NCBI RefSeq assembly: GCF_007005445.1
Contig: NZ_CP041387.1
Coordinates: forward strand, 1,860,001-1,924,000
DNA: 64,000 bases
Source: Rhodopseudomonas palustris
Lineage (GTDB): Bacteria; Pseudomonadota; Alphaproteobacteria; Rhizobiales; Xanthobacteraceae
Reading direction: 5' to 3'
This document shows, one piece after another, positions 1-64,000 of the stretch (within the stretch, counting starts at the first letter, position 1; every line of letters begins with the position of its first letter). The notes under the pieces are model-generated. The model was not told where the DNA came from. It worked only from the letters and a program-made list of their open reading frames with translations, and did no database searches. The position numbers and the translations under genes are program-made.

Positions 1-1
1 C

Positions 2-91
2 GAACGCGAGGCGCCTGATCTGGTGATCGAAGAGCTTGCGGAACGGCATCTGGACTCGCTGGCGGAGACCGTCGTGTCGGACGGGCGATAG
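2..91 (+). CDS. C-terminal end of a gene cut by the window edge, possibly SGNH/AlgX-type acetyltransferase
   Basis: An open frame enters from the left edge and ends at the TAG at 89-91, giving 29 residues. The stretch PDLVIEELAERHL resembles the closing strand and helix of AlgX/AlgJ-like SGNH acyltransferases, which often end in a 'PDVVIxExxER' segment. That is a family resemblance over very few residues, so the identity is tentative. The frame has ordinary high-GC codon use. Nothing else about the protein can be seen from here. Confidence 0.45.
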   Translation, partial: EREAPDLVIEELAERHLDSLAETVVSDGR

Positions 92-109
92 GCCGGGCAA
101 ATGCCTGCG

Positions 110-286
110 TCAGCAGGAGGCGTACCAATCCGATGGGAACGGCAGCAACGGCCATTCGACCGAATTGTCGTTCGCCGCACGGCGCATCGTCGCCACCGCG
201 TTCGCGCGCACGACATTGTCCTGTGCGCTTTCCGCGACGGCGCCGCCGATCGAGTCCAGCAGCAGATCGTATTCGGCTTCGCTCAT
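110..286 (-). CDS. small hypothetical protein, 58 aa
   Basis: The ATG at 284-286 follows a good ribosome site (AGGGGAG about 8 bases upstream on the minus strand). The frame gives a 58-residue acidic-to-neutral protein starting MSEAEYDLLLDSIGGAV and ending in a Trp-rich tail (SVEWPLLPFPSDWYASC). There is no signal peptide or membrane segment. It converges with the gene ending at 91. I do not recognise the family; the short helical N-terminus and the RBS are the only reasons to call it a gene. Confidence 0.55.
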   Translation of the reverse strand: MSEAEYDLLLDSIGGAVAESAQDNVVRANAVATMRRAANDNSVEWPLLPFPSDWYASC

Positions 287-415
287 GGTCCGGCTCCCCT
301 GTCCGAACCGGAGTGTGTCAAGAACTGTTGTGGGCCCGGTTGAGCGGATCGCTACAATTTTAGCGACCGGCGGATTCGCACCGGATCGGCCGCTCCGGAT
401 GCATCGGACACCATG

Positions 416-447
416 AAAAAAAGCCGCCCCCGAAATGGAGGCGGCTC
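416..447 (-). terminator. Rho-independent terminator of the 475-837 gene
   Basis: On the minus strand a GC-rich stem (AGCCGCC pairing with GGCGGCT) is followed by a run of seven T. It lies 28 bases past the stop of the exported-protein gene at 475-837, exactly where its transcript should end. Confidence 0.8.
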
Positions 448-474
448 GATTCAGGCGCGTTGCTGAATGCAACG

Positions 475-837
475 TTACTGGCACAGATGCATCCGGCCGT
501 CCTCGCCGCGGAATGTTGTGCCCGGCAGGCAGACGAAGCCGTTGCGCTCGGCGTAGCTGCGCATGTCGTAGTCGCCCTGGTAGCCGGCCTGGAACGGCGC
601 GGTTGCGATCGCACCTGCAGCGCCGATCGCACCGCCGACCACGCCGGCGGCGACTTGACCCGGCCAGAACGCGTTGCTGTCGCGCCAATTGCGCTCCTGA
701 TAGCCCCGCTCCTGATAACCCTGGTGGCGATCGTAGAGCTGGCCCCGGGTGTGCGCCGGCTGCTGCGCGGAGGCGGCGGTCGTCACGGCGATGGCACCGG
801 CGAACAACGCGGCGGCAAAGGTGGTCGGCTTCAGCAT
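475..837 (-). CDS. small exported protein with glycine/alanine segment
   Basis: This 120-residue protein has a clear signal peptide (MLKPTTFAAALFAGAIAVTT, cleavage near ASA-QQP). The mature part begins with an Arg/Gln/Tyr-rich stretch with a repeated QERGYQERN motif. A hydrophobic Gly/Ala segment follows (about residues 61-82, AAGVVGGAIGAAGAI), and two cysteines lie near the C-terminus (FVCLPG and HLCQ), which could form a disulfide. It looks like the glycine-zipper envelope proteins common in Bradyrhizobium and Rhodopseudomonas, but no precise function can be given. A strong terminator follows at 416-447, so it is probably monocistronic. Confidence 0.8.
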   Translation of the reverse strand: MLKPTTFAAALFAGAIAVTTAASAQQPAHTRGQLYDRHQGYQERGYQERNWRDSNAFWPGQVAAGVVGGAIGAAGAIATAPFQAGYQGDYDMRSYAERNGFVCLPGTTFRGEDGRMHLCQ

Positions 838-1040
838 CTTTCGTCTCCCTCATTATGTCCGATGCCGACGCAACGAATGTCGGTGCGATAACGTTCCGGG
901 AGCAGGGGGAGGCCGAGTCACAGCGGCGTGACAGTTCGCCGTCGAGAGGGGCTGTCGCCCGGGGGATTCGATGCAGGCACGGTGTATTGTGCCCGCGACA
1001 GGTTGCGGGCTTTCAGGATCTGCGACCGATGAAGTGAAAA

Positions 1041-1115
1041 TGGCTCCCCGGGCCGGATTCGAACCAGCGACCAACCGGTTAACAGCCGGTTGCTCTACCA
1101 CTGAGCTACCAGGGA
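1041..1115 (-). tRNA. tRNA-Asn (GTT)
   Basis: Read on the minus strand, this folds as a complete cloverleaf of 75 nt including an encoded CCA end. The acceptor stem is TCCCTGG with CCGGGGA (one G-T wobble). The D-loop is AGCTCAGTGGTAGAGC. The anticodon loop CTGTTAA gives anticodon GTT, and the T-arm contains GGTTCGAATCC. The discriminator base is G, as expected for tRNA-Asn. Confidence 0.97.
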
Positions 1116-1368
1116 ACAAGCGAAGCTGGGCTTCGCGAGGCAGCGTATAACAAAGCCGTTCAACGTTGGAAAGCAGAAATCGGTCGATCGACACCGGCCG
1201 TTTCCGCCGCAACGCAGCGGCGAGCCGTTGTGACGGCGAGGGCTATGTAGGGGATGATTTGCGCCGCGTGAAGCCCCTTCTGCACCAAATCTGTTGAGTG
1301 CGGCGGCATGTTGCGTTTTTGGCGGCGTTGCATCATGGATGACGCGGGTTTCACGCAGGGGATCGAGG

Positions 1369-2034
1369 ATGTTGGAATTCGAGCGCGCGCGGCAAAACAT
1401 GGTCGACGGCCAAATCCGGCCCGCCAGCGTGACGGATTGGCGAATCATCGATGCGATGCGGGCGCTGCCTCGCGAGGCGTTCGTTCCCGAATCGAAACGC
1501 GAACTGGTGTATCTCGATCTCGATCTGGAGATCGAGGGCAGCGATGGCCGCAAGCATTTCCTCCTCAACCCGATCATGACCGCACGCCTGCTGCAGGCTG
1601 CCGAGATCGAGCGCGACGACCGCGTGCTCGTGGTCGGCTGCCCGACCGGCTATATCGCTGCGGTGGCGGCCAGGCTGGCGACCCGGGTCACCACCACGAT
1701 CGACGATGAGGCGCTGGCGCAGCGCATCCGCTCGACGCTGCCGGCGCTCGGCCTCCCTCATGTCAGTGTCCGTGTCGCGGAAGCGGCGAAGGGTGATCTG
1801 CATAACGCGCCATTCGACGCGATTTTGTTGTGCGGCGCCACCGAGGTCGAGCCGACCATGCTGTACGAGCAGCTCAAGCTCGGCGGTCGGCTGGTCGGTG
1901 CGTTCGCCCAGGGCAAGCCGCAGCGGGTGACGACGGTCACGCGGTCCCATGGCGACTTCGGCGCTCGCGTTCTGTTCGACGCGCTGGTTCCGGTGTTGCC
2001 CGGACTGGAGCGCGCACCGGCCTTTGAATTCTGA
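1369..2034 (+). CDS. pcm: protein-L-isoaspartate O-methyltransferase family protein (divergent)
   Basis: The 221-residue protein has a Rossmann methyltransferase fold of the PCMT family. It has the N-terminal helix ARQNMVDGQIRP, an AFVP motif near residue 37, SAM motif I at residues 87-95 (LVVGCPTGY) and the late motif YEQLKLGGRLVG. I chose the ATG at 1369 because conserved sequence begins there. Classical Pcm enzymes repair isoaspartyl residues using SAM. Here the substrate loop that normally reads QTISQP is replaced by HFLLNP, and motif I is altered. The true substrate is therefore uncertain. A Pcm-like gene directly upstream of tolC is a recurring alphaproteobacterial arrangement; tolC starts 209 bases downstream. 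Confidence 0.85.
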   Translation: MLEFERARQNMVDGQIRPASVTDWRIIDAMRALPREAFVPESKRELVYLDLDLEIEGSDGRKHFLLNPIMTARLLQAAEIERDDRVLVVGCPTGYIAAVAARLATRVTTTIDDEALAQRIRSTLPALGLPHVSVRVAEAAKGDLHNAPFDAILLCGATEVEPTMLYEQLKLGGRLVGAFAQGKPQRVTTVTRSHGDFGARVLFDALVPVLPGLERAPAFEF

Positions 2035-2243
2035 TCGGTCGGGAAAATTCTATCGAGGAATCATACCTGTGGCGCGAATGCCCCAGCTCGGAAGTTTCGT
2101 TGCAGTCCGAGGACGGGGGGTTTCTTCGGCCAATCCGGTGTCTTATGGTGAGGACGGACTTACCGGACAATGTTCGGCCATGCGCATGGCGTTCGGCCCC
2201 GGAGAGTCCGGTGTGGGGAAAAGTTCAGGATTGGATTGCCAGA

Positions 2244-3635
2244 ATGGATGGGCTTAAGCGGATTTCCGGCCTTGCGGCTGCCGGCATCGTTCTGGCTTGC
2301 GTGTCGCAGACAGCAGCTCGCGCGGACACCATCGAAGGGGCGCTGATCCGCGCCTACCAGACCAATCCCCAGCTCAATGCGCAACGCGCCTCGGTGCGCG
2401 CCACGGACGAATCGGTTCCCCAAGCGTTGTCAGGCTACCGGCCGAAGGTGTCCGTTACCGCCAGCGGCGGTTATCAATATACCGACGTGATTTCGTCGGT
2501 GGGCGGCAATCAGTTTCATCTCAACGGCACGCAAATCCCGCGCTCGGTCGGCGTGACCGCGTCCCAGACGCTGTTCAACGGCAATCAGACTGGGAACCGT
2601 ACCCGTGCGGCGGAGAGCCAGGTTTCCTCGGCACGCGAAGGCCTGCGTGTGCTGGAACAGTCGGTGCTGCTGTCGGCGGCCACCATCTACATGGATTACC
2701 TGCGCGACTCGGCGACACTGGAAGTGCAGCGGTCGAACGTGCGGGTTCTCGAGCAGACGCTGCGGCAGACCAACGACCGCTTCAACGTCGGCGAGGTGAC
2801 CCGCACCGACGTGGCGCAGTCGCAGGCGCAGCTCGCTGCCGGCAACACCCAGCAGCTCGCCGCCGAATCCACCCTGACCACCACCCGGTCGAACTACCGC
2901 CGCATCATTGGCAACGAACCGGGCAATCTGGCGCCGGGCTCGCCGGTCGACCGCTATCTGCCGAGCACCTTGGCGCAGGCGATCAATCTGGCGCTGGTCG
3001 AGAACCCGAACGTCACCGCCGCGATGTACGGCATCGACGTCAGCTACCTGAACGTGAAGATCAACGAAGGTGCGCTGTTTCCGACCCTGACGCTGCAGGC
3101 GAGCGCGCAGCAGTCGTGGGAACCGTCGATCTCATCACCGCGGCAGTTCCTGGCTTCGGGTGTGGCGCAGCTCTCGATCCCGATCTACCAGGGCGGCGGC
3201 GAATACGCGCTGATCCGGCAGTCGAAGGAAACTCTGGCGCAGCAGCGTCTCAACCTCGAACAGGTGCGCGACCAGACCCGCGCCAGCGTGGTGCAGGCGT
3301 GGGGCCAGCTTCAGGCGGCCAAGGCACAGGTCTCGTCGGCACAGTCGCAGGTGAAGGCCTCGGAGATCGCGCTCAATGGCGTCCGCGAAGAAGCCCGCGC
3401 CGGCCAGCGTACCACGCTCGACGTGTTGAACGCGCAGCAGGCGCTGGTGAATGCCCGCGTCGCGCTGGTGACAGCCCAGCACGACCGTGTGGTCGCGTCC
3501 TATGCCGTACTGAATGCGATCGGCCGGCTGTCGCCGCAGGTGCTCGGCCTGAAGACCAACGTCTATGATCCCAGCGTGCACTATCATCAGGTGCGCGATA
3601 GCTGGGGCGGCGTTCGGACTCCCGACGGCCGCTGA
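2244..3635 (+). CDS. tolC: TolC-family outer-membrane efflux channel
   Basis: This 463-residue protein starts with a signal peptide (MDGLKRISGLAAAGIVLACV, cleavage near ARA-DTI). Two outer-membrane efflux (OEP) repeats follow, each made of long heptad-rich helices, for example TLEVQRSNVRVLEQTLRQTN and QLQAAKAQVSSAQSQVKASE, separated by membrane beta-strands. Length and layout match the TolC/AggA family. It would trimerise into the outer-membrane exit duct for RND pumps and type I secretion. The ATG at 2244 is chosen because the signal peptide begins there; upstream in-frame codons would add a non-hydrophobic tail. No pump genes are adjacent, which is normal for a shared TolC. Confidence 0.95.
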   Translation: MDGLKRISGLAAAGIVLACVSQTAARADTIEGALIRAYQTNPQLNAQRASVRATDESVPQALSGYRPKVSVTASGGYQYTDVISSVGGNQFHLNGTQIPRSVGVTASQTLFNGNQTGNRTRAAESQVSSAREGLRVLEQSVLLSAATIYMDYLRDSATLEVQRSNVRVLEQTLRQTNDRFNVGEVTRTDVAQSQAQLAAGNTQQLAAESTLTTTRSNYRRIIGNEPGNLAPGSPVDRYLPSTLAQAINLALVENPNVTAAMYGIDVSYLNVKINEGALFPTLTLQASAQQSWEPSISSPRQFLASGVAQLSIPIYQGGGEYALIRQSKETLAQQRLNLEQVRDQTRASVVQAWGQLQAAKAQVSSAQSQVKASEIALNGVREEARAGQRTTLDVLNAQQALVNARVALVTAQHDRVVASYAVLNAIGRLSPQVLGLKTNVYDPSVHYHQVRDSWGGVRTPDGR

Positions 3636-3928
3636 TTGCGGCCGCGGCTCGCGCACGGGACTTTGCCCGGGCGCGTTTGCTTGCAAACAACTAATCGGCT
3701 GCCTACCGTTGCTTGGATCGTCGTGACGATTCGAGTCGGATTCACGCTCGTGTTTCGCGGTGCTCGACGTCGTTGTGCGTCGGGCGGACCTCGGAGCGTC
3801 CCGTAGTTGAAGCTGGGGACAAGTCCTGCTTCCAACGCGAAACCCGGCGACGCCGATCGGGAACCGGTCTCTCCCGTAGAGCTTTGATGTTACAACGCCG
3901 GGAAGGGCGTGATGATGTGGAGTCGGAG

Positions 3929-4714
3929 ATGACGCAGCCTGCAAAGGCGCAAGAGCCTTCCATGGAGGAGATTCTGGCGTCGATCCGTCGCATCATTGCC
4001 GATGACGAAGCCAAACCCGCGACCCCGGCACCTGCGCCGGCGGCCGTTGCCCCGAAGCCGGAGCCGCCCAAGCCGGCTCCCCCGCCGAGCAAGCCCGCGG
4101 TCATGACCCCACCTCCGTCTGCACCGAGCCCGGTGGCGCAAGCCGCGCCGCCCAAGCCCGCCGCCGCCCCGAAGCCGGCACCTCCGCCGATGCCTGCCGA
4201 GGCGGAGAGCAACAGCCAGGACGACATCGATGCGCTGCTGGCTGGCCTCGACGCCGACACCACCGAGGAAGAAGTCCGGCCTTCGCAACCAGACGGTGAC
4301 GTGCTCGAACTGACCGACGAAATGGCGCTGCCGGAGCCCGAACCCGAGCCCGAACCGACTCCACCACCGCCGCCACCGTCTCCGGTTCAGAGGGCACCGA
4401 TCGAGGACGACATCGAGTTTGCCGAAGCGGCGCCTAAGCCGCGCGCGCCCGAACCGGCCTACGAGCCACCGCCCGCCGCCGCCTGGAGCGAGGAGCCGCA
4501 GCAACCGATCCTGTCGCGCACCACCGCCGCTGCGGTGGAATCTGCGTTCAATTCGCTCGCCACCACTGTGCTCAGCAACAACGCCCGGACCCTCGAGGAT
4601 CTGGTCAAGGAGATGCTGCGCCCGATGCTGAAGGCTTGGCTCGACGACAATCTGCCGACGCTGGTCGAGCGGATCGTCCGCCAGGAAATCGAGCGGGTCT
4701 CGCGCGGGCGCTGA
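3929..4714 (+). CDS. popZ: PopZ-type polar organizing protein (DUF2497)
   Basis: The 261-residue protein has the three-part layout of PopZ. A short N-terminal helix (SMEEILASIRRIIADDEA, about residues 11-28) binds client proteins. A long Pro/Ala/Glu-rich disordered linker follows (about residues 30-190). The C-terminal helices (VKEMLRPMLKAWLDDNLP and LVERIVRQEIERVSRGR) drive oligomerisation. PopZ anchors the chromosome origin and recruits cell-cycle proteins at the pole in Caulobacter, where it is about 177 residues; the linker here is much longer. The ATG at 3929 has GGAG just upstream. valS follows 141 bases downstream, a placement common in alphaproteobacteria. Confidence 0.9.
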   Translation: MTQPAKAQEPSMEEILASIRRIIADDEAKPATPAPAPAAVAPKPEPPKPAPPPSKPAVMTPPPSAPSPVAQAAPPKPAAAPKPAPPPMPAEAESNSQDDIDALLAGLDADTTEEEVRPSQPDGDVLELTDEMALPEPEPEPEPTPPPPPPSPVQRAPIEDDIEFAEAAPKPRAPEPAYEPPPAAAWSEEPQQPILSRTTAAAVESAFNSLATTVLSNNARTLEDLVKEMLRPMLKAWLDDNLPTLVERIVRQEIERVSRGR

Positions 4715-4722
4715 GCCCGTTT

Positions 4723-4743
4723 GGCGGAGGCGCTGCCTCCGCC
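4723..4743 (+). terminator. hairpin after popZ (weak terminator candidate)
   Basis: A perfect 9-bp stem (GGCGGAGGC with GCCTCCGCC) closes a 3-base loop eight bases past the popZ stop. There is no T-run, so it may slow polymerase or stabilise the transcript end rather than terminate fully. Confidence 0.4.
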
Positions 4744-4768
4744 TGATCCAATGGACCGGCCTCCATTG

Positions 4769-4798
4769 TTGACTTGCGGCGCGCCGGAAGGTTTCTAG
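4769..4798 (+). promoter_or_regulatory. candidate sigma-70 promoter for valS
   Basis: TTGACT at 4769-4774 and TTCTAG at 4793-4798 are separated by 18 bases, 58 bases before the valS start. The -35 is close to consensus and the -10 is weaker. It fits a housekeeping promoter for valS downstream of the popZ hairpin. Confidence 0.35.
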
Positions 4799-4855
4799 CG
4801 TCGTCCAACGAGCGCGTTCGCGGCCCGGCGACGCGCCTTTTTTGATTGCAGCGCC

Positions 4856-7729
4856 ATGATCGAGAAAACCTACCAGCCAGCCGACATCGAGGCCCGCATT
4901 TCGCGCGCCTGGGAAGACGCGGAGGCCTTCAAGGCCGGCCGTCCGGATCGCTGCGACGCCGTCCCGTACTCGATCGTGATTCCGCCGCCGAACGTCACCG
5001 GCTCGTTGCACATGGGCCATGCGCTCAACAACACGCTGCAGGACATCCTGTGCCGGTTCGAGCGGATGCGCGGTCGCGACGTGCTGTGGCAGCCCGGCAC
5101 CGACCACGCCGGCATCGCCACCCAGATGGTGGTCGAGCGCCAGCTGATGGAGCGCCAGGAGCCGAGCCGCCGCGACATGGGCCGCGCCAAGTTCCTGGAC
5201 CGGGTCTGGCAATGGAAGGCCGAGAGCGGCGGCGTGATCGTCAACCAGCTCAAGCGGCTCGGCGCGTCGTGCGATTGGTCGCGCGAGCGCTTCACGATGG
5301 ACGAGGGGCTGTCCCGCGCCGTCGCCAAGGTGTTCGTCGAGCTGCACCGCCAGGGCCTGATCTACAAGGACAAGCGGCTGGTCAATTGGGATCCGAAGCT
5401 GCTGACCGCGATCTCGGATCTGGAGGTCCAGCAGATCGAGGTGAAGGGCAGCCTCTGGCATCTGCGCTATCCGATCGAAGGCAAGACCTTCGATCCGGCC
5501 GATCCGTCGACCTTCATCGTGGTCGCGACCACGCGTCCAGAAACCATGCTGGGCGACAGCGCGGTTGCGGTGAATCCGGAAGACGAGCGCTATACGCATC
5601 TGATCGGCAAGCATGTCGTCCTGCCGCTGGTCGGCCGTCGGATTCCGATCGTGGCCGACGAGTACTCCGATCCCGAGAAGGGCTCGGGCGCGGTGAAGAT
5701 CACGCCTGCCCACGACTTCAACGACTTCGAGGTCGGCAAGCGGCACCATCTGCCGCAGATCAACGTGCTCGACATCGAGGGCAAGATCTCGGTCGCCGAC
5801 AACAGCGCCTATCTCGAAGGCCTGCCGGAAGGCGCCCGCGAATTCGCCGAGGAGATCGAGGGTACCGACCGTTTCGCCGCGCGCAAGATGATCGTGGCGC
5901 GGCTCGATGATTTCGGCTTCCTGGAGAAGATCGAGCCCAACGTCCACATGGTGCCGCATGGCGACCGGTCCGGCGTGGTGATCGAGCCGTTCCTCACCGA
6001 CCAGTGGTACGTCGACGCCAAGACGCTGGCGCAGCCGGCGATTGCCGCGGTGCGCTCGGGCGAGACCAGCTTCGTTCCGAAGAACTGGGAGAAGACCTAC
6101 TTCGAGTGGATGGAGAACATCCAGCCGTGGTGCATCTCACGCCAGCTTTGGTGGGGTCACCAGATCCCGGCGTGGTATGGCCCGGACGGCAAGGTGTTCG
6201 TCGCCGAGACCGAGGAAGAGGCGGTCGGCAACGCGCTCGGCTACTACGTCGAGCAGGAAGTGATCACGCCGGCGCAGGCCCACGACATGGCGGTCGATCC
6301 GGTCAAGCGCGAGGGCTTCATCACCCGCGACGAGGACGTGCTCGACACCTGGTTCTCCTCGGCACTGTGGCCGTTCTCGACGCTCGGCTGGCCGGACGAG
6401 ACACCCGAGCTCGATCGCTACTACCCAACCGACGTGCTGGTCACCGGCTTCGACATCATCTTCTTCTGGGTCGCCCGGATGATGATGATGGGCCTGCACT
6501 TCATGGACGACGTGCCGTTCCCGACCGTCTACATCCACGCCCTCGTTCGCGACGAGAAGGGCGCCAAGATGTCGAAGTCGAAGGGCAACGTCATCGATCC
6601 GCTCAACCTGATCGACCAGTACGGCGCCGACGCCCTGCGTTTCACGCTGGCCGCGATGGCGGCGCAGGGCCGCGACATCAAGCTCGCGACCTCCCGCGTC
6701 GAAGGCTATCGCAACTTCGCCACCAAGCTCTGGAACGCCTGCCGCTTCGCCGAGATGAACGGCTGCGCGGCGCCGAAGGATTTCGATTTCACCGCGGCCA
6801 AGGACACGCTCAACCGCTGGATCGCGCACGAGACCGTGCGGGCGGTGCGCGAAGTCACCGAGGCGATCGAATCCTATCGCTTCAACGACGCCGCCGAAGC
6901 CGCGTATCGCTTCGTCTGGAACGTGTATTGCGATTGGTATCTCGAACTCGCCAAGCCGGTGCTGATGGGCGAGGACGGCGCCGCCAAGACCGAGACCCGT
7001 GCGATGGTGGCGTGGGCGCGCGACGAAATCCTGAAGATCCTGCATCCGTTCATGCCGTTCATCACCGAAGAGCTTTGGGCGGTGACGGCATCGCGCGACG
7101 GCTTGCTGGCGCTGGCGCCGTGGTCGCGCAAGACGGGGATGTCTGACGAAGAGATGTCGATGCTGGTCGCCTCGGCCGCGACCGACCCGATGGCCGGGCC
7201 GGCGATGCTGTCTATTCCCGAGCCGGAGACACCGGATTTCACCGACGATGCGGCCGAAGCCGAAATCGGCTGGGTGGTCGATCTCGTCACCGCGATCCGT
7301 TCGGTGCGCGCCGAGATGAACATCGTGCCGTCGACCCTGACGCCGCTGGTGCTGGCCGGCGCCTCTGCCGACACCAATGCGCGGGCGAGCCGCTGGAGCG
7401 ACGTGATCAAGCGGCTGGCGCGGGTCGGCGAGATCTCGTTCGCGGACGCCGCCCCGCAAGGCGCCGTGCAGCTCCTGGTGCGCGGCGAGGTCGCGGCGCT
7501 GCCCTTGAAGGGCGTGGTGGATTTCGCCGCTGAGCAGGTGCGGCTCGAGAAGGAGCTCGGCAAGGCCGAAGCCGACATCAAGCGCGCCGAGGCGAAGCTG
7601 GCGAACGAGAAGTTCGTCGCCAATGCCGCCGAGGAAGTGGTCGAGGAAGAACGCGAGAAGCGCGAGGCCGCGCTCGCCCGCAAGGTCAAGATCCTCGAAG
7701 CGCTGCTGCGGCTGAAGAACGCGTCGTAG
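4856..7729 (+). CDS. valS: valyl-tRNA synthetase
   Basis: The 957-residue class I aminoacyl-tRNA synthetase charges tRNA-Val with valine. Its HIGH signature is HMGH at residues 52-55 within [17 protein letters not shown]. The KMSKS loop is at residues 571-575. The editing (CP1) domain lies between them and includes [10 protein letters not shown]. The anticodon-binding domain follows, and the last about 65 residues form a charged coiled-coil ([20 protein letters not shown]), the ValS tRNA-arm. Length is normal for the family. The start at 4856 is the first ATG and gives the usual N-terminus [12 protein letters not shown]. Confidence 0.98.
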
Positions 7730-7750
7730 GCGCTTGTCTAAATCACAGCC

Positions 7751-7792
7751 GTCATCCTGAAGAGCTCGCGCAGCGAGCCCGAAGGATGATGC
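7751..7792. repeat. intergenic palindrome (GTCATCCTGA...family)
   Basis: This imperfect palindrome begins GTCATCCTGA, contains the inner dyad GCTCGCGCAGCGAGC, and ends GAAGGATGATG. It sits directly after valS. A related element lies at 57251-57356, so it belongs to the short mobile-like palindromes scattered through this genome group. Confidence 0.65.
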
Positions 7793-7895
7793 TTCGGTGA
7801 CAGGCGACGCGACGTAGTGCGTTGCTGTTGATCCGCGCCAAGGACGCGTGTGATCCGCTTTGTGTAGCATCGGCGACCTCAATGGGAACGTTCCG

Positions 7896-8450
7896 ATGCT
7901 CGCCTTTCTCAAGCTGCTGATTTCGTTCGCGCCGTGGTTGTCATTCCTGATCATCGCCCGCGACACGCTGTTGCGGGTGGAGATCGGCGTCGCACTGGCG
8001 CTGACCGTGGTGATGGGGGTGTTGAAGCTCCATCGCGGCATTATTCTGTGGGTCGGCGTGGTATTCTTTGGGGCCGCGACCATCGCGGTAATGGGCTTCC
8101 ATGACACCTGGACGTTGCGCCATCTCGGCGTCCTGGCAAACGGCGCGCTGGCAGCCGGTGCCTGGCTGACGATTCTGCTCGGCAAGCCGTTCACGCTGGA
8201 CTACGCTAGGGAGCACGTCGATCCGGCGGTCTGGAACGATCCGAAATTCATCCGCATCAACGTGCTGATGACCGGAATCTGGGCGACGGCTTTCACCATC
8301 AATGCGGTGCTGGCATTCGGCAAGATGGAGCAGGTCGCACTGCCCGAACTCGCCTACGAGCTGATCTCTTACGCGGTGCTGATCGGCACCGCGATGTTCA
8401 CGGTCTGGTATCCCGAACATCTGCGGCGGGCGCGGGCGGCGGCAAGCTGA
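7896..8450 (+). CDS. polytopic inner-membrane protein
   Basis: The 184-residue protein has about six hydrophobic helices: FLKLLISFAPWLSFLIIA, EIGVALALTVVMGVL, ILWVGVVFFGAATIAVMG, LGVLANGALAAGAWLTILL, LMTGIWATAFTINAVLAF and LAYELISYAVLIGTAMFTVW. The loop PFTLDYAREHVDPAVWNDPKF between helices 4 and 5 is the most polar part and may be the conserved functional face. In size and helix count it resembles YciB/septation-protein-A-like families, but I cannot confirm that. The ATG at 7896 is the only ATG near the frame start; a TTG at 7860 would add 12 unconvincing residues. It stands alone between two repeat-bearing spacers. Confidence 0.8.
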   Translation: MLAFLKLLISFAPWLSFLIIARDTLLRVEIGVALALTVVMGVLKLHRGIILWVGVVFFGAATIAVMGFHDTWTLRHLGVLANGALAAGAWLTILLGKPFTLDYAREHVDPAVWNDPKFIRINVLMTGIWATAFTINAVLAFGKMEQVALPELAYELISYAVLIGTAMFTVWYPEHLRRARAAAS

Positions 8451-8477
8451 GGCCGTAGCGCTGCGCCGCAAACAAAC

Positions 8478-8580
8478 GTCACCCTCCGCGAAAGCGGAGG
8501 GCCCAGTATCCCAGAGCGCCCGTTACTTAGCCGCAGCGCTCTGCAATACTGGGTCGCCCGGACAAGCCGGGCGATGACCG
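8478..8580. repeat. compound intergenic palindrome
   Basis: Two nested dyads are present. CCCTCCGC-GAAA-GCGGAGGG is a near-perfect hairpin at the left. CCCAGTAT ... ATACTGGG frames the centre, and CGCCCGGACAAGCCGGGCG ends the block. The CCCTCCGC hairpin recurs in opposite orientation at 10983-11010. The block lies between convergent genes and could end both transcripts. Confidence 0.65.
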
Positions 8581-8603
8581 GTTTTGTTGAGGGCCAGCTT
8601 CGA

Positions 8604-9230
8604 TCAAATTGATCGCGGAAACGGCTTGCTCAAGAACCGAGATCCCGCCATCCCATAGCGCCACGGATAGTCGGCCGCCTTTGTGATGCCGATGCGCGGG
8701 CCGGTGGTGATCTCCGGCGTGGTGATCCGGCGATGGATCGCGAACGGTGCGGCATCGAGCGGCAGACCGTTGTGGACGATGGTGATGCCGAGCGCCTGCG
8801 CGAGCTTACCAGGGCCGGAGCACAGGCTGCGGTCGTCGTCGAGGCCGCGGCGGACCCGCATTTCCGTCAGACCGTGGGTCGGCTCGAGCGCGCGGATCAG
8901 CACCGCACTGGCGGAGCCTTCCGGTTCGCAGACGACATTGACGCACCAATGGATGCCGTAGGAGCGATAGACGTAGGCGAAGCCCGGCGGGCCGAACATC
9001 ACCTGGTTGCGCGGTGTCGGCCCGCCATAGGAATGCGCCGCCGGATCTGTGTGGTGATAGGCCTCGACCTCGACGATGACGCCGCCGGCGCCGCGGAACA
9101 GCAGCGTCGCGCCGATAAGCTCGGGCGCGACCTCGTGGACGCTGCGAGCAAAGAAGCGGCGCGCCAGCAGCGGGCCGAGGGCGGGATGTGTTCCGTCCGA
9201 AGAGCGGTTCGGAACGCGGGACTTGGTCAT
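8604..9230 (-). CDS. 3-methyladenine DNA glycosylase (AAG/MPG family)
   Basis: This 208-residue protein matches the MPG family, which removes alkylated purines from DNA. Recognisable segments are [19 protein letters not shown] near the N-terminus, the catalytic region [19 protein letters not shown] with the conserved Glu-Ala-Tyr, and the active-site block [20 protein letters not shown] followed by GIHWCVNVV. The late motif [13 protein letters not shown] completes the fold. The ATG at 9230 keeps the conserved core plus a short tail. An upstream ATG at 9287 would add 19 Pro/Ala-rich residues and cannot be excluded. It runs opposite to its neighbours and is divergent from lipA. Confidence 0.9.
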
Positions 9231-9378
9231 CGGAGAGGTTCGCTCGGGCGCGGCCGGCGCGGGGCGCAATGCGTTCAATTCGAGCATTATTCCAAGGGAT
9301 AACGGCCTGCAAGCGGCGTGGGTTGCGGGACGGGGGCGGCCGGATTAGGTAGGGTTCTCGCGCAAACCCAGGCAGCTC

Positions 9379-10338
9379 ATGGTCGTTCTCGTCGATACGG
9401 TGTCCGCCAACCCCGTCCGCCCCCGGCATCCGGAGAAGGCGGCGCGGCCCGACGCGCTGTCGCCGAAGAAGCCGGACTGGATCCGGGTGCGTGCGCCGAC
9501 CACGCGCGGCTATGGCGAGACCCGCGGCATCGTCAAGGAGAACGGCCTGCACACCGTGTGCGAGGAGGCCGGCTGTCCGAACATCGGCGAGTGCTGGGAC
9601 AAGAAGCACGCCACCTTCATGATCATGGGCGACACCTGCACCCGGGCCTGCGCGTTCTGCAACGTCAAGACCGGGATGCCCGGTGCGCTCGAGCCGAACG
9701 AGCCGGCCTACGTCGCCGAGGCGACGCGGAAGCTCGGGTTGCAGCATCTGGTGATCACCTCGGTAGATCGCGACGATCTGGCCGACGGCGGTGCGGCGCA
9801 CTTTGCCGCGACGATCCGCGCGTTGCGCGAAGCTTGCCCGACCACGACGATCGAAATCCTGACGCCGGATTTCCTGCGCAAGGATGGCGCGCTGGAAGTC
9901 GTGGTCGCCGCCAAGCCGGACGTGTTCAACCACAATCTCGAAACCGTGCCGTCGCGCTATTTGTCGGTGCGGCCGGGCGCGCGTTACTTCCATTCGATCC
10001 GGCTGCTGCAGCGGGTGAAGGAACTCGATCCCAGCATCTTCACCAAGTCCGGCATTATGGTCGGCCTCGGCGAGGAGCGCCACGAGGTGCTGCAGGTGAT
10101 GGACGATTTGCGGTCGGCGGAGGTCGATTTCCTCACCATCGGCCAGTATCTGCAGCCGACCCGCAAGCACCACGCGGTGATGCGCTACGTCACGCCGGCC
10201 GAGTTCGCCGGCTATCAGACCACTGCCTACGCCAAGGGCTTCCTGATGGTGTCGGCGAGCCCGATGACGCGCTCGTCGCATCACGCCGGCGACGACTTCG
10301 CCAAGCTCAAGGCGGCGCGCGCGGCGCGAGCCCGCTAA
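9379..10338 (+). CDS. lipA: lipoyl synthase
   Basis: This 319-residue radical-SAM enzyme inserts two sulfurs into octanoyl groups on lipoyl-dependent enzymes. Both iron-sulfur clusters are visible. The auxiliary cluster cysteines are C61, C66 and C72 ([12 protein letters not shown]). The radical-SAM triad is C87, C91 and C94 (CTRACAFC). The remainder is collinear with LipA, including [13 protein letters not shown] and MVGLGEE. The ATG at 9379 gives a short basic leader before the conserved core. The START-domain gene follows 26 bases later, probably in the same transcript. Confidence 0.98.
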
Positions 10339-10364
10339 CAGTCCAAGACCTGAAGTCCGAGACG

Positions 10365-10838
10365 ATGCCGCAGTTTTCCAACAGGCGCAGAGTGCCCCAC
10401 AGTGCCCAGCAGATGTTCGACCTCGTCGCCGACGTCGAGCGCTATCCGCAATTCGTGCCGCTGTGCAAGGCGCTGAAGATCCGCGAGCGCAATCAGCAGC
10501 CGGACGGCACCGAGGTGGTGATCGCCGACATGACGGTGTCGTTCAAGCTGGTGCAGGAGACCTTCACCAGCCGCGTCACCCTCGACCGCGCCAATCTGAA
10601 GATCCTGGTCGAATATCTGAAAGGCCCGTTCTCCAATCTGGAGAATCGCTGGACCTTCGCTGCCAAGACCGAGCGCGCCTGCGAGGTCGGCTTCTTCATC
10701 GCCTACGAATTCAAGAGCCGGATGCTCGCCACGCTGATGGGCGCGATGTTCGACACCGCGTTCCACCGCTTCGCCGAAGCGTTCGAAACCCGTGCCGACC
10801 AGATCTACGGCACGGGCCCGAAGCTGTCGCGGGTGTAG
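10365..10838 (+). CDS. COQ10/RatA-type START-domain protein
   Basis: The 157-residue protein is a polyketide-cyclase/START fold of the COQ10 group. It begins with the family motif FSNRRRVPHSAQQMFDLVAD, then VERYPQFVPLCKALKI, and ends with the long helix MGAMFDTAFHRFAEAFETRA. Homologues bind ubiquinone and support respiration (COQ10) or, in Escherichia coli, are described as RatA. In an alphaproteobacterium next to lipA a quinone-chaperone role is more likely, but that is inference. The ATG at 10365 opens right at the conserved start. Confidence 0.9.
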   Translation: MPQFSNRRRVPHSAQQMFDLVADVERYPQFVPLCKALKIRERNQQPDGTEVVIADMTVSFKLVQETFTSRVTLDRANLKILVEYLKGPFSNLENRWTFAAKTERACEVGFFIAYEFKSRMLATLMGAMFDTAFHRFAEAFETRADQIYGTGPKLSRV

Positions 10839-10870
10839 TTAGTTTCGCTATCGCCAGAAACTGGAGTCCG

Positions 10871-11010
10871 CCGTCATTGCGAGGAGCTCAGCGACGAAGC
10901 AATACAGCTCGATGCACGGAGCTGGATTGCTTCGCTTCGCTCGCGATGCCGGCGAGGCTGAATACTTGAATATCCACACACTTGGCCCTCCGCTTTCGCG
11001 GAGGGTGACG
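10871..11010. repeat. paired intergenic repeats (GTCATTGCGAGGAGC and CCCTCCGC types)
   Basis: The left half (10871-10951) starts GTCATTGCGAGGAGC and contains GAAGCAAT and the mirrored ATTGCTTCG. It is the same family as 57091-57176. The right half (10983-11010) is the CCCTCCGC-TTTC-GCGGAGGG hairpin also seen at 8478. Both lie between the convergent START and pncC genes. Confidence 0.7.
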
Positions 11011-11063
11011 GCGATGATCGGGCCGCGCCGTGCTTCATGCCGGCCTGACGAATTGCATCGCCG

Positions 11064-11684
11064 CTAAGTCTTCTTCGGCTTCACCGGCCGCTTCGGCTGC
11101 GGGCGCTTGGCGGCGACGCGGCGGGGGGAGCGGGCGACGCGTTTGTGCACGCCGGTTGCCACTTCGCGTTTGGCCTTGGTCGGCGGCTTCGGGCCGCGGG
11201 CGAGTTCCAGCAGCATCCGCAGCGCTTCCACCACCGAACGCTGGCGGACGTTGCTGCGGCCGATCGCGCCAAAACGCTGCTCGCGGTGCGAGATCCGGCC
11301 GTCGCGCGCCGCGACGGCGAAATGCACCAGGCCGACCGGCTTGCCGGGCGTTGCGCCGCCGGGGCCGGCGATCCCCGTTATCGAGACCGCGAGATCGACG
11401 TCGGCATTCTCCAGCGCGCCGACCGCCATCGCGATCGCGGTTTCCTTGCTGACGGCGCCGAAGGTGGTGAGCGTGGCGTTCTCCACGCCGAGCAGATCAT
11501 GCTTGGCGGCGTTGGAATAGGTGACGAAGCCGCGGTCGATCACGTCGGACGAGCCGGGGATGTCGGTCAGTGCGCCGGCGACCAGACCGCCGGTGCAGGA
11601 CTCGGCGGTTGCGATCATCAGCTTCCGCGAACGGCAGAGGTCGAGCAACGAGCGGGCGAGGGCGCGGGCGTCGCTGCTGCTCAT
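11064..11684 (-). CDS. pncC: CinA C-terminal-domain protein, NMN amidohydrolase (PncC)
   Basis: This 206-residue protein is the stand-alone CinA C-terminal domain, which deamidates nicotinamide mononucleotide to recycle NAD by-products. Signatures are TAESCTGGLVAGALTDIPGS, FVTYSNAAKHDLLGV and SITGIAGPGGATPGKPVGLV. The catalytic core ends near residue 165. An unusual basic tail of about 40 residues follows, rich in Lys, Arg and Pro (KPPTKAKREVATGVHKRVAR), which the enzyme does not need. It starts only two bases after the ispDF stop, so the two are co-transcribed. Confidence 0.92.
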   Translation of the reverse strand: MSSSDARALARSLLDLCRSRKLMIATAESCTGGLVAGALTDIPGSSDVIDRGFVTYSNAAKHDLLGVENATLTTFGAVSKETAIAMAVGALENADVDLAVSITGIAGPGGATPGKPVGLVHFAVAARDGRISHREQRFGAIGRSNVRQRSVVEALRMLLELARGPKPPTKAKREVATGVHKRVARSPRRVAAKRPQPKRPVKPKKT

Positions 11685-11686
11685 CG

Positions 11687-12883
11687 TCAGCCGGCCAGTC
11701 CGTCGGCGCCCCAGGGCAGCCGGATGGTGGCGGATGCAGTCGCCGCGATGCCTTCCTCACGGCCGGTGAAGCCGAGCTTCTCGCTGGTGGTAGCCTTCAC
11801 CGCGACGCGCGACACCGGCACGCCGGTGATCTCGGCGATCCGTTGACGCATCGCGTCGCGCAGCGGGCCGATCTTCGGCCTCTCGCAGATCATCGTCACT
11901 TCGAGATTGGCGACGCGGCCGCCACGCGCGGTGACGCGGTCGATCGCGTATTTGAGGAACTTGTCGGAAGCCGCGCCCTTCCACTGCGGGTCGGTCGGCG
12001 GGAAGTGCGAGCCGATGTCACCATCCGCCAGCGCGCCGAGGATGGCGTCGACCAGCGCATGCAGGCCGACGTCGCCGTCCGAATGCGCCAGGAAACTGCG
12101 GGTGTGCGGCACCTTCAGGCCGCACAGCCAGACGTGGTCGCCTTCGCCGAACGCATGCACGTCGTAGCCGGTGCCGGTGCGGATATCGCCCAGGGCGGCC
12201 ATCAGCCGGCTTTCCTCGCGCGCGAAATCTTCCGGGGTGGTCATCTTCATGTTGTTAGCATCGCCCTCGAAGGTCGACACCGTCAATCCCGCCCATTCGG
12301 CGAGGGCGGCGTCGTCGGTGAATTCGTCGCGGCCGTCCTGGGCAGCGCGGCGGTGGGCATCGAGGATGACGTCGAATCGGAACGCCTGCGGCGTCTGGGC
12401 GATCCGCAAGGTCGCGCGGTCCGGCGTCGCGTCGACCGCCCCAGCGGCATCGACCTGCTTGATCGTGTCGGTCACCGGAACCACCGGCAGCGCCGCGCCG
12501 GTGGCGCCGGCGGCGGCAATCGCGCGGGAGATCAGCCCCGGGGTGACGAAGCAGCGCGCCGCATCGTGAATCAGCACGATGTCCGGCTTCAGCTCGGCCA
12601 GAGCTTCCAGGCCGGCGCGCACCGAGCCCTGTCGGGTCGCGCCGCCGCCGACCGCAGGACGGAAATTCAGGCCGGCCACCGCCGCGTTGAACATCTCGGT
12701 GTCGTCGGGATTGGTCACCGGCTGCACCGCCATCACCTCGGGATGGGTGCAGAACGGCTCCATCGCCCGGGCGATCACCGGCCGGCCGGCAAGGGTGCGG
12801 TATTGCTTGGGGCCGCCAGCGCCTGCGCGCAGGCCGCGCCCGGCGGCGACGATGATAGCAGCAGTGCGGAGCGGGTTCGACAT
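11687..12883 (-). CDS. ispDF: bifunctional IspD/IspF isoprenoid enzyme
   Basis: The 398-residue fusion carries two enzymes of the MEP isoprenoid pathway. Residues 1 to about 230 are IspD, the cytidylyltransferase, with the nucleotide loop [19 protein letters not shown] and IHDAARCF. Residues about 240-398 are IspF, the cyclodiphosphate synthase, with the metal site [27 protein letters not shown] and DIGSHFPP, and the closing [17 protein letters not shown]. Such fusions are standard in many alphaproteobacteria. The intermediate enzyme IspE is not nearby. The isoprenoids made here feed carotenoids, bacteriochlorophyll tails and quinones. It is divergent from dusB, with a 237-base promoter region between. 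Confidence 0.97.
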
Positions 12884-13120
12884 CTGATCAATTGATACGG
12901 AATTGGGACAGCCGGCGCTGGTGGCGCCGGCGCACAGCCCTTACCATGCCGGGGTTGAAAAGCAGCATGATTCCGTCATCGCAGCCGCCGCCCGGGGACA
13001 ATTGCTGCAACGCACTTGCATGTCTGATATGATTGGCTAAACTGTAGGCAATGATCTACGATGCTCAAACATTGAGCGAAGTCGAGCGTGCAACCGCGCT
13101 GGCTATAGAATGAGCAAACC

Positions 13121-14155
13121 GTGACTGGATCCACTGTATCAGGTTCGCCGCCTTTGAGGATTGGCAATATTGCGGTGGCCCGTCCGGTACTTCTGGCGCC
13201 GATGACAGGCATTACCGACGCGCCGTTCCGGCGGCAAGTCGCGGAACTCGGCGCTGGACTGGTGGTCTCGGAGATGACCGCCAGCGAGGATCTGGTGGCC
13301 GGTCGGCGGATGTCGGTGCGGCGCTGCGACAAGGTCGGGCAGGGGCCGCACGTCGTCCAGCTCGCCGGTTGCGAGGCACGGTGGATGGCGGAGGGGGCCC
13401 GGATTGCGGAAGCCGGCGGCGCCGACATCATCGACATCAATATGGGCTGCCCGGCGCGGCACGTCACCGGCGGTCTGTCCGGCTCGGCCCTGATGCGGGA
13501 TCTCGATCACGCGCTGACGCTGATCGAAGCGACGATCGGCGCGGTCCGGGTGCCGGTGACGCTGAAGATGCGGCTCGGCTGGGATGATCGCTCGCGCAAC
13601 GCGCCGGAGCTGGCGCGGCGTGCGCAGGACGCCGGAGTGCAGCTCGTCACGGTGCATGGCCGCACCCGGCAGCAGTTCTACAAGGGCGAAGCCGATTGGG
13701 GCGCGGTGCGCGCCGTCCGGGACGCGATCTCGATTCCGCTGGTGGTCAACGGCGATATCACCTGTCACGCCACCGCGCTTGAAGCGCTGCAGCGGTCGGG
13801 CGCCGACGCGGTGATGATCGGGCGCGGCGCCCAGGGGCGGCCCTGGCTGCCGGGGCAGGTCGGCCGCCAGCTCACCACCGGTCAGGCCGGGGCGGAGCCG
13901 CCGCTCGCGGCGCAGCGCGATTACTTACGCACGCTCTACGACGACATTCTGGCGCTGTACGGCGTCAGGATCGGACTGCGTCACGCGCGCAAGCATCTCG
14001 GCTGGTCGCTCGAGGTCGCCGCCGCCAGCGCCGGTGCCCCGCCGGCGATTCTGAAACATTGGCGCGCTGCGATCCTGACCGAAGAGAATCCGGCCCGCGT
14101 GCATCGCGCGCTCGCCGACGCCTACGATGATTTCGCCTGGAGGGCCGCCGCATGA
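13121..14155 (+). CDS. dusB: tRNA-dihydrouridine synthase (DusB/NifR3)
   Basis: The 344-residue flavoenzyme reduces specific uridines in the tRNA D-loop. It shows the TIM-barrel opening [16 protein letters not shown], the signature [12 protein letters not shown] with the key cysteine at residue 110, [18 protein letters not shown] and the FMN phosphate site [19 protein letters not shown] at 13121 starts the frame. Its stop overlaps the ntrB start (ATGA), the conserved nifR3-ntrB-ntrC arrangement of alphaproteobacteria. The coupling means nitrogen sensors and this tRNA enzyme are made together; the physiological reason is unknown. Confidence 0.96.
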
Positions 14156-15324
14156 ACGCCATCGTCGAACCGCGCCGGGCTCAGCCGACCGACAGCGATG
14201 CGATCCTCAATGCGTTGCCGAATCCGGTGCTGCTGGTCGGTCCCGACGGCAAGATCGTCGATGCCAACATGTCGGCGGAATCTTTCTTCGAGATTTCCGC
14301 CCAATTGCTGCGGCGGCAGTCGCTGACCGACCTGGTGCCGTTCGGCAGCCCGCTGCTGGCGCTGATCGAGCAGGTCCGGATCGGACATTCGCCGGTCAAC
14401 GAATACAAGGTCGATCTCGGCACGCCCCGGATCGGCGCGGACCGCCAGGTCGACCTTCACGTCGCTCCGCTCAACGAGCGTCCCGGCCACATCGTGGTGA
14501 TGCTTCAGGAGCGCACCATCGCCGACAAGATGGATCGCCAGCTCACGCACCGCAGCGCCGCGCGCTCGGTGATCGCGCTGGCGGCGATGCTGGCGCACGA
14601 GATCAAGAACCCGCTGTCCGGGATTCGCGGCGCTGCGCAACTGCTCGAGCAGCAGGCTTCCGCCGAAGACCGGATGCTGACCCGGCTGATCTGCGACGAA
14701 GCCGACCGCATCGTCACCCTGGTCGACCGCATGGAAGTGTTCGGCGACGATCGGCCGGTCGCGCGCGGGCCGGTCAACATTCATTCGGTACTGGATCACG
14801 TCAAGCGGCTGGCGCAGTCCGGCTTCGCCCGCAACATCAAATTCGTCGAGGACTACGACCCGTCGCTGCCGCCGGTGCTGGCCAATCAGGATCAACTGAT
14901 TCAGGTGTTCTTGAACCTGGTGAAGAACGCAGCCGAGGCCGTGGTCGATCTCGGCTCCGACGGCGAGATTCAGCTCACCACCGCGTTCCGCCCCGGCGTC
15001 CGGCTGTCGGTGCCGGGCAAGAAGACGCGGGTGTCGCTGCCGCTCGAATTCTGTGTGCGGGACAACGGTCCCGGCGTTCCCGAAGATCTGCTGCCGAACC
15101 TGTTCGATCCGTTCGTCACCACCAAGCCGTCGGGCTCCGGCCTCGGCCTGGCGCTGGTGGCGAAGATCGTCGGCGATCACGGCGGCATCATCGAGTGTGA
15201 ATCGCAGCCGCGCAAAACCACCTTCCGGGTGTTGATGCCGATGTTCAACACCGCCATGGCCCTACAATCCACGAACGGCGAGGACGCGCCGGCGTCGTCC
15301 GATGCCTCACAGACTGCAAGATGA
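14152..15324 (+). CDS. ntrB: nitrogen regulation sensor histidine kinase NtrB (GlnL)
   Basis: The 390-residue soluble kinase phosphorylates NtrC under nitrogen limitation and is normally controlled by PII. An N-terminal PAS domain (about residues 18-115) precedes the HisKA box [16 protein letters not shown], with phospho-accepting His149. The ATPase follows, with the N box [13 protein letters not shown]1 [11 protein letters not shown] and G2 GSGLGLALV. It has no membrane segments, as expected. Start and dusB stop share four bases, and ntrC begins 9 bases after its stop. Confidence 0.97.
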
Positions 15325-15333
15325 GGACTCCCA

Positions 15334-16776
15334 ATGCCTGCAGGTAGTATTCTCGTCGCGGACGACGACACCGCCATCCGCACGGTGCTCAATCAAGCGC
15401 TGTCGCGCGCCGGCTACGAAGTGCGGCTGACCGGCAACGCCGCGACGCTGTGGCGCTGGGTCAGTCAGGGCGAGGGCGATCTGGTGATCACCGACGTGGT
15501 GATGCCGGACGAGAACGCATTCGATCTGTTGCCGCGGATCAAGAAGCTGCGGCCGAACCTGCCGGTCATCGTGATGAGCGCGCAGAACACCTTCATGACG
15601 GCGATCCGCGCCTCGGAAAAAGGCGCGTACGAATATCTGCCGAAGCCGTTCGATCTGAAGGAACTGATCGCGATCGTCGGCCGCGCGCTGGCCGAGCCGA
15701 AGGAGCGCATCACCAGCGCCAACGACGAGGGCGAGTTCGACTCGATCCCGCTGGTCGGCCGTTCGCCGGCGATGCAGGAAATCTACCGGGTGCTGGCGCG
15801 GCTGATGCAGACCGACCTGACGGTGATGATCACCGGCGAGTCCGGCACCGGCAAGGAATTGGTCTCGCGGGCGCTGCACGACTACGGCAAGCGCCGCAAC
15901 GGTCCGTTCGTCGCGGTCAACATGGCGGCGATTCCGCGCGACCTGATCGAGTCGGAATTGTTCGGTCACGAGCGCGGTGCCTTCACCGGCGCCAACACCC
16001 GCGCCTCCGGGCGGTTCGAACAGGCCGAGGGCGGCACGCTGTTTCTCGACGAAATCGGCGACATGCCGATGGAAGCGCAGACCCGGTTGCTGCGGGTGCT
16101 GCAGCAGGGCGAATACACCACCGTCGGCGGACGCACACCGATCAAGACCGACGTCCGGATCGTTGCGGCCTCCAACAAGGATCTGCGGGTTCTGATTCAG
16201 CAGGGCCTGTTCCGGGAAGACCTGTTCTTCCGCCTCAACGTGGTGCCGCTGCGGCTGCCGCCGCTGCGCGAGCACATCGAGGATCTGCCGGATCTGGTTC
16301 GGCATTTCTTCGCGCTTGCCGAGAAGGACGGCCTGCCGGCCAAAAAGCTCGATGCCGCCGCATTGGAGCGGATGAAGCAGCACCGCTGGCCGGGCAACGT
16401 CCGCGAACTGGAAAATCTCGCCCGCCGTCTGGCGGCGCTGTATCCCCAGGAGGTGATCACCGCCTCGGTGATCGACGGCGAATTGGCGCCGCCGCCGGTG
16501 GTGGCGGGCGGCAGCGCGCCCCACACCGTCGACAATCTGGGCGGCGCGGTCGAGATGTACCTGTCATCGCACTTTTCGGGCTTCCCGAACGGCGTGCCGC
16601 CGCCCGGCCTCTACCACCGGGTGCTGCGCGAGATCGAGGTGCCGCTGCTCACCGCCGCGCTGGCTGCGACTCGCGGCAACCAGATCCGCGCCGCGGACCT
16701 GCTGGGCCTCAACCGCAACACTCTGCGCAAGAAGATCCGCGATCTCGACATTCAGGTCTATCGGACCGGCGGCTGA
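15334..16776 (+). CDS. ntrC: nitrogen regulation response regulator NtrC (GlnG)
   Basis: This 480-residue sigma-54 activator has the full three-domain set. The receiver has phospho-acceptor Asp54 ([14 protein letters not shown]). The AAA+ domain has Walker A GESGTGKE, the intact sigma-54 contact loop in [13 protein letters not shown], and Walker [13 protein letters not shown]. The C-terminal Fis-type helix-turn-helix is [20 protein letters not shown]. Phosphorylated NtrC activates glnA, glnB/K-amtB and nitrogen-scavenging genes. It is last in the dusB-ntrB-ntrC operon; ntrY begins 163 bases later with its own leader. Confidence 0.98.
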
Positions 16777-16939
16777 GACGCCGAGACAAGGTTTTCGGCT
16801 GTGGACCGCGTACTCGCCCGAGGTGGCTCGGGCGAAGCGCCGCGATATTGTCGCAATTGAGCAACATTGTTGTACGAATGCATCACACGGTTCCGCCCGC
16901 GCGGCGGCAGCCGAACGCATCAATTGACTTATTGCCGGA

Positions 16940-19231
16940 ATGACCAGCGCAGAGACGTCGGCCCCACTTGTTGACGACACGTCGATTGCCGAGCCTCGGC
17001 TGCGCACCTGGCGCAAGCTGCTGGCGCCGATGGCAGTCGGCGTCGCGTTGTTCTCGGCCTTCCTGACCTTTGTCGTCCTCACCGGACTGACCCCGATCGC
17101 CCCGACCCGTGAGGTCGTAGTCAGCTTCCTGCTGATCAATGCCGTCACCATCCTGCTGCTGCTCGCGATCATTGCTCGCGAAGTCTGGAAGGTGATCCAA
17201 GCTCGCAGGCGCGGGCGGGCGGCGTCGCGGCTGCACGTTCAGATCGTCAGCCTGTTCTCGGTGATCGCAGTTCTGCCGGCGGTGCTGGTGTCGATCGTCG
17301 CCAACGTCACGCTCGACCGCGGCCTCGACCGGCTGTTCTCCGGCCCGACCCGGGCGGTGATCCAGAATTCGCTGATCGTCGCCAATGCCTATCTGCACGA
17401 GCACGGCCAGTTGATCCGCGGCGACATTCTCGGCATGGCCAACGACATCTCGCACGCCCGGGCGCTGTTCGACCTCGACCGCAAGTCGTTCCGCGAATTC
17501 CTCACCAACGACGCCGCCACCCGTAATCTGCCGGGCGCGATGCTGATCGACAAGGATCGCAACATCCTGGAAGCGGCGCAGAACGGCATCCGCCGCGACT
17601 TCGACGTGCCGGCGCCCGAATTCCTGAAGAACGTCGACGATACCGAGCCGCAGATCGCGGTGTTCATCGAAGCCAACTACGTCGCCGCGGTGATCCGGCT
17701 GAAGGGTTTCGAAGACACCTTCCTGTACGTCGCGCGCTTCCTCGATCCGCACGTGGTGGCGCAGTTGCGCCAGACTCAGGCCAGCGTCGCCGAATATTCC
17801 GAACTCGAGGCGCGGCGGCTCGGCGTCCAGGTCGCGTTCGCTCTGATGTTCACCGTGATCGCACTCACCGTGCTGATGTCGGCGGTGCTGATCGGGCTGA
17901 ATTTCGCCAACTGGCTGGTGGCGCCGATCCGGCGCCTGATGGGCGCGGCGCATCTGGTCTCGACCGGCGATCTGCACGTCCAGGTGCCGGTGTCGAAATC
18001 CGAGGGCGACCTGTCGCAGCTCGGCATGACCTTCAACAAGATGACTCAGGAGTTGCGCACCCAGCGCGACGATCTGGTCAGCGCCAGCGAGCTGATCGAC
18101 AGCCGCCGCCGTTTCATCGAGGCGGTGTTGTCGTCGGCCAGCGCCGGCATCATCGGCGTCGACGGCTCCCTGAGCATCGGCATTCTCAATCGCTCGGCCG
18201 AGAAGCTGATCGGTCACGCCGAGGCCGAGGCGCTCGGACATCCCTTATCGGAGATCATCCCCGAGCTGGACGAGATCATGGCGAGTGCGCGCGAGGGATC
18301 GCAGCGTCTGGTGCAGGGCCAGATCACCATCACCCGCGACGGCCGCGAACGGATCCTCAACGTTCGCGTCACCGCCGAACAGACCGGCCACACCAGCGAC
18401 AGCTACATCATCACGCTCGACGACATCACCGAACTGGTGTCGGCGCAGCGCACCTCGGCCTGGGGCGACGTCGCCCGCCGGATCGCCCACGAGATCAAGA
18501 ATCCGCTGACGCCGATCCAGCTCTCTGCGGAGCGTATCAAGCGAAAGTTCGGCAAGGTCATCGTCGAGGACAAGAGTATCTTCGAGCAATGCACCGACAC
18601 CATCGTCCGCCAGGTCGACGATATCCGGCGGATGGTCGACGAGTTCTCACGGTTTGCGCGGATGCCGAAGCCGGTGATCGAAGGCGAGGACGTCGGCGAT
18701 ACGGTGCGGCAGGTGGTGTTCCTGATGCGGGTCGGTCATCCCGATGTGGACATCGATACCGAAATCAAGGGCGAACCGCTGCATGCGCGGTTCGACCGCC
18801 GCCTGATCTCGCAGGCCCTGACCAACATCATCAAGAACGCCACCGAGGCGATCGAAGCGGTGCCGGAAGACGAGCTCGGCAAGGGCAAGATCGAAGTGGT
18901 GGCGGCCCGAGACGGCGACGACGTCGTCATCGACATCATCGACAACGGCATTGGTCTGCCCAAAGAAAGCCGCTCGCGGCTGCTCGAACCCTACGTCACC
19001 ACCCGCGAGAAGGGCACCGGCCTCGGCCTGGCGATCGTCGGACGGGTGTTGGTCGACCACGGTGGGGGCATCGAACTCAATGACGCATCCCATGTCCGTC
19101 CGGGCCAGCGCGGTGCGTGGATGCGCCTTCGATTTGCGATGTCGGGTCAGCCGGCGGCGCCTCCGGGCTCGGGTGAACCAAAACAGCAGGCCGACAACGA
19201 ACCAAGGATAGCGGCTGCCAGCGGCAGCTAA
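16940..19231 (+). CDS. ntrY: membrane sensor histidine kinase NtrY
   Basis: The 763-residue kinase has an N-terminal membrane region with helices around residues 28-53, 57-80 and 95-120. A periplasmic domain follows, then a fourth helix (VAFALMFTVIALTVLMSAVL, near residue 300), a HAMP linker, a PAS domain, the HisKA box [20 protein letters not shown], and the ATPase (ITNIIKNATEAIE, DNGIGLPKE, GTGLGLAIVG). NtrY acts with NtrX in nitrogen, redox and envelope responses in alphaproteobacteria; the signal is not settled. ntrX follows 16 bases downstream. Confidence 0.97.
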   Translation: MTSAETSAPLVDDTSIAEPRLRTWRKLLAPMAVGVALFSAFLTFVVLTGLTPIAPTREVVVSFLLINAVTILLLLAIIAREVWKVIQARRRGRAASRLHVQIVSLFSVIAVLPAVLVSIVANVTLDRGLDRLFSGPTRAVIQNSLIVANAYLHEHGQLIRGDILGMANDISHARALFDLDRKSFREFLTNDAATRNLPGAMLIDKDRNILEAAQNGIRRDFDVPAPEFLKNVDDTEPQIAVFIEANYVAAVIRLKGFEDTFLYVARFLDPHVVAQLRQTQASVAEYSELEARRLGVQVAFALMFTVIALTVLMSAVLIGLNFANWLVAPIRRLMGAAHLVSTGDLHVQVPVSKSEGDLSQLGMTFNKMTQELRTQRDDLVSASELIDSRRRFIEAVLSSASAGIIGVDGSLSIGILNRSAEKLIGHAEAEALGHPLSEIIPELDEIMASAREGSQRLVQGQITITRDGRERILNVRVTAEQTGHTSDSYIITLDDITELVSAQRTSAWGDVARRIAHEIKNPLTPIQLSAERIKRKFGKVIVEDKSIFEQCTDTIVRQVDDIRRMVDEFSRFARMPKPVIEGEDVGDTVRQVVFLMRVGHPDVDIDTEIKGEPLHARFDRRLISQALTNIIKNATEAIEAVPEDELGKGKIEVVAARDGDDVVIDIIDNGIGLPKESRSRLLEPYVTTREKGTGLGLAIVGRVLVDHGGGIELNDASHVRPGQRGAWMRLRFAMSGQPAAPPGSGEPKQQADNEPRIAAASGS

Positions 19232-19247
19232 AGCGACAGGCGCGACC

Positions 19248-20615
19248 ATGGCGAATGACATTCTGATCGTCGACGATGAAGCGGACATCCGTGATCTCGT
19301 CGCCGGTATTCTCGAGGACGAAGGCTTTTCCACCCGCACCGCGCGCGACAGTGATTCGGCTCTCGCCGAGATCGCCAACCGGCGGCCGAACCTGATTTTC
19401 CTCGACATCTGGCTGCAGGGCAGCAAGCTCGACGGTCTGCAATTGCTGGAGCAGATCAAGAAGGATCACACCGACGTCCCGGTGGTGATGATCTCCGGCC
19501 ACGGCAACATCGAAACCGCGGTCGCTGCGATCAAACGCGGCGCTTACGACTTCATCGAGAAGCCGTTCAAGTCCGACCGGCTGATTCTGGTGGCGACGCG
19601 GGCGCTGGAGACCTCGCGGCTGAAGCGCGAAGTGCGTGAATTGAAACAGCTCGCGCCGTCGGCATCGACCCTGGTCGGCCGCTCTGCCTGCATCAACCAG
19701 CTTCGTCAGACGATCGAGCGTGCCGCCAAGGCCAACAGCCGAATCCTGATCGTCGGCCCGTCCGGCGCCGGCAAGGAGCTCGCGGCGCGGACGCTGCACA
19801 ATTCGTCGTCGCGCGCCGAGGGTCCGTTCGTGGTGATCAATGCCGCGGCGATCACCCCGGAGAAAATGGAAATCGAGCTGTTCGGCGTCGAGGCCAACGG
19901 CGAGCATTCGCGCAAGGCGGGCGCGCTGGAAGAAGCGCACGGCGGCACGCTGTTCATCGATGAAATCGCCGACATGCCGCGCGAGACCCAGAACAAGATT
20001 CTCCGCGTCCTGGTCGAGCAGACCTTCCAGCGCTGCGGCGGCACCACCCGGGTCAATGTCGACGTCCGCATCATCTCGTCGACCGCGCGCAACCTCGAAG
20101 AAGAGATCGTCGCCGGAAGGTTCCGCGAAGACCTGTATCACCGGCTGTCGGTGGTGCCGATCCGGGTGCCGCCGCTGTCGGAGCGGCGCGACGACATTCC
20201 GGAACTGATCGAGTACTTCATGGAGCAGATCTCGGCGGCGACCGGGCTGCCGCGCCGGCAGATCGGCCAGGACGCGATGGCGGTGCTGCAGTCGCATGTC
20301 TGGCCCGGCAATGTCCGCCAGCTCCGCAATAACGTCGAGCGCCTGATGATTCTGGCCGGCGGCGGACCGGATGCGGTGATCACCGCCGACATGCTGCCGC
20401 AGGATGTCGGCTCGATGGTGCCGACGATGCCGACCGGCAACAATGGCGAGCACATCATGGGTCTGCCGCTCCGCGAGGCCCGAGAGGCGTTCGAGCGCGA
20501 TTATCTGATCGCGCAGATCAGCCGGTTCTCCGGCAACATCTCGCGCACCGCCGAGTTCGTCGGCATGGAGCGCTCGGCGCTGCACCGCAAGCTCAAGGCG
20601 CTCGGCGTCGGCTGA
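19248..20615 (+). CDS. ntrX: response regulator NtrX
   Basis: The 455-residue NtrC-family regulator has a receiver with phospho-acceptor Asp53 (LIFLDIWLQG). The AAA+ domain has GPSGAGKELAAR and GTLFIDEIADMP, and the C-terminal Fis-type HTH ends RTAEFVGMERSALHRKLKAL. The sigma-54 contact loop is missing: where NtrC reads GAFTGA this protein has GVEANGEHSRKAGALEEA. That suggests it does not activate sigma-54 polymerase in the usual way, consistent with NtrX acting differently from NtrC. It is coupled to ntrY, and the D-amino-acid transaminase begins 39 bases later. Confidence 0.97.
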   Translation: MANDILIVDDEADIRDLVAGILEDEGFSTRTARDSDSALAEIANRRPNLIFLDIWLQGSKLDGLQLLEQIKKDHTDVPVVMISGHGNIETAVAAIKRGAYDFIEKPFKSDRLILVATRALETSRLKREVRELKQLAPSASTLVGRSACINQLRQTIERAAKANSRILIVGPSGAGKELAARTLHNSSSRAEGPFVVINAAAITPEKMEIELFGVEANGEHSRKAGALEEAHGGTLFIDEIADMPRETQNKILRVLVEQTFQRCGGTTRVNVDVRIISSTARNLEEEIVAGRFREDLYHRLSVVPIRVPPLSERRDDIPELIEYFMEQISAATGLPRRQIGQDAMAVLQSHVWPGNVRQLRNNVERLMILAGGGPDAVITADMLPQDVGSMVPTMPTGNNGEHIMGLPLREAREAFERDYLIAQISRFSGNISRTAEFVGMERSALHRKLKALGVG

Positions 20616-20654
20616 GCCTTTCTTCAATTCTCATCTCAGACCTGGATCCAATCG

Positions 20655-21512
20655 ATGTCGCGCATCGCCTATGTCAACGGCCGTTATCTCGACATGCGCG
20701 AGGCGAGCGTGAACATCGAGGACCGCGGCTATCAGTTCGCCGACGGCGTCTATGAAGTCTCCGAAGTGCGTGACGGCAAACTGATCGACATGCCGCGACA
20801 CTTGGCGCGGCTGCAGCGCTCGCTCGGCGAATTGCGGATCAGAGAGCCGATGCCGCTTTCCGCGCTGTCGGTGGTGATGCATGAAGTGGTGCGACGCAAC
20901 CGGGTGAACCACGGCATCGTCTATCTGCAGGTCAGCCGCGGCGTGGCCCGGCGTGATCACGGCTTTCCGGCCGCCTCGGTGAAGCCCGCGGTGGTGGTGA
21001 CCGCACGCAGCATCGATCCGGCCAAAGGGCAGGCCAACGCCGCCCGCGGCATCAAGGTGATCACGCTGCCGGAAAACCGCTGGCCGCGGGTCGATATCAA
21101 GTCGACGGCGCTGTTGCCGAACGTGCTCGCCAAGCAGGCGGCGCGCGAGGCGGGCGCCTATGAAGCCTGGTACGTCGACGGCGACGGCTTCGTCACCGAA
21201 GGCGCGTCGAGCAACGCCTGGATCGTCACCAAAGAGGGGCGGGTGGTGACCCGCTCGGCAGACAGCGGCATTCTTGCCGGCATCACCCGTGCCGTGCTGA
21301 TCGACGCGCTCGAAGCGCTTCAGGTGCGTCTGGAAGAGCGGCCGTTCACGCCGGCCGAAGCGGCCGCAGCCGCAGAGGCGTTCGTCACCGCGTCCAGTCA
21401 GATCGTGATGCCGGTGGTGGCGATCGACGGACAGCCGATCGGTGACGGCAACCCCGGCGCATTGGCCAAACGTCTAAGAGAGCAGTTTCACCGTTTTGCG
21501 GTGTTTTCCTGA
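20655..21512 (+). CDS. dat: D-amino-acid transaminase (fold-type IV PLP enzyme)
   Basis: The 285-residue protein belongs to the branched-chain/D-amino-acid aminotransferase family. It shows YVNGRYLDMREASVNIEDRG, GYQFADGVYEV, the PLP-lysine region DIKSTALLPNVLAKQAA and the phosphate-binding EGASSNAWIV. D-amino-acid transaminase is the usual annotation in the ntrX-hfq interval, where it would make D-Ala or D-Glu for cell wall; related lyases or branched-chain enzymes are possible alternatives. It is likely transcribed with ntrYX, linking wall precursors to that system by position only. Confidence 0.9.
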   Translation: MSRIAYVNGRYLDMREASVNIEDRGYQFADGVYEVSEVRDGKLIDMPRHLARLQRSLGELRIREPMPLSALSVVMHEVVRRNRVNHGIVYLQVSRGVARRDHGFPAASVKPAVVVTARSIDPAKGQANAARGIKVITLPENRWPRVDIKSTALLPNVLAKQAAREAGAYEAWYVDGDGFVTEGASSNAWIVTKEGRVVTRSADSGILAGITRAVLIDALEALQVRLEERPFTPAEAAAAAEAFVTASSQIVMPVVAIDGQPIGDGNPGALAKRLREQFHRFAVFS

Positions 21513-21692
21513 GCTTTGCGGATCGGGGCGTAGGCCGTCCGGGTTTTAGTTGCTTGCTTAAAAGCCATGCCTACCCTCTAATCGGATCGTCGGCTTCTGG
21601 AGGGGGATCTCGGAGGAGTCGGCAACCGGGGTGAAGCTCCGACAGAGAGCGCTCACCGGCAAGAAAAGACAAAACCAATTGCGGGATAAAAA

Positions 21693-21941
21693 ATGGCGGC
21701 AGACCGCGCACAAAACCTTCAAGACACTTTCCTCAACCACGTACGCAAGACGAAGACTCCCCTGACGATCTTCCTGGTCAACGGGGTGAAGTTGCAGGGT
21801 ATTGTCACCTGGTTCGATAATTTTTGCCTTTTGTTGCGGCGCGACGGTCATTCGCAGCTCGTCTACAAGCACGCGATCTCGACGATCATGCCGGGGGCGC
21901 CGATCCAGTTGTTCGAAAGCGGCGAGGACTCGCCAGCTTGA
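21693..21941 (+). CDS. hfq: RNA chaperone Hfq
   Basis: The 82-residue Sm-like protein forms a hexamer that pairs small RNAs with mRNAs. Sm1 ([20 protein letters not shown]) and Sm2 ([12 protein letters not shown]) are both intact. The rim includes LLRRDGHS, slightly different from the Escherichia coli rim. The C-terminal tail is very short, as in other alphaproteobacteria. In nitrogen-fixing relatives Hfq (NrfA) is needed for nifA expression, so its place beside ntrYX fits. hflX follows 11 bases later, the classical hfq-hflX pair. Confidence 0.98.
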
Positions 21942-21952
21942 GGCGGGTCTGA

Positions 21953-23323
21953 TTGGAACCCCGTGGCATTGACAGCGGCTCCGATCGTCCGCGATCGGGG
22001 CAGGGCGGAGAGACCGGACGGGTGATCGTCGTAGGTCCGTATCTACGTGCGCGCCGGGGCGATCCCGACGCGGCGGAGACGGCTGTCCGCGACAATGACG
22101 CGCGCCTCGACGAAGCCGCGGGCCTCGCCCGCGCCATCGACCTCGAAGTGGTCGAGGCGGTGCTCACCCCGATCAGCCAGATCCGTCCGGCGACTTATCT
22201 CGGCAAGGGCAAGGTCGAGGACATCGTCGGCCTGATCGCTGCGCACGGCGCAGACCTCGTGGTGATGGATTGCGCGCTGTCGCCGATCCAGCAGCGCAAC
22301 CTGGAGAAGGCCTGGAACGCCAAGGTGCTCGACCGCACCGGTCTGATCCTGGAGATCTTCGGCCGCCGCGCCAAGACTCGCGAAGGCACGCTGCAGGTCG
22401 AACTGGCGCATCTCAATTATCAGCGCTCGCGCCTGGTGCGATCCTGGACCCACCTCGAGCGCCAGCGCGGCGGCTTTGGATTCATGGGCGGTCCGGGCGA
22501 AACCCAGATCGAAGCCGACCGCCGGCTGATCGGCGAGCGTATCACCAAGCTCGAAGCCGAGCTGAAGAAGGTGCAGGCGACGCGCCGGCTGCATCGCGCC
22601 GGGCGGCAGCGCGTGCCGTATCGCGTGGTGGCGCTGGTCGGCTACACCAATGCCGGCAAGTCGACGCTGTTCAACCGGTTGACGCGCGCCGACGTCCAGG
22701 CCGCCGACATGCTGTTCGCAACGCTCGACCCGACGCTGCGCGCGATCCAGTTGCCGCATGGCGGCAAGGCGATGCTGTCCGACACCGTCGGCTTCATCTC
22801 CAATCTGCCGACACAGCTCGTCGCCGCATTCCGCGCGACGCTGGAAGAGGTGCTGGAAGCCGACCTGATCCTGCACGTCCGCGACATCAGCCACGAAGAC
22901 GCCGAGGCGCAGCAGAGCGATGTCGACAATGTGCTGCGCCAGCTCGGCGTCGATGCTGCGAGTGGACGTATTCTCGAAGTCTGGAACAAGATCGACCGGT
23001 TCGAGCCGGAGCAGCGCGACGAGCTGAAGAACATCGCGGCGCGCCGGCCCGAGGATCATCCGTGCCTGCTGGTCTCGGCTGTCAGCGGCGAGGGCGTCGA
23101 TGACCTTCTGCTGGCGATCGAGCAGCGTCTGGCGGCCACCCGTACCGTGCTCGATCTGTCGGTCGACGCCGCCGACGGCGCCGGCGTGAGCTGGCTGCAT
23201 CGCAACGCCGAGGTGCTGGCCAAGGATCTCGTCGACGGCCGCTACGTCATGACGGTGCGGGTCGAGGACAACAAACGCGACATCGTGGTCGAGCGCTTCG
23301 GGGCGGTGCCGCGACCCGATTGA
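21953..23323 (+). CDS. hflX: GTPase HflX
   Basis: The 456-residue GTPase binds the 50S subunit and splits or rescues stalled ribosomes. An N-terminal HflX domain contains TYLGKGKVEDIVGLI and GRRAKTREGTLQVELAHLNY, followed by a GFGFMGGPGETQIEADRR glycine segment. The G domain follows with G1 GYTNAGKS, G3 DTVGF and G4 NKID. A TTG at 21953 gives the conserved MEPR start; no ATG fits. It is co-transcribed with hfq. Confidence 0.95.
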   Translation: MEPRGIDSGSDRPRSGQGGETGRVIVVGPYLRARRGDPDAAETAVRDNDARLDEAAGLARAIDLEVVEAVLTPISQIRPATYLGKGKVEDIVGLIAAHGADLVVMDCALSPIQQRNLEKAWNAKVLDRTGLILEIFGRRAKTREGTLQVELAHLNYQRSRLVRSWTHLERQRGGFGFMGGPGETQIEADRRLIGERITKLEAELKKVQATRRLHRAGRQRVPYRVVALVGYTNAGKSTLFNRLTRADVQAADMLFATLDPTLRAIQLPHGGKAMLSDTVGFISNLPTQLVAAFRATLEEVLEADLILHVRDISHEDAEAQQSDVDNVLRQLGVDAASGRILEVWNKIDRFEPEQRDELKNIAARRPEDHPCLLVSAVSGEGVDDLLLAIEQRLAATRTVLDLSVDAADGAGVSWLHRNAEVLAKDLVDGRYVMTVRVEDNKRDIVVERFGAVPRPD

Positions 23324-23525
23324 GGGCGCGAATCGGCTCTTTCCGAGCGCGCCGCCGTCGCCGATTCCGGCGCCCCGGCGAACGGCGTTTCGAGCGCGCC
23401 GGAAACATCCCGTAAGTGTTTGGGAATACGAATAGAAAAACCTTCGGAAACGGCGCCCGAAAGGGTGGTTTGCAACACCCCAATACGTTATACGAATCCG
23501 ATCAGATTCTGACCGGAATTCACCC

Positions 23526-26267
<2,742 letters not shown>

Positions 26268-26356
26268 AGCCGCCGCTCAAGTAGAGGCGGCGGTTCCGTT
26301 CGCCGCCTCGGCGCCACTCTGGGCGCATCAGCAAGCTTGACGATCGCCGGAATCGA

Positions 26357-26387
26357 AAGACCCCCGAGGGGGCAACTCGGGGGTCTT
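26357..26387 (+). terminator. strong hairpin between gyrA and a convergent gene
   Basis: A 12-bp perfect stem (AAGACCCCCGAG with CTCGGGGGTCTT) with loop GGGGCAA lies about 90 bases past the gyrA stop. There is little T-run on either strand. Its position between convergent genes suggests it serves both. Confidence 0.7.
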
Positions 26388-26450
26388 CGGTACAGAGCGC
26401 CCTTGGAGGGAAGCGCTTTGCGAAACTAGCGTGGGGATAACGCCAAAACC

Positions 26451-26708
26451 TTAATGTCGTTCCGCCGTCACCAGCCGCGCCTGACCGATCGGGGCGTGAC
26501 CGGAACGGACGTTGCGGAGACAAGCCGGCTCGAAGTTCGGCCAGGCTTGCTCGGAGCAGGCAGTGCCGAGAGGACGGATGTCGAGCCGGTCACCCTTGGC
26601 CAGCGCCTGCGGAACGCTGGCTTCGACCTGCGGGGCGAAGCCCGGAAGAATGGTGACTGCCGCGGCAGCAAAGGCGGCGATCGCGATCACGGAAAGAGCC
26701 TTGATCAT
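26451..26708 (-). CDS. small exported protein, 85 aa
   Basis: The protein has a clear signal peptide (MIKALSVIAIAAFAAAAVTI, cleavage near VEA-SVP). The mature part of about 55 residues has two cysteines in the pattern GTACSEQAWPNFEPACLRN, probably forming a disulfide. This looks like a small periplasmic protein family found widely in Bradyrhizobium and Rhodopseudomonas, with no assigned function. It is convergent with gyrA and divergent from coaD. Confidence 0.75.
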   Translation of the reverse strand: MIKALSVIAIAAFAAAAVTILPGFAPQVEASVPQALAKGDRLDIRPLGTACSEQAWPNFEPACLRNVRSGHAPIGQARLVTAERH

Positions 26709-27044
26709 GACGGTGTCCCCTGTCGTCTCGATGGTCCGGCCGTTTCGGCCTGGAGTGCTTTGTCGCTTCCCGATGAGGCCGGTTTACCCAGCGCTGGTTT
26801 CAGAACGTCTTCGTCGCTGGGCCATTCAGGTTTCATCACGCCGGGTTTTGTTTCTTGGCTTTCGAGTGCATGAAACAATCCGGCAAAACCTGAGCGTTTT
26901 CAGTCGCCTCGCGTTACCATTGAGAAGACGCGCGAGCCCGCGATCCGGTTCGGTTCGCAGCGCGAAATAAATCCGGCGACGAAAGCGGTTTTGAAGGAAC
27001 CGGCGCCGCTTGCTCCGCCCGACGTGCCGCGCTAGACGGGCCGG
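26709..27044. other. divergent intergenic region, no gene seen
   Basis: This 336-base spacer separates the small exported gene from coaD. It is slightly AT-richer than its surroundings and must hold both promoters. Apart from an imperfect inverted pair (CAGGTTTCAT ... AAAACCTG near 26828-26895) I see no conserved structure. Confidence 0.4.
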
Positions 27045-27554
27045 ATGGTACGCATCGCGCTTTATCCGGGCTCTTTCGATCCCGTCACCAACGGCCATCT
27101 CGACGTCGTCCGCCACGCCGTGGCGCTGTGCGACAAGCTCGTGGTGGCGATCGGCATTCATCCCGGCAAGAAGCCGCTGTTCACCACCGAGGAGCGCCTC
27201 GCGATGGTCGAACGGGTGTTCGGCCCGGTCGCCAAGGCGGCCGGCTGCGATTTCGGCTGCACCACCTACGACAATCTCACCGTGACCGCGGCCGAGCAGG
27301 TGGGGGCGACCATCATGATCCGCGGCCTGCGCGACGGCACCGATCTCGACTACGAGATGCAGATCGCCGGCATGAACGAAACCATGGCGCCGGCAATCCA
27401 TACCGTCTTCCTGCCGGCCTCGGTCGGCGTGCGCCCGATCACCGCCACACTGGTGCGGCAGATCGCAGCGATGGGCGGCGACGTCTCGGCTTTCGTTCCG
27501 GCCGAGGTCGCCTCCGCCCTGCAATCCAAGTTCGCCGCCGGCTCGCCGGCTTAA
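27045..27554 (+). CDS. coaD: phosphopantetheine adenylyltransferase
   Basis: The 169-residue enzyme performs the penultimate step of coenzyme A synthesis. It shows the nucleotidyltransferase motif [18 protein letters not shown] with the TxGH-type [17 protein letters not shown], the loop [19 protein letters not shown], and late [16 protein letters not shown]. Length is typical. The secreted cyclophilin follows after 16 bases, so they may share a transcript. Confidence 0.97.
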
Positions 27555-27570
27555 CCGACCCGGAGTTTCC

Positions 27571-28134
27571 ATGATCCGTCTGATCGGCATCTTCGCCGCG
27601 CTGCTGTTCGCGCTGCCGGCGCTGGCGCAGCCGCTGCCCGCCAATCTCGACAAGCAGAACGCGCTCGTCATCGACACCAGCAAGGGCCGCATCGTCATCG
27701 CGCTGCGCGCCGACATCGCGCCCAAGCACGCCGAGCGGCTGAAGCAGCTCGCCCGCGAAGGGTTCTACGACAACGTCCCGTTTCACCGCGTGATGGGTGG
27801 CTTCATGGCGCAGACCGGCGACGGCCAGAACTTCAACGGCACCGGCGGGTCGAAATACCCGAACCTGAAGCAGGAATTCTCCAACGTGCCGTTCACCCGC
27901 GGGGTGGTCGGCATGGCGCGGCGCGGCGACAGCGTCGACAGCGCAAACTCGCAGTTCTTCATCATGTTCGCCGACGGCCCGAGCCTGAACGGCCAGTACA
28001 CCGTGATCGGCAACGTGGTGTCGGGCATGGACGTGGTCGACAAGCTGAAGAAGGCTTCGCCGACCTCGCCCGGCGGTGCCGTGACCGATCCGGACAAGAT
28101 GGTGAAGGTCCAGGTCGCTTCCGACGTCAAATAA
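27571..28134 (+). CDS. periplasmic cyclophilin-type peptidyl-prolyl isomerase
   Basis: The 187-residue protein has a signal peptide (MIRLIGIFAALLFALPALAQ) and a cyclophilin domain. The active-site segments are VPFHRVMGGFMAQTGDGQ, SANSQFFIMFAD and LNGQYTVIGNVVSG. It would catalyse proline isomerisation during folding of periplasmic and outer-membrane proteins (PpiA-like). A second, cytoplasmic copy lies at 28563, suggesting an old duplication. Nine bases separate it from the next gene. Confidence 0.95.
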   Translation: MIRLIGIFAALLFALPALAQPLPANLDKQNALVIDTSKGRIVIALRADIAPKHAERLKQLAREGFYDNVPFHRVMGGFMAQTGDGQNFNGTGGSKYPNLKQEFSNVPFTRGVVGMARRGDSVDSANSQFFIMFADGPSLNGQYTVIGNVVSGMDVVDKLKKASPTSPGGAVTDPDKMVKVQVASDVK

Positions 28135-28143
28135 GCGGCCACG

Positions 28144-28587
28144 ATGCTGCCGCGCCGACTGAGCACAGTCGCGGCAGTCGTGATCGCCGGGGCGATCGGT
28201 CTGACCGTTCGCCCCGCGTCGGCGCAGAACGCGCCGATCGACAATCTCGACGCATTGTTTTCCGCAATGAAGCAATGCTGGCATCCGCCGCGTCTGCCGC
28301 CCGGACATCCCGGCATGCAGATCACGGTGCTGGTCAGCTTCAAGCGCAACGGCGAGATCCTCGGCAAGCCGCGGATCACCTTTGAAAGCCCGGAGGCCGG
28401 CCGGGACGACAGCCTGGCCTATCGTGTCGCGGTGATGGAGGCGTTGCAGCGATGCACGCCGCTGCCGTTCACGCCCTCGATGGGGGGCGCCGTCGCCGGA
28501 CGTCCGTTCACGCTGCGGTTCGACGATCGCAGACAGATTCCCAAACCAACAGAGAAGAGAGCATGGCTGACAACGACAACATCCTGA
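28144..28587 (+). CDS. exported TonB-C/TolA-like small protein
   Basis: The 147-residue protein has a signal peptide (RRLSTVAAVVIAGAIGLTV, cleavage near ASA-QNA). The mature domain resembles TonB/TolA C-terminal folds: a Cys-Trp start (MKQCWHPPRLP), VLVSFKRNGEILGKPRITF, an alanine/arginine helix with a second cysteine (MEALQRCTPLPFTP), and a final beta-strand (RPFTLRFDDR). No TonB membrane anchor or energy domain is present. The last 25 bases overlap the following cyclophilin start, implying translational coupling of the three genes. Confidence 0.75.
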   Translation: MLPRRLSTVAAVVIAGAIGLTVRPASAQNAPIDNLDALFSAMKQCWHPPRLPPGHPGMQITVLVSFKRNGEILGKPRITFESPEAGRDDSLAYRVAVMEALQRCTPLPFTPSMGGAVAGRPFTLRFDDRRQIPKPTEKRAWLTTTTS

Positions 28588-29030
28588 TCCTGGAAACCAC
28601 CCAGGGCACCGTTAAGATCGAGATGCGCCCGGATCTGGCGCCGAACCACGTCGCCCGCATCAAGGAGCTGGTGCGCGAAGGCTTCTACGACGGCATCGTG
28701 TTCCACCGCGTGATCGAGGGCTTCATGGCGCAGACCGGCTGCCCGCAGGGCACCGGCATGGGCGGCTCCGGCCAGAAGCTGAAGGCCGAGTTCAACGCCG
28801 AGCCGCACGTCCGCGGCACCGCGTCGATGGCCCGCGCCGCCAATCCGGACTCCGGCGACAGCCAGTTCTTCATCTGCTTCGACGACGCCCGCTTCCTCGA
28901 CAAGCAGTACACCGTCTGGGGCAAGGTGACCGAAGGCATGGAGAACGTCGACAAGATCAAGCGCGGCGAGCCGGTCAAGGATCCGGACAAGATCGTCAAG
29001 GCGACCATCGCGGCCGACGCTGCGGCTTGA
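28563..29030 (+). CDS. ppiB: cytoplasmic cyclophilin-type peptidyl-prolyl isomerase
   Basis: The 155-residue enzyme has no signal peptide. Its cyclophilin core shows IVFHRVIEGFMAQTGCPQGT, ARAANPDSGDSQFFICFDDA and LDKQYTVWGKVTEGMENVD. It matches the compact PpiB group and differs from the 27571 copy in carrying extra glycine-rich sequence (GTGMGGSGQKLKAEF). The ATG at 28563 follows AGAGAAGAGC and overlaps the previous gene. Confidence 0.95.
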   Translation: MADNDNILILETTQGTVKIEMRPDLAPNHVARIKELVREGFYDGIVFHRVIEGFMAQTGCPQGTGMGGSGQKLKAEFNAEPHVRGTASMARAANPDSGDSQFFICFDDARFLDKQYTVWGKVTEGMENVDKIKRGEPVKDPDKIVKATIAADAAA

Positions 29031-29044
29031 TCAGGTCGCCTCTT

Positions 29045-29182
29045 CACCTCTCCCCGCGCGCGGGGAGAGGTCGGCCGGCGTCGCGTAGCGAGGCCGGCCG
29101 GGTGAGGGGGCGTCTCACCGGGTCTCGACCTCGCGGCTGCCCCTCACCCCAGCCCTCTCCCCGCAGGCGGGGAGAGGGAGCG
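29045..29182. repeat. intergenic palindrome with CCTCTCCCCGC ends
   Basis: The unit has an opening hairpin CCTCTCCCCGC-GCGGGGAGAGG, an inner CGGCCGG dyad, and a closing CCCTCTCCCCGC ... GCGGGGAGAGGG hairpin. It separates ppiB from queA and is typical of the short repeated elements in this genus. Confidence 0.7.
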
Positions 29183-29199
29183 CTCCGTGCAGAAACCTG

Positions 29200-30282
29200 A
29201 TGCGCACCGATCTGTTCGACTTCGATCTGCCTGCCGGGAACATCGCGCTGCGGCCGGTGAGCCCGCGCGATGCCGCGCGGATGCTGGTCGTGCGCCCCGG
29301 TGCGCCGCTCGAGGATCGGATCGTGCGCGATCTGCCGGCGCTGCTGGCGCCCGGCGATCAACTGGTGGTCAACGACACAAGGGTGATCGCCGCGCAGCTC
29401 GCCGGCCACCGGATCGGCCGGGGCCCCGAGCCGAAAATCGACGCGACGCTGATCAAGCGGCTCGATGGCGCCCGCTGGCAGGCGCTGGTCAAACCCGCGA
29501 AGAAACTGGTGCCGGGCGACGTGGTGCGCTTCGGTCATGACGGCCGGGTCTGCCTGCTCGGCCATCTCGACGCGACCGTCGAAGCCAAAGGCGAAGCCGG
29601 CGAGATCACGCTGGCGTTCTCGTTCCACGGCCCGGTGCTCGACCAGGCGATCGCGGAGATCGGCGCGACGCCGCTGCCGCCCTATATCGCCTCCAAGCGC
29701 CCGCCCGACGTGCAGGATGTCGCTGACTATCAGACCATGTTCGCGGCCAATGAAGGCGCCGTCGCGGCGCCGACAGCCGGGCTGCATTTCACCGCCGACC
29801 TTGAAGCCGCGCTGGCTGCGCGGGGCGTCGGGCTGCACCGGATCACGCTGCATGTCGGGGCGGGGACGTTCCTGCCGGTGAAGGCCGAGGACACCGCTGA
29901 GCACAAGATGCACGCCGAATGGGGCACGATCAGCCGCGCGACCGCGGAGGCGCTGAACGCGGCGCGGGCGGCGGGCGGCCGCATCGTCGCGGTCGGCACC
30001 ACCTCGCTGCGTCTGCTCGAGAGCGCCGCGCGCGACGACGGCCGCATCGCGGCGTTCGCCGACGAGACGTCGATCTTCATCACGCCGGGCTATCGCTTCC
30101 GCGCGGTCGACGTACTGATGACCAATTTTCACCTGCCGCGATCGACGCTGTTCATGCTGGTGTCGGCGTTCTGCGGTCTCGACACCATGCAGGCGGCCTA
30201 CGCCCACGCCATTCGAACCGGCTACCGGTTCTACTCGTACGGCGACGCCAGCCTGCTGTTCCGGAACGACATCACCCCATGA
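29200..30282 (+). CDS. queA: S-adenosylmethionine:tRNA ribosyltransferase-isomerase
   Basis: The 360-residue enzyme transfers the ribosyl part of SAM to preQ1 in tRNA, making epoxyqueuosine. It shows the start [32 protein letters not shown], the signature [17 protein letters not shown] and [12 protein letters not shown], and the late [18 protein letters not shown]. It overlaps tgt by four bases (ATGA), the standard queA-tgt pair, so the whole tRNA base-swap and tailoring route is co-expressed. Confidence 0.98.
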
Positions 30283-31412
30283 CCGTATCCAATCACTTCG
30301 AACTGCTCGGGACCGACGGCGCCGCGCGCACCGGCCGACTCACCACCCCGCATGGCGTCGTTCGCACCCCGGCCTTCATGCCGGTCGGCACCGCAGGCGC
30401 GATGAAGGGGCTGCATTGGCGCGAGGTGCGCGACGCCGGCGCCGATATCGTGCTCGGAAACACCTATCACCTGATGCTGCGGCCCGGCGCCGAGCGGATC
30501 GCTGCGCTCGGCGGCCTGCAGCGTTTCACCACCTGGAACGGCCCGATGCTGACCGACTCCGGCGGCTTCCAGGTGATGTCGCTGGCGCAGCTCCGCAAGG
30601 TCAACGAGCAGGCGGTGACGTTCCGCTCGCACATCGACGGCGCCGCGATCGAGCTGTCGCCGGAGCGCGCCATCGAGGTGCAGCGTCTGCTCGGCTCCGA
30701 TATCGCGATGCAGCTCGACGAATGCGTCCGGCTGCCGGCCGATCGCGCCGATATCGAGCGGGCGATGCAATTGTCGCTGCGCTGGGCGGAGCGCTGCAAG
30801 CGCGCGTTTGAAACAGCGCCGGACGGCTACATGCTGTTCGGCATCGTGCAGGGCGGCGACGTGCCCGAGCTGCGCCATGCTTCGGCGCGCGGGCTGATCG
30901 ACATCGGCTTCCACGGCTATGCGATCGGCGGCCTCGCGGTCGGCGAGCCGCAGGACGTAATGCTGGCGATGATCGAGGAGGCGGCGCCGATCCTGCCCGC
31001 GGAGCGGCCGCGCTATCTGATGGGCGTCGGCACGCCGGAGGACATGCTGGAAGCGGTGGCACGCGGTATCGACATGTTCGACTGCGTGATGCCGACCCGT
31101 AACGGCCGCCATGGCCTCGCTTTCACTCAATACGGCCCGATCAACCTGCGCAACGCCAAGCACGCCGACGATCCGCGGCCGCTCGACGAAGAGAGCGACT
31201 GGCCGTCGACCCGCAACTACTCGCGGGCCTATCTACACCATCTGGTGAAGTCGAGCGAGACGCTCGGCGCGATGCTGCTGTCGGAGATCAATACCGCGTA
31301 CTATCAGCGGCTGATGCGCGACATCCGCGGCGCGATCGCCGCCGGCCGGTTCGAAGAGTTCAGGCTCCGCACGCGCGAGGCGTGGGATCGCGGCGATCTG
31401 CCGCCGCGCTGA
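30279..31412 (+). CDS. tgt: queuine tRNA-ribosyltransferase (lacking zinc cysteines)
   Basis: The 377-residue TIM-barrel enzyme swaps guanine 34 for preQ1 in tRNAs with GUN anticodons. Catalytic motifs are present: [13 protein letters not shown] with the conserved Asp, [22 protein letters not shown] and the nucleophile in [13 protein letters not shown]. The canonical zinc site CxCxxC before the closing helix is absent; the region reads [20 protein letters not shown], giving Ser, Trp and Thr in place of the cysteines, with the final His kept. Whether activity persists without zinc is not visible here. The ATG at 30279 overlaps the queA stop. Confidence 0.96.
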
Positions 31413-31518
31413 TCCGCCGCTTCGGCTGCCGACGCCGTTCGGCCGTGACCCGGCAATTCGCTGACGCGCCGATGCTCCGCCCGCTGGCTGTCGAGATCCG
31501 GGATTGGGATCGCTCGTG

Positions 31519-31863
31519 CTACTTCGCAATCGGTCCGGGCCCATACTGCAGAATCTGAACGTTCTGCTTCGTAATCAGACCGCCACCCATCATGCTGTCC
31601 AGTACCGGCAGAAACGCCTCGATCGTTTCCGGCGCATCGACGATCTCGATGATGATCGGCAGATCTTCCGAAAGCCGGAGGATTTTGCTGGTGTGCAGAC
31701 GGCTGGAATGCCCGAAGCCGATCGCCCCGCGCAAGACGGTGGCGCCCCCCAGATGCATTTCGCGAGCCTTCAGAACAATCGCCTCATGGAGCGGCCGATT
31801 GTCAAAGCGATCGTCTTCACCGATGAAGATCCGGAGGAGTACGGCGTCACGAGGCAGTTGCAT
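31519..31863 (-). CDS. DUF190 protein, CrcB-associated
   Basis: The 114-residue protein is a DUF190 member, a small PII-like ferredoxin-fold family that often accompanies fluoride exporters. It shows LLRIFIGEDDRFDNRPLHEA, VLKAREMHLGGATVLRGAIG, DLPIIIEIVDAPETIEAFLP and VQILQYG. It is closely similar to the C-terminal third of the neighbouring fusion (32070-32888). A regulatory rather than transport role is likely, but unproven. It is third in the minus-strand fluoride cluster, 206 bases below the fusion. Confidence 0.9.
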   Translation of the reverse strand: MQLPRDAVLLRIFIGEDDRFDNRPLHEAIVLKAREMHLGGATVLRGAIGFGHSSRLHTSKILRLSEDLPIIIEIVDAPETIEAFLPVLDSMMGGGLITKQNVQILQYGPGPIAK

Positions 31864-32069
31864 CGGTCTGTCCTTGGTTCGTTCGGGGCGTCGCGAAACT
31901 CGTCGAAGCTCTCCGCGGTCGTGTGATCATCTTTGCCATCTGATCGCTGCGACGATCACTTCGAGGCGGGATCGGCCGCCGGCGGGACGATCGATCGGGA
32001 CATTCAACCCGACCGACCGCGCAGCATAGTCCCGACTTCGTTACCGGTACGTGGTACGGCGCGGCCATT

Positions 32070-32888
32070 TCAAGTCGCTCCAGTGCCGCCGGGTTGTCCG
32101 TACTGGATGACTTCGACACGTTCCATCGTCGCCATGCCGCCGGGCATCATCTCGTCGAGCACAGGAAGGAAACGCGCGACCGCGTCTTCACTGTCGATGA
32201 TCTCGATGATCAGCGGCAGTTCGCTGCGAACGCGAAGGGCGTCGGCCCGGTGCATCTGGCTCGACTCTCCATAGCCGGTCGGCCCGCGGAAGACGGTCGC
32301 TCCGGCGAGCTGCATCTTTCGCGCGCGCAACACGATGGCCTCGTAGAGTGGCGCGTCGCCGTGCTTGTCGGACTCGTCGACGAAGATCCGGAGCAGCGTG
32401 GCCTGCCGTGGTATCTGCAAGTTCTCGGGCTCGTCTCCGGTGACGATGGAGGTTCGCACCCGATTGAGTCGGGTCGCGAACGCGTAGCCGCCCCAAACGG
32501 CGATCAGCCAGGCGACGGGCGAGAGACCGAAATTGAGCCCCGCGACGAGCAGGTCGCCGTTCCGGATCAGCGCGAAGGTTTCGAAGCTGAACATCGAAAA
32601 GGTCGTGTAGCCTCCGCAGATGCCGGCCATCACAAACTGACGCTGGCGGCTCCCCGCGAAGATCCGGCCGTCGGGCCCTGTGACCGTGGCATAGAAGCCG
32701 ATCAGAAAAGAACCGGTGACGTTGACGATCAATGTGGTCCACGGGAAGGCCGGGCCGAGCAGGGCGATCTGCGCGACACCGACCAGGTACCTCGCGACTC
32801 CGCCGAGCACGCTCCCGAGACCGACCAAGCCGTAGACGGCGAGGCCGTCCAATGCGCGGCTAGCCCATGCGGGAAGCTTACGCAGCAT
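32070..32888 (-). CDS. crcB: CrcB fluoride channel fused to DUF190
   Basis: The 272-residue protein joins two families that are usually separate. Residues about 15-140 are a Fluc/CrcB channel subunit with four helices, the conserved asparagine in FPWTTLIVNVTGSFLIGF and the Phe-box region GGYTTFSMFSFETFALIRNG. Residues about 158-272 are a DUF190 domain (TLLRIFVDESDKHGDAPLYE, LRARKMQLAGATVFRGPTG, LPLIIEIIDSEDAVARFLPV). The channel part exports fluoride passively. The attached PII-like domain could gate or sense. The ATG at 32888 lies 36 bases after the upstream crcB. Confidence 0.9.
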   Translation of the reverse strand: MLRKLPAWASRALDGLAVYGLVGLGSVLGGVARYLVGVAQIALLGPAFPWTTLIVNVTGSFLIGFYATVTGPDGRIFAGSRQRQFVMAGICGGYTTFSMFSFETFALIRNGDLLVAGLNFGLSPVAWLIAVWGGYAFATRLNRVRTSIVTGDEPENLQIPRQATLLRIFVDESDKHGDAPLYEAIVLRARKMQLAGATVFRGPTGYGESSQMHRADALRVRSELPLIIEIIDSEDAVARFLPVLDEMMPGGMATMERVEVIQYGQPGGTGAT

Positions 32889-32924
32889 GTCGGTGCCGAG
32901 GTGTTGCGGACAATGCTGCAGCTC

Positions 32925-33320
32925 TCACTGGACGATCCGAGTTGTGAGGATAAATCCCGTGGCCGCCAGGCCAGGGCAGAGGATCAGCGACATCAGGACG
33001 TTGCCTGCCGCCCGCCGGAGGTCGCCGTCGCGCGCCAGGCTCAAGGTCTGCAAGCTGAAGGAGGACACGGTGGTGTAGCAGCCGAGGAAACCGGTCACGA
33101 CGAGCAGCCAGGAGGTGTGCTCGGCGAACACGCCTTGGCCGCTGCTGGCGAGGCCGCCGAATACGCCGATTGCCAGAGCCCCACTGGTATTGACTGTCAG
33201 GGTACCCCAAGGAAAGGTCTCGCCAATGCTACGTGCGACCAGCCCCGAAATCCCGAACCGAGCAATCCCGCCGAACATGCTGCCGAAGGCGACCCAGATC
33301 GTTCCGTAGACGATATCCAT
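32925..33320 (-). CDS. crcB: CrcB/Fluc fluoride channel, divergent subunit
   Basis: The 131-residue membrane protein has four helices and the Fluc hallmarks GGIARFGISGL, FPWGTLTVNTSGALAIG and GCYTTVSSFSLQTLSLARDG. The Phe box is changed: the usual TTFS(T/M)F is TTVSSF, so one phenylalanine is a valine, and the usual acidic residue after it is glutamine. It probably pairs with the fusion subunit as an asymmetric heterodimer, as reported for some tandem crcB genes. The ATG at 33320 is used; a GTG at 33329 would add three residues. Confidence 0.88.
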   Translation of the reverse strand: MDIVYGTIWVAFGSMFGGIARFGISGLVARSIGETFPWGTLTVNTSGALAIGVFGGLASSGQGVFAEHTSWLLVVTGFLGCYTTVSSFSLQTLSLARDGDLRRAAGNVLMSLILCPGLAATGFILTTRIVQ

Positions 33321-33356
33321 GTCTTTCACTGCTCGTTACGACAGTTCGTGTCGCGA

Positions 33357-33659
33357 TCACCACGATTGCCGGCTGACCCAAAGCCTGCCGTCAGCATGAT
33401 ACAGATAGAATCCTTCGAGGAGCATGTGGATGCGTGTAATTCCCAAGTCCGTCGACTGCCGGACCGCGGCAACAATCGACATCGTGGGCGATAGACCGAG
33501 AGTGCCATTCCGCTCGTGCGGTGGGACGTCGATATAGGAAGGCACCACAGCAACCGCTCCAACGAGCAAGAACGAGATGATCTGCCAGAGAACGGTGTAG
33601 CGATCGGCCGATGACTTGTGCAGCGTCAGAATTTGCAAACGTTCGTGATCTGCAGGCAT
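33357..33659 (-). CDS. hypothetical protein with one membrane helix
   Basis: The 100-residue frame has a basic N-terminus (HERLQILTLHKSSADRY), one strong hydrophobic helix (LWQIISFLLVGAVAVVPSYI, about residues 25-44) and a soluble C-terminal part (VAAVRQSTDLGITRIHMLLE and LYHADGRLWVSRQS). It begins at ATG 33659 and ends only 27 bases or so before crcB on the same strand, as a first operon gene would. Codon use is less GC-biased than its neighbours. I do not recognise the family; membrane topology and position are its only support. Confidence 0.5.
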   Translation of the reverse strand: MPADHERLQILTLHKSSADRYTVLWQIISFLLVGAVAVVPSYIDVPPHERNGTLGLSPTMSIVAAVRQSTDLGITRIHMLLEGFYLYHADGRLWVSRQSW

Positions 33660-33794
33660 GCGCCGTCACTGTCTTCAATTCCTAACAGGCCGGTCATGGA
33701 TCTCGCTACCGTAGAAAGACGTAACCCATAGCGTTGTAGCGGAGCCGCGAGCAGATTGACGACGGCATCGCAGCTTTGTATGAATTTCACCGAT

Positions 33795-33863
33795 GGGGAT
33801 GGAGTCCCCCCGACAACCGCCGTGAGGCTGATGACTCCTACCGGGCGCTTTCGCGTCGGTAGG
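33795..33863 (+). promoter_or_regulatory. fluoride riboswitch (crcB motif)
   Basis: The plus strand carries the crcB-motif aptamer. P2 is GGGG with CCCC around AUGGAGU. The loop GGAGU can pair with ACUCC in the 3' segment GAUGACUCCUAC. The invariant ACAACCGCC is present, and P3 is GCC-GUGA-GGC followed by UGAUG. Compared with the known Pseudomonas syringae aptamer (GGCAU with AUGCC) the pairing covaries, which is strong support. A downstream hairpin (CCUACCG at 33837-33843 with CGGUAGG at 33857-33863) overlaps the aptamer's 3' arm and could be the switch. It points away from the minus-strand crcB genes and towards the small frame at 33927. Confidence 0.88.
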
Positions 33864-33926
33864 ATTGTGTCGAAGACTCTCCCCGATCGTCCCGAGCCGT
33901 CAGCCGGAGACCTGGAAGGGTCCCGC

Positions 33927-34085
33927 ATGAAGTCTGTGATTGTCTTGCTGCAACCCCTCCGGGGAATGCTCGCGAGCAGAACTGTTGCGCTATCAGTGCT
34001 GTCGGCCGTCACAGCGGCCGCTGGGCCGGGGTTTGGCTTTGGCGCCGAAGCGGACGGTCATGCTGCTGCTCGCTTGGCGCTTTGA
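33927..34085 (+). CDS. possible small exported peptide under the riboswitch
   Basis: A 52-residue frame begins at ATG 33927, about 64 bases after the riboswitch hairpin, with the ribosome site GGAAGGG about 8 bases upstream. The N-terminus is basic (MKSVIVLLQPLRGML) and is followed by a hydrophobic stretch (TVALSVLSAVTAAAGPGFGF), much like a signal peptide. It ends soon after at a TGA. It may be a tiny exported protein, the start of a decayed gene, or chance. No homology can be claimed. Confidence 0.3.
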   Translation: MKSVIVLLQPLRGMLASRTVALSVLSAVTAAAGPGFGFGAEADGHAAARLAL

Positions 34086-34340
34086 CGGCACTTGCCGAAA
34101 CAGCGATCCGGACGAGGCAGAACTAGTCGGGACGTGTGACCATCGTGGAGACGTACTCAGTCGCAGGGATACGCATGTCCTTGCCGGGGGGGGTACGGCG
34201 CCCATGAACGGCGTGCGCGGAGCCGGGCGGGGTGATGACGAACGGCGAAGCAGAGCGAGGTCTGATGGTCCGCAATAGGAAGAAACGCGTGAGCCGCATG
34301 ATCGATCGGGCAAGGTCGAGAGTGCGTGATGGAGAGAAGC

Positions 34341-34715
34341 ATGGCGCGGATCGGTAACGCCCGAACCATTGCCGATATCGAGTTCGTCATCGACGCGCCG
34401 AGCCCCGGCAGCGACCAGTCGGTGTGGACGGTCGACGGAGTCGAATGCTCCCGCGAGCGCCACCGCTATAACGGAAGGAGCTATTCGTTTTCGCTCGAGA
34501 TTCTGCAACTGCGGGCCGATGCGCCCGGCGCGCCCCGCTGGCACGTCGTGATCATCAGCGAATTGTGGAAGTTCTACGAAGCCAAGGCGGAGCCACACAA
34601 GACGCAGCACCTCAAGGTGATCTCCGGAAAGGCGCCGGATATTCTCGCCTGGATGAGACATCAACGGAATGCCAAGTTGCAGCGAGTAACGTCACGTGAA
34701 TCCGTCGGTCGATGA
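34341..34715 (+). CDS. hypothetical protein, 124 aa
   Basis: The ATG at 34341 follows GGAGAGAAGC, a good ribosome site; codons at 34326 and 34329 are also possible. The soluble 124-residue protein begins MARIGNARTIADIEFVIDA, has a central beta-rich part (QSVWTVDGVECSRERHRYNG, SYSFSLEILQL, RWHVVIISELWKFYEA) and a basic C-terminus (ILAWMRHQRNAKLQRV). There is no signal peptide. I do not recognise it. It is the first sizeable plus-strand gene beyond the fluoride riboswitch, about 480 bases past it. Confidence 0.6.
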   Translation: MARIGNARTIADIEFVIDAPSPGSDQSVWTVDGVECSRERHRYNGRSYSFSLEILQLRADAPGAPRWHVVIISELWKFYEAKAEPHKTQHLKVISGKAPDILAWMRHQRNAKLQRVTSRESVGR

Positions 34716-35109
34716 CGGCGGGATGAAACATCTCAATCGCCGGGTCGTGGGCGAGGACGGATGGTGCGAGTGCGTCCATGTGCATGACGAAGGCTACGGA
34801 CACGTCGAAGACGACCGTGCTTCGAAGACGACCGATCTTTCGAAAGCCGACGGACGCTTCGATCGCGACGGACTCTCGGCTGCCCGGAAATGCAGAATCG
34901 ACTTCGCGGGGCCTGGCGATGTCGAGCTGGCGGCAAGCTGCTGATCGTTACCGGCGAGCGGAAACTGTCGCTCGTCCGGATTCGAGAGTTGCGGCGACCA
35001 TTGCTGTTTGTCGGCGTTCCGGGCCCGACTGTTTGTCTTCGTTGTCAGCTCGTGCGGCTTGTCCATGGCTGCTTTTCAGCATGGGAGGACAGCAAGAGCG
35101 ACGAAGACG
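34716..35109. other. 394-base stretch without a convincing gene
   Basis: Several short frames overlap here on both strands, none with a good ribosome site plus conserved sequence. A direct repeat TCGAAGACGACC occurs twice near 34807-34832. The DNA looks like decayed coding sequence or untranslated leader. Confidence 0.4.
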
Positions 35110-35325
35110 TTAGTTGCAGGAAAAGCGCTTCACCGAATGCTTGGTGACAAAACCATAGCCGCAGGTGTCGCAGGTCCACAGATAGCTCACCACGCTTTCG
35201 GTGAGATATGCGGAAGCCTCGGCAGCGACCATCGAGTCGGCGCAGACCGGGCAGGTGGGAAGATCGCTGCCGCGCGGCGCGGGACGAGGAACGTTGGTCG
35301 ACAGGACTTCAGCAATTGCCGGCAT
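35110..35325 (-). CDS. small zinc-ribbon protein, 71 aa
   Basis: The ATG at 35325 has an excellent ribosome site (GAGGAGGTCACG). The 71-residue protein carries two CxxC pairs, CPVC (residues about 26-29) and CDTC (about 52-55), which together can bind one zinc ion. A Tyr/Ser-rich strand (SAYLTESVVSYLWTC) lies between them, and the protein ends KHSVKRFSCN. It is probably a small zinc-ribbon of the kind used in regulation or as a metal-binding adaptor. No partner gene is evident. Its leader contains the tandem repeat at 35388-35477. Confidence 0.75.
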   Translation of the reverse strand: MPAIAEVLSTNVPRPAPRGSDLPTCPVCADSMVAAEASAYLTESVVSYLWTCDTCGYGFVTKHSVKRFSCN

Positions 35326-35387
35326 CGTGACCTCCTCATCTTCCAAGAGCATTGGACCTGATTGTTCAAAGCGGACCGGATTGTCCG

Positions 35388-35477
35388 GAGTGTCTGAGTG
35401 GATCGGAGCGTCTGAGTGGATCAGAGTGTCCGAGTGGATCAGAATTTCCAAGTGGATCAGAGCTTCCAAATGGGCCT
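35388..35477 (-). repeat. 18-bp tandem repeat, five units
   Basis: Five head-to-tail 18-bp units are present, of form GAGTGTCTGAGTGGATCG with increasing divergence to the right. They lie 63 bases upstream of the zinc-ribbon start codon, in its leader or promoter. Read through on the minus strand they would encode (L/P)IHSD(T/A) hexapeptides, but the good ribosome site is downstream, so they are probably untranslated. Confidence 0.85.
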
Positions 35478-35849
35478 GTTGGTTCGATTGAACGCAGCGG
35501 TCGGACACATGATCGACCGAAGTGATCACCACCTCAGTTGCACGAACTATACACTCGGAACTCTGACGATGTCGCAACACAAATGCGTTCGTTTTGAGAA
35601 AATCGATTCTGCACTGCACGCCGCCTCCGGCCAGATCCGGGATCAGCTCGATTGTTGGTGCGCGTGTTAGCGATTCAATTACTATTGCGATCGGTAAGCG
35701 GGCGTGATCAACCGGTCTGGCGCCCCTGTCCGAGTGAGTCTTGTGCGCCGCGAGGCGCCGCTTCCAGCGTGGACCGCTGGCGCGATGGACCATTCCGATG
35801 GGGACGCTTTCAACGCCTCAACTCTGCTCAACCTGCCGAGAAAACTGCC
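35478..35849. other. AT-richer spacer, no gene seen
   Basis: This 372-base spacer separates the divergent zinc-ribbon and BrnA-like genes and presumably holds both promoters. It has lower GC than the flanks (for example around 35540-35620). I see no conserved RNA, repeat or BrnT-like toxin in it. Confidence 0.4.
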
Positions 35850-36092
35850 ATGTCTCAGCCGCCCCGCCGTCCCCGCACGCTCAACGATGCCCGTACCGAG
35901 GCGGAGGCCGCCTTCAAGAAGGCCACCACTAAGCCGGTTGAGGTGCCGCCGAAGCGGCAGGCGCTGCCCGGCGTCAAGGAGATGGTGTCGTTGCGGATCG
36001 ACCAGGCGGTGCTGGAGCATTTCCAGGAAGGCGGTCCAGGATGGCAGGACCGCATCAACGCCGCATTGCGGAAGGCCGCGGGGCTCGACTAG
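35850..36092 (+). CDS. BrnA-like antitoxin domain protein (orphan)
   Basis: The 80-residue protein has a charged N-terminus (ARTEAEAAFKKATTKPVEVP) and a C-terminal ribbon-helix-helix-like block (VSLRIDQAVLEHFQEGGPGW, QDRINAALRKAAGL) typical of BrnA/DUF4415 antitoxins. In type II systems BrnA neutralises and represses with the BrnT toxin, normally encoded just upstream. No BrnT frame is present on either side, so this is an orphan antitoxin or a stand-alone regulator. Its last four bases overlap the convergent transporter gene. Confidence 0.75.
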   Translation: MSQPPRRPRTLNDARTEAEAAFKKATTKPVEVPPKRQALPGVKEMVSLRIDQAVLEHFQEGGPGWQDRINAALRKAAGLD

Positions 36093-36979
36093 CGCGAATT
36101 GTGGATCCGGGCCGGCATCGGCGGCCGCGGCGCGCCCCGCAGGTTGAGCAGATTGCCAGCCAGGATCAGCGCGGCGCCGGCCACGGTGTAGGCGTCGAGC
36201 CGCTCGCCGTAGATCAGCCAGCCTGCCGCGGCCGACAGCGGTACTCGCAAAAAGTCCATCGGCACCACGATGGTGGCATCGGCGTGCGACAGCGCCCGCG
36301 CCATGCAATAGTGCGAGAAGGTGCCGCAGAACGCCAGGATCACGATCCAGATCCAGACATAGGCCGATGGCCATTGCCACGTCCACAGCGCCGGCACGAG
36401 ACCGGCCGCGCTCTGGATGATCAGCATCCAGAAGATGATCGTCAGCGTGCTTTCGGTGCGCGTCAGCGACTTCATCAGCGTCACCGAGATGCCGAAGCCG
36501 ACCGCGGCGCCGAGCGCGATCAACTGCCCGGGATCGATCGAGGACGTGGCCGGGCGGACGATGACCACGACGCCGATCAGGCCGAGCGCGACCGCGGTGA
36601 TCTTCCAGACGTTCATGTGCTCGCCGAGGAAAGTGGCAGCCAGGATCGCGATCCAGATCGGCATGGTGAACTCGATCGAGACCACCTGGCCGATCGGGAT
36701 CAGCATCAGCGCGTAGAACCAGCCGAGCTGCGCGGCGTAGTGCACGAGGTTGCGGGTCAGATGCGAGAATGGCCGCGCCGTCGCCATCGCCGGCAGCCCG
36801 CCGGTCCTGTGGATCATCGGATACAGCATCGCGAAGCCGATCACCGAGCGCAGTTCCATGACCTGAAACACGCTCAGTTCGCGCAGCGTCTCGCGGCCGG
36901 CGACGGCTACGATCACCATCAGCGCCAGCCAGCCGGCCATCCACAGCGCGGCCTTCAGAATCGAGGGGGGACGGGTCAT
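36089..36979 (-). CDS. EamA/DMT-family transporter
   Basis: The 296-residue membrane protein has about ten helices in two EamA repeats. Examples are ALWMAGWLALMVIVAVAG, IPIGQVVSIEFTMPIWIAIL, ITAVALGLIGVVVIV, LTIIFWMLIIQSAAGLVPAL and AYVWIWIVILAFCGTF. Family members export amino acids or other metabolites; the substrate cannot be predicted. The ATG at 36979 is chosen because the first helix begins ten residues later. Confidence 0.9.
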   Translation of the reverse strand: MTRPPSILKAALWMAGWLALMVIVAVAGRETLRELSVFQVMELRSVIGFAMLYPMIHRTGGLPAMATARPFSHLTRNLVHYAAQLGWFYALMLIPIGQVVSIEFTMPIWIAILAATFLGEHMNVWKITAVALGLIGVVVIVRPATSSIDPGQLIALGAAVGFGISVTLMKSLTRTESTLTIIFWMLIIQSAAGLVPALWTWQWPSAYVWIWIVILAFCGTFSHYCMARALSHADATIVVPMDFLRVPLSAAAGWLIYGERLDAYTVAGAALILAGNLLNLRGAPRPPMPARIHNSR

Positions 36980-37167
36980 CGCGGCGGTTTGGCTCGTTGA
37001 TGGCGTCGGCGTTTCCTTGCAGCGCTCTATCTTCGACAACGGCAGGCTTGGCAACCGCCGCACCGAAGAGGTCCGCCTGCGCCCGTTGCGGTTGATTTCC
37101 GCCGCCGCTTGTGCGCGCAATCGCGTTCAAAGCGGCGAACAAGCCGGATGCCAAGGGAGGATCGAGG

Positions 37168-37569
37168 ATGCGGGTGCTGCAACCGGACGGATGGGCGAGG
37201 CCGCGAGGCTTCTCACACGGCGTTGCCTTCAGTGGGCCCGGTCAGTGGCTGGTGCTGGCGGGCCAGACGGGGACCAACGATCAGGGCGAATACGAATCGG
37301 ACGACCTGGCGGCCCAGGTCGGCGCAGCGCTGCGGCGTGTCATGCGTCTCCTGGCCGACGCCGGCGCCGGGCCGGAGCACATCGTGCGGCTGACCTGGTA
37401 TCTCACCAGCCGGGCCGAATATGAGGCCGCTGGGGCCGGAATCGGCGCGGCCTGGAAGGAGACGCTGGGGCGGCATTTTCCGCCTTCGACGCTGCTCTAT
37501 ATCGACGGGCTGGTCGATCCTCGCGCCAAGGTCGAGCTGGAGGTGACGGCGTTCGTGCCGGCGCGGTGA
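37168..37569 (+). CDS. RidA/YjgF-family protein
   Basis: The 133-residue protein is a chorismate-mutase-like trimeric fold of the RidA family, which deaminates reactive enamine/imine intermediates. Recognisable parts are RGFSHGVAFSGPGQWLVLAG, QVGAALRRVMRLLADAGAGP, IVRLTWYLTSRAEY and the late DPRAKVELEVTAFVP, which keeps the conserved arginine. The ATG at 37168 has an AGGGAGG ribosome site; an upstream ATG at 37111 is less likely. Confidence 0.88.
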   Translation: MRVLQPDGWARPRGFSHGVAFSGPGQWLVLAGQTGTNDQGEYESDDLAAQVGAALRRVMRLLADAGAGPEHIVRLTWYLTSRAEYEAAGAGIGAAWKETLGRHFPPSTLLYIDGLVDPRAKVELEVTAFVPAR

Positions 37570-37659
37570 ATCTGCCTGGACGACTTAGCCTTGCGGATGC
37601 TTGCCAGCGCGGCCGGTTTCGGCCAATCAGCCGCGAGCTTTTGCAAGGAGTTTCGTTCG

Positions 37660-37863
37660 ATGACCCAGCGCTCGACTTCGGCCGATTTCGTCACCGCCTT
37701 CGCCACCGGCTGGCCGGAGAATCAGCCCGACGTGATGATTCTCTCGCTGACCACGCAGAAAGGCGTGCAGGACTTCGCGCTGACCAAGGAGCAGGCCCTT
37801 CTGGTGGCGAAGACGATGAAGCGCACTGCGACCGCTCTGGCGGCACCGAAGCCGCGCGCGTGA
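37660..37863 (+). CDS. small hypothetical protein, 67 aa
   Basis: The ATG at 37660 follows AAGGAG with nine bases spacing. The 67-residue soluble protein (FVTAFATGWPENQPDVMILS, VQDFALTKEQALLVAKTMKR) shows an alternating strand-helix pattern and an Ala/Pro/Arg tail. The family is not recognised. It is convergent with pucBA, whose terminator lies just beyond it. Confidence 0.6.
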   Translation: MTQRSTSADFVTAFATGWPENQPDVMILSLTTQKGVQDFALTKEQALLVAKTMKRTATALAAPKPRA

Positions 37864-37910
37864 GCTGCGGCGCGGCGAGAAGCGAGGGCGGTCCGATCGG
37901 GGCCGCCCCA

Positions 37911-37948
37911 AAACGCGAAAACCGGACCCCTTGCGGAGTCCGGTTCTG
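37911..37948 (-). terminator. terminator of pucBA
   Basis: On the minus strand a stem of about 11 bp (AACCGGACTCC with GGGGTCCGGTT, loop GCAA) is followed by TTTTCGCGTTTT. It lies 24 bases past the pucA stop, so the pucBA mRNA should end here; such stable ends also protect antenna mRNAs. Confidence 0.85.
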
Positions 37949-37971
37949 CAAATACGGCTCGTGAGAGCGTA

Positions 37972-38151
37972 TTAGCCGACGTTGACCGACGATTCGATCG
38001 ACGCGGTCTTGCCGTTCCAGTACTTCGGGAACCAGGTGGTGTTCGTGATCAGGGCGAAGTGCACCAGGATCGCGATCACGGTCACGCTGCCGAGCAGGAG
38101 CGGAAGGCCGACGGACGGCTTCACAACAGTCCAGATACGAGCTTGATTCAT
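37972..38151 (-). CDS. pucA: LH2 light-harvesting alpha apoprotein
   Basis: The 59-residue alpha polypeptide of the peripheral antenna has the N-terminal fMet region [10 protein letters not shown], one membrane helix ([17 protein letters not shown]) with His31 as ligand of a B850 bacteriochlorophyll, and the C-terminal [10 protein letters not shown]. Tyr44 and Trp45, which hydrogen-bond the B850 pigments and set the 850-nm band, are both present, so this is a B800-850 rather than B800-820 type. A good AAGGAG ribosome site precedes the ATG. It is co-transcribed with pucB, 25 bases upstream. It was found by direct translation because it is short. Confidence 0.95.
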
Positions 38152-38176
38152 AATTGATGCTCCTTAAGGCAGCTAA

Positions 38177-38320
38177 TTAGTGCAGCCAGGGGGTGTAAAC
38201 GTAGGCGAGGAAGTGCGCGACGATCGCGATCGCACCGAAGATGCGGGTGCCGTCGATCACGTGCTTGTGGAGCTCTTCCGACTCCTCGACCGTCAGGCCG
38301 GTCAGCGTCTTGTCAGCCAT
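38177..38320 (-). CDS. pucB: LH2 light-harvesting beta apoprotein
   Basis: The 47-residue beta polypeptide has the conserved [19 protein letters not shown], with the first histidine region near the B800 site, the membrane helix and the B850 ligand histidine in [14 protein letters not shown]. It is nearly identical to Rhodopseudomonas beta chains. The gene starts the pucBA operon, normally induced by low oxygen and light intensity. No pucC assembly factor is beside it, as in other dispersed puc copies of the genus. It was identified by direct reading because it is short. Confidence 0.95.
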
Positions 38321-38680
38321 TTTGAGACCTCATAATGGGTTTTCTGCGCATCGCCGAGCCGCGGTGCGGCCCTCGATGGCGCGCATATTGACCCGGCTGT
38401 CCGACCCGAACATTGAGCAGGAACAAATTTTCGTGAGTGCCGCGTGATCCGTTGGTCGTAAAACGGTAGTTGGGTCCGGATTTGGTTGCATTTTGTCTTG
38501 CGGGGATGATGCAACCGCGCGGCTTGGGAGGGGCGATCGGCTTAGCCGGCCGCTCGATTCGAACGGACGCCGCGCGGGTGGCTTGCAAGCAGCTTCAGGC
38601 GCCGAGATCTCGTCCGGTGAAGGCGGAAGCGCTAAGCTGCCGGGCGCTGTCGCCCATATCGGGTGGGAAAATGAATCTCA
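38321..38680. other. pucBA upstream region
   Basis: The 360 bases between pucB and tRNA-Lys hold no gene. They should contain the light- and oxygen-controlled promoter. I looked for the PpsR/CrtJ site TGT-N12-ACA and did not find a perfect copy. An inverted repeat at 38484-38516 is the only clear dyad. Confidence 0.4.
38484..38516. promoter_or_regulatory. inverted repeat upstream of pucBA (possible operator)
   Basis: GGTTGCAT at 38484-38491 is repeated inverted as ATGCAACC at 38509-38516, 17 bases apart, about 165 bases before the pucB start. It is perfect over 8 bp. It may be a regulator site or a hairpin; no known consensus fits. Confidence 0.35.
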
Positions 38681-38756
38681 TGGTGAGCGCGGAGGGACTC
38701 GAACCCTCGACCCCATGATTAAAAGTCACGTGCTCTACCGGCTGAGCTACGCGCTC
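38681..38756 (-). tRNA. tRNA-Lys (TTT)
   Basis: The minus strand folds as a 76-nt tRNA with CCA encoded. The acceptor stem is GAGCGCG with CGCGCTC, the D-arm AGCTCAGCCGGTAGAGC, the anticodon loop CTTTTAA (anticodon TTT), and the T-arm contains GGTTCGAGTCC. The discriminator is A, as expected for lysine tRNA. Confidence 0.97.
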
Positions 38757-38911
38757 ACGTGAGGCGCTGTGTAGGGGGCGGGGCGGGCGGGGTCAATACC
38801 CGCGGTGACCGCAGTTGCCCCCACCCAAGACAGATTGGCTCAAGCCCACAGCTATTTATCCTGCCTTCCTCGTGCAACCAGTCAGCTTCTGCCAGCGGTC
38901 AAAGTCGCCGT

Positions 38912-41749
38912 TCAGGCGTCGCGCTGCAGCTCGGAGGCGACGATTTTCTGCGGAGCCGGGATCGGAGTCGGCAGCGCCACCGGGCGCAGGCCGATCAGCT
39001 CGGCGGTCCGCACCGCGGTCGCGGTCCACCAGCCGAACTGGTTGATTCGCGAGTTCTCCAGAATCGCGATCGCCACCGCCGCCAGGAACGGCAGGCTCTG
39101 CAACACCAGCACGCCGGCGAAGATGTAGATCTCGGTGATCTGGATGTTGCTGTTGGATACCACCAGAATTGCCGCGCCGATCAGCAGCAGCACACCGATC
39201 ACGGCCTCCCAGAACGCCTGGAATTCGACCGACATCATCGTCAGGCCGCCCTTGGAGGTGCGGGCGAAGGCGAGGTGTTCGGTGATCAGGCCCTGGGCGA
39301 CGGCGCGGGACACCGTCCATTGCACCGACATCGCCGCGATCATCGCGCCCAGCATCTGCGGCACGCCGATCTTCACCCGCAGCCGGTACAGCACCAGGAA
39401 GTGCGCCAGCGTCACGATGAAGGAGGCGATGATCGGCAGGGTCAGGATCTTGTCCGGAATCGCGATGTCGGCGAAGGCGACGATCGGCACCCAGATCAGA
39501 TTGAGGATCGCCACCACCACGCCGAGGCTTTCGGCGCCGAGCCAGTTCAGCCAGCCGAGACCGAACTCGCGGCGCTGGTCGCGGGACAGGCGGCTGTTGC
39601 CGGGCATAAAGCGGCGCCAGTGCTTCTTGATGATCTGGAAGCCGCCATAGGCCCAGCGATGCCGCTGCTTCTTGAACGCCTCGTAGGTGTCCGGCAGCAG
39701 GCCATAGCCGTAGCGGGTGTTGGTGTAGTGGGTGAGCCAGCCGTGCTCCATGATCTCGAGGCCGAGGTCGCTGTCCTCGCAGATGGTGTCGCTCGACCAG
39801 CCGCCGGCCATGTCCATTGCGGCACGGCGGATCAGGCACATCGTGCCGTGCACGATGATGCCGTTGTATTCGTTGCGCTGGACCATGCCGATGTCGAAGA
39901 ACCCGGCATATTCGCCGTTCATGATGTAGTGCATCAGCGAGCGGTCGCCGTCGCGATGCTCCTGCGGCGCCTGCACCAGGCCGACGCGTGGATCGTCGAA
40001 CGCCGGGACGAGGTCCTTCAGCCAGTCCGGCGTCACCACATAGTCGGCGTCGATGATGCCGATGATCTCGGCGTCCGCCGCGGTGCGCTCCATCGCGATC
40101 CGCAGGGCGCCGGCCTTGAAGCCTTTGACCTTCTGGGCGTTGATGAACTTGAAGCGTTCGCCGAGTTCGCGGCAGTGTTCCCGGATCGGGTCGGTGAAGG
40201 CGGCGTCGGGGGTGTTGTTGATGATCACCACGACTTCGAAGTTCGGATAGTCGAGCCGCGCCAGTGCATCCAGCGTCTGCTTCAGCATCTCCGGCGGTTC
40301 GAAATAGGCCGGGACGTGGATCGACACCTTCGGGGCCTTGACCGGTTCGCCGCTGGCCAGCGCGGCCGCACGCTTGGCTTCCTGCGCGTCGGTCATCTCG
40401 CGGGTGATGAGCCGGCGCGGCTTGCGGCCGAACGCCACTGCCGCGATCTCCTCGACCCGCGCCAGCGCGATAGCGACCAAGGGCACCAGCAGGATCATGC
40501 CGAGGGTCAATGCGAACGCCGAGCCGAACAGGAAATAGTGGCCGTTCCAGTAAGCGAACACCGTCGCGGCCCAGGCGCCGGCGCCGTTCGCGGCGGCCGC
40601 CAGTAAGAAGGTCTGCATCGCGGTCGGGGCGGCGAGCTGCAGGATCGGCAGCGACAGCAGGATGCCGACCAGGACCGCAATGCCGGCGAGCTTCCAGTAG
40701 TTGGGATCGACCACCGGGCCGGTCCAGGCGAATTTCGGTTGGCGCGAGGCATCCAGGAAGCCCCAATACGGACCGACACCGCCTTCGAAGAATTTCCACG
40801 GCTGATCGATCGCTTCGACGATGTTGTATTCCATGCCGATGGCGTCGGCGCGGCTCACGAAATTGCGTAGCGTCACCGCCTGCTCGAACTGTCCCGGGAC
40901 GGCCGCCTTGCGATTGTAGCCGGCGCTCGGCCAGCCGAATTCGGCGATCACGATGCGCTTGCCGGGAAAGGCGTCGCGCAGCTTCTGGTAGATGATCATC
41001 GCCTGGTCGACCGCCTGCTTGGCGGAGAAGCCTTCCCAGTAGGGCAGGATGTGCGCAGCGATGAAGTCGACCGACGAGGCGAGTTCGGGATGCTCGATCC
41101 AGATGTTCCAAATCTCGCCCGACGTCACCGGCGCCTTGACCTGGGATTTGACCCGCTGGATCAGCCGGGTCAGCCGGCGGACGTTGTTCTCCGCCGTGGC
41201 CCAGCGGACCGCCTCGTCGCGCTTGTCGGCCGGTTGGGCTTCGGCATCGCGCACCCGCTGGTTTTCTTCCGCGACCAGGCGGTAGCGCTCTTCCTCGCTG
41301 AGCCCGAGATTTTCCAGCGGGATCTGATCGCCGCGATACACCGTCTCGTTGCCGACCACGATGCCGCTGACATTCGGATTGTGCTTGGCGAGCTCGATCG
41401 CCGCCTGAATTTCACGCTCGTTGCGGGTGGGGTCCTTGTCGATCCAGGCGCCGACATTGACCTTGAGGCCGAACTCGTTGGCGATCGGCGGTACCATCTC
41501 GGGACCGCCGGTCGACGAGTACAGGCGGACGGCGCGGGTCTGGGGCGCCAGCTTTTTGAGGTCGGCGCGGATCCGCTCGGCGGTCGGGAAATTGTCGACG
41601 TCGGGATGGCCGCTGCCGTCGAACGGCGCGTAAGACACGCTCGGCAGCATCCCGGTGAAGTCGGCGGCTTGTTGTTTCTCCCGAAGGAGGCCCCAGAGCC
41701 CGGCGTGAGCAACAGCGACGAAAAGCAAAACAGCGACGACAGCACGCAT
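38912..41749 (-). CDS. GH17-GT2 fusion, NdvB-like beta-1,3-glucan synthase
   Basis: The 945-residue membrane protein combines two domains. Residues about 30-330 form a GH17 domain with both catalytic glutamates conserved, the acid in VVGNETVYRG and the nucleophile in IVIAEFGWPSAG. After two or three helices comes a GT2 domain with IIDADYVV (DxD), ICEDSDLGLEI and the QRHRW motif, followed by more helices. This is the layout of Bradyrhizobium NdvB, which makes cyclic beta-(1,3),(1,6)-glucans; here the GH17 part may cyclise or branch chains. The ATG at 41749 opens a signal-like helix. It is the first of a divergent glucan cluster. Confidence 0.85.
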   Translation of the reverse strand: MRAVVAVLLFVAVAHAGLWGLLREKQQAADFTGMLPSVSYAPFDGSGHPDVDNFPTAERIRADLKKLAPQTRAVRLYSSTGGPEMVPPIANEFGLKVNVGAWIDKDPTRNEREIQAAIELAKHNPNVSGIVVGNETVYRGDQIPLENLGLSEEERYRLVAEENQRVRDAEAQPADKRDEAVRWATAENNVRRLTRLIQRVKSQVKAPVTSGEIWNIWIEHPELASSVDFIAAHILPYWEGFSAKQAVDQAMIIYQKLRDAFPGKRIVIAEFGWPSAGYNRKAAVPGQFEQAVTLRNFVSRADAIGMEYNIVEAIDQPWKFFEGGVGPYWGFLDASRQPKFAWTGPVVDPNYWKLAGIAVLVGILLSLPILQLAAPTAMQTFLLAAAANGAGAWAATVFAYWNGHYFLFGSAFALTLGMILLVPLVAIALARVEEIAAVAFGRKPRRLITREMTDAQEAKRAAALASGEPVKAPKVSIHVPAYFEPPEMLKQTLDALARLDYPNFEVVVIINNTPDAAFTDPIREHCRELGERFKFINAQKVKGFKAGALRIAMERTAADAEIIGIIDADYVVTPDWLKDLVPAFDDPRVGLVQAPQEHRDGDRSLMHYIMNGEYAGFFDIGMVQRNEYNGIIVHGTMCLIRRAAMDMAGGWSSDTICEDSDLGLEIMEHGWLTHYTNTRYGYGLLPDTYEAFKKQRHRWAYGGFQIIKKHWRRFMPGNSRLSRDQRREFGLGWLNWLGAESLGVVVAILNLIWVPIVAFADIAIPDKILTLPIIASFIVTLAHFLVLYRLRVKIGVPQMLGAMIAAMSVQWTVSRAVAQGLITEHLAFARTSKGGLTMMSVEFQAFWEAVIGVLLLIGAAILVVSNSNIQITEIYIFAGVLVLQSLPFLAAVAIAILENSRINQFGWWTATAVRTAELIGLRPVALPTPIPAPQKIVASELQRDA

Positions 41750-41936
41750 CGCGACTAAACCATCAGGGGCCTGGTTTGCAGGTGAACCAACCCGTCCCCG
41801 AGGTCCGTCCACAGCGTCGGCGCATCACAGCATGAATGGCTGCGGTGCCCAAGCAACTCCGCCGACCGAATGGCGAATTGAGGGCACCGGGTCACCAAAC
41901 CAGAGAAAAAACCGAACGTTCCCTCGCGGCGAGGCG

Positions 41937-42524
41937 TTATTTCGCCGGCGCCTGAATGGGCGGCGGCGCCGGCTGCGGCTGCGCAGGGGCCGGTGCCGGC
42001 TTGCCGGCCGGACCAGGCGGCGTCGCAGTCGCTGCCGCCGGCTGTTGCTGGGCGGTCGGATTGATCCAGCATGCGTGCACGCGTCCGCTGAGGCTGTCGG
42101 GAGATTTCGGGTCGATAGGACCGGATCGCACGACGCACCTGAACGCCGCCTGAATGTGGCCGGTCGGGCAGCCGAAGCGGTCGTACATGTCGAGATGGCG
42201 GAACGCGGTGTCGAGGTCGTCACGCCACATCAGCACCACGACGCGACGGCCGAGCCAGACGCATTCGGGGTTGCCGGCAGGACCGTTGATCGCCTGCGCA
42301 GCCTCGGCGAACTCGTCGGTCTTCCGCTGGCTTTCCTTGAGCGCGTCCGCCGTCGACTGAGTCGCCTGATTGTTAGTGGTCGCCGGCGGCTTCTGAGTCT
42401 GATCCTGGGCGCGCAGGTCGCCGCTCTGGGCGATCGCGCCGCCGACGCCGATCGACAGGGCAAGACCGCTCACTGCCAGGCAACGCAGCATCGCGTTCTG
42501 GAACTCAAGGAAAACTCGTCGCAT
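41937..42524 (-). CDS. secreted protein of the glucan cluster
   Basis: The 195-residue protein has a signal peptide (NAMLRCLAVSGLALSIGVGG, cleavage near AIA-QSG). The mature region has a charged helix (TADALKESQRKTDEFAEAAQ), a cysteine-containing domain (NPECVWLGRRVVVLMWRDDL, DRFGCPTGHIQAAFRCVVRS and VHACWINP) and a Pro/Ala-rich tail. Bradyrhizobial homologues are commonly annotated as beta-1,3/1,6-glucan biosynthesis proteins because of position. A periplasmic accessory role is inferred. It lies between the two GH17 genes and is divergent from the second. Confidence 0.75.
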   Translation of the reverse strand: MRRVFLEFQNAMLRCLAVSGLALSIGVGGAIAQSGDLRAQDQTQKPPATTNNQATQSTADALKESQRKTDEFAEAAQAINGPAGNPECVWLGRRVVVLMWRDDLDTAFRHLDMYDRFGCPTGHIQAAFRCVVRSGPIDPKSPDSLSGRVHACWINPTAQQQPAAATATPPGPAGKPAPAPAQPQPAPPPIQAPAK

Positions 42525-42786
42525 CGTGTCCCCGATCTCGTTGCCGGGCCATCGCGGCACCGGTCCCATCCACCTGATGCCGCTCGAATTCGTCGCCGAT
42601 AGGGCGTGACCCTCGGCAGAATCCCATGACGGACATTTTCGATTTTGTCCAGCAACGGCAGTTGGTCCTTCGGTGCATGGCGACCAATTGATGGCGCATG
42701 ACGATCTCATGGAAGAGCCAGGAGAGGGCGGTGCACAACGCGGCCTTGGCAGATCGGTCGCGAGCGGCTAATCGACGAGACCCTTT

Positions 42787-44421
42787 TTGCAACGGACGGA
42801 AACGAAATCCTTGCGCACGCCGCTGCTGTTGATCCCGATCTCGTTGGCCATGATCTTCGGTGTGTGGTGGTGGATCGCCACCCCGATCACCCTCGAACGC
42901 GCGCCGATCGAAACCAGTTCGAAGCTGGAATGCGTGTCCTATGCGCCGTTCCGCGGCTTGCAGACGCCGCTCGATCCGACGACGCATATCGACGCCGAGC
43001 AGATCGCGCAGGACATGGAGCAACTCGCCAAGATCTCGAACTGCGTCCGGACCTATTCGATCGACAACGGACTCGACCAATTACCGCCGCTCGCCGCCAA
43101 AGCTGGGCTGAAGGTGCTGCAGGGAATCTGGCTGTCCAACGACCGTTCGAAGAATCTGGCGCAGATCGCTACCGCAGTCGGACTGACCAAGGCGTATCCG
43201 GACGTCATCACCTCGTTGGTGGTCGGCAACGAGGTGCTGCTGCGCGGCGAGATGACCGCGGCCGATCTCGCCGCCACCATCCGCCTTGTGAAGGCGCAGG
43301 CCAAGGTTCCGGTCACTTATGCGGACGTATGGGAATACTGGCTGCGCAACCGCGAGATCTACGAAGCGGTGGATTTCGTCACGATCCATATCCTGCCGTA
43401 TTGGGAGGACATGCCGGTCCGTGCGCGCTATGCCGCCAACCACGTCGACGCCATCCGCAAGCAAGTTGCGGTCGCGTTTCCCGCCAAGGAGATCCTTATT
43501 GGAGAGACCGGGTGGCCGAGCGCGGGGCGGATGCGCGAAGGGGCGCTGCCGTCGCGCACCAACCAGGCCCGGGTGGTGTCCGAGATCCTGTCGCTGGCCA
43601 AGCGGGAGAATTTCCGCGTCAACCTGATCGAAGCCTACGATCAGCCGTGGAAGCGCAATCTCGAAGGTACCGTCGGCGGCTATTGGGGGCTGATCGACGC
43701 CGACAACCGGGTGGTGAAGTACCCGGCCGGCGAGCCGGTCAGCAATTTCCCGCAATGGAAGCTGATGGCCGCTGCCGGGATGGGGTTGAGCCTTGCGGTG
43801 TTCGGGACCGCGATGTTGACGCTGCGCCGGCGGCCATGGTCGCCGCGTCTGGTGGCGTGGCTGGCGGTCGGCACCTCGGCGACGGTGGCCGGGATTCTGC
43901 TCGGGGTGGGGATCGACAAGCTGCTGGTCGAGAGCTACGGCGTCGGCCGTTGGCTGCAGTGGGGACTGCTGCTCGCCTGCGGGGTGTCGACCCCGATCCT
44001 CGCAGCGCATGCGCTGATGTCGGGGCGCCCGGTCCCGACCTTCCTCGATCTGTTCGGGCCGCGGGAAGACCGCTCGCACTCGGTGGCGACCTGGGCTCTC
44101 GGCCTGGCGGTGACGGTGACCGTGCTGATCGGCGCCCAGACCGCGCTCGGCTTCACCTTCGATCCGCGCTACCGCGATTTCCCGTTCGCGTCGCTGACGA
44201 TGGCGGTGGTGCCGCTGTTCTTGCTGATGGCGCTGAACCGCCCGCAGCAGGGGCCGCGGCCGATCGCCGAGGCCTCGTTTGCCGGCCTGTTCGCGGCCTG
44301 CGCGCTCTATATTGTTTTCAACGAGGGGCCGAAGAACTGGCAGTCGCTGTGGACCTGTGCGGTCTATGCGCTGCTGGCGCTCACGCTGTGGCGGGCGCGG
44401 GTCGCGAAAACCCCAGCATGA
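42787..44421 (+). CDS. GH17 membrane glycosyl enzyme, NdvC-like
   Basis: The protein of about 544 residues has an N-terminal anchor (LLLIPISLAMIFGVWWWIA), a GH17 domain with conserved LVVGNEVLLRGEM and IGETGWPSAGRMREG (both catalytic glutamates), and then about six or seven C-terminal helices. The start is uncertain: TTG at 42787 or at 42811. Bradyrhizobium NdvC has the same combination and forms beta-1,6 linkages in cyclic glucans, so it probably works with the fusion at 38912. It overlaps the convergent gene at its 3' end by 41 bases. Confidence 0.8.
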   Translation: MQRTETKSLRTPLLLIPISLAMIFGVWWWIATPITLERAPIETSSKLECVSYAPFRGLQTPLDPTTHIDAEQIAQDMEQLAKISNCVRTYSIDNGLDQLPPLAAKAGLKVLQGIWLSNDRSKNLAQIATAVGLTKAYPDVITSLVVGNEVLLRGEMTAADLAATIRLVKAQAKVPVTYADVWEYWLRNREIYEAVDFVTIHILPYWEDMPVRARYAANHVDAIRKQVAVAFPAKEILIGETGWPSAGRMREGALPSRTNQARVVSEILSLAKRENFRVNLIEAYDQPWKRNLEGTVGGYWGLIDADNRVVKYPAGEPVSNFPQWKLMAAAGMGLSLAVFGTAMLTLRRRPWSPRLVAWLAVGTSATVAGILLGVGIDKLLVESYGVGRWLQWGLLLACGVSTPILAAHALMSGRPVPTFLDLFGPREDRSHSVATWALGLAVTVTVLIGAQTALGFTFDPRYRDFPFASLTMAVVPLFLLMALNRPQQGPRPIAEASFAGLFAACALYIVFNEGPKNWQSLWTCAVYALLALTLWRARVAKTPA

Positions 44422-44761
44422 GCAGGCCGATTGCGGTCCCGGACAGCGCCACATTGTAGAGCACGATGCCGAAACCGGCGCAGATCAGCCCGCCGGTGAG
44501 AAGCACGATCGACGGCCTGATGAAATGCAGGGTGGCGATCACCAGCGCGGCGATGCCGAACACCGAATTCTGAAACAGATAGGTCATCAGCATTCGGGAC
44601 TTGCACAGCATCGAGCGCAGCCCGGCGTCGCAGGCCAGCGCCACGGTCGAGAGTTCGATGGCGAGATAACGCAGGTACAGCGCGTAGCCGACCGTCGCGA
44701 AACCGACGATCAACAGAAACTGCACCTGGTACGGGGTGAGGCGGAACGGCTTTTTCTTCAT
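44381..44761 (-). CDS. four-helix inner-membrane protein
   Basis: The 126-residue protein has a basic start (MKKKPFRLTPYQVQF) and about four hydrophobic helices (FLLIVGFATVGYALYL, FGIAALVIATLHFI, IVLLTGGLICAGFGIVL and LSGTAIGLLMLGF). The loop ACDAGLRSMLCKSRM holds two cysteines that could form a disulfide. The family is not recognised. Its 3' end overlaps the NdvC-like gene by 41 bases. Confidence 0.75.
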   Translation of the reverse strand: MKKKPFRLTPYQVQFLLIVGFATVGYALYLRYLAIELSTVALACDAGLRSMLCKSRMLMTYLFQNSVFGIAALVIATLHFIRPSIVLLTGGLICAGFGIVLYNVALSGTAIGLLMLGFSRPAPATA

Positions 44762-44833
44762 GGCGTGATTATGCTGCGCTTCGGGAGGGCGAACAAGCTG
44801 AGGCGGCGGTGATGACGATGCCCGCCGGGGCTT

Positions 44834-46372
44834 TTAGCGGATGCCGAGGATCGACGACAGGGCGGACGGCCGTGGCGGTGGCGCCTCCTGGGGTGGCGGA
44901 GGAGGCGGAGGTGGTGGCTCTGTCTGCAATGTGACCCGCTCGCGATTCCGGCGGACCGGGCGTTGCGGCACCGGCTGCGGCGTCGCGGCAGGTGCAATCA
45001 TCGGCAGCCGCTGGCCGTCATACACCGACGCCTCGCAGCCGCGATCGGCGCTGCCGAGCGCGGCGCAGGCCTTGGCGGCCGCCGCCGCATCGGCGAACGG
45101 ACCGGCGACCAGCCGCAACTGCGCAGCGTTGCCGCTCTCCTTGATCATGATGATCGGCTGCAGACCTTTCAGCGCCTTCTGCTTGGCCAGCTTCCGCCAC
45201 AACCCGCGCAGCCCCTCGACGGTGTTGGCGGCGCCGAGATCGATGCCGAATTCGGTGCGAGGAGCCGGAACCTCCTCCGCTGCCTCGGGCTCGTCGGCGG
45301 TATCCTCGGAGGTTGCGGCCTTCGGCCCCACCAATCTGGCCGCCCCCGGATCGGGCGGCGCCAGAAGCGAACGCGACGGCATCAGCGGCGTGGTCGAGAT
45401 CATCGCAGCGGCGACATTCTGCACCGCCGGCTTTTCCGTCGGGGCCGGCTCGAGCCGACGCTTCTCGAGGTGAGGCCGTTCCTGAGATTTTTCGGCTAAC
45501 GGCTTGTCGTCAGGCTGTTTTCGGATCTCCGATGAGGTCGCAGGGGCGCTCGGCGCAGCGGCGTCCTCCGGCTTGGGGAGCGGCAGTGGGACGGCCGCGG
45601 CCTGGACGGTTGCCGCCGCAAGAGTCCCAGGCGCCGGAGCCCCAGCAGGCGGAGTCCCGGCAGCCGGCGCCACCGCCGCCGGGAGCGGCTCGATCGCACC
45701 CGGCTTCTTGACCGGCGCCGCAGAGGCGCTCGGCCTGGTGTCGACCGACTTCGGCTCGACCGACTTGGTGTCGACGGGCTTGGTGTCCAAGGGCTTGGTG
45801 TCCAAGGGCTTGGTGTCCAAGGGCTTGGTGTCCAAGGGCTTGGTGTCGAACGACGCGACCGCGGGGGCCGGAGCCGGCTCCGTGGCCGGGATCTCGGGCA
45901 GCGGGTTCGCTGCCGCCTTGTCGGCGGGCTTGTCGGCGCTGCCCCGCTTGTCTGCGCCCGCGTGCGGTTTGGCGTCGCCGGTCCGCACCCGCGCGATCGA
46001 CCCGGTGATCGAATCCAGATTCTGCTCGAGACTGCCGACCCGGGCGAACAGCCGGTCGCGGTCGCTGTTCAGCACCTCTATCGCGGCCGCCAGCCGGGTG
46101 CTCGCGGTCTGGGTTTCCTTGGCGAGGCGCTGGATGGATTGTGATTGCTGGACGACCTCGGCCGCCGCGGACTGCTCGCGGCGCCGGTCCGTCACGTTCT
46201 GGACCGCCATCACGGCGAGCACCAGCGCGCCGAGCGAGGCGGCCGCCCACGAGCCGAGCCGCCACTTGTCGCGGGTGTCCAGCTCTTCCTCGTCGGCCAG
46301 CAGCCGCGTCAGCCAGCCGCCCGGTTCCTCGGTGGCGAAGCTGTCTGCCAGATCGTCGGTCTTTCTGGCCAT
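44834..46372 (-). CDS. SPOR-like single-pass membrane protein with DTKPL repeats
   Basis: The 512-residue protein has a cytoplasmic N-terminus, one membrane helix (SWAAASLGALVLAVMAVQNV, about residues 44-63), a periplasmic coiled coil (AAEVVQQSQSIQRLAKETQT) and a long Pro/Ala-rich linker. The linker contains five tandem DTK(P)-type pentapeptides (DTKPLDTKPL) encoded by the 15-bp repeat at 45776-45850. A C-terminal SPOR-like region (GLRGLWRKLAKQKALKGL, LRLVAGPFADAAAAAKACAA) should bind denuded septal peptidoglycan. The tail is proline-rich. A role at the division site is inferred from the domain alone. Confidence 0.75.
   Translation of the reverse strand: MARKTDDLADSFATEEPGGWLTRLLADEEELDTRDKWRLGSWAAASLGALVLAVMAVQNVTDRRREQSAAAEVVQQSQSIQRLAKETQTASTRLAAAIEVLNSDRDRLFARVGSLEQNLDSITGSIARVRTGDAKPHAGADKRGSADKPADKAAANPLPEIPATEPAPAPAVASFDTKPLDTKPLDTKPLDTKPLDTKPVDTKSVEPKSVDTRPSASAAPVKKPGAIEPLPAAVAPAAGTPPAGAPAPGTLAAATVQAAAVPLPLPKPEDAAAPSAPATSSEIRKQPDDKPLAEKSQERPHLEKRRLEPAPTEKPAVQNVAAAMISTTPLMPSRSLLAPPDPGAARLVGPKAATSEDTADEPEAAEEVPAPRTEFGIDLGAANTVEGLRGLWRKLAKQKALKGLQPIIMIKESGNAAQLRLVAGPFADAAAAAKACAALGSADRGCEASVYDGQRLPMIAPAATPQPVPQRPVRRNRERVTLQTEPPPPPPPPPQEAPPPRPSALSSILGIR
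45776..45850 (-). repeat. 15-bp in-frame tandem repeat
   Basis: Four exact copies and one near copy of GGGCTTGGTGTCCAA encode DTKPL pentapeptides in the linker of the SPOR-like protein. The exactness of the copies suggests recent expansion or slippage, so copy number may vary between strains. Confidence 0.9.
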
Positions 46373-46539
46373 CGGATGGTCTCAAAGCCTTGGGGCGCGC
46401 AACGCGAATCAGTTCGCCGAGAGTATCAGGGAATTGCCTTCTTCAGGTGCCCGGCGCCGGCTGCGCTGCTGGGAAAGCGGTTTCCACTTCGCCGCAAAAC
46501 CCTCTATGACGGCCGCGTCGTCACAATACGGATTTTGAT

Positions 46540-47898
46540 ATGACTGCCAGAACCAGCCTGACGATCGTGCTTGCTGCCGGCGAGGGGACGCGGATGCGCT
46601 CGTCGCTGCCGAAAGTGCTGAATCCGGTCGCCGGCCGCTCGTTGCTCGCCCATGTGCTGAGCGCGGCTCCGCACGGCGAGCGCGACCGGCTGGCGGTGGT
46701 GATCGGCCCGGATCATCAGGCGGTCGGCGACGAGGCCAAGCGGGTCCGCGCCGACGCGACGACCTTCATTCAGGCGCAGCGGCTGGGCACCGCGCATGCG
46801 GTGCTGGCCGCCAGAGAGGCGCTCGCCGAAGGCGCCGACGACGTGCTGGTCGCGTTCGGCGACACGCCGCTGATCTCGGCCGAGACGTTCGCCCGGCTGC
46901 GTGAGCCGCTGCGCGGCGGCTCGTCGCTGGTGGTGCTTGGCTTTCGCGCCGCCGATCCGACCGGCTATGGCCGGCTGGTGGTTCAAAACGGCGAGCTGGT
47001 GGCGATCCGCGAGCAGGCCGACGCCAGTGCGGACGAGCTGAACATCACGCTGTGCAACGCCGGCGTGATGGCGATCGACGGCAAGATCGCGCTCGACGTG
47101 CTCGGCAAGATCGGCAATGCCAACGCCAAGGGCGAATACTATCTGACCGATGCGGTCGGCATCGTTCGCGACCTCGGCCTGACCGCCAGCGTGATCGAGA
47201 CCGGCGAAGACGAGGTTCGCGGCATCAACACCAAAGCGCAGCTCGCAGAAGCCGAGACCGTGATGCAGACCCGGCTGCGCCAGGCGGTGATGGCAGCCGG
47301 CGTCACTCTGATTGCGCCCGAGACCGTCTATCTCGCCACCGACACGATGTTCGGGAAGGACGTGGTGATCGAACCGTTCGTGGTGATCGGCCCCGGCGTG
47401 TCGATCGGCGACGGCGCCGTGATCCATTCCTTCTCACACCTCGCCGACGCCAGGATCGGCGCCAAGGCGCAGGTCGGGCCCTATGCGCGGCTGCGTCCGG
47501 GTACGTCGCTCGGCGACGGCGCCAAGATCGGCAATTTCGTCGAGACCAAGGCCGCGCAGATCGACGCCGGCGCCAAGGTCAATCATCTGACCTATATCGG
47601 TGACGCCCACATCGGCGCGTCCGCCAACATCGGCGCCGGCACCATCACCTGCAATTACGACGGCTTCGACAAACACAAGACCGAGATCGGGGCGGGCGCT
47701 TTCATCGGCTCGAATTCGTCGCTGGTGGCGCCGGTCAAGATCGGCGCCGGCGCCTATGTCGGCTCCGGCTCGGTGATCACCAAGGACGTGCCGGATGACG
47801 CGCTGGCGGTCGAGCGCAACGATCAGCGGCTCAAGGACGGCTGGGCCAAGCGTTTCCGGGATGCCAAGTCTCGCCATCGCAAGCCGAAGGCGCATTGA
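46540..47898 (+). CDS. glmU: bifunctional GlmU (UDP-GlcNAc pyrophosphorylase/acetyltransferase)
   Basis: The 452-residue enzyme makes UDP-N-acetylglucosamine for peptidoglycan and lipid A. The uridylyltransferase half opens with [20 protein letters not shown] and contains [12 protein letters not shown] and [12 protein letters not shown]. The acetyltransferase half is a left-handed beta-helix of hexapeptide repeats (for example [20 protein letters not shown]) with [12 protein letters not shown] and [14 protein letters not shown]. glmS follows 126 bases downstream, so two steps of the pathway are adjacent. Confidence 0.98.
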
Positions 47899-48024
47899 TG
47901 CCAGCGGTTTGGCTTAACCTTGTGTCAAATCGCAATAATTGTTGACTACCAAGGCTTTCACAGAAGCCGCTAGAAGTCGGGAGCGTCGGCAGGTCGTCCG
48001 GCGAACTGGGGATCATTCAACCGC

Positions 48025-49851
48025 ATGTGCGGCATCATTGGAATTCTGGGACGTGGACCGGTCGCCGAGCAACTGGTCGATTCGCTGAAGCGGCTCGAAT
48101 ATCGCGGCTATGATTCCGCCGGTGTTGCGACGCTGGAAGGCGGCGAGCTGGTCCGGCGCCGTGCCGAAGGCAAGTTGAAGAATCTCGAAGCGGTGTTGAA
48201 GAAGCATCCGCTCGCCGGCCACGTCGGTATCGGCCACACCCGCTGGGCGACCCACGGCAAGCCGAACGAGATCAACGCCCATCCGCATGCGGCCGCCGGA
48301 GTTGCGGTCGTGCACAACGGCATCATCGAGAATTTCCGCGAACTGCGTGACGAGCTCGAGCGCGGCGGCGCGGTGTTCGCCAGCGAGACCGACACCGAGG
48401 TGGTGGCGCATCTGGTCAATTCCTTCATATCGGAGGGGCTGTCGCCAGCGGATGCTGTGAAGGCGGCGCTGCCGCGGCTGCGCGGCGCGTTCGCGCTGGC
48501 ATTCGTGTTCAAGGGGCACGACGATCTGATGATCGGCGCCCGCAAGGGCTCTCCGTTGGCGATCGGCTATGGCGACGGCGAGATGTATCTCGGCTCGGAC
48601 GCGATCGCGCTGGCGCCGCTGACCGACGACATCAGCTACCTCGACGACGGTGACTGGGTGGTGCTGACCCGCAAAGGCGCCGAAGTCCGCAATGCCAAGG
48701 GCGATGTCGTCCAGCGCGAGGTGATGAAGTCGGGCGCTTCTTCCTTCGTCGTCGACAAGGCCAATTATCGTCATTTCATGGCCAAGGAGATCCACGAGCA
48801 GCCGGAGGTCGTCGGCCATACGCTGGCGCGCTACCTCGATATGGCGAGCGAGCGGATCGCGTTGCCGATGAAGCTGCCGTTTGATTTCAAAGACATCCGG
48901 CATCTGTCGATCACCGCCTGCGGCACCGCGAACTACGCCGGCTACGTCGCGAAATATTGGTTCGAACGCTTTGCGCGCTTGCCGGTCGAGATCGATATCG
49001 CCTCCGAATTCCGCTACCGCGAGGCGCCTTTGCATGGCGGCGATCTGGCGATCTTCATCTCGCAGTCGGGCGAAACCGCCGATACGCTGGCGGCGCTGCG
49101 CTACGCCAAGGAGCAGGGGCTGCACACGCTGTCGGTCGTCAACGTCCCGACCTCGACCATCGCGCGCGAAAGCGAGGTGGTGATGCCGACCCTGGCCGGC
49201 CCTGAGATCGGCGTCGCCTCGACCAAGGCGTTCACTTGCCAGCTCACGGCGCTGGCGGCTCTCGCGATTGCGGCGGGCCGTGCCCGCGGCACCTTGAGCG
49301 ATGCCGACGAGGCCAAGTTGGTGCATGGTCTGATCGAGCTTCCCCGACTGATGGCGGCCGCGCTGACGCACGAGCCGCAGATCGAGCGGCTGGCCCGCGA
49401 CATCGCCAAGGCGCAGGACGTGCTTTATCTCGGCCGCGGCACGTCCTATCCGCTCGCGCTCGAGGGGGCGCTGAAGCTGAAGGAAATCTCCTACATTCAT
49501 GCCGAAGGTTACGCCGCCGGCGAACTCAAGCACGGTCCGATCGCGCTGATCGACGAGAAAATGCCGGTGGTCGTGATCGCGCCTTACGACCGGGTATTCG
49601 AAAAGACCGTCTCGAACATGCAGGAGGTCGCCGCGCGCGGCGGCCGGATCATCCTGATGACCGACGCCAAGGGTGCCGAAGAGGCCACCGTCGAATCGGT
49701 GGTGACGATCGTGATGCCCGACATGGCCGCAGCCTTCACCCCGATGGTCTATGCCATTCCGGTGCAACTGCTCGCCTACCATACCGCCGTGGTGATGGGG
49801 ACCGACGTCGACCAGCCGCGCAATCTGGCAAAATCGGTGACGGTCGAATAG
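48025..49851 (+). CDS. glmS: glucosamine-6-phosphate synthase
   Basis: The 608-residue enzyme makes glucosamine-6-phosphate from fructose-6-phosphate and glutamine. Its N-terminal Ntn glutaminase starts MCGIIGILG, with catalytic Cys after Met removal, and includes YRGYDSAG and HTRWATHGKPNEINAHPHA. Two SIS isomerase domains follow (ITACGTANYAGYVAKYWFE, ISQSGETADTLAALRY and LGRGTSYPLALEGALKLKEI), and the end reads NLAKSVTVE. The spacer before it has a TTGACT element but no glmS ribozyme, which is normal in proteobacteria. Confidence 0.98.
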   Translation: MCGIIGILGRGPVAEQLVDSLKRLEYRGYDSAGVATLEGGELVRRRAEGKLKNLEAVLKKHPLAGHVGIGHTRWATHGKPNEINAHPHAAAGVAVVHNGIIENFRELRDELERGGAVFASETDTEVVAHLVNSFISEGLSPADAVKAALPRLRGAFALAFVFKGHDDLMIGARKGSPLAIGYGDGEMYLGSDAIALAPLTDDISYLDDGDWVVLTRKGAEVRNAKGDVVQREVMKSGASSFVVDKANYRHFMAKEIHEQPEVVGHTLARYLDMASERIALPMKLPFDFKDIRHLSITACGTANYAGYVAKYWFERFARLPVEIDIASEFRYREAPLHGGDLAIFISQSGETADTLAALRYAKEQGLHTLSVVNVPTSTIARESEVVMPTLAGPEIGVASTKAFTCQLTALAALAIAAGRARGTLSDADEAKLVHGLIELPRLMAAALTHEPQIERLARDIAKAQDVLYLGRGTSYPLALEGALKLKEISYIHAEGYAAGELKHGPIALIDEKMPVVVIAPYDRVFEKTVSNMQEVAARGGRIILMTDAKGAEEATVESVVTIVMPDMAAAFTPMVYAIPVQLLAYHTAVVMGTDVDQPRNLAKSVTVE

Positions 49852-50061
49852 GCAATTCGCTGTGTTGAGGCTGTCTGTCCACACCGGCCGGTTGTTGCCC
49901 GGCCGCCGACCCCCTATATCTGGCTCCGAGGCAGGGCGCCGACGTGCCGCGATCGACACTGGCCGGGTCGTTTCGATCGCACACTCCATCGGAGCTCTGT
50001 TACATTGAAAGTTGCGTCGGGCCGCTGGCCGCGACGCCCGTAGCACCGACCTGGACTCCTG

Positions 50062-50865
50062 ATGAACGACAAGCTGTCGCCCCCGCCCGGTGAGACCCCG
50101 CAGGACCCGCCGCGCGGCGTGATGGCCCGGGTCCGGAACTATTTCCTGACCGGCCTGATCGTGGCCGGGCCGGTGCTGATCACCTTCTATCTGACCTGGT
50201 GGTTCGTGAACTGGGTCGACGGCTTCGTTCGGCCGCTGATTCCGCCGGACTATCGCCCCGAAACCTATCTGCCGTTTGCGCTGCCCGGATCGGGTCTGGT
50301 GATCGCCTTCGTCGCGCTGACGCTGCTCGGCTTCCTGACCGCCAATCTGATCGGCCGCACCTTGGTCGACCTCGGCGAGCGGCTGCTTGGCCAGATGCCG
50401 GTAGTGCGCGCGATCTATCGCGGCTTGAAGCAGGTGTTCGAGACGCTGTTCTCCGGCAGCGGCAACAGCCTGCGCAAGGTCGGACTGGTCGAATTCCCGT
50501 CGCCCGGGATGTGGTCGATCGTGCTGATCTCGCTGCCGCCCAACCAGGAGGTCGCCGGCAAGATCCCGAACAAGGACGAGCACATTTCGGTGTTCCTGCC
50601 GTGCGCGCCGAACCCGACCACCGGCTTCTTCTTCTACGTGCCGAAGAGCAAGGTGATCCCGGTCGACATGAGCGCGGAAGAGGCGGCGACGCTGATCATG
50701 TCTGCCGGTGTGGTGCAGCCGGGCTCCGATCCGCAGAAGAAGATCGCGGCGCTGGCCGCGACCGCACTCGCCGCCAAGAAGGCCCGCGATCCGGACGAGC
50801 CGGAATCGGCGTTCTCGCGTCGGCGGCTCAAGCCGCCCGAGAAGGCGTCCGACAAGGTCGATTAG
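50062..50865 (+). CDS. DUF502 membrane protein
   Basis: The 267-residue protein matches the DUF502 family. There is a short proline-rich N-terminus, a first helix (NYFLTGLIVAGPVLITFYLT), the central GSGLVIAFVALTLLGFLTAN with a second helix, the motif LGQMPVVRAIYRGLKQVFET, and the conserved VGLVEFPSPGMWSIVLIS and NPTTGFFFYVPKS. The C-terminus is charged. Family function is not established. It is separate from glmS by 210 bases. Confidence 0.88.
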   Translation: MNDKLSPPPGETPQDPPRGVMARVRNYFLTGLIVAGPVLITFYLTWWFVNWVDGFVRPLIPPDYRPETYLPFALPGSGLVIAFVALTLLGFLTANLIGRTLVDLGERLLGQMPVVRAIYRGLKQVFETLFSGSGNSLRKVGLVEFPSPGMWSIVLISLPPNQEVAGKIPNKDEHISVFLPCAPNPTTGFFFYVPKSKVIPVDMSAEEAATLIMSAGVVQPGSDPQKKIAALAATALAAKKARDPDEPESAFSRRRLKPPEKASDKVD

Positions 50866-50885
50866 TCAGACTCATCTCCACATTA

Positions 50886-51008
50886 GTCATTCCGGGGCGC
50901 TCACGCAGTGAGCGAACCCGGAATCTAGAGATGTTCTGCGTGCGACTACGTTCCACCAACTTCGGGATTCCGGGCTCGCGAGCTGCGCTCGCGCCCCGGA
51001 ATGACGCT
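50886..51008. repeat. long palindrome (GTCATTCCGGGGCGC family)
   Basis: GTCATTCCGGGGCGC at the left is mirrored by GCGCCCCGGAATGAC at the right, with inner dyads CTCACGCAGTGAG and CTCGCGAGCTGCGCTCGCG. It lies between the convergent DUF502 and recG genes. Confidence 0.75.
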
Positions 51009-51014
51009 CGGTAA

Positions 51015-53117
51015 CTAACCAGCTCCCAGCAGCGGGATTGCCTCGTCGCGTTCGTACAGATACAGCAGGCAGCGCAGCGCTTCGCCGGACGGGCCTTCGA
51101 GCTTGGGATTCTCCTTCAGGATCCGCAGCGCTTCGTCGCGCGCCTGGGTGATGAGCTGGGCGTGAACTTCGGAGCGTGCGATCCGGTAGCCGGGCAGGCC
51201 GCTCTGGCGGGTGCCGAGCACGTCGCCTTCGCCGCGCAGCTTGAGGTCTTCCTCGGCGATCCGGAAACCGTCGGTGGTATCGCGGATCACGCGTAAGCGC
51301 GCCGCCGAGAGTTCGCCGAGCGGCTCGCGATACAGCAGCAAGCACGTCGACGCCTCACTGCCGCGGCCGACCCGGCCGCGAAGCTGATGCAGTTGTGCCA
51401 GACCGAACCGTTCGGCGTTTTCGATCACCATGATGGTGGCTTCGGGCACGTCGACACCGACCTCGACCACCGTGGTGGCGACCAAGACGCTGATCTCGCC
51501 GCGCGCGAACTGGCCCATCACCTGGTCCTTGTCGCTGCCGCGCATCCGGCCGTGCACCAGCCCGACCTGGTGGTCGCCGAAGCGCTGTCGCAACGACTCG
51601 AAACGCTGTTCGGCGTCGGTGAGTTTGACGGTCTCGGATTCTTCCACCAGCGGGCAGATCCAGTACACGCGTTTGCCGACGGCGATGGCGCGGCCGATGC
51701 CGTCGATGACTTCGGGCAGCCGGGTGTCGGACAGCGTGCGGGTGTCGATCGGCTGGCGGCCGGCGGGCTTCTCGCGGAGTTCCGAAACGTCCATGTCGCC
51801 GAAGTAAGTCAGCACCAGCGTGCGCGGGATCGGCGTTGCGCTGAGCACCAGCACGTCGACATCGGCGCCCTTGCTGGTCAGCGCCAGACGCTCGCGCACG
51901 CCGAAACGGTGCTGCTCGTCGACCACCGCTAGCGCCAGCGATTTGTAGATCACGTCGTCCTGGATCAGCGCGTGGGTGCCGACCAGAAAATCGATCTCGC
52001 CGGCGGCGAGGCGCTCCAGGATCTCGCGGCGTTCCTTGCCTTTCTCGCGGCCGGTCAGGATCGCGACCTGCATCCCGGCGCGTTCGGCGAGCGGCGCGAT
52101 GGTTTTGATGTGCTGACGGGCGAGGATTTCGGTCGGCGCCATCAGTGCCGCCTGCTTGCCGGCCTCGGCGACCGCCGCTGCGGCCAGCAGCGCCACCACG
52201 GTCTTTCCGCTTCCGACGTCGCCCTGCAGCAGCCGCAGCATCCGCACCGGTTGGCGCAGATCCTCGGCGATCGCCGCCGCGGCCTGCTGCTGCGAGGCGG
52301 TGAGTGCATAAGGCAACGCGTCGATGATCTTGTGACGCAGCCGACCGTCGCCGGCGTTGCGGCTGCCGGCCGGGCGGCGGAGCTGCGCCCGCACCAAAGC
52401 CAGCGCGAGTTGCCCGGCGAGCAGTTCGTCATAGGCCAGGCGCGACCAATACGGCCCGTCCGGCAGAATGTCGGTCGGCTGGTCCGGGATGTGGACGTGC
52501 TTCAGCGCTTCGGCGAACGAGGGAAACCGGCAGCGCCGCAGCACCTCGGGGCTGATCCATTCCGGCAGCGCCGGCAGCTTGGTCAGCGCCTGCGCCACCG
52601 CGCGGCGCAGCGAGCCGATCGCCAGTCCCTCGGTCAGCGGATACACCGGATCGATCTGCGGCAGCTTGGCGAAGGCTTCCTCGTCGACGACGCGGTCCGG
52701 ATGCACGATCTGCAGCGTGCCGTCGTAGAGCTGGCCGGTGCCGGAGACGTAGCGCTTGGCGCCGACCGGCAGCAGCTTCTGCACATAGTCCGGCTTGGCG
52801 CGGAAGAACGTCAGCACCACGTCGCCGGTGTCGTCGCTGGCATAGACCAGATACGGCGCGCGGGAGCGGCCCGGCGGCGGTGCGCGGTGGCGATCGACCG
52901 TCACCTCCAGCGTCACCACCGTGCCCGGCACGGCGTCGCGAATCTTCGGCCTGGCGCGCCGGTCGATCACGCTGGTCGGCAGATGCAGCAGCAGATCGGC
53001 CAGCCGCGGGGTGTCGTCGCGGTCCAGCAGATAGCGGAACAGCTTGTCCTGTTTCGGCCCGACGCCGGAAAGGCTGGTGACCGGGGCGAACAGCGGATTG
53101 AGCAGAGCAGGGCGCAT
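51015..53117 (-). CDS. recG: ATP-dependent DNA helicase RecG
   Basis: The 700-residue helicase remodels stalled replication forks and branched DNA. It opens with the wedge/OB region (APVTSLSGVGPKQDKLFRYL, VTLEVTVDRHRAPP). Walker A is GDVGSGKTVVALLAA, the DExH box is DEQHRFGVRERLAL, and later motifs include LSATPIPRTL, VHGRMRGSDKDQVMGQF and HQLRGRVGRGSEAS. The ATG at 53117 gives the usual MRPALLNPLF start. It is divergent from sdhE-mfd across 154 bases, so two DNA-repair genes share one promoter region. Confidence 0.97.
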   Translation of the reverse strand: MRPALLNPLFAPVTSLSGVGPKQDKLFRYLLDRDDTPRLADLLLHLPTSVIDRRARPKIRDAVPGTVVTLEVTVDRHRAPPPGRSRAPYLVYASDDTGDVVLTFFRAKPDYVQKLLPVGAKRYVSGTGQLYDGTLQIVHPDRVVDEEAFAKLPQIDPVYPLTEGLAIGSLRRAVAQALTKLPALPEWISPEVLRRCRFPSFAEALKHVHIPDQPTDILPDGPYWSRLAYDELLAGQLALALVRAQLRRPAGSRNAGDGRLRHKIIDALPYALTASQQQAAAAIAEDLRQPVRMLRLLQGDVGSGKTVVALLAAAAVAEAGKQAALMAPTEILARQHIKTIAPLAERAGMQVAILTGREKGKERREILERLAAGEIDFLVGTHALIQDDVIYKSLALAVVDEQHRFGVRERLALTSKGADVDVLVLSATPIPRTLVLTYFGDMDVSELREKPAGRQPIDTRTLSDTRLPEVIDGIGRAIAVGKRVYWICPLVEESETVKLTDAEQRFESLRQRFGDHQVGLVHGRMRGSDKDQVMGQFARGEISVLVATTVVEVGVDVPEATIMVIENAERFGLAQLHQLRGRVGRGSEASTCLLLYREPLGELSAARLRVIRDTTDGFRIAEEDLKLRGEGDVLGTRQSGLPGYRIARSEVHAQLITQARDEALRILKENPKLEGPSGEALRCLLYLYERDEAIPLLGAG

Positions 53118-53271
53118 CGAACCAAGGCGGGTGGGATGGGCGGTGTCCGCAGGGTTGGCTGCATTTGCCGCCGATTGCAATGCGTCCGTGCGGGCTGACA
53201 GCGGCGATTGTGACGGCTATACCAGCCTCGCCCGGCACGTCCGGGCTTTTGGCGTTGAGGTGGATTTCGAC

Positions 53272-53558
53272 ATGACGGGCACCACACGGTCGAGCGGCGG
53301 GCTCGACGACCGCCGCAAGCGGCTGCTGTTCCGCTGCTGGCATCGCGGCACACGCGAGATGGATCTGATTCTCGGCCAGTTCGCCGACGCCGAGATCGGC
53401 ACGCTGTCGGAGGCGGAGCTCGACGAGCTGGAGCGGCTGATCGAGGTCAACGACCACGATCTCTACGCCGCGGTCGCCGGCGGCGACACGCTGCCGGCCG
53501 AGTTCAAGGGCGGTCTGTTCGAACGGATCAAGACCTACGGCCATCAGGACGGCGCCGT

Positions 53559-53562
<4 letters not shown>
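53272..53562 (+). CDS. sdhE: SdhE flavinylation factor (DUF339/CptB)
   Basis: The 96-residue protein helps attach FAD to succinate dehydrogenase. It has the family signature DDRRKRLLFRCWHRGTREMD, with the conserved RGxxE motif, then LILGQFADAEIGTLSEAELD and LYAAVAGGD. The ATG at 53272 starts just before that core. Its stop overlaps the mfd start by four bases, a common recG/sdhE/mfd arrangement in alphaproteobacteria. Confidence 0.93.
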
Positions 53563-57077
<3,515 letters not shown>

Positions 57078-57090
57078 TCTTTCGCCGCCA

Positions 57091-57176
57091 CGTCATTGCG
57101 AGGCGGCGAAACCGACGAAGCGATCCAACTGTGTATGGGGCCTCTGGATTGCTTCGCCTTCGGCTCGCAATGACGG
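57091..57176. repeat. intergenic palindrome (GTCATTGCGAG family)
   Basis: CGTCATTGCGAG at the left is mirrored by CTCGCAATGACG at the right, with an inner GAAGCGATCCA ... GGATTGCTTCG dyad. It is the same family as 10871-10951 and lies just after mfd. Confidence 0.75.
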
Positions 57177-57250
57177 GGAGCGCGTTATCTGATTAGTGCG
57201 CTTCATCGATTGATTGATGCCAGGCTTGCCCTCCCCAAGGGCAGGGAGAC

Positions 57251-57356
57251 CTCATCCTGCGGTGCCCGGCAAAGCCGGACGTCTCGAAGGATGAGAAGCC
57301 GCATGGCTTGTGGCGCATGGTTCGAGACGGCGCTTCGCGCCTCCTCACCATGAGGA
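57251..57356. repeat. second intergenic repeat block after mfd
   Basis: CTCATCCTG ... AAGGATGAG frames an inner CCGGCAAAGCCGG hairpin. It is followed by GGTTCGAGACGGCGCTTCGCGCC and TCCTCACCATGAGGA. The first part resembles the element at 7751. Together with 57091-57176 it fills the 352-base gap between convergent genes, and no gene is seen there. Confidence 0.6.
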
Positions 57357-57429
57357 TTGTGCTTGTTGGGACTACGCCGAAGTGCGCTCCAGATTCAACT
57401 GAGAACGGACCACCTCTAGCCTGCGGCTC

Positions 57430-58662
57430 TCACGACGCCGCGCGGCGGCGGTCCTGCTGGACGACGCGGGTCAGGATGGCGCGGGCGGATTCGTCCGGCA
57501 TCAGGGTGGCGACGCTGACGTCGGGATCGATCCGTGCCTCGCGCCGGGCGCTGTGCGCGGTCTGCTTGATCACGCTGCTGAGCCGGCGTGCGATCGCCTG
57601 GGCGTTGCGCAGGTCGGTCGCGGCGAACACCACCAGCAGGGTGCCGTCGGTCTGCAGCGTGCCGAAATCCATCTTGCGCATCAGCCGGCTGACAATCCGG
57701 GCGGCGTCGTGGACCGCGCGGCGATCGGCGCGGTGCAGGACGAAGCGCGCGACCGACAGGCCTTCGCCGCGAGTCTGGGCCTGATACACGGCGGTCGCAA
57801 AATCGCGCTCGAATGCAGTCTCGGTCAGCAAGCCAGTGCGGGGATCGAGCAGCCCGCCCGCGTCGAGCGAGGCGAGGGTGCGGGTGAGGCGGGCTTCGAA
57901 GGCGTGCTGGCGCACCAGCGGCAGCGCGGCACCGACGATCTGCGCCGGGGTGCCGTCGACGAATTCAAGGTATGGCAGCTCGACTTCCGGCTGCGGGGCC
58001 GCGACGCCGACTACGATCGGCAGGTGCCGAAACCGGGTATCCTCCGACAATACGGTGAGAAACGCATCGACCACGCGCGGGCTGAAACCTTCGGCCAGCA
58101 CAATGCCGTCGAGGTCGCGGGCGTTGAGATGCTTGGCGGCGGCCTCGATCGACAATGCGCCGACCACCCCGACGCGTTCGCCGAGCGCGACCGACAGCGC
58201 CGGATAGGCCGCGCCGCGACCGATCAGCAGCACGGTGGCGTCCTGCAACGGGTCGTTGTCGGACAGCTCGGTGAGGCCGCCCGGATCGGTCAGGCGCCGC
58301 ATCGCGGTGGCGTGCAGCGTCCGTACTCGCAGTGCCGCGCGCAGCCGCGGCGCAAGATGGATCAATTCGCGCGGATCGGCGCTGAACGGCATCGCATTGT
58401 CGGGCAGAGGACCATCCGCCCCGATCGCGATCAACGGTACATAGGGTTGCAGCAGCCCGACCTGGCGGGCGAGGGTCGCGAGCGCGCCGGCGGGCGCGCC
58501 ACCATCGACGACCACGGCCGACGGTCGCAGCCGGCCGATCGCGTCAGCCGCATCGGAGCACGACGCGGTGAGCACCGGAAACAGTTTGGCGTCCGTCAGC
58601 GCAGCAAGGGTCAGCGAACTGTCGTCGCCGGTCACGACGAGGATAGGCGCGTGGTACGACAT
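57430..58662 (-). CDS. degenerate receiver/GGDEF-like regulatory protein
   Basis: The 410-residue soluble protein has a receiver-like N-terminus (ILVVTGDDSSLTLAALTDAK, SAVVVDGGAPAGALATLARQ), a second receiver-like segment (about residues 140-245) and a C-terminal GGDEF-like fold that begins DPRTGLLTETAFERDFATAV. At the catalytic loop, where active cyclases have GGDEF, it reads QTDGTLLVVFA. It therefore should not make cyclic di-GMP, though it might bind a nucleotide or partner. It is third in the probable minus-strand operon, 49 bases after the adenylation-like gene. Confidence 0.7.
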   Translation of the reverse strand: MSYHAPILVVTGDDSSLTLAALTDAKLFPVLTASCSDAADAIGRLRPSAVVVDGGAPAGALATLARQVGLLQPYVPLIAIGADGPLPDNAMPFSADPRELIHLAPRLRAALRVRTLHATAMRRLTDPGGLTELSDNDPLQDATVLLIGRGAAYPALSVALGERVGVVGALSIEAAAKHLNARDLDGIVLAEGFSPRVVDAFLTVLSEDTRFRHLPIVVGVAAPQPEVELPYLEFVDGTPAQIVGAALPLVRQHAFEARLTRTLASLDAGGLLDPRTGLLTETAFERDFATAVYQAQTRGEGLSVARFVLHRADRRAVHDAARIVSRLMRKMDFGTLQTDGTLLVVFAATDLRNAQAIARRLSSVIKQTAHSARREARIDPDVSVATLMPDESARAILTRVVQQDRRRAAS

Positions 58663-58711
58663 TCCAAGAACGGCTCCCGCAGTCGAGGCGGAAAACCGTA
58701 AGCGGTCGCTG

Positions 58712-60247
58712 TTAATGCGGCGTCAACGTCGATGCGCGGTTTTCATCGAGCTTCGGTGCGTCGCGGAAGGCTTCGACCATCAAAGGGTTTAGGCCGAGTT
58801 CTGAAAGTGCTTCGCGAGCTCTGGAATTGTCCTGCGCGCGGCCCGCGAGCCGGTAGCCGCTGAGCCGGTCCGGCAGCGCCGTCAGCAGCGCGCCCTGGCC
58901 GAGCCGCTTCGCCCATTCCTGCAGGTCGAGCGCCAGGAAGCGATAGCCGCCGACCGCCATCACCCCGGCGGGCGGTGCGGTGATGCACACCGCCCCGGTG
59001 GCGCGGTCGAGCCGCGCCGCGTAGCCGGTATCGACAAAGTCCGGCGGCGGCGCCATCGGGATCGAACTGTTGAGCGGCGGCAGCGGCGCATAGGCCGCGA
59101 GCGTCACCATCGGGCCGCGCAGCCCGAGCGTGCCCTTCGGCGTGATCAAGACCTCGCCCGCGGTCGAGCCGCCGGCATGACCGCGCGGCGCGGTGTGCGG
59201 TCCCGGCATGATCGCCGCCGGTGTGCCGTCCGCGGCACGCTGGGCGCCGAACAGGCCGGCTTCGCCGAACAGATAGATGTCGGTGAAGTTCGCCGGCGCG
59301 CCGATCCAGGACGGGCTGGCGCCGACCTGTTCGGGCGACCGCCACAGCCCGACCACGCTGCGCAGCGACGGCGCCTGCGCCGCAAGGCCGGCCTCGCCGA
59401 GCCGGAGCGCCAGGGGCGCCGGCGTCACCAGCGCCTGACACCCCAGTTCGACGATCTGCCGCTCCAGCACCGCGTCGTCGAATGGATGGTGCAGCGCCAG
59501 CGTGCCGCCGCTGAGCAGCCAGGTCACCATCGACGAGGCGAGGCCGGCGAACGATGCGGGCGTCTGCGCCGACAGCATCACCGCGCCTTGCGGGATCGCG
59601 CTTTCGAGGAACACCACGAGTCCGCCGGCGATCAGGTGCAGATGGCTGCGCGGGATGGCGCGGACGCCGTCGCTGGTTGTGTCGAACGAGATCACCGCGG
59701 CGCGGCGGGCCTCCTGCAGCCCGGGCGGCGGCGGCAGCGCGCTGTCGTCGGCCATCGCGGCGTCGAGCGACGCCATGCCTTCGGGCAGGTCGTCGCCGAA
59801 GCCGCAGACGTGGCGGATCGAGAACGCCTCGGCAGCGGCGTTCATGGCGAGATCGGCGTGGCTGACGCCGTCGATCCAGCGCGTCGAGACGATCGCCCGC
59901 GCGCCGGTACGGTTCAGCGCGGCGGTGAGATCGGCATGGCGCCAGAGCTGCGGCAGCAGTGCGACGACGAGACCGGCGCGATGCGCCGCCAGCACTGTCA
60001 GCACGAATTCGACGGTGTTCGGCAACTGCACCGCGATCACCGAATTGCTCGGCAGCCCGGCGGTGACGAAATGCGCCGCCAGCGCGGAGATCGCGCGGTC
60101 GGCCTCGGCGTAGGTCAGGCGCATCGGCTGCTGCCCGGTGATACGCTGTTTGTCGGGCGGATCGATCAGCGCGACCGCATCCGGCTGCCGTGCCAGGGTG
60201 CGGCGAAACAGTCCGTCGAGCGTCGGCGAGGTGTTGGGCTGGCTCAC
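58712..60247 (-). CDS. degenerate adenylate-forming (AMP-binding) protein
   Basis: The 511-residue protein has the overall fold of acyl-CoA/AMP-dependent synthetases: LTYAEADRAISALAAHFVTA, VQLPNTVEFVLTVLAAHRAG and DIYLFGEAGLFGA. The key ATP loop, normally TSGTTGxPK, reads FDTTSDGVRAIPRS. The usual TGD motif is TGY, and the C-terminal lysine region (PxxxxGK) is missing, ending in LDENRASTLTPH. Classical catalysis is unlikely; it may bind an acyl or AMP ligand. Its start lies four bases after the binding-protein stop, so they are co-transcribed. Confidence 0.75.
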   Translation of the reverse strand: MSQPNTSPTLDGLFRRTLARQPDAVALIDPPDKQRITGQQPMRLTYAEADRAISALAAHFVTAGLPSNSVIAVQLPNTVEFVLTVLAAHRAGLVVALLPQLWRHADLTAALNRTGARAIVSTRWIDGVSHADLAMNAAAEAFSIRHVCGFGDDLPEGMASLDAAMADDSALPPPPGLQEARRAAVISFDTTSDGVRAIPRSHLHLIAGGLVVFLESAIPQGAVMLSAQTPASFAGLASSMVTWLLSGGTLALHHPFDDAVLERQIVELGCQALVTPAPLALRLGEAGLAAQAPSLRSVVGLWRSPEQVGASPSWIGAPANFTDIYLFGEAGLFGAQRAADGTPAAIMPGPHTAPRGHAGGSTAGEVLITPKGTLGLRGPMVTLAAYAPLPPLNSSIPMAPPPDFVDTGYAARLDRATGAVCITAPPAGVMAVGGYRFLALDLQEWAKRLGQGALLTALPDRLSGYRLAGRAQDNSRAREALSELGLNPLMVEAFRDAPKLDENRASTLTPH

Positions 60248-60251
60248 AGGA

Positions 60252-62132
60252 TCACCTCTGCTGCGGTTGCTGCGGCGATGGCCGAGACCACCACGTCTCC
60301 GGAAGATAGCCGGTCAAAGCCGTGGTGTTCGGCATCTCTATCCGATTCCACCGCGCGATCCATTGCTCCCGGATGCTGTACACAGGGACTACGTAGAACC
60401 CCGAGATCAGCATCCGGTCGAGTGCCCGCACCGCATCGACGAAATCGGTGCGGCCGCGCGCGCGCAGCAGCGCCGCGATCATCGCGTCGATCGCCTGGTC
60501 CCTGGCGCCCATATAGTTGCGGGTGCCGGGCGTGTCGGCTGCGTCGCTGCCCCAGTAGAACGCCTGCTCGTTGCCCGGAGACAGCGACTGATCCCAGCGG
60601 TTCGGGATCATATCGAAATCGTAGCTCAATCGGCGCTGGTCGAACTGGACCGCGTCGACCGTTCGGACCGACACGGTGATGCCGGCGCGCTTGACGTCGC
60701 GGGCGAAGGCGAGCGCGATCCGCTCCTGTTCGCGCGTCGTCACCAGCATCTCGAACGACAACGGCTGGCCGGTGTCGCGCTTGCGCAGGATGGTGCCGTC
60801 GAGTTGGTATCCGGCCTGCCCGAGCAGGTCGAGCGCACGGCGCAGCCCGGTGCGATCGCGCCCCGAGCCGTCGCTCTCCGGCAGCCTGTAACTGCCGTCG
60901 ACGATATCGGGGCGCAGGCGCGCCAGATACGGCTGCAGCAGCGTGCGCTCGCCGTCTTCGGCCGCGCGGCCGTAGGCCGACAGATCCGATCCGCCGAAGA
61001 ATCCGCCGGCGCGGGAGTACAGGCCGAAGAAGTAGTTGCGGCTGATCCATTCGAAATCGAACAGGTTCAACAGCGCCTCGCGAACCCGGATGTCGGCGAA
61101 CACCGGCCGGCGGGTGTTGAACACCAGGCAGTCTGTCGGCTCCGGGGTGCCGGGCTTGATCGCGAGGCGGCTCACCTCGCCGCGGCGGGCCGCGGGGAAG
61201 TCGTAGCCTTCGTGCCAGCGCAGCGGGTCGGTCTCGACGCGGAAGTCGTACAGGCCGCGTTTGAACGCCTCGAATTGTGCATTGGCCTCGCGGAAGTAGT
61301 CGATCCGGACTTCGTCGAAATTCCACGAACCCCGGTTGATCGGCAGATCCCGGCCCCAGTAGTTCGGATCGCGGGTGAGGGTGACGCTGGTGCCCGCCTG
61401 GACCCGGGTGACCCGGTAGGGGCCGGAGCCGAGCGGTGGCGTCAGCGAGGTTTCCTCAAATCGGTCGGGATCCACGGCGTGGCGCGGCAGCACCGGCATC
61501 AGGCCGAGGATCAGCGGTAGTTCTCGGTCCGGCGCGCCGCCGAAATCGAACCGGACGGTGAGGGGATCCAGCACTTCCGCGCGGGCCACCTTGCCGTAGT
61601 ACAGGCGCAGGTTCGGGCGGCCCTTGTCGCGCAACAGCCGCCACGAGAACAGGACGTCCTCGGCGGTCACGGGCTTGCCGTCCGCGAACCGGGCACGGGA
61701 ATCGATGCGGAAGGTCACATAGCTGCGGATGTCGTCGGTCTCGACCGACCGTGCGAGCAGGCCGTACAGGGTGAACGGCTCGTCATGGCCGCGCGCCAGC
61801 AGACTCTCGATCACATAGCCGCGCATCTGTTGCACCGCTATGCCTTTGACGATCAAGGGATTGAGGCTGTCGAACGCTCCGACCACGCTGGCGATCATCC
61901 GGCCGCCCTTGGGAGCATCCGGATTGACGTAGGGCATCGCCGTAAAGTCGGCCGGCTGGGCGGGCTCGCCGTGCATCGCGATGGCATGGCTGACGGTCCC
62001 GGCGGCGGAAGCGCCGGCCGGCTCGGCACCAGCGATTGTTGCGCCGCCGAGGCACCCGATGCCGACCGCCAGCGCGCAGGCGAGGGCCTTGATCCCGGGG
62101 ACGATGTGGTGCTCTGATTCGGCGCGTCTCAC
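60252..62132 (-). CDS. peptide/oligo-solute ABC binding protein (SBP family 5, YejA-like)
   Basis: The protein of about 626 residues has a signal sequence (IKALACALAVGIGCLGGATI, cleavage near GEP/ASA) and a family 5 binding domain. It shows FTAMPYVNPDAPKGGRMIAS, LNPLIVKGIAVQQMRGYVIE, SRARFADGKPVTAEDVLFSW and SGPYRVTRVQAGTSVTLTRD. It should bind oligopeptides or similar solutes in the periplasm (microcin-C-type YejA group). No permease or ATPase genes are adjacent. The GTG at 62132 is chosen before the signal sequence; a TTG at 62207 would add an unlikely 25-residue leader. Confidence 0.85.
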   Translation of the reverse strand: MRRAESEHHIVPGIKALACALAVGIGCLGGATIAGAEPAGASAAGTVSHAIAMHGEPAQPADFTAMPYVNPDAPKGGRMIASVVGAFDSLNPLIVKGIAVQQMRGYVIESLLARGHDEPFTLYGLLARSVETDDIRSYVTFRIDSRARFADGKPVTAEDVLFSWRLLRDKGRPNLRLYYGKVARAEVLDPLTVRFDFGGAPDRELPLILGLMPVLPRHAVDPDRFEETSLTPPLGSGPYRVTRVQAGTSVTLTRDPNYWGRDLPINRGSWNFDEVRIDYFREANAQFEAFKRGLYDFRVETDPLRWHEGYDFPAARRGEVSRLAIKPGTPEPTDCLVFNTRRPVFADIRVREALLNLFDFEWISRNYFFGLYSRAGGFFGGSDLSAYGRAAEDGERTLLQPYLARLRPDIVDGSYRLPESDGSGRDRTGLRRALDLLGQAGYQLDGTILRKRDTGQPLSFEMLVTTREQERIALAFARDVKRAGITVSVRTVDAVQFDQRRLSYDFDMIPNRWDQSLSPGNEQAFYWGSDAADTPGTRNYMGARDQAIDAMIAALLRARGRTDFVDAVRALDRMLISGFYVVPVYSIREQWIARWNRIEMPNTTALTGYLPETWWSRPSPQQPQQR

Positions 62133-62348
62133 GTCTGAATTTTTACCACATCGGCGCAGGGAAACCGGCCGCGGAGGATTGTTGCCATTGATATTTTCGT
62201 TCGCCAATGTATTGAAGGCGGGCAGTCGATGATGCCCACCGGCTCGTCACGTAACCGCCTCAATTGGCACAGAGACAGCGGCCGACGGCCGGATGTCGCT
62301 CCCGCGTCGCGGTTGGGGTGCGCGACCGTTTCAGAAAGGGTTTTCCGA

Positions 62349-63098
62349 ATGAATTCTTGCAACTTGGTCGCGTCGGCCGGGCTGCGCGGGCGAGTCTTCG
62401 CCCTGCTGGCGGCTACCGCATTCGCCACGCTGACCGTCGCCCCCGCTGCGCAGGCCCAGCAGCAGCCGGCTGCTCCGAAGGCAGCGCCGAAAGCGGCGCC
62501 GAAGAACGCGCCGGCACCTGCGCAGCAGGCCCCCGCGCAGGCCGAGCAGCAGCAGGTTCAGTTGATCTACGCGCCCTGGACGAAGTTCTGCCTGAAGGGG
62601 CAGGACGCCAACGCCAAGCAGGTGTGCTTCACCGGCAAGGACGGCCGCATCGAATCCGGTCAGCCGGTGATCGCGGCGGTGATCATCGAGCCGGAAGGCG
62701 AGCCGAAGAAGATCCTGCGCGTGACACTGCCGCTCGGTATGCAGCTCGTTCACGGTACCCGCATCATCGTCGACGGCAATGCGCCGCAGCAGAGCCCTTA
62801 TGTGATCTGCTTCGCCAACGGCTGCATGTCGGACTACGAAGCGACGCCGGAACTGGTCAACCAGCTCAAGAAGGGCCAGAATCTGGTCGTGCAGGCGATC
62901 AACTCCAACGGCGCGCCGCTGACGCTGCCGCTGCCGCTGGCGGAATTCGCCAAGGCCTATGACGGTCCGCCGACCGATCCGAAGCAGTTCGAAGAGACCC
63001 AGAAGAAGCTGCAGGAAGAGCTGCAGAAGCGCGCCGAAGAGCAGCGCAAGAAGCTGGAAGCTCAGGCTCCGGCCGGTGCCAACCCGGCCGCCAAGTAA
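62349..63098 (+). CDS. IalB-family periplasmic protein
   Basis: The 249-residue protein has a signal peptide (VFALLAATAFATLTVAPAAQ), a Pro/Ala-rich linker, and an invasion-associated-locus-B domain (LIYAPWTKFCLKGQDANAKQ, VCFTGKDGRIESGQPVIAAV, MQLVHGTRIIVDGNAPQQSP and VICFANGCMSDYEATPEL). The paired cysteines are as in IalB. The C-terminus is a charged coiled coil (KKLQEELQKRAEEQRKKLEA). IalB proteins are common in non-pathogenic alphaproteobacteria, so invasion is not implied. An AAAGGG ribosome site precedes the ATG at 62349. A strong terminator follows. Confidence 0.88.
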   Translation: MNSCNLVASAGLRGRVFALLAATAFATLTVAPAAQAQQQPAAPKAAPKAAPKNAPAPAQQAPAQAEQQQVQLIYAPWTKFCLKGQDANAKQVCFTGKDGRIESGQPVIAAVIIEPEGEPKKILRVTLPLGMQLVHGTRIIVDGNAPQQSPYVICFANGCMSDYEATPELVNQLKKGQNLVVQAINSNGAPLTLPLPLAEFAKAYDGPPTDPKQFEETQKKLQEELQKRAEEQRKKLEAQAPAGANPAAK

Positions 63099-63134
63099 GC
63101 CACCAAGTAACACGCGACCACGATCGCGAAACGC

Positions 63135-63166
63135 AAAGGGCGCCCCCGGTGGCGCCCTTTCTGTTT
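63135..63166 (+). terminator. Rho-independent terminator after the IalB gene
   Basis: A 10-bp perfect stem (AAAGGGCGCC with GGCGCCCTTT, loop CCCGGT) is followed by CTGTTTTC, about 36 bases after the stop codon. It ends the IalB transcript. Confidence 0.88.
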
Positions 63167-63340
63167 TCTGAGGACTCGCCTGCGCCCGCCGGGCTGTCAT
63201 ATCAGCCGGTGATGATCGCCATCGCGGACGACTGGGTCGCCGCTAGGCTTTCGCGTGAGGCGCCGTGCGGGAGATCCGTGCTGGTCGGGTATTTTCAACC
63301 CAGCGATCGTCGAGACGCCCGAGACGGCACCCGCGCCCGA

Positions 63341-63673
63341 TTAGTTCAGCGACGGGTTGCGCGGCCGGTAGCCGCCGGACTTATCCTTGATGAAGATCTC
63401 GGCGACCTGGGAATGCCGGATCGGCTCGCCGGAATCGTCAGGAAGCAGGTTCTGCTCCGACACATAGGCGACGTATTCCGACTCCGCGTTTTCCGCGAGC
63501 AGGTGATAGAACGGCTGGTCCTTGCTCGGCCGCACATCTTCGGGGATCGCCAGCCACCATTCTTCGGTGTTGGCGAATTCCGGATCGATGTCGAATACCA
63601 CGCCGCGGAACGAGAAGATCCGGTGGCGGACGATCTGACCGATCTGAAACTTGGCGGTTCGCGTTTTGATCAT
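63341..63673 (-). CDS. hspQ: heat shock protein HspQ (YccV family)
   Basis: The 110-residue protein has the HspQ/hemimethylated-DNA-binding fold: KFQIGQIVRHRIFSFRGVVF, DIDPEFANTEEWWLAIPEDV, QPFYHLLAENAESEYVAYVS and EQNLLPDDSGEPIRHSQVAE. In Escherichia coli HspQ modulates Lon protease and was first seen to bind hemimethylated DNA. The extended C-terminus KSGGYRPRNPSLN is typical for alphaproteobacteria. It is divergent from the permease at the window end. Confidence 0.93.
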   Translation of the reverse strand: MIKTRTAKFQIGQIVRHRIFSFRGVVFDIDPEFANTEEWWLAIPEDVRPSKDQPFYHLLAENAESEYVAYVSEQNLLPDDSGEPIRHSQVAEIFIKDKSGGYRPRNPSLN

Positions 63674-63793
63674 GGGAGTCGGATAGACCAGCTTGGCGGC
63701 GGACGCTAGTGGTAAACCGGCGAGTCTGCTCCGCGGCGGCCAGCCCGGGGTTTCCCTGATACCGTTCGGTTCCCAACTCCGGCCGCATTGCGC

Positions 63794-64000
63794 ATGATCG
63801 ACATTCTCAATCTCGCCCTGCCGTATTTCGGCCTGATCTTCGTCGGCTTCGCCTGCGGCCGTCTCAAGAAGCTGCCGGAGCAGGGCCTGGTCTGGATGAA
63901 CTTCTTCCTGGTCTACGTCTCGCTGCCGGCGCTGTTCTTCCGGATCATGTCGAAGACGCCGTTCGAGGAGCTCAACAACCTGCCGTTCATATTGGCGACG
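63794..64000 (+). CDS. N-terminal part of an AEC-family permease (cut by window edge)
   Basis: From ATG 63794 to the window end a frame of 69 residues stays open. It shows ILNLALPYFGLIFVGFACGR, a short basic loop (LKKLPEQGL) and VWMNFFLVYVSLPALFFRIM, matching the first helices of auxin-efflux-carrier-type transporters. The N-terminal order of helices fits, but the substrate and remainder are not visible. Confidence 0.85.
   Translation, partial: MIDILNLALPYFGLIFVGFACGRLKKLPEQGLVWMNFFLVYVSLPALFFRIMSKTPFEELNNLPFILAT

Follow-up and report, generated by a model that had tools for sequence, protein, structure and literature searches.

A single fluoride riboswitch in Rhodopseudomonas palustris very likely serves an undescribed gene family rather than the divergent crcB exporters

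The stretch of Rhodopseudomonas palustris DNA analysed here (64,000 nt of contig NZ_CP041387.1; hereafter the window) carries a fluoride riboswitch aptamer on its plus strand (nt 33786–33847), with genes of fluoride export on one side and a gene of an unnamed family on the other. The export genes all lie on the minus strand and comprise crcB, encoding a Fluc fluoride channel (nt 32925–33329; PF02537, E 1.8e-22), a crcB-DUF190 fusion (nt 32070–32888; PF02537 and PF02641), and a gene for a DUF190 protein (nt 31519–31863; PF02641, E 1.1e-37). A first-pass annotation had named these three genes and placed them 470 bases from the switch; the Pfam matches agree, and the distance from nt 33795 to nt 33329 is 466 bases. 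The cluster is headed by an ORF of 100 codons (nt 33357–33659, minus strand), which brings the nearest minus-strand ORF start to 127 bases from the aptamer; this ORF has no Pfam match, and is 52% identical over 65 aa to a sequence in strain HaA2. No aptamer precedes crcB. On the plus strand, the gene of interest, orf124 (nt 34341–34715), has 124 codons and is preceded by GGAGAG, seen by eye ahead of the ATG at nt 34341; the ORF listing starts it at a GTG, nt 34326.

This aptamer belongs to RF01734 (Fluoride), of which it is a standard representative. Scanning the window against all of Rfam (cmscan) gave a full-length match (model positions 1–64 of 64; E 6.5e-13 for the window) of 56.2 bits, relative to a gathering score of 34, and the same model has no other match in the genome (5.04 Mb searched). 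The first-pass annotation, which had recognised a complete crcB-motif aptamer on this strand and proposed a covariance-model search of both strands, is borne out by this score. No second aptamer was found on either strand of nt 31000–36000, even at E 10, and a degenerate copy ahead of the divergent crcB cluster was rejected on this result. The GGAGU/ACUCC pseudoknot (ACUCC at nt 33834–33838), the ACAACCGCC core and the GUGA-capped P3 are all present as first described; the pairings had also been called covarying, a property that cannot be read from one sequence and for which the covariance-model score serves as a stand-in. The original right-hand boundary, nt 33863, falls approximately at the end of a downstream hairpin (nt 33836–33864), and not at the end of the aptamer, which stops at nt 33847. 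Folding of the 121-nt stretch nt 33780–33900 is modestly better than that of shuffled sequences (z -1.84; 11 of 200 shuffles as good), so it is the covariance model, together with conservation, that carries the case for the aptamer. The minimum-energy fold of this stretch also joins the 5' strand of the aptamer to nt 33875–33884, a pairing absent from the HaA2 fold.

Like the standard RF01734 riboswitch, the window copy has the core sequence, two stems and both strands of the pseudoknot, with a hairpin that overlaps the 3' one. It differs in having no U-run terminator, and in a target family that is not named in the cited passages of the literature. Those of the first motif description (PMC2864571) report crcB motifs overlapping terminators, and varied targets. 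The view that such aptamers normally sit in front of a transporter is only partly right: according to the cited part of a review (PMC11139923), the genes under fluoride switches include Fluc/crcB and CLC-F but also Na+/H+ antiporters, enolase, pyrophosphatase and formate hydrogen lyase, and a second source states, in the part cited, that many genes under fluoride switches are of undefined function (PMC10790756).

A candidate sigma-70-type promoter, TTGACG - 17 nt - TATGAA (nt 33756–33784, plus strand), can be read 10 nt ahead of the GGGG of the aptamer. It aligns with TTGACG-17-TATGGA in HaA2, the 29 bases as a whole being identical at 18 positions, and among 21 aptamer loci examined, 11 had a TTGAC-type box as their best -35 candidate; a stricter consensus scan listed no promoter. 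Downstream, the minimum-energy fold contains a putative switching hairpin, UCCUACCGGGCGCUUUCGCGUCGGUAGGA (nt 33836–33864, plus strand), with no U-run after it. This hairpin is predicted to occupy three of the five ACUCC pseudoknot bases, and 7 of 200 shuffles were as good. Hairpins taking 3 to 5 of the five bases were predicted at all 15 loci where an aptamer lies ahead of a family gene (a count that includes L086, where a DUF190 gene intervenes); per case, between 0 and 17 of 200 shuffles did as well. At five aptamers heading longer operons, the corresponding hairpins take 4, 1, 4, 2 and 4 of the five bases, the low values of 1 and 2 belonging to L039 and L042.

The switch is much better conserved than its surroundings. 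Aptamer and hairpin together (nt 33794–33864) are identical to HaA2 at 68 of 70 positions (97%), and beyond the aptamer core 23 of 24 hairpin bases are the same, while identity in the flanks is 49–58% (43/87 in the upstream intergenic sequence and 130/224 in the spacer behind the switch). This bears on the suggestion, made at first pass, that the switch is left over from a rearrangement. In the form considered here, the aptamer would once have stood in front of the crcB cluster, been moved away from it by inversion or separation, and now be idle. The divergent orientation of the aptamer and the lack of one on the crcB side are what such an event would leave behind. Against this stand the close conservation of switch and hairpin between species, the selection on the gene downstream (see below), and the presence of the same divergent arrangement in HaA2 and in AGun1 (L037), a Bradyrhizobiaceae MAG. 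In addition, crcB clusters of the same type occur in two genomes of the genus with no aptamer (G009, G014). This origin is accordingly very improbable, and the switch is most likely neither an orphan nor a leftover.

An exporter cluster without an aptamer is itself ordinary, because riboswitches control no more than about 15% of Fluc genes according to the cited part of the review (PMC11139923). All 16 genomes of the genus have a crcB relative of some kind, and four have a crcB/DUF190 cluster of the window type (G000, G012, G009 and G014, the last two carrying neither aptamer nor orf124 homologue). Among the four genomes of the genus that have the aptamer, three have the gene and two the exporter cluster, i.e. 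within the genus the aptamer tracks the gene better than it tracks the exporters. The divergent crcB cluster would be a separate transcription unit, beyond the reach of the switch.

A protein database search gave 46 relatives of the orf124 protein, and for none of them is a Pfam domain precomputed. Among those with a name, the nearest come from Rhodopseudomonas sp. NSM (87% identity) and R. palustris HaA2 (RPB_2950, a hypothetical protein; 83%). The latter is an ortholog with the same aptamer ahead of it and the same divergent crcB layout, and differs from the window in having a spacer shorter by about 240 nt. Of the 87 nucleotide differences between the two genes, 60 are in third codon positions (pN 0.10, pS 0.72; dN/dS about 0.05, with dS near saturation), and the pattern is missing from shifted frames. 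Since the differences are concentrated in this way, orf124 is, to judge from the substitution pattern, a real gene under purifying selection in the plus-strand frame.

Selection in that frame also weighs against another early proposal, that the switch drives an antisense transcript. In its wider form, the product would be a regulatory RNA, either antisense or free (an aptamer-capped sRNA, for instance), and the long interval between the aptamer and orf124, which holds no confirmed gene, would leave room for one. As the switch points away from crcB, its RNA would not be antisense to that gene; no terminator lies ahead of orf124, and in 19 of 23 genomes the gene family is linked to a fluoride aptamer. 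The antisense proposal is unsupported by these data, and a regulatory RNA as the main product is very improbable. The remaining early option, an unrecognised gene as the target, fits orf124 well, its family being found downstream of fluoride aptamers in those same genomes.

The linkage was assessed as a same-strand aptamer not more than 5 kb upstream of the family gene. It was seen in 19 of 23 genomes of the host family, against 0.044 expected by chance among the 23, a figure that uses per-genome aptamer counts, some of them lower bounds. The 23 consist of 22 genomes with a family match among 391 searched (18 of them linked) and of G036, also linked, which that search missed and which was found separately (E 6e-10); family counts may therefore be low, as searches of this kind can miss members. 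The exceptions are G195, where aptamers lie downstream only, and G203, G298 and G305, with no aptamer within 5 kb of the gene even at a relaxed threshold. Aptamers anywhere in the genome were found in 201 of the 391, namely in 21 of the 22 with a family match and in 180 of the 369 others (Fisher p 8e-6; G036 is counted among the others). In a set of 101 genomes of relatives, a threshold of E 1e-3 gave an aptamer in 24, of which 23 score above the cut-off, and six have a protein match. The five good matches (G000, G011, G012, G036, G051) all have a same-strand aptamer upstream. The sixth, in G070 (E 6.9e-4; 33% identity over residues 12–70, two internal stops), was dropped as likely false; counting it, the linkage would be 19 of 24, as its 3.2 kb locus is aptamer-free. 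All seven family loci from named genomes likewise have a same-strand aptamer upstream, although five of these are from organisms already represented above, L040 and L042 being additional.

Some genomes are exceptionally rich in the aptamer. In G036, a genome of the host family (contigs C139, C186, C21 and C134), there are 20, often as divergent pairs, an unusually large fluoride regulon; G297 and G273 each have at least 13 and G267 at least 9.

The distribution of the family is patchy. Within the genus, it occurs in 3 of 16 genomes, all with an aptamer (a fourth, G007, has an aptamer and no gene), and in none of the 12 that are aptamer-free; in the host family it was found in 22 of 391, and in an order-wide draw in 1 of 397, the window's own genome. 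Such patchiness, together with the three gene-bearing genomes lacking an aptamer within 5 kb and the one with downstream aptamers only, is what would be expected if the gene were an unregulated passenger of fluoride-resistance clusters, sharing residence with the switch and nothing else. Mere co-residence is nevertheless unlikely given the purifying selection on the gene and its recurrent position downstream of an aptamer on the same strand, which is kept across many arrangements. The gene may follow the aptamer, with crcB behind it (G011) or with crcB and crcB/DUF190 (L043, where a frame change splits the gene); it may lie between DUF190 and enolase genes (aptamer - DUF190 - gene - enolase, G051); or it may close a longer operon, of the form aptamer - crcB - phosphatase - gene (L041) or aptamer - CLC - EamA - phosphatase - gene (L038, L039 and L042; the CLC protein of L038 has a DUF190 domain at its end). 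The layout of the window, with crcB divergent, is that of HaA2 and L037.

A distant branch of the family was also recognised. Its members are 17–24% identical to nine sequences of the first branch, to which the branch is related with an hhalign E of 8e-10, and eight invariant residues (W, R, H, W, E, W, G, W) are common to both. A profile of the two branches has 507 database relatives, 120 of them among the matches listed. The distant-branch gene adjoins a dynamin-family GTPase gene at 7 of 12 loci (not at L076, L080, L081, L083 and L084), and all four of the GTPases tested contain PF00350. Those PF00350 GTPase genes lying directly 3' of the distant-branch gene, behind the same aptamer, are L087:5857–7746, L082:5288–7051, L078:3042–4865 and L077:3055–4920. 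In L078 and L077, genes with NADHdh and Proton_antipo_M domains (L078:5961–9067, from the Pfam run; L077:5832–8913) were found where two aptamers form a divergent pair, behind the one on the plus strand.

The family matches neither Pfam nor NCBIfam; in particular the orf124 protein has no match to PF02537 or PF00654, the domains of the CrcB/Fluc and CLC exporters, and a sequence search of the PDB with the first branch gave nothing at E 1. Two titin entries retrieved from the PDB with the two-branch profile (E 0.23–0.25) were dropped, as was DUF22, to which 5 of 40 members showed weak Pfam matches (best E 0.041). For both branches the predicted architecture is a helix, five strands and a helix (mean pLDDT 88.5 and 83.4). 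No fold is assigned to either, as neither Foldseek nor VIA-align gave a match above the usual noise; a CapZ-like beta-meander was considered, capping protein being among the entries obtained, along with Whirly, Pur-alpha and phage coat proteins. Compared with known fluoride-regulon genes, the family is similar in sharing operons with crcB, CLC, DUF190 and enolase, and in having among its neighbours, under aptamers of their own, Na+/H+ exchangers and formate-hydrogenlyase-like NADHdh/Proton_antipo_M genes. It is different in that the orf124 protein, judging by predicted structure and sequence, is neither a transporter nor a known fluoride-inhibited enzyme.

Taken together, the aptamer, the conserved hairpin, the selected gene and the recurrent linkage make orf124 very likely the target of the switch, and the best explanation, to which we assign a probability of about 85%, is that a plus-strand mRNA begins with the riboswitch and yields mainly the 124-residue protein, a previously undescribed member of the fluoride regulon. 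The sole fluoride aptamer of this genome would then serve orf124 rather than the exporters. Weighing against it are the 4 of 23 genomes with no aptamer upstream, the long leader (493 nt from aptamer to ATG, about 240 nt of it absent from HaA2), the short ORF in between, and the modest fold with its additional pairing of the aptamer's 5' strand. The leader is most likely activated by fluoride and would serve a fluoride-tolerance protein. In the absence of fluoride, the hairpin would capture part of the ACUCC strand and the leader would be off; with fluoride bound, the pseudoknot would keep ACUCC, the base of the hairpin would be lost, and orf124 would be expressed. No terminator-like site was found on the plus strand of nt 33300–34800, and folding with the aptamer held out gave no ribosome-site picture shared across species. 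As no U-run terminator follows the hairpin, control is probably exerted at translation, or through a factor such as Rho, rather than by intrinsic termination.

It is possible, if doubtful, that the switch instead governs transcriptional read-through (by Rho or another factor), mainly for the benefit of a small membrane protein encoded in the leader, with orf124 co-expressed; this would be compatible with the explanation preferred above. Between aptamer and gene, the relatives L040 and G011 have open frames of 68 and 73 codons, respectively, for a small protein, hydrophobic as judged by eye, that is probably a membrane protein; a related frame lies behind another aptamer of G036, and one within the L038 operon. 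Terminator-like hairpins with a U-run, again seen by eye, follow the switch in G011, L040, L082 and L003. The putative window counterpart (nt 33927–34085, plus strand) has 52 codons and no detectable match, the L040 protein used as a query found nothing in the window genome, and the aligned HaA2 region differs by a one-base indel. The window ORF could perhaps be what is left, after decay, of the small membrane-protein gene that relatives have at this position. In HaA2, furthermore, some 240 nt ahead of the window gene are missing, and the gene begins about 240 nt behind the aptamer (about 215 nt in L037). The frames for this small protein in fluoride-aptamer operons are L040:3744–3947 (68 codons), L089 (G011:C203:11240–11380), L090 (G036:C186:10706–10858) and L038:3265–3405.

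If orf124 is the target, what is new is the protein family, the aptamer being of a known kind. The literature searched contained nothing joining fluoride riboswitches with crcB plus DUF190 or with dynamin, and no mention of RPB_2950 or of the family, although the gene lists of the fluoride riboswitch paper published in Science in 2012 lay outside that search and may include it. Because the ligand of a riboswitch indicates the stimulus to which the gene responds, an unnamed protein gains a testable role, in fluoride stress. The occurrence of the family in fluoride operons of many layouts, outside curated families, hints at a fluoride defence besides export. An even bet, in our view, is the broader proposal that orf124 typifies a dedicated two-branch fluoride-tolerance family working with membrane or glycolytic partners, one branch often beside a dynamin-family GTPase and the other beside CrcB, CLC, DUF190, phosphatase or enolase. 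The family would then constitute a cytosolic layer of defence on top of export.

Beyond orf124, a tandem array of imperfect repeats, each about 18 nt long (GAGTGTCTGAGTGGATCG-like, recognised by eye), occupies nt 35389–35475 of the window, inside a minus-strand ORF (nt 35110–35793) whose end shows a weak, below cut-off match to the Ogr_Delta zinc finger.
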